Assembly (NCBI GenBank): GCA_020853095.1
Contig: JADYZN010000075.1
Location: forward strand, 1 to 36,420
Reading direction: 5' to 3'
Source of the DNA: Phycisphaerales bacterium
GTDB lineage: Bacteria > Planctomycetota > Phycisphaerae > Tepidisphaerales > Tepidisphaeraceae
Length of the DNA: 36,420 bases
Shown: piece by piece, positions 1 to 36,420 of the stretch
How the letters are laid out: every line of letters begins with the position of its first letter
How positions within the stretch are numbered: position 1 is the first letter of the stretch
The notes under the pieces: generated by a model
Told to the model about the DNA's origin: nothing
The model's database searches: none
What the model saw: only the letters and a program-made list of their open reading frames with translations
Position numbers and translations under genes: made by a program

Positions 1-2
1 AG

Positions 3-290
3 GGGGACAAAGCCACATTGAAAGTGAACTCGGCCGATACCCCTCTGATTCATATGAGAAGGATGGAAGGCCATTGGCGCGTGCCGTTGGGGGAGATGCT
101 GGCGGACCTGGAACCGGGGCAAATCGCGCACCAGGTGGAGGAAATGGCGTTGCAGGTGCGGATATTCAACGAAACGACCGCGGACATCTTGGCGGGTAAA
201 TTTCATACCGCCGACGAAGCCGCCCAGGTGATGCGCGGCCGGCTGATCCGCCCGGCAACCGAACCCACAACCACCACCAAACCCGGATAA
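3..290 (+). CDS. C-terminal part of an unrecognised protein (cut by the window edge)
   Basis: The reading frame is open from the first bases of the window to a TAA at 288-290, so the true start probably lies to the left; a TTG at 18 is the earliest possible start inside the window. The visible ~95 residues look like genuine protein: a short segment ending in HMRRMEGHWRVPLGEML, then two amphipathic helices rich in Glu, Ala and Gln, then a Thr/Pro-rich tail. I do not recognise the family and see no catalytic motif. The opposite strand is also open over this stretch but its translation is rich in His, Arg, Gly and Phe, as expected of a shadow frame. Confidence 0.55.
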   Translation, partial: GDKATLKVNSADTPLIHMRRMEGHWRVPLGEMLADLEPGQIAHQVEEMALQVRIFNETTADILAGKFHTADEAAQVMRGRLIRPATEPTTTTKPG

Positions 291-336
291 GCCGCGACTT
301 GTACACATGAAATCCCCTTTTCTGAACAACGGATGA

Positions 337-364
337 ATCATAGCCGATGTTAGGGAAATGTCAA
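337..364 (-). promoter_or_regulatory. Promoter-like pair directed leftwards, antisense to the first gene
   Basis: On the minus strand TTGACA (364-359) is followed by a 16-base spacer and TATGAT (342-337), an excellent match to a housekeeping promoter. It lies past the end of the HEPN gene and points into the 3' end of the plus-strand gene ending at 290. No convincing minus-strand protein follows, so it could drive an antisense or small RNA, or be chance in AT-rich spacer. Confidence 0.35.
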
Positions 365-377
365 GTATAAAACGCGG

Positions 378-404
378 AAAAAATAGCTGAAAAGCCGGGT
401 CAGC
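378..404 (-). terminator. Weak intrinsic terminator of the HEPN gene
   Basis: Reading leftwards, GCTGA (404-400, which includes the stop codon) can pair with TCAGC (390-386) across a 9-base loop, followed by TA and six T residues (383-378). The stem is only 5 bp, so termination may be inefficient. Confidence 0.35.
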
Positions 405-1083
405 CGATGGAGTGCGAGTGATTTAACGGTGGGTAGCACATGGTTCCCCAGTCTTGCTGGTCGCCATGTTCGGTGATGACCAGCAGGAAGCAGTTGATCA
501 GGTCGCGGAGCATCTGGACGCATTTTTTGAGGCTGTCGCGGTTGAGTTTTCCGCCGTAGGTGGCGGCGCCATGGATGATCTGGCAGCGGAGGAGGTAGAT
601 GCGTTCGAGCAGATGTTCGCTCAGCAGTCGCCATCGGCCTTCGGAATACCAGGTGCGGGCGTCGAACTTTATTTTTTTGGATTTGCCGGCGCGGACCTCG
701 TTGGGCTGTTGCCAGAAAAACGAGGAGAGGAACTCATCGTCGAAGATGTGCATGACCCGCTCGCGTTGATCCTGAAGCAGGCGGGAGAGATGGTTGCTGG
801 CGTCGAGCGCGAGGATCTGGTCGATGAATTTGCGCAGGGAAGGTCGGTCGGGGTGGGGTTCGCGTCGATTCTCATCCCATTGGGCATACAGGCCGTTGAG
901 CGCGATCCAGAGGAAGATCAGCGAGAGGTCAAGGTCGGTCTCGTTTTCGCAACGCGCCATCCAACTGAAGGTGCGATGGAGGCGGACGCAGGTGGGGTGG
1001 TTGTTTTGAATGGCCTGAAGCGCCATTTTTTTGGGCTTCCAGCGGCTTCGCAATGCGTGGACGGAGAGAGGAGTTTGCCCCAT
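400..1083 (-). CDS. HEPN-type (Apea-like) helical protein
   Basis: This 227-residue protein is mostly helical. Near the C-terminus it carries RCQIIHG (R166, H171), which fits the R-x4-6-H motif of HEPN domains, many of which are RNases or RNase-derived. The helix with LIFLWIALNGLYA (about 55-67) resembles the N-terminal helix of Apea-like HEPN proteins. No signal peptide or membrane segment is seen, so it should be cytoplasmic. I see no adjacent MNT nucleotidyltransferase or antitoxin; the neighbour is a sugar-type regulator in the same direction after 87 bases. No clear Shine-Dalgarno precedes the ATG at 1083; ATG 1026 is an alternative start. The family call rests on one motif plus overall composition, and the cellular role is unknown. 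Confidence 0.6.
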   Translation of the reverse strand: MGQTPLSVHALRSRWKPKKMALQAIQNNHPTCVRLHRTFSWMARCENETDLDLSLIFLWIALNGLYAQWDENRREPHPDRPSLRKFIDQILALDASNHLSRLLQDQRERVMHIFDDEFLSSFFWQQPNEVRAGKSKKIKFDARTWYSEGRWRLLSEHLLERIYLLRCQIIHGAATYGGKLNRDSLKKCVQMLRDLINCFLLVITEHGDQQDWGTMCYPPLNHSHSIG

Positions 1084-1170
1084 GGGGGAAAGTATCGCCC
1101 AAATTCATCTCACGGCCAAATAAATTGTCTGAATGATGGATGTTTGCGTTGGCGAGAAGGTGATCAGGCA

Positions 1171-2310
1171 TCATGCCGGGCAAGTCACCGGGCTGACCGA
1201 TTCCTGTATGATCAATTCGCCAGGGATGGAGAAGCAGGTTTCGGTGGAGGGTTTGTTTTCGATGAGTTGCACAAGGTGATCGGCCGCGGCTTCGCCGATG
1301 CCTTCGCTGTTGGGAACGTAAGAGGTGATGCGGCAGGGGGAGGTGATCTCCATGACGTTTCGGCCGTAACCGACGATGGAAAGATCGTTGGGCACGATCA
1401 GTCCGAGTGATTCGGCGGCCTCGATCACCGCGTGACAAACCAGCCAGTTTTCGCAGAAGAACGCGGTGGGGCGATCGGGGCGGTTCAGTAGTTGCCGCGC
1501 CAGTTCCTTGAGCGATTCTTCCGGGCAGGCCTGTATCAGCAACGTGCGGTCGAATTCCAACTGGTGCGAGCGGAATGCTTCGCGGAAACCTTCGACAAAC
1601 CGGCCAAAGCCGATGATGTCCACCCATGCTCCGCAGAGCATTCCGATGCGGCGATGGCCGTGTTCGATCAAATGGGCGACGGAGGTCTTGCTGGCCTGGC
1701 TGGCATCCTGGCCGATCCATGGATGATCGCTGGGGTGAAACGTGCAGGAAGTCACCAGCGGCACGCGAATCATTTCTTCGATGTGCGGTTCCAGGCACGG
1801 GCCGATGGTCAGGATGCCTTTGAGGTCGGGTTGGGATTGATGGAGGGTGAATCGTTCTCGATTTTCGCGGCTGTTCTGTCCAAACGTGAGGATTTGAACC
1901 GCGAATCCGCGTCGGGAGAGGGCCTGTTCCATGGCGCGCTGGACGGTGAGGGTGGCCAGGTCGTCATCGCGAAGCGATTTCTGGTCGTTGGTGGAGATCA
2001 GCAGGATGGAGCCTTTGAGGGTGGTGGTCTGCTTGTCCAGTTCGACGGCGCGTTTGACGAACGTGCCGCGTGCGCGATGTCGCGAGATGTATCCTTCGCT
2101 GGCGAGAAGTTCCAACGCCTGACGAACGGTGACGCGGCTGATGTTGTGCTTGTTGATCAGTTCGTTTTCGGTCGCCAGACGGTCGCCGGGCATCAATTGC
2201 TGCTGGGAAATTTCGCGCAACAACTCGTGCGCCAGGTTCACGTATTTTGGCGCGAATTGCCTGGCGGAGATTTTGTTGAGCAGCCTGGCTGGCAAAGTCC
2301 CGGACGTCAT
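1171..2310 (-). CDS. GntR-type regulator with LacI-like sensor domain (cassette A)
   Basis: This 379-residue transcription factor has an N-terminal GntR winged helix (about residues 20-85; PGDRLATENELINKHNISR, then VTVRQALELLASEGYI). A periplasmic-binding-protein-like sensor domain follows (about 100-375), with the LacI-type signatures HLIEHGHRRIGML and LSIVGYGRN. Such AraR-like proteins bind DNA as dimers and release it when a sugar ligand binds. The ATG at 2310 is preferred over an in-frame ATG at 2361: it has AGGAG at 2325-2321 with 10-base spacing, and the predicted promoter at 2361-2333 would leave the upstream ATG untranscribed. The gene is divergent from the PEP-CTERM/prepilin/hydrolase run at 2608-11272 and probably controls it and itself. 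The ligand is unknown. Confidence 0.88.
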   Translation of the reverse strand: MTSGTLPARLLNKISARQFAPKYVNLAHELLREISQQQLMPGDRLATENELINKHNISRVTVRQALELLASEGYISRHRARGTFVKRAVELDKQTTTLKGSILLISTNDQKSLRDDDLATLTVQRAMEQALSRRGFAVQILTFGQNSRENRERFTLHQSQPDLKGILTIGPCLEPHIEEMIRVPLVTSCTFHPSDHPWIGQDASQASKTSVAHLIEHGHRRIGMLCGAWVDIIGFGRFVEGFREAFRSHQLEFDRTLLIQACPEESLKELARQLLNRPDRPTAFFCENWLVCHAVIEAAESLGLIVPNDLSIVGYGRNVMEITSPCRITSYVPNSEGIGEAAADHLVQLIENKPSTETCFSIPGELIIQESVSPVTCPA

Positions 2311-2332
2311 GATTCGAAGGCTCCTGTTGAAC

Positions 2333-2361
2333 ATCATATCGTTAATACAATGTTGTGGCAA
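2333..2361 (-). promoter_or_regulatory. Promoter of the cassette A regulator
   Basis: On the minus strand TTGCCA (2361-2356), a 17-base spacer and TATGAT (2338-2333) form a good housekeeping-type promoter. Transcription would begin near 2326, leaving a leader of about 16 bases that starts at the Shine-Dalgarno of the ATG at 2310. Confidence 0.6.
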
Positions 2362-2503
2362 ATTTTATTTTTCTATCAACATATGAAATCCCCGGTGGCT
2401 CTCCCAAATGGCCAGGATGATCGTAACCACATTATAATCCCACAATTACGGCAATTTTATCGGATATTTCGACACAGAAAATGAATTGTTTTATAAATAT
2501 CAC

Positions 2504-2516
2504 ATTATGTAATAAT
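2504..2516. promoter_or_regulatory. Inverted repeat, candidate operator
   Basis: ATTAT-GTA-ATAAT is a perfect 5-bp inverted repeat with a 3-base centre. It ends five bases before the -35 element at 2522, a suitable place for the divergently encoded regulator to act. The region is AT-rich, so chance occurrence is possible. Confidence 0.35.
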
Positions 2517-2521
2517 TTGTA

Positions 2522-2550
2522 TTGACAGACATATCAAAGTGGTGTATTCT
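2522..2550 (+). promoter_or_regulatory. Strong promoter of cassette A
   Basis: TTGACA (2522-2527), exactly 17 bases, then TATTCT (2545-2550): a perfect -35 with a near-consensus -10. The start would be near 2557, giving a 5' leader of about 50 bases before the ATG at 2608. It faces the regulator's promoter across about 160 bases. Confidence 0.65.
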
Positions 2551-2607
2551 TACGCCCAAATGATGGATGCGAACATCCGTCAACGGTTCATTTCAGAGGG
2601 TCATGTT

Positions 2608-3504
2608 ATGCGGAAGATGCATGTTTGTGGAATGGTTTTGGGTTTGGTCGCTTCGGCGGCGGTTGGACAGGCTGCCCAGGTATGGGAATCAACGTTCGAC
2701 AGCACGGCCGACGGCGTGGTTGATATTTTCACCGGCAATGCCAACAAGGCCATGATCGGGCCTGTCACGAGCGGTGAACTGCAAATCACCACACAGGACA
2801 CGGGTGGCACCTATGCCTACATCCCCGATCGCGCCGGCCGGGCGCTGGGGACGGCGCAAGGCGGCACTGACTCGTTCAGCGGTCTGTATCGATTTAACTG
2901 GTCCACGTTGAACACGACCTCCAGTGAAATCACCGAGGCGGTTGGTTTCATCGGAAATCATTCAGCGCAATCGCGCCAGTTCGTCGGCGGGCGGCTTCGC
3001 CATTATCAGATCGGCGGAGATTATCTGGTCGGGCTTGACGTGGCGTTCGGATCAACCGGACATTTGGTAGAAAACTTCGCCACTGCGGCCGGTCCGCTGC
3101 CGAATTACGCCATCAACCTTGGCCCCAACGCGCTGAATACCGATTATCAATTGGCGGTTGGTTGGGATGGCACAACCCGCACGATCAGTCTTGCGTTGTA
3201 TGATGATCAGGGCAACCTGTTGGGCCAGCATTCGGGCGTCCTTTCTCCGAGCAATCCAGCGCTGATCCCTTCATCCAGCCAGGGCGACGTGGATGCTGAA
3301 GTTGCAGACCTGTCGGTGACGCACCTTGGCTGGGGCGATTACACCTCCGTCCAAGACAACACACAGACGGTTTGGAATGTCGATTCGCTGGCTTACTATA
3401 ATACGGCCGATGGCGCGTTCACGGCAGCGGTTCCGGAACCGGGCACGCTCTCGGTGCTGGGCGGGCTGGCCATGCTGGCGACGATGCGTCGTCGTCGGAA
3501 GTAA
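2608..3504 (+). CDS. PEP-CTERM surface protein with lectin-like body
   Basis: This 298-residue exported protein starts with a signal peptide (MRKMHVCGMVLGLVASAAVGQAA) and ends with a textbook PEP-CTERM tail: VPEPGT, a hydrophobic stretch and RRRRK. Such tails are cut by exosortase-type enzymes for delivery to the outer surface or extracellular matrix. The body is beta-rich with little Lys or Cys and ends with TVWNVDSLAYYN before the tail; this suggests a concanavalin-A/LamG-like jelly roll that may bind glycans, but that is inference. ATG 2608 is chosen because GAGGG precedes it by 8 bases and because the longer frame from 2539 puts a hydrophilic extension before the signal peptide. It is the first gene of cassette A and has a positional counterpart at 20858. 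Confidence 0.88.
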   Translation: MRKMHVCGMVLGLVASAAVGQAAQVWESTFDSTADGVVDIFTGNANKAMIGPVTSGELQITTQDTGGTYAYIPDRAGRALGTAQGGTDSFSGLYRFNWSTLNTTSSEITEAVGFIGNHSAQSRQFVGGRLRHYQIGGDYLVGLDVAFGSTGHLVENFATAAGPLPNYAINLGPNALNTDYQLAVGWDGTTRTISLALYDDQGNLLGQHSGVLSPSNPALIPSSSQGDVDAEVADLSVTHLGWGDYTSVQDNTQTVWNVDSLAYYNTADGAFTAAVPEPGTLSVLGGLAMLATMRRRRK

Positions 3505-3514
3505 TGACTTTTTG

Positions 3515-3596
3515 GCCACTGATGGAGCATGGACAATCTTGACGGCGACGAAAGAAGCCCGTGAAGTTGCCCTGCTCCATCGGTGGCAATTTTTTT
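3515..3596 (+). terminator. Long hairpin plus U-tract between the PEP-CTERM and prepilin genes
   Basis: Bases 3515-3529 (GCCACTGATGGAGCA) pair with 3573-3587 (TGCTCCATCGGTGGC): 15 pairs with one G-U, around a 43-base loop. AA and seven T residues (3590-3596) follow directly. That is the form of an intrinsic terminator, but it abuts the Shine-Dalgarno AAGGAG (3597-3602) of the next gene. It could end most transcripts after the PEP-CTERM gene, act as an attenuator, or set the ratio of the two products. Confidence 0.6.
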
Positions 3597-3605
3597 AAGG
3601 AGCTT

Positions 3606-4271
3606 ATGATGAAATCTTCACGTCATGGTTTCACCTTGGTCGAACTCCTGGTCGTCATAGGAATCATAAGCGTTTTGATCGCAGTGCTGCTGCCGGCATT
3701 GAACAAGGCCCGTCAGGCGGCCAACACGATCAAGTGTGCATCGAATCTCAGGCAGATCGGCGTCGCGTTTCAGATGTACGCCAATGGCAACAAGGGGTGG
3801 TATCCCTGTTACGATTCATACAGTCCGTTCGGGCGGTATTATTACGACTTTCTGGCGCCCTACGTTGGCGGGCGGGAGATTCCGGGCGGATATTCGCCGA
3901 CGATCTACTTCTGGTCGCCTTTGTTCATCTGCCCGATCGACGACACGCCCTGGGCATTTGATCCGGGCACGGATCGCAAGGCCAGCTACGGGTTGAACAT
4001 TGTCACGTTCAAGCAGGAGCCGGTTTATCCGACCGGGACGGGCGTCTTCACGCGATCCACTCAACTGCATCACGTGGCCGAGACGTGCATGATGGCGGAT
4101 GTGTCGGATGGGTTTTTCTGGACCGGCTACGATCCGATGTATAACAATGATTTCCGGCACAACCACGGGGTGAACGTTCTGTACGCCGATTCCCACGTGG
4201 GGTTTGTGATGAGATCAACCATCGTTCCGATGGTCCCGTCGGACCGTTTCTGGGATGGGTTTTCAAAATAA
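3606..4271 (+). CDS. Prepilin-like protein with H-X9-D motif (cassette A)
   Basis: The 221-residue product has a type IV prepilin / type II secretion pseudopilin leader: a short basic segment ending in Gly8, then [16 protein letters not shown] with the conserved Glu at +5 and a single membrane helix. A prepilin peptidase would cut after Gly8. The conserved CASNLRQIG segment follows, and near the end [14 protein letters not shown] fits the H-X9-DG C-terminal signature of planctomycete-type prepilin-like proteins, with Ser in place of Gly. ATG 3606 is preceded by AAGGAG at 3597-3602; ATG 3609 is also possible. The stop overlaps the next start (TAATG), which suggests translational coupling to the hydrolase. 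Its partner and assembly machinery are not in the window. Confidence 0.88.
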
Positions 4272-6733
4272 TGATGAACAAAAGATTGTTGTGTTCCGTC
4301 GTCGCGTTGGTCATGGCGGGGTCTGTCGGCGCATCGGCCGACGATCAGGCGCTGAAGGATGCATCATCGAGCGGCGTGGGCGTTCAACCGTCGCAGGTTG
4401 AGACGCCGACCCGGCCGAACGATTCAGGTTATTTCGTCGTGCCGGACCCGCTGTATGAGACACTGTTGAGCGATCAACCGGCGTTGAGCATCACGCCATA
4501 TTGGGGCGGCAACACCAAATACCGGGAGCGGTACAGCGGTTACGCCGACAAGTTCGCCTATCGATACGTCTGGGATGAGCAATGGTCGGAGATCGCCCCG
4601 TATTCGATGGCGGCGCTGGGGATGCCCAGCGCGGAGTCGATCAAGCATCACGTCCCGACGATTGAGACCATCCTTGCGTATTCAACGGATGTGGCGCCGA
4701 AGATCATCGACGACAAGACGGCCAATTGGATTCTCGATCCGCGATGGCAGGATGAGTACGTGCGCCGGGCGGTGGAGCTGGCAGAGGAATATCGGGGAAA
4801 GACCGACCAGCTTTGGGCGCTGCTGGCGGGGGATGAGATGTATGAATCGGCGGCGATCAAGATTCCGCCGATGGGTCTGCGGTATGACAAGGTCCAACAG
4901 GCGGATGAGGAAATCCGCACGAAATATGGGTTCGGAAAATACGGAATGCCCGAATCGGACACGGATGCCGATCCGTTCAGGCGGATCGCTCATCGGCGGT
5001 GGGTGATTGACCAGCTTGAGGCGCTGTTTGCCCGGACGAACAAGGCCGTCAAGGAAGTCAACCCGGAGATGAAGTTGATCAGCCCGGATTTCAGCGGGGC
5101 GGCGCCGATGTGCGACCTGGGGCGGCTGTCCAATTATTTTGATCTGGTCATGTTCCAGAGCTGGGATATTTTTGAACCACTGGCCAACCAGGTCTCGACC
5201 GGATGCGACACGAAGATCATTTCGGATTTATCAACCGTGCCGGTGTCGGCGCTGGTGCAGAACACCATCGGGCGGGCGCAAATTCCCGGCATTGAGGACA
5301 TTCGCGAGCGTTACAGCCAGGCGTATCGCAACGGGGCCGATGGGATCACGATCTGCGCGGAGGAATGGTACGAGTTTGAGATCGGCCATCCGCGCTACAA
5401 TTATCCGGCCAAATGGCGGGCGATGCTGGAGATCGCGGATCTCGCCAAATCGATGCGGAAGGTGCGGCTGCCGGTGGCCGACAGCGCGGTGTTGTTGTCG
5501 GAATACACGATGTACACGTTTCGCTGGCCGCAGGTGACGGCGGAGGATCACCGGGAAATTTATGCGATCTACACGCTGCTCGGACCGTTGACCCGAAGCT
5601 GGTTCACGTTCGTCAGCGACCGGCAGTTGGAGCGGTCGCCGCTGGATGTCGGGAAATACAAGGCGATCTACATTCCACTGGCCAAATATGAATCGGCCGA
5701 GACGTTGTCGCGCGTGGAAGATTACATCCGAGCCGGCGGCACGGTGATCTGTGCCGACCCGGAGGCGTTTTCGTGGAACATCGATGGCACGCCGCTGGCC
5801 GAACGTTGGGCCAAAATCACGGGTGTGAGTTTTGGCGAGGCGCGTCAGGGGAGCGTGTTGGCCAAAACCGTCAAAAAGCCGGCGCTGGCGTTGAATGGAA
5901 CCTGTTCGTTTCCGGTTGCGGGATATTCCGTGAAGAATCTGGCGGCGGGCGTGAAGCCGCTGATGGAATTTGAGGATGGAGCGCCGGCCGTTCTGATCCG
6001 GCCCTATGGAAAGGGGCGGGTGATTCAGTTCGCATCCAACCCCCTGATGGTTTCGCCGACGCTTTCATCGCCTGTAAATGATTTGTTCAGGCAATTGCAG
6101 AAGGCGGTCGGGGCGAAGGTGGGGCATGATGTGTGGCGGTTCAAGTTGCCGGAGCTGAAGACCAAGCTCCAGTGGCCGCCGGTTTCTCCGGTTGGAACGG
6201 TCTGTCTGACCAACAATTTCGTGATGATGGAAGGGGCGTCCGCGTTGCACGGCAGCGCCAATCAAGCGACCAAGGGAACCTACGAGGTTCGCGCATCGGA
6301 TGATGGATCATTGATCGAGGGGCCGGTGGCGTTTGATGCCGGCAAGCTGACCAACCGGTGGCTGGCCTATCAGACCCGGCGGGAATTTCGTGAGCCGGAT
6401 CCGGCCAAGTGGACGTTGAACCTGGACCGGCCGGCCGTCGCGACGTTCGATCTGGGCGGGTCGTATCCGCTTGAACGGATCGTACTGTTCCATACCGGAA
6501 CCCTGCCGCAGGTGAATATTTCCGCCAGCACCGACGGCAAGGAGTGGATCCCCCAGGGCCAATGGCCGGGGCATGCGGATGGGTTGGATGTCTGCGACTC
6601 GACCATGAAACTGACGGGAAATTTCCGTTATCTCAAGATCAATTTTTCAGCGCCGAAAACACCGGGCGACAAAGGCGTTTTAAGTGAAGTGGAAATCTGG
6701 GCGCACGCCGAAGGCAATGGAAGGAACCCATAG
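4271..6733 (+). CDS. Secreted TIM-barrel glycoside hydrolase with discoidin-like domain
   Basis: This 820-residue protein begins with a signal peptide (cleavage likely after GASA, residue 23). Residues about 60-440 look like a clan GH-A-type barrel: LLAGDE (E189) and ICAEEW (E364/E365) are placed like the acid/base and nucleophile of retaining enzymes, though this is not shown. Residues about 455-615 (YKAIYIPLAKYE, YIRAGGTVICADPEA, GKGRVIQFASNP) resemble the amidotransferase-like middle domain of GH42 beta-galactosidases. Residues about 690-812 resemble an F5/8 type C (discoidin) sugar-binding domain (FDLGGSYPLERIVLF, FRYLKINF, LSEVEIW). It should act outside the cytoplasm on a plant or algal glycan; the substrate is unknown. 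Its start overlaps the prepilin stop, and no separate Shine-Dalgarno is seen. Confidence 0.8.
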   Translation: MMNKRLLCSVVALVMAGSVGASADDQALKDASSSGVGVQPSQVETPTRPNDSGYFVVPDPLYETLLSDQPALSITPYWGGNTKYRERYSGYADKFAYRYVWDEQWSEIAPYSMAALGMPSAESIKHHVPTIETILAYSTDVAPKIIDDKTANWILDPRWQDEYVRRAVELAEEYRGKTDQLWALLAGDEMYESAAIKIPPMGLRYDKVQQADEEIRTKYGFGKYGMPESDTDADPFRRIAHRRWVIDQLEALFARTNKAVKEVNPEMKLISPDFSGAAPMCDLGRLSNYFDLVMFQSWDIFEPLANQVSTGCDTKIISDLSTVPVSALVQNTIGRAQIPGIEDIRERYSQAYRNGADGITICAEEWYEFEIGHPRYNYPAKWRAMLEIADLAKSMRKVRLPVADSAVLLSEYTMYTFRWPQVTAEDHREIYAIYTLLGPLTRSWFTFVSDRQLERSPLDVGKYKAIYIPLAKYESAETLSRVEDYIRAGGTVICADPEAFSWNIDGTPLAERWAKITGVSFGEARQGSVLAKTVKKPALALNGTCSFPVAGYSVKNLAAGVKPLMEFEDGAPAVLIRPYGKGRVIQFASNPLMVSPTLSSPVNDLFRQLQKAVGAKVGHDVWRFKLPELKTKLQWPPVSPVGTVCLTNNFVMMEGASALHGSANQATKGTYEVRASDDGSLIEGPVAFDAGKLTNRWLAYQTRREFREPDPAKWTLNLDRPAVATFDLGGSYPLERIVLFHTGTLPQVNISASTDGKEWIPQGQWPGHADGLDVCDSTMKLTGNFRYLKINFSAPKTPGDKGVLSEVEIWAHAEGNGRNP

Positions 6734-6734
6734 A

Positions 6735-7802
6735 GTGAACAACGTCGATCATGTTGCTGAAGTCGGGCGGATCGCTCCAGGTCGGGGCGATTACCAGGCC
6801 GCGTATCCCTGCATCGAGCGCTTGTCGGATGGGCGATTGCTTTGCGTCTACGCGGCGTACGCCGATTCCAAATGCGAACACGTTGTCATCAAAGGGGTTT
6901 TTTCAACGGACAATGGAAAAAGCTGGGGCGAGGCGGTCACGTTGATCAACACGCATCCGCATTTGGATTACGACCCGGCGATCGTGGTGATAGGCCGGAC
7001 GATTCTGGTCACATCGACCACTGTGCCGCCGACGCACGCCCAGTTTATTTCCACCTCGAAAACCATGGCGGTGCGCAGCGACGACAACGGCCAAAGCTGG
7101 TCGGGCGCGTACGAAATTCCAATGCCATACCGATATACCTCCGGCAAGATCAACAAGGGTCTGTATTTGCCGGATGGAACGGCGCTGTTCGGGTATTCGT
7201 GGGATGTGCGGCTGCAAAAGGAGCAAAAGCTCGACACTGAAGGGGATGAGGTGGTCATCGTCGGCCTGATGTCGTCGAAGGACAATGGCAAAACGTGGAG
7301 CAAAGGGACGGAGCTGACCACGCACGTTGAGAAGCACGCCTCGGCGAGGCATGCGATCAGCGGGATGGATGAGCCGGCGTTTGTGGTGTGCCCCGATGGT
7401 TCATTGTACATGCTGGCGCGGACCGGCAGGGATCATTTGTATGAATCGCGCAGCACCGATGGGGGCCGCACATGGAGCGAGCCGACGCCTTCGTTGTTGG
7501 AAAGTCATAATTCCCCGGCATCGTTGTGCGCGTTTGGAGGGGATCGGCCGGGAATCCTGGCGGTCTGGAACAATTCCAGGACGGATCGCTGGCCGTTGTG
7601 CGCCGCGGTGTCGTTCGATGAAGGAAGAAGCTGGAGCCGGCCTTACGTCCTTTCTCATACGCCCGGACAGCAGGCTTCATATCCTGATTGCGTGCAGGCG
7701 GCCGATGGGATGTTTGTCATCGTGTGGCAGCAGGATCATGCCGATGGTCCGCGCACGATCGACCTGGCCCGGATCGAGCTGAAGCATTTGTTGGAATGGT
7801 AA
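6735..7802 (+). CDS. Sialidase-like (BNR repeat) beta-propeller enzyme
   Basis: The 355-residue protein has regularly spaced Asp-box motifs: STDNGKSW (~57), SDDNGQSW (~115), SKDNGKTW (~181), STDGGRTW (~240) and a degenerate FDEGRSW (~294). These mark the six-bladed propeller of exo-sialidases and related hydrolases. The canonical RIP motif near the N-terminus is not obvious, so the substrate may not be sialic acid. There is no signal peptide, so it is probably intracellular. I choose GTG 6735, just after the previous stop (6731-6733), because GGAAGGA lies about 10 bases upstream; ATG 6717 would overlap the upstream gene and is better placed only by codon type. It belongs to the cassette A run. 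Confidence 0.78.
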   Translation: MNNVDHVAEVGRIAPGRGDYQAAYPCIERLSDGRLLCVYAAYADSKCEHVVIKGVFSTDNGKSWGEAVTLINTHPHLDYDPAIVVIGRTILVTSTTVPPTHAQFISTSKTMAVRSDDNGQSWSGAYEIPMPYRYTSGKINKGLYLPDGTALFGYSWDVRLQKEQKLDTEGDEVVIVGLMSSKDNGKTWSKGTELTTHVEKHASARHAISGMDEPAFVVCPDGSLYMLARTGRDHLYESRSTDGGRTWSEPTPSLLESHNSPASLCAFGGDRPGILAVWNNSRTDRWPLCAAVSFDEGRSWSRPYVLSHTPGQQASYPDCVQAADGMFVIVWQQDHADGPRTIDLARIELKHLLEW

Positions 7803-7839
7803 CGACTATTTTATGATCATGGATCGTAAAGGATCAGTC

Positions 7840-8925
7840 ATGACACAAGCGGAACGAATGAAGGTATTGGTCATTGGCGGCGGCTCGATGGGGCGGCGGC
7901 GGATGAGGGATTTGTCGGCGCGGGGGGATGTGAGCGTTGGCTTGCTGGACCTGCGGGCCGACCGTCGCGAGCAGGCGGCCGGGAAATTCGGCGTTGTGAC
8001 GTTCGATTCACTGTCGGCCGCACTTGATTGGCATCCGGCAGCGCTGGTGATCTCCACGCCCCCCGATCAGCACGCCGATCTGGTCGAACTGGCGCTGGAG
8101 CGGGGGCTGCATCATTTCAGCGAAGCCAACATCTGGACGGTCGATCCATCCCACGTTGAATCCATCTCGACCCGGAAAAAACTGGTCAGCGCCGCCTCCT
8201 GTTCCATGCACTTTCTGCCGGTGGTCCGGGAATTGAAAAAACTGCTCCGGCAGGAGCTTGGCACATTGCATGGCTATCAGATGCTCCTGTCCACCTATCA
8301 ACCCAACTGGCATCCCGATGAGGGGAAGGAATATTACGCCCGCCACCGCGCCACCGCGGCCGCGCGGGAGATGGTTCCCTTTGAGCTGCTTTATCTCAAC
8401 GAACTGTTCGGATATCCCCGTTCGGTCGCCGGGACGGTGGTTCAGCGCGGCAATCTGGTCGAACCGATGGAAGATTTATGGTCCATGCAGATGGTGCTGG
8501 ACCAAGGCGCCTCGGCCCAGTTGACGGTGCTGATGGGTTGTCCGATCGAAGCCCGCCGGGGCGTCTGCTATGGCGACAACGGCATGATTCGCTTCGACGT
8601 GATGAGCGGCCAGATTGAGCGCGAGATGAAAAACCCGGACGTGCGGGACACGTTGCGTCTGGGGGCCATCGGCGAGGTTCTGGAAGAGGCCTATCGTCAG
8701 GAAATCGGCACGTTCATCGACGCCATCGGCCAGCGGGCCAGGTGGCCGATGCCCTATTCGCTCTCCGCTCTCAGCACCGCGACGCTGGCCGCCGCCGAAC
8801 AAAGCGCCCGCGACGGCAAGTGGCAGGCCGTGGATGCGGCCATCCAACCCCAACTCCTGCCGCCACCGATGAAACAGGACCACGGCATCACCCATCAAAG
8901 CCGGCGGCAAATGGCCAAAGCGTAG
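7840..8925 (+). CDS. Gfo/Idh/MocA-family oxidoreductase, atypical active site
   Basis: A 361-residue cytoplasmic protein. MKVLVIGGGSMGRRRM is the N-terminal Rossmann nucleotide-binding loop, and ISTPPDQHADLVELALERG is the usual second conserved block of this NAD(P)-dependent sugar dehydrogenase family. The next motif, normally EKP with a functionally important Lys, reads SEANIW here, and no HD-type pair is apparent in the C-terminal half. It therefore belongs to a divergent subgroup whose activity cannot be assumed. ATG 7840 is favoured by AAGGA at 7828-7832; starts at 7813, 7819 and 7858 are also in frame. It lies between the sialidase-like and rhamnosidase genes, which suggests a role in handling the released sugar. 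Confidence 0.8.
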   Translation: MTQAERMKVLVIGGGSMGRRRMRDLSARGDVSVGLLDLRADRREQAAGKFGVVTFDSLSAALDWHPAALVISTPPDQHADLVELALERGLHHFSEANIWTVDPSHVESISTRKKLVSAASCSMHFLPVVRELKKLLRQELGTLHGYQMLLSTYQPNWHPDEGKEYYARHRATAAAREMVPFELLYLNELFGYPRSVAGTVVQRGNLVEPMEDLWSMQMVLDQGASAQLTVLMGCPIEARRGVCYGDNGMIRFDVMSGQIEREMKNPDVRDTLRLGAIGEVLEEAYRQEIGTFIDAIGQRARWPMPYSLSALSTATLAAAEQSARDGKWQAVDAAIQPQLLPPPMKQDHGITHQSRRQMAKA

Positions 8926-8947
8926 TCCGGCGGATACATTCGATGCG

Positions 8948-11272
8948 ATGAACCGCACCCGCTGGATCTGGATGGCCGGGCCACAGGTCGATCGACCCAA
9001 CCGATACGTCAACTTCCGCCGCGTATTCGACGTGAAAGACAAGCCGGAGCTGGCGGAGTTGCGGATCAGCGCCGACAGCAATTTCGTCGCATGGCTGAAC
9101 GGGAAGTTTCTGGGCACGGGACAGTTCACGGATTTTCCCGATGCGCGCACCTTCAGTCGAATCGATCTCAAACCGCATTTGCACGCCGGTCAAAACGTTT
9201 TGGCGCTGCTGGTGTACCATTGCGGGGTTGATCATTTTTCATATCTGCCCGGCGAGGCGGGGGTCTGGTATGAGCTGCTGACCGATGGACGGATCGTCGC
9301 AGCCAGTGATGAACAAACGATCTGTCGGCCATCGCCGGCGTATCGGCCGGAACGGACTGCGCGGATCACCCCTCAACGCGGATTCACGTTTCATTTTCAG
9401 GCTAATCAGGAAGATGACTGGCGGGAAATCGACTATCGCGCCGGCGCGGATTGGCGGCCATCGGTCTTCGGCGCATCGGATGCCCTGCCCGTTGCCCGGC
9501 CGGTTCCGATGCTCGCGTTGGCTTCGCTCAGGAGTGGATCGATCATCGCACAGGGTTTGTTGAAACGATCCGGTACGGAGGATCAGGCCCTGGCCGAACG
9601 GATGCAGCACGATTATTTGTCCGCCCGGCCAAGCTGGGAATTATTTGAAGACCGGCCGCCCATCTCCTCGCCGGCCTTGTTTCCGGTGCGGATCAACCCC
9701 GATCGCCTGCGTGATGCGGATGGCGCGTATCTGGTCATCGACCTTGGATGCGAGGAATGCGGGTTCATTTCGCTGGAATTGTCGGCCGACAACGGATGCA
9801 CGATCGACATCGCCGTCGGCGAACATCTGGATGACCTGCGCGTGCGCTCCCTCGTCGGTGATCGTCATTTTGCCTGCCGATACGTCGCCCGATCCGGCCG
9901 GCAGACGTTTACGCACCACATCGACCGTTATGCCGGTCGATTCATCCAGTTGCACCTGACGGGTTTGACCGGTCCGGTCGAGCTGATCGACGCGGGGTTG
10001 GTCCCGGCCGATTTTCCGGTTGACCTGACCGGCCAAATGAACAGCTCGGATTCGTTGCATGACCGCATCTGGGAAATTTCCCGCCGCACGCTGCACCTGT
10101 GCATGCACGAACATTACGAAGATTGTCCCTGGCGCGAACAGGCCCTGTACGCCAACGATTCGCGCAACCAGATGCTGGGCGGTTATTACGCCTTTGGCAA
10201 TTACGATTTCGCCCGTGCCAGCCTCGATTTGCTTGGCCGTTCGGTCAAGCCCGATGGTTATCTGGAATTGTGCGCGCCGATGAAATATGAAATGACGATC
10301 CCCGGCTTCACGTTCTGCTGGTTGCTGGGGATGAACGATTATCTGATGTACAGCGGCGACCGGGATTTCATCGCCAAGATGATGCCGCAAATGAAACGGA
10401 TGATCCAGACGTTTCTGTCCACGCGAATCGACGGGTTGTTCCCATGCCCGACCGGACGGCGATACTGGCAATTTTACGACTGGGCGGCCGGCCTGGATGG
10501 CACGGATCCGGCAACCTATCGCCAGCTCCATCTGCAACGGACGCGATTTGATGCGCCATTGAACTGTTTGTTGATCATGGCCTTGGGCGCGGTGTCAAAC
10601 ATGGCCGGATATGTCGGCCAGGCCGATGTCGCCGACGAATGTCTTCATGGCGCGCAATCGCTGCGGTCGGCCGCCGGACCGGCGTTCTGGGATGATTCGC
10701 ATCAGGCGTATCGCACGTACCTGGGCGATCAGGCGCCCGATCATTTCGCGGAATTGACGCAGGCGCTGGCGTTGCTGGCCGGGTTGGACGGCGCGCCGCC
10801 GCGGTCACTGCGACAAAAACTGATGGAGGCGGACAACGGCTGGGTTGCGGTGACGCTCAGCCAGTCGTTGTACAAGTACGAGGCGCTGTTGATGGAGGCG
10901 GCCAACGGCCGGTTTGTCTTGGATGACATTGCCCGGGTCTGGTCGGCGATGGTTTACGGCGGCGCCACCACGTTCTGGGAAACCCGCGCCGGTGGCTGGG
11001 ACTTTCATCATGCCGGAAGCCTGTGCCATGGGTGGTCGGCGATACCGGCCTATTTTTATGGAGCGTATGGCCTGGGGATCAAACCGCTGGAGCCGGGAAT
11101 GAAAAAACTCCGCCTGGGTCCGTGTTTTCCCTTTCATGAAATAAAAGGCACGCTGCCGACACCCGCGGGCAGGGTGACATTGCATCTTCGGCCCGGTCAG
11201 ATCCGGTGGGATGGGCCGGCCGGCGTTGAAATGGCCGCCGATCCATCCCTTGGTTCGGTTGTCAGAGGATGA
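8948..11272 (+). CDS. Alpha-L-rhamnosidase (GH78-type)
   Basis: This 774-residue enzyme would remove terminal alpha-L-rhamnose from a glycan. The N-terminal part contains a galactose-binding-like beta-sandwich (FVAWLNGKFLGTGQF, GQNVLALLVYHCG). The (alpha/alpha)6 catalytic domain carries EDCPWREQALYANDSRNQ (D392-R406) and GGATTFWE (E678), which correspond to the conserved acidic blocks of GH78; the C-terminal segment GIKPLEPGMKKLRLGP is also typical of the family. No signal peptide is seen, so it is probably intracellular and acts on imported oligosaccharides. It is the last gene of cassette A and ends 7 bases before the convergent esterase gene, leaving almost no room for a terminator. Confidence 0.88.
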   Translation: MNRTRWIWMAGPQVDRPNRYVNFRRVFDVKDKPELAELRISADSNFVAWLNGKFLGTGQFTDFPDARTFSRIDLKPHLHAGQNVLALLVYHCGVDHFSYLPGEAGVWYELLTDGRIVAASDEQTICRPSPAYRPERTARITPQRGFTFHFQANQEDDWREIDYRAGADWRPSVFGASDALPVARPVPMLALASLRSGSIIAQGLLKRSGTEDQALAERMQHDYLSARPSWELFEDRPPISSPALFPVRINPDRLRDADGAYLVIDLGCEECGFISLELSADNGCTIDIAVGEHLDDLRVRSLVGDRHFACRYVARSGRQTFTHHIDRYAGRFIQLHLTGLTGPVELIDAGLVPADFPVDLTGQMNSSDSLHDRIWEISRRTLHLCMHEHYEDCPWREQALYANDSRNQMLGGYYAFGNYDFARASLDLLGRSVKPDGYLELCAPMKYEMTIPGFTFCWLLGMNDYLMYSGDRDFIAKMMPQMKRMIQTFLSTRIDGLFPCPTGRRYWQFYDWAAGLDGTDPATYRQLHLQRTRFDAPLNCLLIMALGAVSNMAGYVGQADVADECLHGAQSLRSAAGPAFWDDSHQAYRTYLGDQAPDHFAELTQALALLAGLDGAPPRSLRQKLMEADNGWVAVTLSQSLYKYEALLMEAANGRFVLDDIARVWSAMVYGGATTFWETRAGGWDFHHAGSLCHGWSAIPAYFYGAYGLGIKPLEPGMKKLRLGPCFPFHEIKGTLPTPAGRVTLHLRPGQIRWDGPAGVEMAADPSLGSVVRG

Positions 11273-11279
11273 GGGCCGG

Positions 11280-12374
11280 TTATTGGGGCGGATGATCGAG
11301 CATCGCTTGCAGGGCCGGCCGAATCGTCCGCGCCATGCGAAGAAATCCCAGGTCGGTGGGGTGCGTGCCATCCACCGTCCCCTCGCCATCATCTCCCAGC
11401 AGATCGGCCCCCGGCAGATAATGCAGATGGTCGATTCCCGCCGATTGCAGTTGTTCAAATGAGTCGTGCAGCGCGCGGTTGCAGTTTTGGGTTCGCGTCT
11501 GGTTATCCGGCAGGGGAACGCCACGTTGATAGGTGATGTTTTCCACCAGCAGGATGGGCGTGGCGGGCCGATGCCGCCGGAGAATTTGCACGAACGGAAC
11601 CATCCGCTCTTTCACCTGTTCAAGATTCATGTTGGGAAGCGTATCGATGACGTACGCCGAGGCGTCGATTTCCGACATCAGGTTCGCCAGTTCCGCTTCG
11701 GCCTTTCCATTTCCGGAAAATCCGAGGTTGATGGTCGGCCGATCGAGCCATCGGCCCAGGATGGCCGGATACGCCATTCCCGGCCGCGAGGCGCATCCCC
11801 CCTGCACGATGGAGGTGCCGTAAAAACAGATGGGTTGGGATCGTTCTTTGGGTCGTGGCGGGGCGGGTTGAATCGAGGTTCCTTTCGGCACGCCGACGCT
11901 CACGGATCGCACGCCGCTGTAGAGGGGCAAATAGAGCATAAATTCGCGTTTGCCCGCAGGTATCGGCGATTCGGCGTTGATCAGTGCCGACTGGTTGTCG
12001 CGCGGCTGGATTGGCTGGGCGGTCGCCTGCCGGCGCCATTGATCATCGACCCGCACGTACAAATCCAGGCCGGCCTGTCCGGTTGCGGTCATGTGCGGCA
12101 TGGGTTGCAGGTTCTCGCGCAACGACCAGCTCACGGACAAGCTGGTGGATTCGGTGACAAATCGCGCGCACAAACCCGCCGAATGCTGGCTGAGAAACCA
12201 GACACCCGGCGGAACGATCGGCTGCGCCCTGCCCGGCAGACGATCGAACGGCGTCAGCACATCCTCAAACCCGCGGCCTTCCAACCCGAGGTCGCGAATG
12301 TCATACCAGGCCAGATCGCCCGACACGGCGATGGGCGCGAAATTTCGATCCAGCGATTCGATTCGGTTGCTCAT
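11280..12374 (-). CDS. SGNH/GDSL-type carbohydrate esterase with GxDLY domain
   Basis: The 364-residue protein has two domains. The N-terminal beta-rich domain contains GLDLY (102-106), the hallmark of the GxDLY domain found with this lipase subfamily. The C-terminal SGNH hydrolase has block I GTSIVQGG (nucleophile S188), block II GFSGNG (G221/N222 region), block III DTLPNMN (N248) and block V DGTHP (D335, H338), a complete catalytic set. Such enzymes commonly remove acetyl groups from polysaccharides; the substrate here is unknown. There is no signal peptide. GGAG lies 8 bases before the ATG. It is the last gene of cassette C, 157 bases after its neighbour, and converges on the rhamnosidase gene. 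Confidence 0.88.
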   Translation of the reverse strand: MSNRIESLDRNFAPIAVSGDLAWYDIRDLGLEGRGFEDVLTPFDRLPGRAQPIVPPGVWFLSQHSAGLCARFVTESTSLSVSWSLRENLQPMPHMTATGQAGLDLYVRVDDQWRRQATAQPIQPRDNQSALINAESPIPAGKREFMLYLPLYSGVRSVSVGVPKGTSIQPAPPRPKERSQPICFYGTSIVQGGCASRPGMAYPAILGRWLDRPTINLGFSGNGKAEAELANLMSEIDASAYVIDTLPNMNLEQVKERMVPFVQILRRHRPATPILLVENITYQRGVPLPDNQTRTQNCNRALHDSFEQLQSAGIDHLHYLPGADLLGDDGEGTVDGTHPTDLGFLRMARTIRPALQAMLDHPPQ

Positions 12375-12531
12375 GGGTGGTGCTCCGGAAAGCGCGTATT
12401 TCGACCCCGATCATATCTGAAGAACCACGCCCATCAACCAATCCGGATGGTTTCCGGCGGCGCCGCGGAGTTTTCAGGCGGAGCATGTTCTTCCGAACAG
12501 GGGCATTATGGGGGTACGGGACATCGTGTGT

Positions 12532-13821
12532 TCAGATGGCCAGGCTTTGGGGGCGCTGGTTGATCCGGACATCGGATGGAGGGCGATGGACTTCATCGCC
12601 AGCGGCCTGGCGCATCATCGCCACGGCCTGGATGAAGAAGATCGTCGCCAGGTCGCGCACATGATACGGACTGCGGTCGGTGCCGTCGGGGGATCGGACA
12701 TTTTCCAGCACGCAGCCTCGCAGATTCGCATCCTGCGGCGCGGTGAACTGCACGGACATGGCGAACGTCATGGCCCGGTGGATCGGTTCCAGCCAGAGCG
12801 TCTCGCCGGTCTCCTTATAAAGCTCAAGCCACAGGATGCTGGCGCATAGGATGCCGCTGGTGGCCATCTCGAAGCAGCCGGTTTTGAAATTCAAATCGGT
12901 GAAACGGAACAGGCCGCCGTCGTTGCGCTGGGCCTGGATGTACCATTCGCCCGCCCGGCGTGCGGCGTCGAGCCAGCGAGGGTCCTTGCAATCCCGCCAG
13001 GCGGCGATCATCGGCAAACCCCACCAATAGGCGTGGCGGGGATGGCATTCTCCGGCTTCGGGGCGACACGGCCCGTATTCAACCCAGTTGCCCCGCGGGT
13101 GTTCATCACGCAACAGGCGATGAAGAATTTCATAAAACGCCTGACGATACGAATCCTCGCCGGTGGCGCGCCAGGCCGTCAGCCACACCGCATCATCCAC
13201 CAGCGGGCGGCCGGGGGCATCCTCCCGGGTGATGACCAGATCGTCGCGGAATCGGCTGAGGGCGGGTTGATACGCATCCCGCACCAGGCCCTGGCCGCGC
13301 AGCCAGGTTTTGTCACGACACCATTTCATGGCGGCGTTGGCGGCGTCAACGTATCGCTGATCGCCGGTGATGTGGCCCAGAAGATAAACACCGTCCAAGG
13401 CTTCAAATATGGCGCTGGTATAGACGATGTCGGACACGCCTTCAAAGGCATGGATCAGGCCCGCATCCGGTCCATCGACGACCTGCTGATTCAAGATGAA
13501 ATCCGCTCCGGCCGTGGCGGCCGACAACAGATCAGGGTTGCACCCGGACAGGCTGGGGTTCACCTGATGGGCCAGCAACAGCGCCTTGACCGCCTGGCCG
13601 GTGTGCCAGACAGGACAGAAAAATCCCCACTGATGAAAGGCCACCCAGTATTCGCCGCGAATGGCCCCGCGCCAGTTCCGGTAATCAAAATCGTACGTGT
13701 TGTATTCAACGGTCAACCCGTCGGTCCGAACCTGCGCCACCTCCACCAGCCACCGGCACGCATGATCCAGGGCGGATTCCAAATGGGGCAAAGCCCGCAT
13801 GACATCCTGCAACGTTTTCAT
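12532..13821 (-). CDS. Six-hairpin (alpha/alpha)6-type glycosidase-like protein
   Basis: This 429-residue protein consists of repeated helix pairs with aromatic turns (FHQWGFFCPVWHTGQAVKAL, HAYWWGLPMIAAW, AAMKWCRDKTWLRGQG), the look of an (alpha/alpha)6 toroid as in GH88, GH105, N-acylglucosamine epimerases and related families. I cannot assign one of these or point to catalytic residues with confidence; GH88/GH105-like activity on an uronic-acid oligosaccharide is one possibility. There is no signal peptide, so it is likely cytoplasmic. Its ATG overlaps the stop of the preceding gene by four bases (ATGA, 13821-13818), which implies translational coupling to the 670-residue protein and perhaps physical association. 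Confidence 0.65.
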   Translation of the reverse strand: MKTLQDVMRALPHLESALDHACRWLVEVAQVRTDGLTVEYNTYDFDYRNWRGAIRGEYWVAFHQWGFFCPVWHTGQAVKALLLAHQVNPSLSGCNPDLLSAATAGADFILNQQVVDGPDAGLIHAFEGVSDIVYTSAIFEALDGVYLLGHITGDQRYVDAANAAMKWCRDKTWLRGQGLVRDAYQPALSRFRDDLVITREDAPGRPLVDDAVWLTAWRATGEDSYRQAFYEILHRLLRDEHPRGNWVEYGPCRPEAGECHPRHAYWWGLPMIAAWRDCKDPRWLDAARRAGEWYIQAQRNDGGLFRFTDLNFKTGCFEMATSGILCASILWLELYKETGETLWLEPIHRAMTFAMSVQFTAPQDANLRGCVLENVRSPDGTDRSPYHVRDLATIFFIQAVAMMRQAAGDEVHRPPSDVRINQRPQSLAI

Positions 13822-15830
13822 AAGGGTAAATCCTGACTGCGAATTTCAAGCACCGAAGATCGCTCTATGGGGCGGTGGATCAACAGCCACAGTTCGCCTC
13901 CCTCGGATCCGGCGGCCTCCTGGCCGGTCCAGTCCCGTCCGGCCTGCAAAGTCACGCCATCGAGCAGACACACGACGGCGCTGCCAACCCGCCAATTCCG
14001 GATCGCCAGCACCACCTCCCGATGGGCAATGTTATTCGGATGGAGCCGCAGCTTCACCATTCCATCCGAAGCACGGACGATGTATCGACCGGTGCGCGGG
14101 TCAAAACAGCCGAGCAGATCCATGGCCTCGGCGGGTTGATCATGAGGATTTGGGTACGTGACGATTGAACCGTGTAGCGCATTAACCCTCATGGGATTCA
14201 ACCACGCATCGCGCAAGGCCAGCAGGGTTGCACCCGGCAGGGTGGATTCCATGGCTTGAACGCTGTCATTTTGCCGCCATTGAAGGACGATGGTGAAGCA
14301 ATATTCCTGGCTGGGGGTTGTCGGGGCGCACCGAAAATCATGGCTGGCGGTCAATCCGGATGGGCACTGCCAGCCGAATACGCTGGTGCTTTGACCGGCG
14401 CGGATGTTGCGCGGCAGGATCAATGCCAGCAGCCACCAGGTCTGATTGCCCAGTTGCAAGGGGAAGGCCACCGCAGCGGGAAAATGGCCGTGCGCGGAGC
14501 TTAAATTGGCAAATGACCCATCGGCCGGCAGCGTCCAGTCTTCAAATCGTCCGGCATCGCCAACCGCCACTTTCGCCGGCCCGGCCAGAAGCCGGCCCAG
14601 CAGGTCGATGTCCGGGCCGACGCTTCGGCTCGTCCAGGCCAGAACCTCATCGGCGATCACAATCCGATCGGGATAAAAGCTGGCCAGACCGCGCGCCTGT
14701 CCCCGCACATCGTCGGCCTGCTCGGAAAATTTGGGCATGGGACCATCCCAGGCGACGGTGGTGGCGACAGGGCCGTCTTCGATGAGGCGCAGGTCAGCGC
14801 TTTGGGTGAATTTGATTTCCGAACCGCCGATGTGCCCGAACTGGATGCCACTCTCCCAGCAGATATTCCGGTCGGGTTCGGCGCTTTGACGGAGGAACAG
14901 TCGGTCGATGTTGCCGGCGCGGATGTCGGCTCGGTAAGCGGGGCGGACGATGGTGAAACGGGCAACCGACTGAGTGGTGTCCATGGCCGCACGGGCACAG
15001 GCGACGCCATCCGAGGCGAACCAACCGACAACATCCACCCCGCCCATGTAGTTGTCGCGGGCACTGAGCAGAGGTTGATCGTTTACTCTGATGTCATGCC
15101 GGTTGCCGTTCATGTCCCACTGAATTTTCAGGGATGCTCCGGGCGCGAAAAATAAATTCCCAGCGGACGAAATGGAACATTCGGCCAGAACCAGGGCCGA
15201 TTCCAGATCGGGCGGTTGATTTGCCAGGCGAAGCAACCGAAAGACCCAATTGGCTCCTTCGAGCGTGCAACTCAGCCGCATGTGATGGAAACGGTTGTAA
15301 TATCGGGCGACCAGGCCGAATCGCGGGCGCGCTGATCCACAAGGGTGTGCCTGGTGTTCAAAAGTCGCGTGGAAAACCCCATGCATCGCTCCGGCGCAAT
15401 AGGCCGAGGTGTATCCATCCATGTCATCGGGTCGTATTTCCCATGCCGGGTGCAACCGGTCGTGGGTCATCTCCGATGGGTTGCGATCGGTGGGGATAAA
15501 CGACGTATCGAACAACCGGTCGGCCGCGACGTTGATCATGGCCAGTGGGGCGCCGGGGCTGGATGGGTCGCTTCCAACCCATGCAACCTCATATCGTCCG
15601 GCCGCCAGGACCGACCAGCCCGTGGCCGATGCGGTAAACCGTCCCTGCCAGACATCCACGCGCACGGCCTGCCGGTCAGTGGAAAAGCCATGGCTGACCC
15701 ACAGCGGCGACCGCGAGGATGGATGAACCACCATTACTCGCCCACCCGAATGAGCGGCCGGCAACACGATCAGGGGATTGCCATGATCGGTGGCGAGGTT
15801 TTGATCATTCAGCGACGACATCGTGATCAT
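13818..15830 (-). CDS. Large beta-rich protein of unknown function (cassette C)
   Basis: I do not recognise this 670-residue protein. It has no signal peptide or membrane helix and is rich in Trp, Asp and beta-strand-like segments. The part around residues 165-290 (FGLVARYYNRFHHMRL, then ANWVFRLLRLANQ) has the rhythm of a concanavalin-A-like or DUF1080-like jelly roll. The central third (FSEQADDVRGQARGL, FYPDRIVIADEV) resembles the beta-sandwich parts of polysaccharide lyases or large hydrolases, without a clear active site. It lies 11 bases after the GH43/GH32-like gene and overlaps the next gene by four bases, so it is firmly inside the cassette C operon and probably acts on the same glycan. 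ATG 15830 is used; ATG 15821 is equally possible, and neither has a clear Shine-Dalgarno. Confidence 0.75.
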   Translation of the reverse strand: MITMSSLNDQNLATDHGNPLIVLPAAHSGGRVMVVHPSSRSPLWVSHGFSTDRQAVRVDVWQGRFTASATGWSVLAAGRYEVAWVGSDPSSPGAPLAMINVAADRLFDTSFIPTDRNPSEMTHDRLHPAWEIRPDDMDGYTSAYCAGAMHGVFHATFEHQAHPCGSARPRFGLVARYYNRFHHMRLSCTLEGANWVFRLLRLANQPPDLESALVLAECSISSAGNLFFAPGASLKIQWDMNGNRHDIRVNDQPLLSARDNYMGGVDVVGWFASDGVACARAAMDTTQSVARFTIVRPAYRADIRAGNIDRLFLRQSAEPDRNICWESGIQFGHIGGSEIKFTQSADLRLIEDGPVATTVAWDGPMPKFSEQADDVRGQARGLASFYPDRIVIADEVLAWTSRSVGPDIDLLGRLLAGPAKVAVGDAGRFEDWTLPADGSFANLSSAHGHFPAAVAFPLQLGNQTWWLLALILPRNIRAGQSTSVFGWQCPSGLTASHDFRCAPTTPSQEYCFTIVLQWRQNDSVQAMESTLPGATLLALRDAWLNPMRVNALHGSIVTYPNPHDQPAEAMDLLGCFDPRTGRYIVRASDGMVKLRLHPNNIAHREVVLAIRNWRVGSAVVCLLDGVTLQAGRDWTGQEAAGSEGGELWLLIHRPIERSSVLEIRSQDLPL

Positions 15831-15841
15831 GAGCTAAACGG

Positions 15842-17983
15842 TTATTCCGTCCAGAAGGAATACAATTTCGCGTTCTTCAAATAAAACCGGATCCGAACCG
15901 GACGTTTATGCAACATCCGCAGGTCGGCCGGGCGCATTCCCGCCGGGTTGTTCCATTGCACCAAGTGACGGGTTCCATCGGTCCGGATCGGCGTACAATT
16001 GACTTTTAAAAACGGAAAAATCGGCACATCCGCCTCATCGGCCCGGCTGTCGCTGATCTTTTCATCCAGCAACTCGACCCGAATCTCGCCGCCGTTGACG
16101 TCCGCGTTCAAATAGAGTTGTTTGCCGGTGAATTTGACGGGATACGTGATCAACGATCCGCCGTTTTCAGTTGCGTCCATGGACGCAAAGCCATCCCGGC
16201 GCAGGGTTGCCAACCCCATCGCGCCATCGTTGGGTGATTGATTGTGCAGGGTGCTGCGTCCGCTGTAGTAAAATCGAAGTTGATCGTCCACGACGATCGG
16301 ACAGCCGGTGCAACTGTCGATGTTTCCATAATCCCAGGTTCCACGCTGAGGGGAATTGGCAATGAATGGCGCGCGGCTGGGCCGGTCCCAATGCCGGCCG
16401 TTTCGGCTGAAGGCGACCTGCACATCACACCGATCCGACTCCAGGTGATACATCTTCAACAAGCCGACATAAACACTTTCATGGCGCACGATGTGCATCG
16501 CATAGGTCTGATCGCGCGGGTGATCGTGTTCATCGGCGCCCAGCATCAGACAGGTGTCGGTCCAATGCTCAAAATCCGCGCTTTGGGCGTATCCGCGCAT
16601 CCTCACGCCGTTCCAGAATATCTTGCAAGAGGCGATCCAATGCCGGTTGACCGGATCCCAATGCACGCTGGTGGCGTCCAGCGATTGATCCAGGATCGGA
16701 ACCGTCGTGGTCCAGCTCAGGCCGTCGGGCGAATATCCGGCCAGAAATCCCGCATCGCGGATGGCCGCCTTGTACCGCTTTTTCGGGTCTGGATCGTCCG
16801 GATGCGGCATGACGCAAAACATCCGGCCTTCGCGCACGATATTGTTCCGCGTGGACCCTTCAAACTCATGCAGACCCAGTTCCGGCTTGTGCCAGACAAT
16901 CCCATCCTCCGATATCGCACAGGCCTGATAGGTTGGTTTATTGACCTGCCTGCCCCAGATTCCGTACCAGACGCGAAACTCCCCACCGGCGGGATCGCGG
17001 TGTACGCTCATCGGCAGGATGCAGTTGGTTTCAATCTCCCAGGGTTGATCCGGTTTTAGAATTGGATTGCCGTCATATTTATCCACCGCATGAAAAGTCC
17101 GCTTTACCCCCTGCGTTGACTGGATCAGCACATCGTCCACAAACAACTGGCGTTCACCGCCGCAATGGATCGGATAGCGGATTGGAGGTTGTTTTTCCAG
17201 TCGGATGTCCCGGTGTTTCTCCGGCCCGGCCAGTTGACCATCCGAAGTCAACCGTCCACCGATGCGAACATCATCCCAATAGCCGGACCCCTTGCCCTGC
17301 GCATTGGACAAATCACCCAATACAACCTGTCCCCATTCCATCTCAGGTTCAATGTCCTCAAATTCTCCGCAAAACGCCTCCTGATTCGGTTCTCCAATCC
17401 ACAGCGCCACGTTCCCCCCTTGCTTGTGCAAAATAAACCGATGCCACCGGTTTTGAGGCAACCCCGCCGCCACGGTTCGACGCTTGAGTTCCCCCTGGGC
17501 GTCTTCCACCACCACGTCAAACGCACCCTGTCCAGCGTGCCCGCAACCATACAGCGCGATCCCGCACGGACCGCCTTCGTAGGATTGCGTGGACCAGAGG
17601 ACAAAGTCATCCAGATCCGACGCCGCGCCCTCCGTCACCCGGAACACAAACTCCGCCACCACATCATCCACACTTGGGGGCGCATCGAACCGCCTTTGCA
17701 GCATGATCCGCCCGCGTTGATCCACCTCGTCCGTCCGCACATGCGCTGCCCGCGACCCGCCAAACGACAGCGCCGGGTCATCGGTGATGGTCACCACGCC
17801 CTGCTTGAGATCGGAAAACGGATCTCCCAGCCAGCGCACGCCGGCGTTGAGAATGTTCATGAACACCCCGCCGCCAACATCTTCAAAATCGACGTGCAGG
17901 GTTGTCCCATCCGACCGGGGGGCCGGCCGTTGGGCGGTCGTCATTTTGACATCGGGGACGGCTTTCAATGGTTGCGTATTCAT
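15842..17983 (-). CDS. GH43/GH32-like beta-propeller protein with N-terminal jelly roll
   Basis: The 713-residue protein appears to have two main parts. Residues about 25-210 form a beta-sandwich of concanavalin-A/LamG type (TLHVDFEDVGGGVFM, NRWHRFILHKQGGNVALWIG). Residues about 265-620 resemble the five-bladed propeller of GH43/GH32-like proteins common in planctomycetes: RQLFVDDVLI, NPILKPDQPWE, EFRVWYGIWG, ACAISEDGIVWHKPELG, HWIASCKIFW and RFYYSGRS. The propeller family commonly cleaves arabinose, xylose or fructose linkages, but catalytic acids could not be fixed by eye. No signal peptide is present. It lies 10 bases after the regulator gene with no clear Shine-Dalgarno, so it is probably co-transcribed with the regulator as first enzyme gene of cassette C. 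Confidence 0.72.
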   Translation of the reverse strand: MNTQPLKAVPDVKMTTAQRPAPRSDGTTLHVDFEDVGGGVFMNILNAGVRWLGDPFSDLKQGVVTITDDPALSFGGSRAAHVRTDEVDQRGRIMLQRRFDAPPSVDDVVAEFVFRVTEGAASDLDDFVLWSTQSYEGGPCGIALYGCGHAGQGAFDVVVEDAQGELKRRTVAAGLPQNRWHRFILHKQGGNVALWIGEPNQEAFCGEFEDIEPEMEWGQVVLGDLSNAQGKGSGYWDDVRIGGRLTSDGQLAGPEKHRDIRLEKQPPIRYPIHCGGERQLFVDDVLIQSTQGVKRTFHAVDKYDGNPILKPDQPWEIETNCILPMSVHRDPAGGEFRVWYGIWGRQVNKPTYQACAISEDGIVWHKPELGLHEFEGSTRNNIVREGRMFCVMPHPDDPDPKKRYKAAIRDAGFLAGYSPDGLSWTTTVPILDQSLDATSVHWDPVNRHWIASCKIFWNGVRMRGYAQSADFEHWTDTCLMLGADEHDHPRDQTYAMHIVRHESVYVGLLKMYHLESDRCDVQVAFSRNGRHWDRPSRAPFIANSPQRGTWDYGNIDSCTGCPIVVDDQLRFYYSGRSTLHNQSPNDGAMGLATLRRDGFASMDATENGGSLITYPVKFTGKQLYLNADVNGGEIRVELLDEKISDSRADEADVPIFPFLKVNCTPIRTDGTRHLVQWNNPAGMRPADLRMLHKRPVRIRFYLKNAKLYSFWTE

Positions 17984-17993
17984 GACAATTCAA

Positions 17994-19142
17994 TCAATTG
18001 GAAATGCGCTTGCCCACCGTTTGGCCTTCAACCATGTTCACGGCTTGATATTGCACGCGCGGGGCGTCCTGACCGTCGATTAATGAACAAAGGGTGTCCG
18101 CCGCCTTTTGACCGATGGCCGTCCAATCGCAGGCGACATGGGAAATCGTCCGGCCGGGCCAGTAGGTGTGCATCGGCTGGATGCCGTAATCAAACGCGAC
18201 CAGCGAGATTTGTTCGGGGACGCGACAACGGAAAGCTTCGCTGGAGAGCAGTGGAACGAGATAACTGGAGGTTGTGGCGACCAGCGCGGTGACGTTTTCA
18301 TGTTGCGGCAGGTAAAAATCGAGCAGCAGGTCGGCCATGCGGGAACGGTCGTAAGGACCGACATCGACGACGTTCTGCGTTATGTCGAGGCGGGCGCCTC
18401 GAAGCGCGTGGGCGCTCTTGAAGCCATCCAGCCAGGTGGCCGCCAGAGGATCATCCAGCGTACGGGAGAGGATGGCGTAGGTCTGGTGGCCGTTGGCGAC
18501 CAGGTGTTGATCGATCATCTGGGCGGCGTTGCGATACGAGGGAAGGATGGTATGCAGGCCGGCGTGCTGATATTCGCGTCCGACGACGACACAGGGTACG
18601 TGTCGGGAGATGGCCAGGAGCGATTCGAGCTGGTCGGGTACGGGATGAACCCAGATGATGCCTTTGAGGCCTCGGGTCTGGATTTTTTCCAGGAGCAGAT
18701 GGGGGTCATCGCCGTTGCGGTTTATACGGAGGACGCTTTGCTGCAATTCACGGCGTTCGGACCAGTTGCAGACGCCGTCGAAGACCGTGGCGGTGTACCA
18801 GGCGTTGATGGAGGTGGCCCACCAGGGTGGGACAAAACCAATGCTGGCGCCGGGCAGTAGAGGAGACCGAGTGGTCAAAGGACGCAGATAGGTGCCTCGG
18901 CCGCGACGACGGGTGACGGCGCCGTTGCGCTCCAGAACCTTCATGGTGCGGCGGATGGTCTCGCGAGCGACGTTGTACTGCTGTGCCAGACTGACTTCGG
19001 GTGGAAGCTTGGTGGGAATTTTTAATCCTCGACGACTCTGCTCCAACAAGTCGGCGATTTGCTGGTATTGAGGCTTGGCCAGGCCCTTCGATTCTTGAAC
19101 GACGGGAACTTTAGGATCGTGTTTGGCGATTAAATTTGCCAT
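17994..19142 (-). CDS. GntR-type regulator with LacI-like sensor domain (cassette C)
   Basis: This 382-residue regulator has a GntR winged helix at about residues 20-90 (PPEVSLAQQYNVARETIRR, NGAVTRRRGRGTYLRPL) and a LacI-type sensor domain. It is strikingly similar to the protein at 19599-20714, sharing SIGFxPPWWATSxNxWYTAT, VHPVPxQ, RHVPCVVVGREY and YWPGRTIxHV, so the two are paralogues. The conserved PPWW segment at the start of the sensor domain is not typical of LacI proteins and may shape the ligand pocket. The gene leads the minus-strand cassette C and is followed after 10 bases by the GH43/GH32-like gene. Inverted repeats over its promoter (19166-19199) suggest autoregulation. Confidence 0.88.
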   Translation of the reverse strand: MANLIAKHDPKVPVVQESKGLAKPQYQQIADLLEQSRRGLKIPTKLPPEVSLAQQYNVARETIRRTMKVLERNGAVTRRRGRGTYLRPLTTRSPLLPGASIGFVPPWWATSINAWYTATVFDGVCNWSERRELQQSVLRINRNGDDPHLLLEKIQTRGLKGIIWVHPVPDQLESLLAISRHVPCVVVGREYQHAGLHTILPSYRNAAQMIDQHLVANGHQTYAILSRTLDDPLAATWLDGFKSAHALRGARLDITQNVVDVGPYDRSRMADLLLDFYLPQHENVTALVATTSSYLVPLLSSEAFRCRVPEQISLVAFDYGIQPMHTYWPGRTISHVACDWTAIGQKAADTLCSLIDGQDAPRVQYQAVNMVEGQTVGKRISN

Positions 19143-19165
19143 TTTATCTGGTATACATAAAGGAC

Positions 19166-19199
19166 TATCATTTTATTATGATATATTCCATTAAAATGG
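19166..19199. promoter_or_regulatory. Two inverted repeats over the cassette C promoter (candidate operators)
   Basis: TATCAT-N6-ATGATA (19166-19183) is a perfect 6-bp inverted repeat that overlaps the -10 element. CCATT-AA-AATGG (19188-19199) is a perfect 5-bp inverted repeat that spans the spacer and the edge of the -35 element. A GntR dimer bound at either would block transcription. AT-richness raises the chance background. Confidence 0.45.
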
Positions 19200-19202
19200 C
19201 AA
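19175..19202 (-). promoter_or_regulatory. Promoter of the cassette C regulator/operon
   Basis: Minus strand: TTGCCA (19202-19197), a 16-base spacer, CATAAT (19180-19175). The -35 is identical to that of the cassette A regulator. Initiation near 19168 gives a leader of about 26 bases before the ATG at 19142, without a clear Shine-Dalgarno. Confidence 0.5.
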
Positions 19203-19561
19203 ATATTGCGCATTAAAAGTGATCCATATAGAATATACGCCTGAATATCTGGATTATAAAGTATACCAATACATAGACCAATAGTTGTAAATTTTCAATG
19301 ATTTCATCCGGGCTTATCTGGCCGGCGCATTGGATCTGGCATTCACCGTGTGAGGAGATGGTGTTCTGTATCCTTCAAATGTTCCAGCATAGGCTCGAAA
19401 GATTTCCCCTCGTTGGCCGAGACGATTCTCAATCCCCGCAGGAGAACGATGCCCGCTATCGTCCAGTAGACCAACGAGCCAACTTTCTATAAGTATGTAG
19501 TCCAATTTCACGATTATGCGCCTAGTCTACCAAAAATTATTTCAATATTTCAAGATAATTC
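19203..19561. other. Remainder of the divergent control region; no gene recognised
   Basis: Bases 19203-19310 are AT-rich and contain GTATACC at 19261-19267, the mirror of GGTATAC at 19150-19156, a possible pair of regulator sites about 110 bases apart. Bases 19310-19500 are markedly more GC-rich, with a stop-free minus-strand frame of about 45 codons (SLVYWTIAGIVLLRGLRIVS, then a Glu/His-rich stretch) that has no start codon in a useful place. It may be a gene remnant, but I cannot identify it. Bases 19500-19561 are AT-rich again. Confidence 0.4.
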
Positions 19562-19590
19562 TTGCACTTATGTTGTCATCGGCGCATAAT
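19562..19590 (+). promoter_or_regulatory. Promoter of the cassette B regulator, predicting a leaderless mRNA
   Basis: TTGCAC (19562-19567), 17 bases, CATAAT (19585-19590). The expected start point falls at 19596-19598, directly before the ATG at 19599. No Shine-Dalgarno exists upstream, which agrees with leaderless translation. Confidence 0.5.
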
Positions 19591-19598
19591 GAATTGGT

Positions 19599-20714
19599 AT
19601 GCCGACTATTAAAGAAGTTAACAGTTTGGCAAATGGCCCGCGATATCTGGAGATCGCCCGCAAGTTTGAGGCCAAGCGGGCGTTGTTGGAGCAGCCATTG
19701 AAGTTGCCATCCGAACAACGGATGGCCATGGAGTATCGAATCGCCCGCGACACGCTGCGTCGGGCGCTGGTATTGCTGGAAAGCCGGGGGGCGGTGACGC
19801 GACGACGGGGCCGGGGGACTTTTTTACGGCCGCTTCAGGCCCAGCCCAAGAGCGCGCGGGGCAGCAGCATTGGTTTTATCCCGCCCTGGTGGGCCACATC
19901 GGTGAACACCTGGTACACCGCGACCGTATTTGACGGCATCTCAAGCTGGGCGGACCGGCACGATTGCCGACTGAGCGTGATGCACGTCGACCGGTACGAC
20001 AACGATGAGCACAAGCTGTTGGAAAAAATCTCAACCCGCGACCTGACTGGGTTGCTCTGGGTGCATCCGGTGCCGGAACAAAAATCGCTGCTGACCGCGG
20101 TGGGTCGGCATGTTCCATGCGTCGTTGTCGGCCGCGAATACGAAGACGCCAACGTTCACGCGGTGCTTCCGGATTATCGTCAGGCGATGGCGTTGATGGA
20201 TGAACATCTGATGGCCAGCGGGCATTCGATCTATTCGATCATCGGCCGCGGCACCTCCGACCCGTACGGCGCCAGTTGGCTGGCCGCCGCGCGTGATGCT
20301 CACGCCCGCAGGGGGAGTTACTTCGACGATCACGATTATTATGTGAACATCACGCCATTCGACCGTGAAAAGCTGGTCGAGTTGCTGATGGATTTTCACC
20401 TGCCCACCCACCCCAAAAGCCGTGCGCTGGTGTTGACCTCGTCCAGCTACCTGATCCATCTGTTGGCGCGGGAACGGTTTCGCCAGGCGATGGGCGGAGA
20501 GATATCGGTGGTTGCATTTGATTATGGCGAACAGGCGATGGAATCCTACTGGCCGGGCAGGACCATCACCCATGTCAAATGCAACTGGGATGAGATCGGC
20601 CGCAAGGCGATCGAAGTGTTGTTTTCTCTGATCGAGAGGAATGACGCCCCCAGAACGATCCACGAACCGGTGGCGCTGGTCAAAGGATCGACGGTGGCTC
20701 GGTTCCCCACCTGA
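19599..20714 (+). CDS. GntR-type regulator with LacI-like sensor domain (cassette B)
   Basis: A 371-residue paralogue of the regulator at 17994-19142, read in the opposite direction. The winged helix occupies about residues 15-80 (PSEQRMAMEYRIARDTLRRA, RGAVTRRRGRGTFLRPL). The sensor domain carries SSIGFIPPWWATSVNTWYTA, LWVHPVPEQ, RHVPCVVVGREY and the LacI-type end segment ISVVAFDYGEQ. It should respond to a sugar or oligosaccharide. It is the natural candidate to control the PEP-CTERM/prepilin/hydrolase run that begins 143 bases downstream, and it may cross-talk with its paralogue through the shared upstream region. No Shine-Dalgarno is visible; the promoter placement suggests a leaderless message. 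Confidence 0.88.
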   Translation: MPTIKEVNSLANGPRYLEIARKFEAKRALLEQPLKLPSEQRMAMEYRIARDTLRRALVLLESRGAVTRRRGRGTFLRPLQAQPKSARGSSIGFIPPWWATSVNTWYTATVFDGISSWADRHDCRLSVMHVDRYDNDEHKLLEKISTRDLTGLLWVHPVPEQKSLLTAVGRHVPCVVVGREYEDANVHAVLPDYRQAMALMDEHLMASGHSIYSIIGRGTSDPYGASWLAAARDAHARRGSYFDDHDYYVNITPFDREKLVELLMDFHLPTHPKSRALVLTSSSYLIHLLARERFRQAMGGEISVVAFDYGEQAMESYWPGRTITHVKCNWDEIGRKAIEVLFSLIERNDAPRTIHEPVALVKGSTVARFPT

Positions 20715-20857
20715 CCATGTGACAGTCCGGCGGCCGGAAAGGAGGAGATGTATTGACGATCCGTTCGACGTAAAAAGACACGTTTGGTTTTTCTGAATCG
20801 CTTTTTTCAGGAACAGTTCTTCATTTTCATTTCATTTTCATAGAAGGATGGTGGATT

Positions 20858-21655
20858 ATGAGACAGATGACAAGTTTGGTCCTCGCGGCAGGCGTGCTGT
20901 GTCTGGGTGCTTCGGCGGGCGCGGCGGTGCTTAACAGCGCCGATTTCACGCTCCGGTTTGGTTCAACCGTCAAAAATTCGGGCAATACCTGGACGCAAAC
21001 GGAAAACCCTGGCAACAGCCCCACGACGATCGGCGATTTTACGTTTTCGCCCGCTCCCTCCAGCCGGGCGCAATCCGGAACCGGGCCGAAATTCGTTGGC
21101 GGTGTTCTCACTGATGGCGCTCCGGTGGCGGATGGTGATGTGGACATTGTCGGCTCGCTGTCCGACCCGTTCAGCAGCCTTGCGTTTACGGTGCCGATTA
21201 CAGCCAGCTACAATGGTGCGGCACCGATAGACGCCGCCCCCACGCCCAATTATCGAGTCATCCTGGAGATCACGAACATCAGCATTTACGCCGCCGCGGA
21301 AAGCCCCGGCCAGTCACTGGCCTGGGACGATCAGACGGCCGGACATGCGCAAAGCTCCTCGCCGGTCAATCTCCTGAAGGTCGACAGCTCCAATCGGAAT
21401 CTGGCGGCAAATTACACGCTGCTGGCATGGGATCCATCGGACTATGAGCAATCGGTTGGCTCTTTGAATGACTCGGTGACGCGCACGTTCGGTTTCCCAT
21501 TCGCACCGGGCGAAAACACCGGCAAGGAAGGCGATGGGATCACCGTCAGCGGAAAGGTTCACCTGGTGTATGACACCAACCAGGTTCCCGAACCGGCCAG
21601 CCTCGGGCTGCTGGGCTTGGGGGCGGCGCTGATGATCCGCCGCCGAAGCCACTAA
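20858..21655 (+). CDS. PEP-CTERM surface protein (cassette B)
   Basis: The 265-residue product has a signal peptide (MRQMTSLVLAAGVLCLGASAGA) and a clear PEP-CTERM tail, VPEPASLGLLGLGAALMIRRR. The middle is beta-rich and Ser/Thr/Asn/Pro-rich with no cysteine after the signal region, as expected for a secreted beta-sandwich. It shows no close sequence likeness to the cassette A protein at 2608 but occupies the same position. AAGGA at 20844-20848 lies 9 bases before the ATG. An exosortase-type enzyme, not encoded here, would process the tail. I cannot name a ligand. No convincing promoter is seen in 20715-20857, so it may be co-transcribed with the regulator. Confidence 0.88.
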   Translation: MRQMTSLVLAAGVLCLGASAGAAVLNSADFTLRFGSTVKNSGNTWTQTENPGNSPTTIGDFTFSPAPSSRAQSGTGPKFVGGVLTDGAPVADGDVDIVGSLSDPFSSLAFTVPITASYNGAAPIDAAPTPNYRVILEITNISIYAAAESPGQSLAWDDQTAGHAQSSSPVNLLKVDSSNRNLAANYTLLAWDPSDYEQSVGSLNDSVTRTFGFPFAPGENTGKEGDGITVSGKVHLVYDTNQVPEPASLGLLGLGAALMIRRRSH

Positions 21656-21663
21656 TGCCTCCA

Positions 21664-21707
21664 GGTGGACGCCGGCCCGCCCGCGCGGGCGGGCTGGCTG
21701 GTCCACC
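21664..21707. repeat. Large GC-rich hairpin between the PEP-CTERM and prepilin genes
   Basis: GGTGGAC (21664-21670) pairs with GTCCACC (21701-21707); inside it GCCCGCCCGCGCGGGCGGGC (21675-21694) is a perfect 20-base palindrome. The element begins 8 bases after the PEP-CTERM stop and has no T-tract, so it is more likely an mRNA-stabilising or processing element, or a REP-like repeat, than a terminator. It holds the same position as the hairpin at 3515-3596 in cassette A. Confidence 0.7.
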
Positions 21708-21748
21708 CCGCGAAAAGCGCGCAATGTACAACTCGATGGAGATGAGCC

Positions 21749-22495
21749 ATGAAACAACGGCAAACAACGCTCAAGGCATTTACGTTGGTTGAGCTGCTTG
21801 TGGTGATAGGCATTATCGCTCTTTTGATCTCGATTCTGTTGCCGGCGTTGCAGAAAGCCAGGGATGCGGCGGTGCGCGTGGCCTGCATGAGCCAGTTGCG
21901 CAACATTTCGCAGGCGATGATGATGTACGTTCAGGACTCCAAGCTGATGCCCTTGGGCGGTCCGGCGGCCGACATGGATTGGACGCAAACCATCGCCATC
22001 CCGTTTGAGCGTTTCGCCTGTGTTCAGGGACGCAACTATGGATGGGGCGCTCCCCAACCCTGGAGCGGCAGAGTCGGCCTGGGTGTGATGTATCCGAAAT
22101 ATCTTCCCAATCCGCGGCTGCTGTGGTGCCCCGCCGTCGGAGACATGTACGACACCTACAGCGTTCCCGGCCAGCTTATTCCCGGCCTTGAAGCGGCCAA
22201 CGCCAACGTGCCGACCAGTTACATCTACCGGATCAAGGTGGACATCGCCAACTGGACGACCTCGAAGATGCTGGATCGGTCCAAGGGATGGGCTAATTTG
22301 ACGGTGGTCGCGGACGCCATTTATGCCGATTACAACCCGCCCAATCATCGCAATGGATTCAATGCCCTGTATTACGACGGCCACGCCCAGTGGATTCAGG
22401 ACAAAGGCAACACGCTGTACGCCAACTCCTACACGCCCGGCGGATACGGGCCTTTGCTGATCCCCTTTTTCGAAAAAGCCGACAAGGGCGGTTGA
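21749..22495 (+). CDS. Prepilin-like protein with H-X9-DG motif (cassette B)
   Basis: A 248-residue protein with a prepilin leader: [10 protein letters not shown], then [20 protein letters not shown] with Glu at +5. The residue before the cleavage site is Ala10 rather than the usual Gly. After the membrane helix come [20 protein letters not shown] and a globular part. [17 protein letters not shown] contains an exact H-X9-DG motif, the C-terminal signature of planctomycete-type prepilin-like proteins. GGAG at 21738-21741 lies 7 bases before the ATG. It is the positional and family counterpart of the gene at 3606. Prepilin peptidase and assembly ATPase genes are not in the window. It probably sits in the envelope or in a pilus-like fibre. 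Confidence 0.9.
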
Positions 22496-22581
22496 GCAAC
22501 CCGCCCGTCCCCGGTTCCTGACGATGCTCCTGATCGTGATTCGCTGACAACCTGAAACACTCCACTGGCATGAGGGTTAAG

Positions 22582-24009
22582 ATGAAAAACCATCTCATGA
22601 AGGCATTTCGCGCCGCGATAGGCATCCTGATTGGGTTTTCCACCGCCGCGTATGCCCAAGTCCGGCCGCCGACCTTTGGAAAGCAATGGGTCCAATCGCA
22701 TCCCTACACGCTGATGGCGCTGTCGCTTCGGGATAGCCTGGTTGATCTACCCGAATACACCGGCGCCAACCTGAACACCATGCTGGCCTGGGAGACCCAG
22801 CCCAATACGCTCATTGCCAGCGCCGCGGCGGGCCTTCCATGGATCAAGCGATACCCGGCGTTGAACGGGGCGGAACCATCGTTTGTGAACGTGATCAATT
22901 CGATACTGCAGAACAGCCACAACGCCGGATTTCTGATCAATGATGAGCCGCTCACTCAGGCGGAATTGGCCGCCACCGGCAACGCCCTGGACTGGTTGAA
23001 AGCCAATCACCCCGACAAGCTGGCTTTCAGCAACCTCGCGGGCGGCCTGCCCGACCTGCCCGGCCGCACCGACGTCTTTCTGGCGCAGATCCGGCCCGAC
23101 ATCCTGATGTTCGACAACTATCCCTATCCTCTGTCCGGATCGGAAAGCGGCAGCGCGGTCAAAGACTATTACAGCAACCTGGGTACCATCCGATCCAAGG
23201 CGCTGCAGGCCAATCTGCCGTACTGGGTTTTCATCCAGGCATACGGGAATTCCAACGTGACGCAGTGGAGCGACTCGGACATGCGGGCGCAGGTGTATGC
23301 GGCACTGGCGCACGGGTATACCGGCCTGGCCTATTACACCTATGATCCGCCGGACAACGTCACCCGAAGCCTGCTGGACATCAACGGCGCGCCCACGACG
23401 ACTTATCAACGTGTGAAGCAGATCAACGGCGAGGTTCTGCATCTGGGCGGAACAATCAAATCACTGAAAAGCGACAGCATCGGCTACGTCGGCTTCCCTG
23501 GTCCGCCCTCCGGCCTGACGGCGTGGAATTCGAGCAACAGCCCTTACATCACCGGCATCACCGCGACCAACCTGGGGTCGCTGAACTTTGGCCTGCCGGG
23601 CAATCTACTGGTGGGGATGTTCACGACCGATGACGCGATGGAATCGCTCGACGGCCCGGCATACGAAAATGAAATTTATTTCATGATCACCAACCTGCTG
23701 CGGTCGCACGGCGCCGACGCGGCGGCGGCCCGACAGTCGGTCCGCGTCAATTTCAATTTCGCGGGCAGCGGGATCGACAGTCTGCAACGGCTCAATCGAA
23801 CCACCGGCCAGGTCGAGGTGATCCCGCTGATTTCCGATGGTGGATCGCAGTATCATCTGATCTTCAACCTCGATGGCGGGACCGGCGATTTGTTCAAATT
23901 CAACACCGGCGCGCCATTTATCGTTCCCAAACCCGCGATGATCGGCTGGATGGTTCCCCTGATTCTTCCCACCCGGCGTCGAATCGCCGGTAAAAAGGAA
24001 ATCGCATGA
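22582..24009 (+). CDS. Secreted TIM-barrel hydrolase-like protein with PEP-CTERM-like tail
   Basis: The 475-residue product starts with a signal peptide (MKNHLMKAFRAAIGILIGFSTAAYA, then Q). The body resembles a TIM-barrel glycoside hydrolase: TLMALSLRDS, GANLNTMLAWE, FLINDEPLT (DEP, a likely acid/base Glu), DILMFDNYPYPLS, PYWVFIQAYG and ALAHGYTGLAYYTYDPP. The position where many GH-A enzymes have a nucleophile Glu reads FIQAYG. The C-terminus, VPKPAMIGWMVPLILPTRRR, has the three parts of a PEP-CTERM signal (motif, hydrophobic stretch, Arg cluster) with Lys in place of Glu. ATG 22582 is preferred over 22570 because GAGGG (22572-22576) is well placed. It is paralogous to the next gene and overlaps it by four bases. 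Confidence 0.78.
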   Translation: MKNHLMKAFRAAIGILIGFSTAAYAQVRPPTFGKQWVQSHPYTLMALSLRDSLVDLPEYTGANLNTMLAWETQPNTLIASAAAGLPWIKRYPALNGAEPSFVNVINSILQNSHNAGFLINDEPLTQAELAATGNALDWLKANHPDKLAFSNLAGGLPDLPGRTDVFLAQIRPDILMFDNYPYPLSGSESGSAVKDYYSNLGTIRSKALQANLPYWVFIQAYGNSNVTQWSDSDMRAQVYAALAHGYTGLAYYTYDPPDNVTRSLLDINGAPTTTYQRVKQINGEVLHLGGTIKSLKSDSIGYVGFPGPPSGLTAWNSSNSPYITGITATNLGSLNFGLPGNLLVGMFTTDDAMESLDGPAYENEIYFMITNLLRSHGADAAAARQSVRVNFNFAGSGIDSLQRLNRTTGQVEVIPLISDGGSQYHLIFNLDGGTGDLFKFNTGAPFIVPKPAMIGWMVPLILPTRRRIAGKKEIA

Positions 24010-25394
24010 TCCATAGGTCCTTGTCTCTCCGTTTATTGGTTTGTCTGATCGCCCTGTTCGCGCCGGCCGCGCCGGCGGGGACGCGCTCCGCGACGTTTGG
24101 CTTGGATTGGGTGAAATCACACCCGTTTACGTTGATGGCGCTCACCCAGCGCGGCGAGGCCGTCAGCGGCAATAATTTGTATTCTCAGGCCGGCATGAAC
24201 ACGATGCTGGCGTGGAAGGACCGCGCCCCGATTTTTCAGTCCGCGATCCGCCAGCACCTGCCCTGGATTTTTCATCTTGATTCACGCAAAGGCCCGCTTT
24301 CCGATGATCTGAAAACGTATCTTTCCGGCGTGATTTCCAAATATCCCGGCTGCGTCGGCCTCCAGGTCTGGGATGAACCCAAGCTGCCGGAAATGTCGGA
24401 CATCGGTAAAATCGTCGCCTGGCTCAAACAAGCCCATCCCAACCTGCTGGTCTACTCCAACTTAAACCCGATTCCCAACGTGGGCGATCCGCGCTATTGC
24501 TCCTGGAGGGCTGGTTTGCCGGTGGAGGGATATGAGCAGTATCCCTACTCGTACGATGACTCGATCCACGATTACCTTAAGATTGTCCAGCCGGACCTGC
24601 TGATGACCGACATCTACCCGTTTTGGTCGCCGCAGGAGTTGGACCCTGAACAATATCTGCTTCAGAAATATTTTCTCAACTTGACGCTGATTCGACAGGC
24701 GGCTTTGGAAGCGAACATCCCCTACTGGATGTTCGTGCAGGCCTATCAGGACCAGGGACGCTGCCGGATGCCCAGCGAGTCGGACCTGCGCATGCAGGTG
24801 TACAGCACGCTGGCGTATGGATTCACCGGCATCGCCTATTACACCTATGACCCGGTGGAAGAAGGTTCGATGCTGGATGCGAAATTCCAACCGTCGGCGG
24901 TTTATCAGGCCGTCCGACAATTAAACGAGGAGGTAAAACGTCTGGGCAATTCGTTGCGACAATTAAGAAACGTGGCGGTGCGATATGTTCCAGGCCGACA
25001 CGATGCCGGCGGACAATCAATCCTCAACTCCACGCCGAATGGGTTGGAAGCCTATCGTCCGCGTTCCTGGGATGCGACCACCATCGTGAATGTCATTCTG
25101 GAACAGCCCGGGGCGAACAAGAACGCGCTGATTGGGTTCTTTGAAGACGACCAAGGCGGCCTGTACTTCATGATCGTCAACCTCACGCATGGCGAAAATC
25201 TCTCGGCCAGGGAAACGACGCTCCCCATCACCATCACGATGGCTCCATGGGTCAAAAACCTGTCTGTCCTCTCCAGGGAAACCGGTCGATCGACTCCAGT
25301 TGAGTTGAAAGATGGGAAACTACGCCTCGAACTGCCCGGCGGAACGGGTGATTTATACCGAGTCGGCCAGGGGCCGTTTCGGGGAGTGCGATAG
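24006..25394 (+). CDS. Secreted TIM-barrel hydrolase-like protein, paralogue of the upstream gene
   Basis: This 462-residue protein has a signal peptide (MIHRSLSLRLLVCLIALFAPAAPAG) and the same sequence of motifs as its upstream neighbour: TLMALTQRGE, AGMNTMLAWKD, LQVWDEPKL, DLLMTDIYPFWS, PYWMFVQAYQ, SESDLRMQVYSTLAYGFTG, IAYYTYDP and, near the end, GGTGDLYRVG. It lacks the PEP-CTERM-like tail, so it should be free in the periplasm or medium. The ATGA overlap at 24006-24009 and a strong AAGGA at 23995-23999 imply coupled translation of the pair. The substrate is unknown; a GH42-like or unclassified glycan hydrolase is the best guess. No terminator is evident after the stop. Confidence 0.78.
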   Translation: MIHRSLSLRLLVCLIALFAPAAPAGTRSATFGLDWVKSHPFTLMALTQRGEAVSGNNLYSQAGMNTMLAWKDRAPIFQSAIRQHLPWIFHLDSRKGPLSDDLKTYLSGVISKYPGCVGLQVWDEPKLPEMSDIGKIVAWLKQAHPNLLVYSNLNPIPNVGDPRYCSWRAGLPVEGYEQYPYSYDDSIHDYLKIVQPDLLMTDIYPFWSPQELDPEQYLLQKYFLNLTLIRQAALEANIPYWMFVQAYQDQGRCRMPSESDLRMQVYSTLAYGFTGIAYYTYDPVEEGSMLDAKFQPSAVYQAVRQLNEEVKRLGNSLRQLRNVAVRYVPGRHDAGGQSILNSTPNGLEAYRPRSWDATTIVNVILEQPGANKNALIGFFEDDQGGLYFMIVNLTHGENLSARETTLPITITMAPWVKNLSVLSRETGRSTPVELKDGKLRLELPGGTGDLYRVGQGPFRGVR

Positions 25395-25459
25395 AGGATA
25401 TTCATGCCAATGATGTACCGGTCGCCGGCCGGCCATGAGTTGAGGATTCACGGGCGGGG

Positions 25460-25721
25460 TCAACCGGCCGCCTTGCCAATGATGTGTTCGTACATCAATT
25501 TTTCCGCTCCATCCGCATCACCGGTCCCAACGGCGTCCAATAGGGATGCATGCGTACGGATGGCCACTGATCTGGTGGTCGAAGACGTTCATCGCGTCGG
25601 CCAACTCCCAGAGCGCCATCGGGCGCGATTCGAGAAGGTCGAGGATTCGCATCTTTCGACTGCCGCTGTGTCGGGCGGCGACCATGCCGGCCTGGTAGGA
25701 GGTTTGGTTAAAGAGCGTCAT
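25460..25721 (-). pseudogene. Broken regulator: winged-helix start joined out of frame to an FCD-like end
   Basis: From the ATG at 25721, about 53 codons encode a plausible winged-helix segment (SGSRKMRILDLLESRP, ALWELADAMNVFDHQISG). It stops making sense after about 25563 and ends at a TGA near 25518. In another frame, 25561-25460 reads IRTHASLLDAVGTGDADGAE, then KLMYEHIIGKAAG and stop, closely resembling the last helices of the FCD domain of FadR-type GntR regulators. This looks like two gene remnants joined by deletion, or one regulator with a frameshift. The flanks, 25395-25459 and 25722-25925, hold no gene I can support. Confidence 0.5.
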
Positions 25722-25925
25722 GGTATTTTCCGCTCATCCATCGGATGGCGGACGCCGGGGGATTTGGGCTCCCAACGGATGCCGTGATCGCCGGGCCAGG
25801 GTTGGCGGTGGTCGAATGGTCCGCCGAGGATGTCGTCAGGAATCCGCTCCGGAAAGGCCTCGCAAACCGGCAGTCTGGGGTCCAAATGTTTACAACGCCT
25901 GTACCTGCGGACAACGGATGTGTAA

Positions 25926-26012
25926 CGGAGAGGGGGAGATTCGAACTCCCGCTACCCTTGCGGGCAGACCGGTTTTCGAAACCGGCGCGTTCAACCGCTC
26001 CGCCACCTCTCC
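25926..26012 (-). tRNA. tRNA-Ser (anticodon CGA)
   Basis: On the minus strand an 87-base cloverleaf can be drawn. The acceptor stem is GGAGAGG (26012-26006) with CCTCTCC (25933-25927) and discriminator G (25926). The anticodon stem CCGGT/ACCGG encloses TTCGAAA, giving anticodon CGA (25978-25976). A long variable arm (TGCCCGCAAGGGTAGC region) and the T-loop TTCGAATC mark a class II serine tRNA. The CCA end is not encoded. It reads UCG codons. Confidence 0.95.
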
Positions 26013-26025
26013 AGCGGTAGGGATT

Positions 26026-26054
26026 AAGATATGCCAATTGGCTTGGCTCGTCAA
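26026..26054 (-). promoter_or_regulatory. Promoter of tRNA-Ser
   Basis: Minus strand: TTGACG (26054-26049), 17-base spacer, TATCTT (26031-26026). Initiation near 26018 would be about 6 bases before the mature 5' end. The tRNA may also be read through from the metal-efflux operon. Confidence 0.5.
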
Positions 26055-26079
26055 AGTGCCGGCCGTTTTTGATGCGAGC

Positions 26080-28098
26080 TTATGGTTCGGCCTGTTGCAA
26101 CAGCACCGGATCCGGCGTCGGGGGGTTGCGGCCGGCGGGGATGTCGTAGCCGCCGAGATGGATTTGTTCGCCGCCGGTCATCGCCCACAACCAGAAGGTC
26201 ATCGCCGCAGTCGGGCGTTTGCGGGTGTCCACGCCGGCGGCTTTTTGCAGTTTCAAAAATACAAACCCATCCGAATTTGACAGCTCGCCGGTCACTTTCG
26301 CACCCTCGGCCGGATTTTGGGTGTCGCCGCTGAAAGTGCCGGTGATGTTTCGCTTGCCATCCATCTTCAGATCAAACTGGAACGGCCGGCTGGAATCGCC
26401 CAGATTGACCTTGGCGAACGTAACTCCTTTTTCCAGAAGGCTTTCCATCTTTTCAATCTCCGCCGCCAAACGATCGTTGTCCACCAGTTCCAATTCCACG
26501 CTCGCCCCTTGGAATCCGGTCTGTTTGCCCGTGATTTTGGGCGTGCCATCGACCCACAGCAGATCAAGATTGAAATCCCTGCCCCGTCCCAGCAGACCCG
26601 TGCCCGAATGCTTGATGTTTTTGGTGCTTTTGAGCGTGATTGTCGCCCCCAGCAGCGTCTGGACGGCCGATCCTTCCAGTTCATATTCGCCGCCGAGATG
26701 CAAAATCGACACCGTTCCGCCAAGTTGTTGCTTTCCCTTTGATTTGAGCGTGATGAACAGCGGCATCGGATAGGGATGGGTCGAGTTGATCATCGCCTGC
26801 CCGCGCAGTTCCACTCCATTGGCCACCTGTTGATCCAGAAATTTCACCGTGTCGGCGCTGCGCTGCGTCAGTTCCTCCTTTGAAAGGCATTGGGTGATCT
26901 TCAACGTCGCGTTCATGCCGTTCAATTTGCCGATGACCTGTCCTTCCTCGCCCGGCTCAAGCAACCCCTGCATGTACGGCAGCGCCAACATCGGCTTGTT
27001 GTTTTCCCATTGCACGACGGCGGGCTGATTGAACACCCCGGGCAACGGATTGTCATTGTTTCGCAGGTCGGCCATGGCGAACGCCGGCTTTCCTTCAATG
27101 CGAAGCAGCCCCATGCGAACCTGCACCGGCCGGCCGTTGGGATTGTTCGGATAGGTCAATTCCCCCTCCAACTGGCAATACATCTTGAACCGATCCGCGA
27201 ACGTTTCCACCGCCTGTTGGCGTTGTTTTTGCGTTGATTCGTAATTGGCCAGGATCGCGGCATAGACCTGAGCATCTGCTTTCAGAGCCAAACCCTTCTC
27301 ATGCAGCTTCATCGCCTCCCCATCCCCTTCGGCGACCAGCGTGATGGTCATCGGATTGCGCGGCCCTTCACCCACCGGGCCGACCACGTTGCCCAAACTG
27401 AGGACCACCTGCGGCACATCCCCCTTGCGCAACTGCACCGATGCGGTCACCTCCCGCTTCAATGGCGGGTTGTATTCGCTGTAAATCACGCCACGCCAAG
27501 AGCTTGCGCTTCCGGTCAATTCCAACGCATAGCGAGACAGGTTCAACTTCGGATCGGCCGATGCCAGCACCAGATTGGGTTGGCCCAGCATTTTCTGCAC
27601 GGATTCCACAAGGGCCTGGCGTTTCTGCTGCTCCTGTTGTGCCCTGGCACGCAGCGCCTGCGCGACGGTCTGTCCTTCGAGGCGGGTAAAGACCGACTTG
27701 CCGATCAACCCCATCATGCGGGTTTCCGGGTCCAACATCAGCCGATTGCCGGAAATTTCGCAATTAAAGACGACCGTCTGCCCCTGCGGGACCACCATCC
27801 GCACCCGCCCGCCGTCCAGCACTGAATAATCAAGCGTCACGGCCTGGAGAATCTCGCCGGTGTTGTCGCTGCCCAGCATCAGCGTGGCTTTGCCATCCTT
27901 GCCGAACTCGACGCCGGCCAAATCCTGTTCGGCCGCCTGAAACCAGGTGCCGACGAGCTGGGATTCGTTGGAAACCGGCACCGCGGGTTCATTGGAGGCA
28001 TCCGAACCGGAATCGGATGAGGAGGATTCGGATTTTCCACATCCCGCCATCAACACCAGCCCCAGCACCAGCATCGACCACAAAGACATGCGTTTCAT
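26080..28098 (-). CDS. Large lipoprotein of unknown function at the end of the efflux operon
   Basis: The 672-residue protein starts with a lipoprotein signal (MKRMSLWSMLVLGLVLMAGC, lipid-bearing Cys20; Met at -3 is slightly unusual), then a Ser/Asp-rich linker. Residues about 45-130 (SQLVGTWFQAAEQ, GVEFGKDGKATLMLG, CEISGNRLMLD) resemble a small lipocalin-like or DUF5640-like beta-domain. The rest is beta-rich with an Ala/Gln-rich helix (about 140-165) and several strands of a repeated type, such as LKSKGKQQLGGTVS and LKMDGKRNITGTFSG. I do not recognise a full-length family. ATG 28098 has GAGGT 6-7 bases upstream; a much longer open frame reaching to 28638 is rejected because it runs inside the pump gene. 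It follows the pump gene by 86 bases. Confidence 0.75.
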   Translation of the reverse strand: MKRMSLWSMLVLGLVLMAGCGKSESSSSDSGSDASNEPAVPVSNESQLVGTWFQAAEQDLAGVEFGKDGKATLMLGSDNTGEILQAVTLDYSVLDGGRVRMVVPQGQTVVFNCEISGNRLMLDPETRMMGLIGKSVFTRLEGQTVAQALRARAQQEQQKRQALVESVQKMLGQPNLVLASADPKLNLSRYALELTGSASSWRGVIYSEYNPPLKREVTASVQLRKGDVPQVVLSLGNVVGPVGEGPRNPMTITLVAEGDGEAMKLHEKGLALKADAQVYAAILANYESTQKQRQQAVETFADRFKMYCQLEGELTYPNNPNGRPVQVRMGLLRIEGKPAFAMADLRNNDNPLPGVFNQPAVVQWENNKPMLALPYMQGLLEPGEEGQVIGKLNGMNATLKITQCLSKEELTQRSADTVKFLDQQVANGVELRGQAMINSTHPYPMPLFITLKSKGKQQLGGTVSILHLGGEYELEGSAVQTLLGATITLKSTKNIKHSGTGLLGRGRDFNLDLLWVDGTPKITGKQTGFQGASVELELVDNDRLAAEIEKMESLLEKGVTFAKVNLGDSSRPFQFDLKMDGKRNITGTFSGDTQNPAEGAKVTGELSNSDGFVFLKLQKAAGVDTRKRPTAAMTFWLWAMTGGEQIHLGGYDIPAGRNPPTPDPVLLQQAEP

Positions 28099-28184
28099 AC
28101 CGTGACCTCGTTTTGGGAACCTTTTGGGATGATCACCCGCCGCAATCACTGTAAAAACGACACCGGTCCATGTCCATGGGTTTG

Positions 28185-31100
28185 TTAAATTATTGCGGGA
28201 ATGGCATCGGGGACGGTCCTCTCCTGCCGCATCCGCAGCCAGCGCCGCCGGCGGATCCAGTAGAACAGCACCGGGATCATCAGATCGACCACCTCGTCGC
28301 TGATGAGCAGCCCGCCCAACACCGGCGCCGCCATCGGGCGCATGATCTCCGCGCCCGTGCCGGTGGCCCAGAGCATCGGCACCAGCCCCACGATGGCCAC
28401 GCCCTCGGTCAGCAGTTTGGGCCGCAGCCGATGCACCGCGCCTTCGATCACGGCTTGCCGCAGCTCGGCCAGCGACTCGATTTTTTCCAGCCCGCCGTGC
28501 CGGTCGATCGCGTCGCGCAGATAGACCAGCATGATGACGCCGGTCTGCGTCGCCATGCCGAACGCGGCGACGTAGCCGATGGAAACGATCACGCTGAAGT
28601 TGAAGTTGAACAGCGCCTGGAACATCACCGACCCGCACAACGCGCCCACCACCGCCAGCAGCACCAGCAGCGTGTCCATCATCTCTCGGAAGGTGACGTA
28701 CAGCAGGAACAATATCGCCAGGATCACCATCGGGAAGATCACCGCCATCGTCTGGCGGGCGCGGACCTGATGTTCAAATTCGCCCGACCATTCAATCGAC
28801 ATCCCCGTGCCGGCCAGCTCGGCCTCGATGGGGCGGATCGCCTGTTGGGCCTCCTCCACAAAGCCGACGATGTCCCGGTCGCGCACGTTCAACGTGACGT
28901 AATTGCGCAGGCGGCCGTTTTCGCTTTTGATCATCGCCGGGCCTTCGACGATGCGGATGTCCGCCACCAGCCGCAGCGGAATCTGCACCATCGGCGTCTC
29001 GTCTCCGGCGGCCTTGTCATCCTTCGCCGGAACCAGCAGGTCGGCCGGTGAGGTCCGCGCCTCCACCAGCACGTCGCCGATCGCCTGCGGATCCTGCCAG
29101 TAGGCCCGGGCGTAACGCAATCGCACCGGAAACCGCTGTCGGCCCTCGATGGTCTGCGTGATCCGCTGGCCGCCCATCGCCGCCTCGACCGCCATGGCGA
29201 CGTCGCTCATGTTCACCCCGTACCGGGCGGCGTTTTCGCGGTTGATCGTGATCTCAAGATAACTTTTGCCGGTCGCCTGGTCCGCCACCACGTCCACCGC
29301 GCCTGGAACCTGTCGCAACCGGGTGGCGATCTGGTTGCTGATGCGCTGCAGGTCGGCCACCGAATCTTCCAGTGACTTGCCCGTGGGGCCGTACACCTTC
29401 ACCCCGATCTGCGTGCGCACGCCGGTCGCCAGCATGTTGACGCGATTGATGATCGGCTGCGTCCACGCATTGCCCCATCCGGGCATCTGCAGATCGCTGT
29501 CCATCTCGCGCAGCAAATCCTGTTTGCTCTTGTGCCACAGGAACAATTTCGCGGCCAGGGGTTTGTCGAACTGACCGCGAAAATCCCGAACCGCCGAATC
29601 GTCCGGAACCTGCACGACATACCCCTCGTGCCGGGCCGATCGCAACAATCCATCGGTCAGCAGGGAATTGATCTCCACCACCGCGCCGTCGAACAGCTCC
29701 CAATCGAGCTGGTGCATGCGGTCGCGCCACAACCGGTCGTATCGGTCGCCCAGTTTCTCATGGACCCGCTGGGAAAAATCGCTGGTCCTTCCCCCCAGCG
29801 AACGCCTGGCCCAATCCAGCGCCACCCGCCAGGCCGGCGGATTGGAAATCAGCAGGTTCTCCCGATCCTCCACCCAATGACGATCCACCATCTCGCGCCG
29901 GAACGTCTGCAGCAGCTCATCCACCTGTTCCTGACGCGGCGCCAGCGGCCATGGGATGCCATGTTGCATGGCCTTGTCGATCAGCAGTTGGCGATCCTCG
30001 GCGGACAAGTCGTGCGACAGCGCGGGATGACCCTGGTGGGGGGGCAGTGATTTGATCTGCGTGATCAGCTCATCCAGCGCCAGCGACACCAGTTGTCGAT
30101 GCACATCCGGTTCAAATTCATCCTGTTTCTGCCGGATGAACTGTCGCGTATGGCGGTCAAATTCCGTCACCACGTGCATGGTGGCTTCGTTCAACAGCGT
30201 TGATTCATCCGCATCGGCCGGCGGTTTGATCCAGCCGCGCTGTTTCAACTGTCGCAGGATCAATTGGGCCTGCGCCTGGGCATCGTCGAAATGAAGCATG
30301 CGCTTGGGCCAGAGGTGTTTGGGGCGCAGCGTGATGATGGTTTCGATCATGTCGATGGGGGAGGGGTCGGTGCTGGTGTCCGCCCGGCCCACCTTGCCGA
30401 CGGCCGATTCCACCTCCGGGAACGTGCGCAGAATCCGGTCGCGTTCGGTCACGTCATCGACCGCCTGTGCCATCGTCACGCGCGGGGACGTGGTGGGCAT
30501 GTCGAGGATGCTCCCCTCATCCAGCGACGGCATGAATTCGCCGCCAAGCTTGCGGAATCGCGTGTCCGCCAGCAGCGCCACCAGGATCAGCGACAGCACC
30601 GCCGCCCCGCGCAACGACCATTTGCCCCGCCGGGTTCCCAGCAGGACGAACACCGCCCCCGTGCCGACGGCCAGCGCGGAAACAAAGTGCGAGTCGATGA
30701 ACGCCGCCGCCAGGACCATGATGATCGCCAAAATCCACCAGACCACGCCGGGGCGGTCGATCATCCACGAGAGCAGTGGTTTGTAGATGTCGATGAAGCT
30801 GCGGACGATCCAGTTTTCCATTTCGCCGCGCAGTCGGCCGCGGATGAAAATCGGGATCAGCGCCGGCACCAGCGTCACCGCCAGCACCGCCACGCCGATC
30901 ATGGCGAAGCTCTTGGTGAACGCCAGCGGGTGGCTGAGTTTTCCCTCCTGTCCGCCGAAGGCGAAAATCGGCAGAAACGAGATCAACATGATCAGCACGC
31001 TGAAGAAAATCGGCCGGCCCACCAGCCGGCAGGCCTTGACCACGACCTCGGTGGTGTCGCCGCGCACCTTCTGGTTCCCAAACCGGTCGTGCAGCTCGTG

Positions 31101-32333
31101 GGTGGCGTTTTCCACCATCACCACCGCCGCGTCGACCAGGATGCCGATGCTGATGGCGATGCCGCTGAGCGACATGATGTTGCTGGGGATGTCCAGGTAA
31201 TACATGAACAAAAAGCTGACCAGTACCGCCAGCGGCAGCGTGATGCAGACCACGAACGCCGAGCGAAAATGCATCAGGATCAGCAAAATCGCCAGGCTCG
31301 CGATGATGATTTCCTCCTTGAGCGTGCCGGTGACGGTGTGGATGGCGCTCTCGATCAGCCGGGTGCGGTCGTAAAACGGCACGATCCGGACGCCTTCGGG
31401 CAGGCCGCTCTGGATCTGTCGGATTTTATCCTTGATCGCCGCCGTCACCGCCAGCGGGTTTTCGCCGTAGCGCATCATCACCACGCCCCCCACGGCTTCG
31501 CGCCCGTCTTTTTCCAGGGCGCTGCGACGAAACTCCGGCCCAAGCTGCACCGTGGCGACGTCCTTCAGCCGCACCGCCACCCCCTTGCGCGAGGCCACCT
31601 CGACTTCCTCCAGGTCCCGCACCCCTTTGAGCCAGCCCACCCCGCGCAGCAGGTATTCGCCGTTGGGCGTGGCCATCACCTTGCCGCCGACACTCATGTT
31701 GCTGTTGGCGATGGCGGCATACAGCGTCCCCAGCGGCAGGTCGTACACGCGCAGCTTGGCCGGATCGACGTCGACCTGGTATTCGCGCACGAACCCCCCG
31801 ACGCTGGCGACTTCGGCGACGCCGCTGATGCTGTTGAGCTGATAGCGCACCGTCCAATCCTGGATCGCGCGCAGCTCATCCAGCGACAAACCATTTCCCT
31901 CGACCGTGTACCAGAAGATCTGCCCCAGCGCGGTCGCATCCGGCGCCAGATACGGCGTCACGCCCGCCGGCATGGACGCCTGCGCCGTCGCCAGACGTTC
32001 CAGCACGCGCGTGCGCGCGAAATAAAAGTCGGTCTTGTCGTCGAAGATCACGTTGATCATCGCGAAGTTGAATTCGCTGGACGACCGCACCGCCTTCACG
32101 CCCGCCAGCCCCTGCAACTGCACGCTCAGCGGATAGGTGATCTGTTCCTCGATGTCCTGCGGGCTTCGGCCCATCCAGTCGGCGAAGACGATCACCTGGT
32201 TTTCCGACAAATCCGGTATCGCATCCACCGGCGTGTGCAGCACCGCATAGATCCCCCACAACGCCACGCCCAGCCACGCGATGATCACCATCGCCCGGTT
32301 GCGCACGCAGAATTCGATAATTCGAGCGATCAT
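28185..32333 (-). CDS. cusA: CusA-type heavy-metal efflux RND pump, unusually long
   Basis: The 1382-residue inner-membrane protein is a proton-driven RND exporter. DLSENQVIVF, GQIFWYTVEG, GILVDAAVVMVENATHEL (D401) and HRLRPK (K1306) are family hallmarks. The three methionines of the E. coli CusA Cu(I)/Ag(I) pathway (M573, M623, M672) are matched by DMPTT (M612), DMIET (M662) and NMLATG (M967), so copper or silver is the likely substrate. E. coli CusA is about 1047 residues; the excess lies mainly between about 676 and 944, a Gln/Asp/Arg-rich helical insertion of about 256 residues. Around 550-592 there are two extra hydrophobic stretches before GGEFMPSLDEG. The position of the CusA relay Glu (E939) reads Gln1263. 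It begins 4 bases after the adaptor stop. Confidence 0.93.
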   Translation of the reverse strand: MIARIIEFCVRNRAMVIIAWLGVALWGIYAVLHTPVDAIPDLSENQVIVFADWMGRSPQDIEEQITYPLSVQLQGLAGVKAVRSSSEFNFAMINVIFDDKTDFYFARTRVLERLATAQASMPAGVTPYLAPDATALGQIFWYTVEGNGLSLDELRAIQDWTVRYQLNSISGVAEVASVGGFVREYQVDVDPAKLRVYDLPLGTLYAAIANSNMSVGGKVMATPNGEYLLRGVGWLKGVRDLEEVEVASRKGVAVRLKDVATVQLGPEFRRSALEKDGREAVGGVVMMRYGENPLAVTAAIKDKIRQIQSGLPEGVRIVPFYDRTRLIESAIHTVTGTLKEEIIIASLAILLILMHFRSAFVVCITLPLAVLVSFLFMYYLDIPSNIMSLSGIAISIGILVDAAVVMVENATHELHDRFGNQKVRGDTTEVVVKACRLVGRPIFFSVLIMLISFLPIFAFGGQEGKLSHPLAFTKSFAMIGVAVLAVTLVPALIPIFIRGRLRGEMENWIVRSFIDIYKPLLSWMIDRPGVVWWILAIIMVLAAAFIDSHFVSALAVGTGAVFVLLGTRRGKWSLRGAAVLSLILVALLADTRFRKLGGEFMPSLDEGSILDMPTTSPRVTMAQAVDDVTERDRILRTFPEVESAVGKVGRADTSTDPSPIDMIETIITLRPKHLWPKRMLHFDDAQAQAQLILRQLKQRGWIKPPADADESTLLNEATMHVVTEFDRHTRQFIRQKQDEFEPDVHRQLVSLALDELITQIKSLPPHQGHPALSHDLSAEDRQLLIDKAMQHGIPWPLAPRQEQVDELLQTFRREMVDRHWVEDRENLLISNPPAWRVALDWARRSLGGRTSDFSQRVHEKLGDRYDRLWRDRMHQLDWELFDGAVVEINSLLTDGLLRSARHEGYVVQVPDDSAVRDFRGQFDKPLAAKLFLWHKSKQDLLREMDSDLQMPGWGNAWTQPIINRVNMLATGVRTQIGVKVYGPTGKSLEDSVADLQRISNQIATRLRQVPGAVDVVADQATGKSYLEITINRENAARYGVNMSDVAMAVEAAMGGQRITQTIEGRQRFPVRLRYARAYWQDPQAIGDVLVEARTSPADLLVPAKDDKAAGDETPMVQIPLRLVADIRIVEGPAMIKSENGRLRNYVTLNVRDRDIVGFVEEAQQAIRPIEAELAGTGMSIEWSGEFEHQVRARQTMAVIFPMVILAILFLLYVTFREMMDTLLVLLAVVGALCGSVMFQALFNFNFSVIVSIGYVAAFGMATQTGVIMLVYLRDAIDRHGGLEKIESLAELRQAVIEGAVHRLRPKLLTEGVAIVGLVPMLWATGTGAEIMRPMAAPVLGGLLISDEVVDLMIPVLFYWIRRRRWLRMRQERTVPDAIPAII

Positions 32334-32337
32334 GGTT

Positions 32338-34158
32338 TCACCTTCCCCCCGGATTCAACCGATTTTCCGAATCCACCAGAAACGCGCCGCGCGTGACCAC
32401 GCGGTCCCCTTCGGACAATCCCTCCAAAACCGGGTAATACCCCTGCGCCTCGGGGCCGGTGGCGATTTTTCGCAGGTCAAAGACGCCCGGCGAGGATTCA
32501 ACGTAGACCATCATGTCCCGCCCCGTGTTGATCACCGCCGAACGCGGGATCGACAGCACCGCGCCGGCCGGCGCGGTGGCCGGCCGGGTGGTGGCGATGG
32601 GAACCTGTGCCGCCGTCGGCAACGTCTCCACCGCCGCGCCGCAGGTCGGCATTTCGCTGCCGTAATAGGGATTGGAGGTTTGCCCAACCTGTTGCAACCA
32701 GTAGGGCTTGTCGGTCATGGGACAGCGGAAAACCTGGATCGCCTCCGATCCTTCCGGCACGCCGGTCGCCCGCCCGATCTCCATCATCGCCAGCGAAACA
32801 TCCCGAAACGTCTTCCGCAAATCCGCCAGGTTCTGCCCGGCGGACCGCTTTGCGGCATCGGTCAACTTGTGCATCGCATGTTCCAGACGCGGGTCGCTAT
32901 GCAGCGGCGACAATATCGTCGCCAGTTGAGCCAGATGATCGGCCACTCCATCGGCCCGGTCATGCGCCAATAGATCGTGCGCCGACAAATAAGGGGTCAG
33001 TCCCTGTTGAAACACATGCGCCTCGGCCGACTGCGTGGCGGGGGCGACCGCCGGCGGGGCGGACAATTCCCCGGCCTGGATCGGAATCGCGATGGATGCC
33101 TCGGCGAACATCCCCGGCCGAAGTTTCAATTCCGGGTTGTCCACCTCCACCCGCGCATCCAGCGTGCGCGTCCGCGGGTCCAGTTCAAACGACAAGAACG
33201 TCACCTGTCCCTTGAACGACTCGTTCGGCAACGCCTCCACCGTCACGTTGACGCTCTGCCCGATGCGCATCAACGGCACATCCCGCTCATAAATTTTCGC
33301 CTGCAACCACAACGTGCCCAGGTCGGCGATGGTGTACGGCCGGTCGCCCACCTGCACGTAGGACCCTTCATAAACGTCCTTGCGGATGACGATCCCGCTG
33401 ATCGGGCTGGTGACGGTCAGGTGGGTTGGAACCTGCCCCGACTGGTCATACTGCTGGTCCATCCGGTCCAGTTGCTCCCGGCTGATCCCCCACAGGACCA
33501 GCTTCTGCATCGACGCATTGTAAACCGTCGAGGCGTCGGCCCTGGCTTCGACCGAAGCATCGGCCGGCAGATCGTGGACGCGCTTTCGCGCCAGCAGATA
33601 TTCCCGCTGGGCGGTGTAGACCTCCGGGCTGTAGATGGAATAGACCGGATCGCCCTGTTTGACCGACTGGCCCGTGTAACGAATGAACAATTCATCCGCC
33701 CGTCCGCCCACGCGCGCGCTGAGCTGGGCGACCTTGGTCTCATCGTAATCCAGCACGCCCAGGGCGCGCACCTGCGAAATCAGCGTGCGCATCGTGACCG
33801 GCGAGGTTTCGATCCCCGCCATCGCGATGCGCCTTGGCGTCAACTGCACCCGCGCCAACACGTCGTCGGGCAACGTCTGCTTCGTCCCTTTCTTGCGCTG
33901 GATCAACGGCATCCCGCAGATCGGGCAGATCCCCGGTCCTTCGCGCACCACGTCCGGATGCATCGAACAGGTGTATTCGATGTCCGAAACCTGCTGTTGC
34001 ACCGCCGCCGGCCGGGTCCATTTGTCCCAGTGGTTCTGGATGTTTTCCCAGTACCCCATCAACAGCGCCGCGATGACGAACACCATCACAAACCGCAGCC
34101 TCGCCATCGCGACTTTGCTCACCACCCACGCATCGTGAAGAAAGATCTTTTTATTCAT
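32338..34158 (-). CDS. cusB: CusB-type periplasmic adaptor with metal-binding and DUF3347-like domains
   Basis: The 606-residue membrane-fusion protein links the pump to the outer-membrane channel. After an N-terminal membrane anchor (about 21-36) comes a heavy-metal-binding domain, YTCSMHPDVVREGPGICPIC (62-81) then GMPL, with Cys, Met and His ligands. The adaptor body follows: beta-barrel, lipoyl (SPISGIVIRKDVYEGSYV) and hairpin regions (about 100-365). Residues about 378-512 look like an embedded DUF3347 domain (DLRKTFRDVSLAMMEIG, VFRCPM, YWLQQ, NPYYGSEMPTCG), a domain often found separately or at an end of such proteins. The membrane-proximal segment (530-606) follows. The ATG overlaps the stop of the channel gene by four bases, and AGGTG lies 6 bases upstream. 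Confidence 0.9.
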   Translation of the reverse strand: MNKKIFLHDAWVVSKVAMARLRFVMVFVIAALLMGYWENIQNHWDKWTRPAAVQQQVSDIEYTCSMHPDVVREGPGICPICGMPLIQRKKGTKQTLPDDVLARVQLTPRRIAMAGIETSPVTMRTLISQVRALGVLDYDETKVAQLSARVGGRADELFIRYTGQSVKQGDPVYSIYSPEVYTAQREYLLARKRVHDLPADASVEARADASTVYNASMQKLVLWGISREQLDRMDQQYDQSGQVPTHLTVTSPISGIVIRKDVYEGSYVQVGDRPYTIADLGTLWLQAKIYERDVPLMRIGQSVNVTVEALPNESFKGQVTFLSFELDPRTRTLDARVEVDNPELKLRPGMFAEASIAIPIQAGELSAPPAVAPATQSAEAHVFQQGLTPYLSAHDLLAHDRADGVADHLAQLATILSPLHSDPRLEHAMHKLTDAAKRSAGQNLADLRKTFRDVSLAMMEIGRATGVPEGSEAIQVFRCPMTDKPYWLQQVGQTSNPYYGSEMPTCGAAVETLPTAAQVPIATTRPATAPAGAVLSIPRSAVINTGRDMMVYVESSPGVFDLRKIATGPEAQGYYPVLEGLSEGDRVVTRGAFLVDSENRLNPGGR

Positions 34159-35525
34159 GGTTGCACCTGTTGTTCGGGTTTCTCATTGACGCCCATTCGC
34201 TCAACGTCCACCCCCGCCAGCTCCTCCATCTCCGCCAGACGCTGTTCGCGCGATGCCTTCGCCTCGACCAGCATCAATTTCACCTCCAGCAGCGTCCGCT
34301 GGCTGTCGATCAATTCCGTGAACGGCACCGAACCGGCCGCGTACGCCTGCCGCGAGCTGTCCAGCACCTGCCGGGCCGCCGGTAAAATCCGATGTTCCAG
34401 CAGTTCCACCTGCCGTTGGTTGTTTCGCATCGCGAACAACGCCGCCACGAATTGCGCCGACTTGTCCAACCCCGCCTGATGGGCGATCGCCTCGGTCCCC
34501 CGCAGCATCGCGCGGGCCTCCTTGATCGCCCCTTCGATCCCCACGAAATTGGTCGGAACCATCACCATCGCCCCCAGCATCCGCGACATGTCCCCCGTCA
34601 ACGCCGCCATCGGGTTGATGTTGGGGATGTACGCCATCCGCGCCAATTCCAGGGCATCCTTTCGCCCCTCCACCTGCCGGGCCAGCGCGGACAACTCCGG
34701 ATTGCCGGTCGCCGCCATCGCGATCAACGTCGCATCATCCGCCGACAAAATGCGGGCGTCGGGCAACTGGTCCGGCAACGCCAGTTCCGCCGTCGCCGGC
34801 CGGCCCATCGCCGCGTTCAACGTCGAGCGAAGCTGCGGCTCCAGCGACTCCAGGTTTTGCAGCTCGTTTTCCGCCAGGCGCTGCTGAATCTGCGCTTTGA
34901 GCAAATCCTGCTGCTGGCCTCCCGCCTGCAACCGGTTGGCCGCGGTCTGCGTCAGAAGCCGCAACAATTCCAGGTTTTCCCGGCCGATGCGCAGGCGCTG
35001 CGCCAACAGCGCCCAGTCGAGATACCCGCTGATCACCCGCCGTTGAATTTCAAACCGTTTGGCCGCGAAACGATCGCCGGCGGCCCGCGCCTCTTCCAGG
35101 GCGATTTTCCCGCGCCTGGCGGTTTTGGTCGGAAATTCCAGCCCATCCAGCTCGGCCGACAGCGTGGTGCGGTCCCAGGCGCTCATGCTCTGCGAGGAGA
35201 ACATGTATTCAAATCCCAGTTGCAGATCGACGTTGGGATACGCCCCCGCCTGCTGCACCCGCGCCATCGCCGCCTGCCAGTCGAAATAACTCGACTCCAG
35301 CTCCCCGTTGCACAGCAGCGCCCGCCGCAACACCTGCTTCCAGGTGGCGTTGGCCGGCAACGGCTCGACGGGTCGGCTGGTCGGCGGCGATTGATAAACC
35401 TTCCCCGCCCGATCCACCCGCTCCTGTTCCGCCGACCGCTCGGCCGGCGCCAACACGCACCCGCCCGCCAGCAGCGCCAAGGCCAAACCCCCGGCCACGA
35501 CGATGGTTTTGATGAGTCCTGTCAT
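34155..35525 (-). CDS. TolC/CusC-type outer-membrane channel lipoprotein
   Basis: This 456-residue protein carries a lipoprotein signal (MTGLIKTIVVAGGLALALLAGGC, Cys23) and the long helical repeats of the outer membrane efflux protein family, for example AQRLRIGRENLELLRLLTQT, ELLEHRILPAARQVLDSSRQ, AYAAGSVPFTELIDSQRTLL and EVKLMLVEAKASREQRL. It should form the trimeric outer channel of the CusCBA-like exporter. The start ATG at 35525 has only a very close GGAG, so translation may be modest or depend on the upstream gene. It precedes the adaptor gene with an ATGA overlap, which supports fixed stoichiometry. The order C-B-A is the same as in E. coli cusCFBA, without the small CusF between C and B. 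Confidence 0.9.
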   Translation of the reverse strand: MTGLIKTIVVAGGLALALLAGGCVLAPAERSAEQERVDRAGKVYQSPPTSRPVEPLPANATWKQVLRRALLCNGELESSYFDWQAAMARVQQAGAYPNVDLQLGFEYMFSSQSMSAWDRTTLSAELDGLEFPTKTARRGKIALEEARAAGDRFAAKRFEIQRRVISGYLDWALLAQRLRIGRENLELLRLLTQTAANRLQAGGQQQDLLKAQIQQRLAENELQNLESLEPQLRSTLNAAMGRPATAELALPDQLPDARILSADDATLIAMAATGNPELSALARQVEGRKDALELARMAYIPNINPMAALTGDMSRMLGAMVMVPTNFVGIEGAIKEARAMLRGTEAIAHQAGLDKSAQFVAALFAMRNNQRQVELLEHRILPAARQVLDSSRQAYAAGSVPFTELIDSQRTLLEVKLMLVEAKASREQRLAEMEELAGVDVERMGVNEKPEQQVQP

Positions 35526-35586
35526 ACTCCACGTTCCACTGAGATTGACGATCCCGATCCGGCACGACCAGCGCGCGCGAATTCAT

Positions 35587-35610
35587 CTGCGCAACGCCAT
35601 CAGCGCGCAG
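35587..35610. other. Small hairpin after the Cys/His/Met-rich gene
   Basis: CTGCGC (35587-35592) pairs with GCGCAG (35605-35610) around a 12-base loop, seven bases past the stop of the first efflux-operon gene. There is no T-tract. It may stabilise or partly separate the first gene's message from the channel gene. Confidence 0.3.
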
Positions 35611-35616
35611 CGGGAT

Positions 35617-36042
35617 TCACAGTGTCAGCAGGCAGGATTGATGAAACAGATCCGTTAAAGAGATGAACTCAAGCCGGTCCAGAGAAAGGGGCCAGTCGAT
35701 CCGCGCCGGCCGATCCAACCCCGTGATCGCCGTCTCGATCGTCACCGGCATCATCGCCCAGTGCAGGATGCCCATCGCCGCGCCGGCCGGATTTGGGGCG
35801 ACGGTGGGGGCCTTTTGCGCTTCATCGCAACGCTGGCGACAGGGATCGTTGTCCTTGGGAGGAGTCTGTGCCGGCCGGGCGGCCTTCTTGCAGCAGGAAT
35901 GATCCGCCTTCATCTTCACGGGCGCCGGATCGGCCTGCTTCATTCCCCCCATCATGGCCAGACACAATGGCTGCGCCCCCAGGAGACTGACTCCCAGAAA
36001 CAACCGCAGAAAAAGAGCGCCCAGCATGGCCATCGGCATCAT
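35617..36042 (-). CDS. Small exported Cys/His/Met-rich protein leading the efflux operon
   Basis: The 141-residue product begins with a hydrophobic segment (LGALFLRLFLGVSLLGAQPLCLAMM) that could be a signal peptide or anchor. A potential metal-binding stretch follows: MKMKADHSCCKK, then DPCRQRCDEAQ, with four Cys, one His and several Met. The C-terminal part is hydrophobic and ends in SCLLTL. It is not a recognised CusF, but its place at the head of the operon suggests a copper-sensing, chaperone or periplasmic binding role (inference). ATG 36042 has a G6 run 5 bases upstream, but the predicted promoter's -10 overlaps this codon; ATG 36033 or 36027, translated from a leaderless message, may be the real start. 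The in-frame extension to 36282 enters the insertion sequence and is rejected. Confidence 0.6.
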   Translation of the reverse strand: MMPMAMLGALFLRLFLGVSLLGAQPLCLAMMGGMKQADPAPVKMKADHSCCKKAARPAQTPPKDNDPCRQRCDEAQKAPTVAPNPAGAAMGILHWAMMPVTIETAITGLDRPARIDWPLSLDRLEFISLTDLFHQSCLLTL

Positions 36043-36069
36043 TATAGCCCCCCAAATGATATCGGGCAA
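36041..36069 (-). promoter_or_regulatory. Promoter of the metal-efflux operon
   Basis: Minus strand: TTGCCC (36069-36064), exactly 17 bases, consensus TATAAT (36046-36041). Initiation near 36034 would put the ATG at 36033 at the very 5' end of the message. The spacer contains a G6 run. The end of the insertion sequence lies about 21 bases upstream of the -35. Confidence 0.55.
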
Positions 36070-36090
36070 CGTACCATCGGACCTTCGGGA

Positions 36091-36420
36091 CAGGGCAATC
36101 GCGTGTAGTTCTTTTATATCATAATCTTGCGATTGCGCTTTGCCTTCCTTCCCGTTAACCTGTTTCTTTCGTCGCGAAGCTTCGCTGGTTGCACAACTTG
36201 ACTCCAACCCACAGGAGCTTTGGTATGGATGCCCAAGCGACCACGCGGATTCCCCGCGCCTTTGAAACAATGCCCGATCCACGACGCCATAATGTTCGAC
36301 ACCCGTTTCTCGACATCATCACCATCGCGTTCTTCGCGGTCCTGTGCGGCTGCGATGACTGGTGTTCCGTCGCCTCCTATGGGCGGACCAAGCACGCCTG
36401 GCTGGCCACGTTCCTGAAAC
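36091..36420 (+). mobile_element. Left part of an ISAs1-family insertion sequence (runs off the window)
   Basis: The element is identified by the transposase start at 36225. The probable outer end is CAGGGCAATCGCG at 36091-36103; CAATCGC (36096-36102) recurs inverted as GCGATTG (36129-36135), a subterminal hairpin. The exact boundary is uncertain because the right end and target duplication are not in the window. Sequence up to the transposase has no other gene. Confidence 0.6.
36225..36420 (+). CDS. ISAs1-family transposase, N-terminal part
   Basis: From ATG 36225 (AGGAG at 36213-36217, 7-base spacing) the frame stays open to the window end. The 65 visible residues read as the N-terminal domain of ISAs1 (H-repeat-associated) transposases: AFETMPDPRRHNVRHPFLDI, then ITIAFFAVLCGCDDW, then a GRTKHAWLATFL segment. 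The DDE catalytic domain lies beyond the edge, so intactness cannot be judged. Confidence 0.85.
   Translation, partial: MDAQATTRIPRAFETMPDPRRHNVRHPFLDIITIAFFAVLCGCDDWCSVASYGRTKHAWLATFLK

Follow-up and report, generated by a model that had tools for sequence, protein, structure and literature searches.

Tripartite RND pumps are usually pictured with a rather fixed body, length and docking being contributed by the adaptor and the outer-membrane channel. Large domains inserted into RND porter-type domains have been described for the SecDF P1 head, the hopanoid transporter and NPC1/Patched, and the insertion points listed in one review are β2-β3, β1-α1 and, in SecDF, the place between α2 and β4 (PMC8277102). 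According to the same review, the insertion of the cluster I MmpL proteins lies between β2 and β3 of the porter fold (PMC8277102). For MmpL5 it is reported as a coiled coil of 196 residues that is required for efflux (PMC12501195).

The window analyzed here, a stretch of 36,420 nucleotides from a Phycisphaerales bacterium, encodes a pump that resembles E. coli CusA in its overall fold, in the Met triad together with E625, in the D405/K984 proton relay and in the adjoining adaptor and outer-membrane factor (OMF) genes. It differs from CusA by a 262-residue insertion ("arm") instead of the loop 637-642, an extra TM hairpin, a Q instead of E939, and the loss of most other Met pairs. The three genes are the following:

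28185..32333, minus strand: HME-RND (CusA/CzcA family) permease gene, an ORF of 1382 aa with an ATG start, bearing the periplasmic arm
32338..34158, minus strand: periplasmic adaptor gene (CusB/HlyD_D23 type, 606 aa; PF16576, PF13437, PF19335)
34155..35525, minus strand: outer-membrane efflux protein gene (TolC/OEP type, 456 aa; PF02321)

The initial annotation had recognized a CusA-type pump, and this was borne out by the alignment with E. coli CusA and by a TIGR00914 profile match of 981.1 bits (cut-off 701.45); PF00873 was matched as well. A model of aa 183-1382 was of moderate quality (1200 residues, pLDDT 75.3, pTM 0.65). It contained the RND fold with the TM bundle and the porter domains, as revealed by superposition on CusA structures with Z values of about 44-46 (3ne5: Z 46.2 over 636 residues). 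The adaptor and OMF genes adjoin the pump gene on the same strand. In the adaptor, aa 62-86 form a heavy-metal-binding domain (HMBD) and about 376-545 are additional sequence; its residues 412-507 matched the LIC13259/LIC11441 family (1.9e-5). At the 42 loci that carry the arm, an adaptor homologue was present in 37 (37 of the 38 that include upstream sequence) and an OMF in 25. ORF clustering of these loci yielded mostly antisense ORFs; pump, adaptor and OMF alone were widespread, and beyond adaptor and OMF no further conserved neighbor was recognized as a partner of the arm in the 42 loci. A small Cys-containing ORF was seen in 11 loci. Judged from its sequence, the pump is best explained as the inner-membrane part of a copper/silver-type tripartite efflux system of Planctomycetota.

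The periplasmic three-methionine site and the equivalent of E625 are present as M612, M662, E664 and M967. The three methionines are located at:

30498..30500, minus strand: M612, equivalent to CusA M573 (metal site), conserved in 41/41 rows of the alignment
30348..30350, minus strand: M662, equivalent to CusA M623 (metal site), conserved in 41/41 rows of the alignment
29433..29435, minus strand: M967, equivalent to CusA M672 of the horizontal helix (metal site), kept in each of the 40 rows that have a residue here (41 rows, one gap)

It is the Met triad alone that would point to specificity for copper or silver. The CusA Met pairs correspond to M406/I493 (410-501), L399/M478 (403-486), M387/M1331 (391-1009) and F268/R1057 (271-755), so that outside the triad the window has a complete pair only for 391-1009, and no pair is complete in all relatives. 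Of the individual CusA methionines, the equivalents of M403, M501 and M271 were kept in 0/41 and that of M755 in 2/41. Because the methionine relay is mostly absent, the pump was filed under the HME-RND CusA/CzcA family. The proton-relay residues D405 and K984 are kept, and CusA E939 is replaced by Q in the window. From this incomplete set of Met pairs beyond the triad, it is proposed that the metal is taken up from the periplasm.

The arm was delimited by aligning the pump with CusA of E. coli K-12 and with 40 relatives, and by modeling; its parts are:

29523..30308, minus strand: arm, aa 676-937
30048..30215, minus strand: arm helix A, aa 707-762 (56 residues; DSSP helix 53-108 in the arm model, 528-580 in the 1200-residue model)
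29778..30047, minus strand: arm tip, aa 763-852 (small helices, weak conservation)
29628..29777, minus strand: arm helix B, aa 853-902 (50 residues; DSSP helix 199-248 in the arm model, 671-720 in the 1200-residue model)

In place of the six-residue CusA loop 637-642 (RPGMTM) stand aa 676-937, which adds 256 residues net. The root of the arm lies in the porter subdomain PC1, between strand β3 (aa 660-669, holding M662 and E664), which the arm follows directly, and helix α2 (aa 937-947). W675 of the window is the conserved tryptophan W636 of CusA in the same alignment, and, independently, a phmmer alignment with CusA from the PDB broke at query positions 678/939 and 537/591. The spacings of the triad methionines in the initial annotation, 50 and 305 residues versus 50 and 49 in CusA, were identical in the alignment. 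Its description of a charged, helical insertion of about 256 residues in the periplasmic porter domain agreed with alignment, composition and model: the arm has 37 K+R and 42 D+E, no Cys and 5 Met among its 262 residues, and no 17-residue hydrophobic window above the threshold. An AlphaFold2 model of the arm (pLDDT 87.7, pTM 0.81) was nearly all helical. Most simply, helices A and B would run antiparallel and give an arm of about 75-85 Å, completed by a base and a small tip, a pairing that is suggested by connectivity and hydrophobic pattern.

The insertion was present in 42/42 relatives found in an all-phyla genome collection, all titled Planctomycetota. It is standard in one planctomycete clade, so that the objection named in the initial annotation (an insertion usual in the subfamily, of known structure and function) holds by half: the searches returned no structure and no function for it. 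Among the aligned relatives the arm had at least 213 residues in 39/40 and 130 in the remaining one. In three genomes (L067/G406, G501, G109) the distal arm is mostly missing and the base is kept, and in a search of the class all relatives with at least 58% identity kept at least the base. Arm matches numbered 22/392, which may be 20/392, since the weak matches G134 (43-84 of the model) and G294 (58-132, in a frame of 292 aa) probably do not represent arms; in G484 only an arm fragment at a contig end was present. The nearest relatives of the arm clade are arm-less planctomycete CusA-like pumps (e.g., L148, L152, L159), some with about 30 residues added in this loop; in L148 the loop has the CusA length. 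Shorter inserts, of about 18-37 residues, occur at this place in other planctomycete pumps. A FastTree tree gave the arm clade a support of 0.419 as printed after re-rooting, and because such labels may shift upon re-rooting, an IQ-TREE tree was built (LG+G4, short search, SH-aLRT support, no bootstrap; long-branch warning for L003 and L158, both arm-less). In this tree the 38 arm rows made up one side of a branch with an SH-aLRT value of 100. By computation a single origin was shown: the arm is inherited and not an artefact, and the β3-α2 loop of PC1 would have grown once, early, in one pump lineage into a helical arm of about 250-260 residues.

The arm is conserved unevenly. Columns with at least 80% conservation numbered 10/36 and 8/34 in the proximal parts of the helices versus 1/20 and 0/16 in the distal parts, and the base contains invariant or almost invariant residues. 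In most relatives the identity to the window was 22-31% in the arm versus 56-68% outside. For the same-genus pair, omega was 0.27 in the arm versus 0.07-0.08 in the core. The arm is under purifying selection yet evolving about four times faster than the core. A metal-binding arm was rejected on composition and conservation, as it has few ligands (Cys 0.1%, His 1.6%, Met 1.6%), and M719 is the only conserved Met/His/Cys residue, plus one His in 22/41. Rapid evolution of the arm, together with a distal part that can be dispensed with, would also fit a weak function.

The initial annotation had further noted extra hydrophobic stretches before the GGEFMPSLDEG motif, and both a hydrophobicity scan and the model helices confirmed their existence:

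30558..30752, minus strand: expanded TM7 region, aa 528-592, with three hydrophobic helices versus one in CusA (extra TM hairpin)

The hydrophobic segments 530-546, 550-566 and 573-589 (helices 528-544, 549-566 and 572-592 in the 1200-residue model) occupy the place of the single CusA TM7, a gain of about 47 residues. The suggestion that they could alter the topology was not sustained, because the addition of two helices keeps the parity and the loop joining the second and third segments has the strongly basic character expected on the cytoplasmic side (window sequence RRGKWSLR). The hairpin was present in 18/40 and missing in 22/40 relatives, and two hairpin changes inside the arm clade were found in the IQ-TREE tree; therefore, arm and hairpin are separable and not a single unit. 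In L033 two stretches exceeded the threshold and the third was weak.

The arm may be a rigid helical scaffold outside the metal path in a planctomycete tripartite pump, an explanation that, taken as a whole, is given about even chances. The arm would have its root next to the metal-entry cleft, where PC1 faces the membrane, and would move with PC1. It would brace the pump against the adaptor ring, the neighboring protomer or the envelope, and its base would shape or stabilize the PC1 side of the cleft. The metal would probably reach the M612-M662-M967 site from the periplasm in the ordinary way. More tentatively, the arm could serve a planctomycete-specific tripartite metal pump as a dedicated mechanical or docking element at a β3-α2 point undescribed in the literature consulted, coupling the opening of the cleft to an outside contact, e.g., the adaptor ring, peptidoglycan or a periplasmic metal donor.

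An unlikely possibility is that the arm serves for docking, either of peptidoglycan or of a metallochaperone or cuproprotein acting as periplasmic donor, thereby recruiting a partner and handing metal to the nearby cleft. PC1 is one wall of the metal-entry cleft, and the arm sits at the start of α2, the far end of which holds the equivalent of CusA N651, a position used for measuring cleft opening. With the cytosolic methionine relay largely gone, periplasmic delivery would be more important, and fast evolution would fit a co-evolving interface. However, a third conserved gene was not recognized at the 42 loci, the arm is almost without metal ligands, and the adaptor already has a heavy-metal-binding domain. 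It is rather improbable that a permissive surface loop has simply expanded, the insertion being tolerated, nearly neutral and without a dedicated role. The fast evolution, the possible loss of the distal part and the short inserts at the same loop of other planctomycete pumps would fit such an expansion, but the arm was retained across the clade at the sizes given above, its omega is 0.27, its base holds invariant or almost invariant residues, its fold was modeled confidently, and at 58% identity or above no relative in the class lacks the base.

As described in the sources cited above, MmpL4 and MmpL5 (cluster I, HAE-2) are RND pumps that resemble the window pump in that a long antiparallel helical segment is inserted into the second periplasmic domain. 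It is very unlikely that the arms of three protomers form a helical conduit, as was proposed for MmpL5, the coiled coil of which is located in that domain and is needed for efflux (PMC12501195). The window insertion does not lie between β2 and β3 of PD2, as in cluster I MmpLs, but between β3 and α2, i.e., at the opposite end of strand β3. No TolC-type partner is known for MmpL5, whereas the window system keeps adaptor and OMF; moreover, three genomes are without most of the distal arm, and the arm has no methionine-rich stretch. The SecDF P1 head, the hopanoid transporter and NPC1/Patched likewise have large porter-domain insertions, but at other sites, and β3-α2 is not among the RND insertion points listed in the review (PMC8277102).

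Searches for relatives of the arm yielded no clear candidate. The window arm had no Pfam match at E 0.01 and three weak ones at E 5, none of them DUF507, and the 41 arm members gave only scattered weak matches to Pfam and NCBIfam, the TIGR00914 match being flanking pump sequence. As a single sequence the window arm had no PDB match, and profile matches to designed helical repeats, YacP and similar proteins (E 2e-4 or worse) were read as helix composition. Foldseek of the arm model against PDB and BFVD returned nothing at E 0.001 or better, and in a VIA structure comparison every row had Z below 8. A mobile or phage origin was rejected, as arm matches were absent from 72,556 plasmid and 50,697 phage records and 0/56 stretches were confirmed in a viral-contig scan. 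The idea that a DUF507-like helical protein was captured and spliced into the pump is a highly improbable lead that the sequence searches do not support. Among the VIA matches a crystal structure of DUF507, 8t8k, came first (Z 7.2, rmsd 4.4, 114 residues, 14% identity, model 24-277), and for AaDUF507 a helical, Y-shaped structure made up of a base and two arms has been reported (PMC10439177). But a Z of 7.2 is within reach of unrelated helical models, the best Foldseek match (E 0.54) was a different protein, DUF507 (PF04368) was absent from the best 25 of 49 Pfam families for the 41 arm members, and it was above the cut-off in 0/101 genomes of the class.

An assembly or gene-prediction artefact has a negligible probability, as a single unbroken frame is seen both in the window and in isolates and MAGs of independent origin (among them Singulisphaera acidiphila DSM 18658, whose genome is complete), a same-genus genome carries a copy with 94% identity (over the post-insertion part), and recurrence at the identical place in 42 independent loci puts the insertion beyond chance.

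Taken together, a lineage-wide arm at a site outside the published list of insertions suggests another permissive site in the porter fold. Natural full-length, distal-deleted and arm-less forms are available for probing the role of the arm. If the reading as a dedicated mechanical or docking element is true, RND pumps would have acquired a long helical arm independently for a second time, MmpL being the earlier case, here built from the opposite end of the fold.

The pump gene of the window encodes a member of the CusA/CzcA family.

28185-32333, minus strand: CusA/CzcA-family pump gene of 1382 residues (open reading frame; TIGR00914; PF00873)

The protein scored 981 bits against TIGR00914 (cut-off 701) and also matched PF00873. 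In an alignment with E. coli K-12 CusA and 40 relatives, CusA residues M573, M623, E625 and M672 corresponded to M612, M662, E664 and M967 of the window pump. The spacings between the metal-path methionines were 50 and 305 residues versus 50 and 49 in CusA, which confirmed the distances reported in the initial annotation. The extra residues, termed the arm, comprise positions 676-937 and replace CusA loop 637-642 in porter subdomain PC1. A phmmer search against the PDB gave alignments that were interrupted at the same places.

An AlphaFold2 model of residues 655-966, which was based on 41 alignment rows (pLDDT 87.7, pTM 0.81), contained long helices at model positions 53-108 and 199-248, and shorter ones between them and at the base, the arm part at PC1. 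The same long helices were obtained in a second model of residues 183-1382 (pLDDT 75.3, pTM 0.65). At 1.5 Å per residue they would be about 84 and 75 Å long, and the helix order together with the hydrophobic pattern suggests an antiparallel pairing of the two in the arm. The remainder of the second model was CusA-like (3ne5, Z 46.2, rmsd 2.8, 636 residues). Structure comparisons of the arm model revealed no clear structural relative; the top row was the DUF507 structure 8t8k (PMC10439177), whose Z of 7.2 lies within the noise for helical models.

In the second model the insertion is immediately preceded by PC1 strand beta3 (660-669) and immediately followed by helix alpha2 (937-947). According to a review (PMC8277102), the four beta-strands and two alpha-helices of a porter domain follow each other as beta1-alpha1-beta2-beta3-alpha2-beta4, PC1 is continuous in HAE-1 and HME pumps, and insertion points are limited to beta2-beta3 and beta1-alpha1, with alpha2-beta4 in SecDF. 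The arm site, beta3-alpha2, is not among the points given in the review sections consulted. The arm should exit PC1 at the membrane-facing end, opposite to the beta2-beta3 end, because the latter is the other end of strand beta3. Opening of the CusA cleft has been measured with a residue of PC2, R705, and with N651, which lies close to the end of alpha2 (PMC8092243). As the arm connects to the beginning of alpha2, the helix bearing the N651 equivalent near its end, it would be expected to move together with PC1.

The insertion is an inherited part of the pump protein. A collection with one genome per species (84,980 species) was searched with an alignment of the insertion, and 42 of the 63 pattern matches encode relatives. 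All 42 stem from entries titled Planctomycetota or subgroups thereof; some are isolates, and Singulisphaera acidiphila DSM 18658 is represented by a complete genome. Because the scan rests on one nine-residue pattern, absence beyond this phylum is not thereby proven. Within the phylum the arm was detected in 22 of 392 genomes with a profile (two doubtful) and in 16 of 392 with a single sequence, and within the class of the window in 28 of 397. In a search of 198 genomes of the class with the post-insertion part, all relatives with at least 58% identity over most of the query were of the arm type, genomes G406 and G501 having a shortened arm, and the group after these dropped to at most 44%. 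A quick IQ-TREE analysis (LG+G4) was performed with 64 proteins, using columns present in E. coli CusA and hence without the arm; the partial loci L027, L035, L044, L053, L058 and L063 were excluded, L058 and L063 also from every full-length alignment. The 38 arm rows formed one side of a branch with an SH-aLRT of 100. The closest arm-less row was L148 of genome G138, where three tandem arm-less copies with 49-51% identity are present (contig 95, 27094-35345; phylum sample of 149 genomes).

The initial annotation had also considered that additional hydrophobic stretches could alter the topology. Segments 530-546, 550-566 and 573-589 form an extra transmembrane hairpin with a basic loop preceding PC1, so that the periplasmic domain keeps its topology. 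A hairpin is present in 18 of the 40 relatives and absent from 22. The trait changed three times on the tree, twice inside the arm clade; the third change falls among rows that lack the arm and have extra residues that do not resemble a transmembrane hairpin. The compared TM7 region spans about 101-108 residues in the close relatives L056, L118 (G519), L119 (G428) and L123 (G445), and in L056 its five hydrophobic segments represent two extra hairpins. The arm-less L159, L160 and L161 have 42-98 soluble-looking residues at the TM7-PC1 junction, unlike a hairpin.

Many arm-less planctomycete CusA-like pumps carry about 18-37 extra residues in the beta3-alpha2 loop (L152-L157, L159-L162, L165, L168, L087-L097), in which Trp, Phe and Pro are often abundant, as in KKKIEYKFLNYVPPLFHPLFHWILPDERTITK. 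Because the arm-less loop start WRKKKIEY is similar to the arm start WPKRKIEY, an extended loop of this kind may have been the origin of the arm.

Identity of the 40 relatives to the window pump was 56-68% outside the arm (L056: 81%), whereas within the arm it was 22-31% (L056: 36%). In the columns compared, 36 of 40 have an arm of 241-284 residues, the exceptions being L030 (358), L059 (213), L066 (218; its sequence contains unread bases) and L067 (130). The L030 arm is about 100 residues longer, with the surplus between the first base helix and long helix A (707-762). Compared with G418 of the same genus, omega was 0.27 for the arm versus 0.08 and 0.07 for the flanking core, and amino acid identity was 74% versus 94%, indicating that the arm is retained, yet changes about four times faster than the core.

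Columns conserved to at least 80% numbered 10 of 36 and 8 of 34 in the proximal parts of the long helices, 1 of 20 and 0 of 16 in the distal parts, and 5 of 90 in the tip (763-852). In G406, G501 and G109 the base is kept and most of the distal arm is missing, the G406 arm stretch being identical to that of L067. Conservation of the base and loss of the distal arm in three genomes suggest that the base is most likely the part that matters everywhere.

The metal triad, E625, D405 and K984 of CusA are all retained in the window pump; the E939 position is Q, as in 10 of the 40 other rows. Among four further CusA methionine pairs 391-1009 alone is intact, and because the other three are not whole, metal uptake from the periplasm appears more likely than from the cytosol. 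Possible metal ligands are sparse in the arm. Further features of the window are:

32338-34158, minus strand: adaptor gene
26083-28101, minus strand: lipoprotein-like gene, about 670 residues, immediately downstream of the pump
25925-26013, minus strand: tRNA-Ser (cga), downstream of the pump operon
17994-19142, minus strand, and 19599-20714, plus strand: two divergent GntR/LacI-type regulators of similar domain composition

The lipoprotein-like gene matched no Pfam family and had no homologue among the 42 loci. The adaptor has an extra stretch (residues about 376-545) that contains CPM....YW.QQ...NPYYG..M..CG, weakly matches the LIC13259/LIC11441 family (1.9e-5) and occurs chiefly in Phycisphaerae-type loci.

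An adaptor gene was found at 37 of the 42 loci; four of the other five start inside the pump gene, and at L065 the 7 kb upstream of the pump carry none. A gene for an outer-membrane efflux protein was present at 25 of the 42 loci, several of which are short stretches among the 42. As adaptor and outer-membrane genes are kept beside the pumps, the arm is an addition to the tripartite system and not a substitute for a partner. A published account of such an arm on CusA/CzcA-type or planctomycete pumps was not found in searches of the open-access literature; MmpL5 was considered for comparison (PMC12501195). The arm is best read as a putative scaffold for bracing or docking, of which the base would be essential and the distal part accessory.
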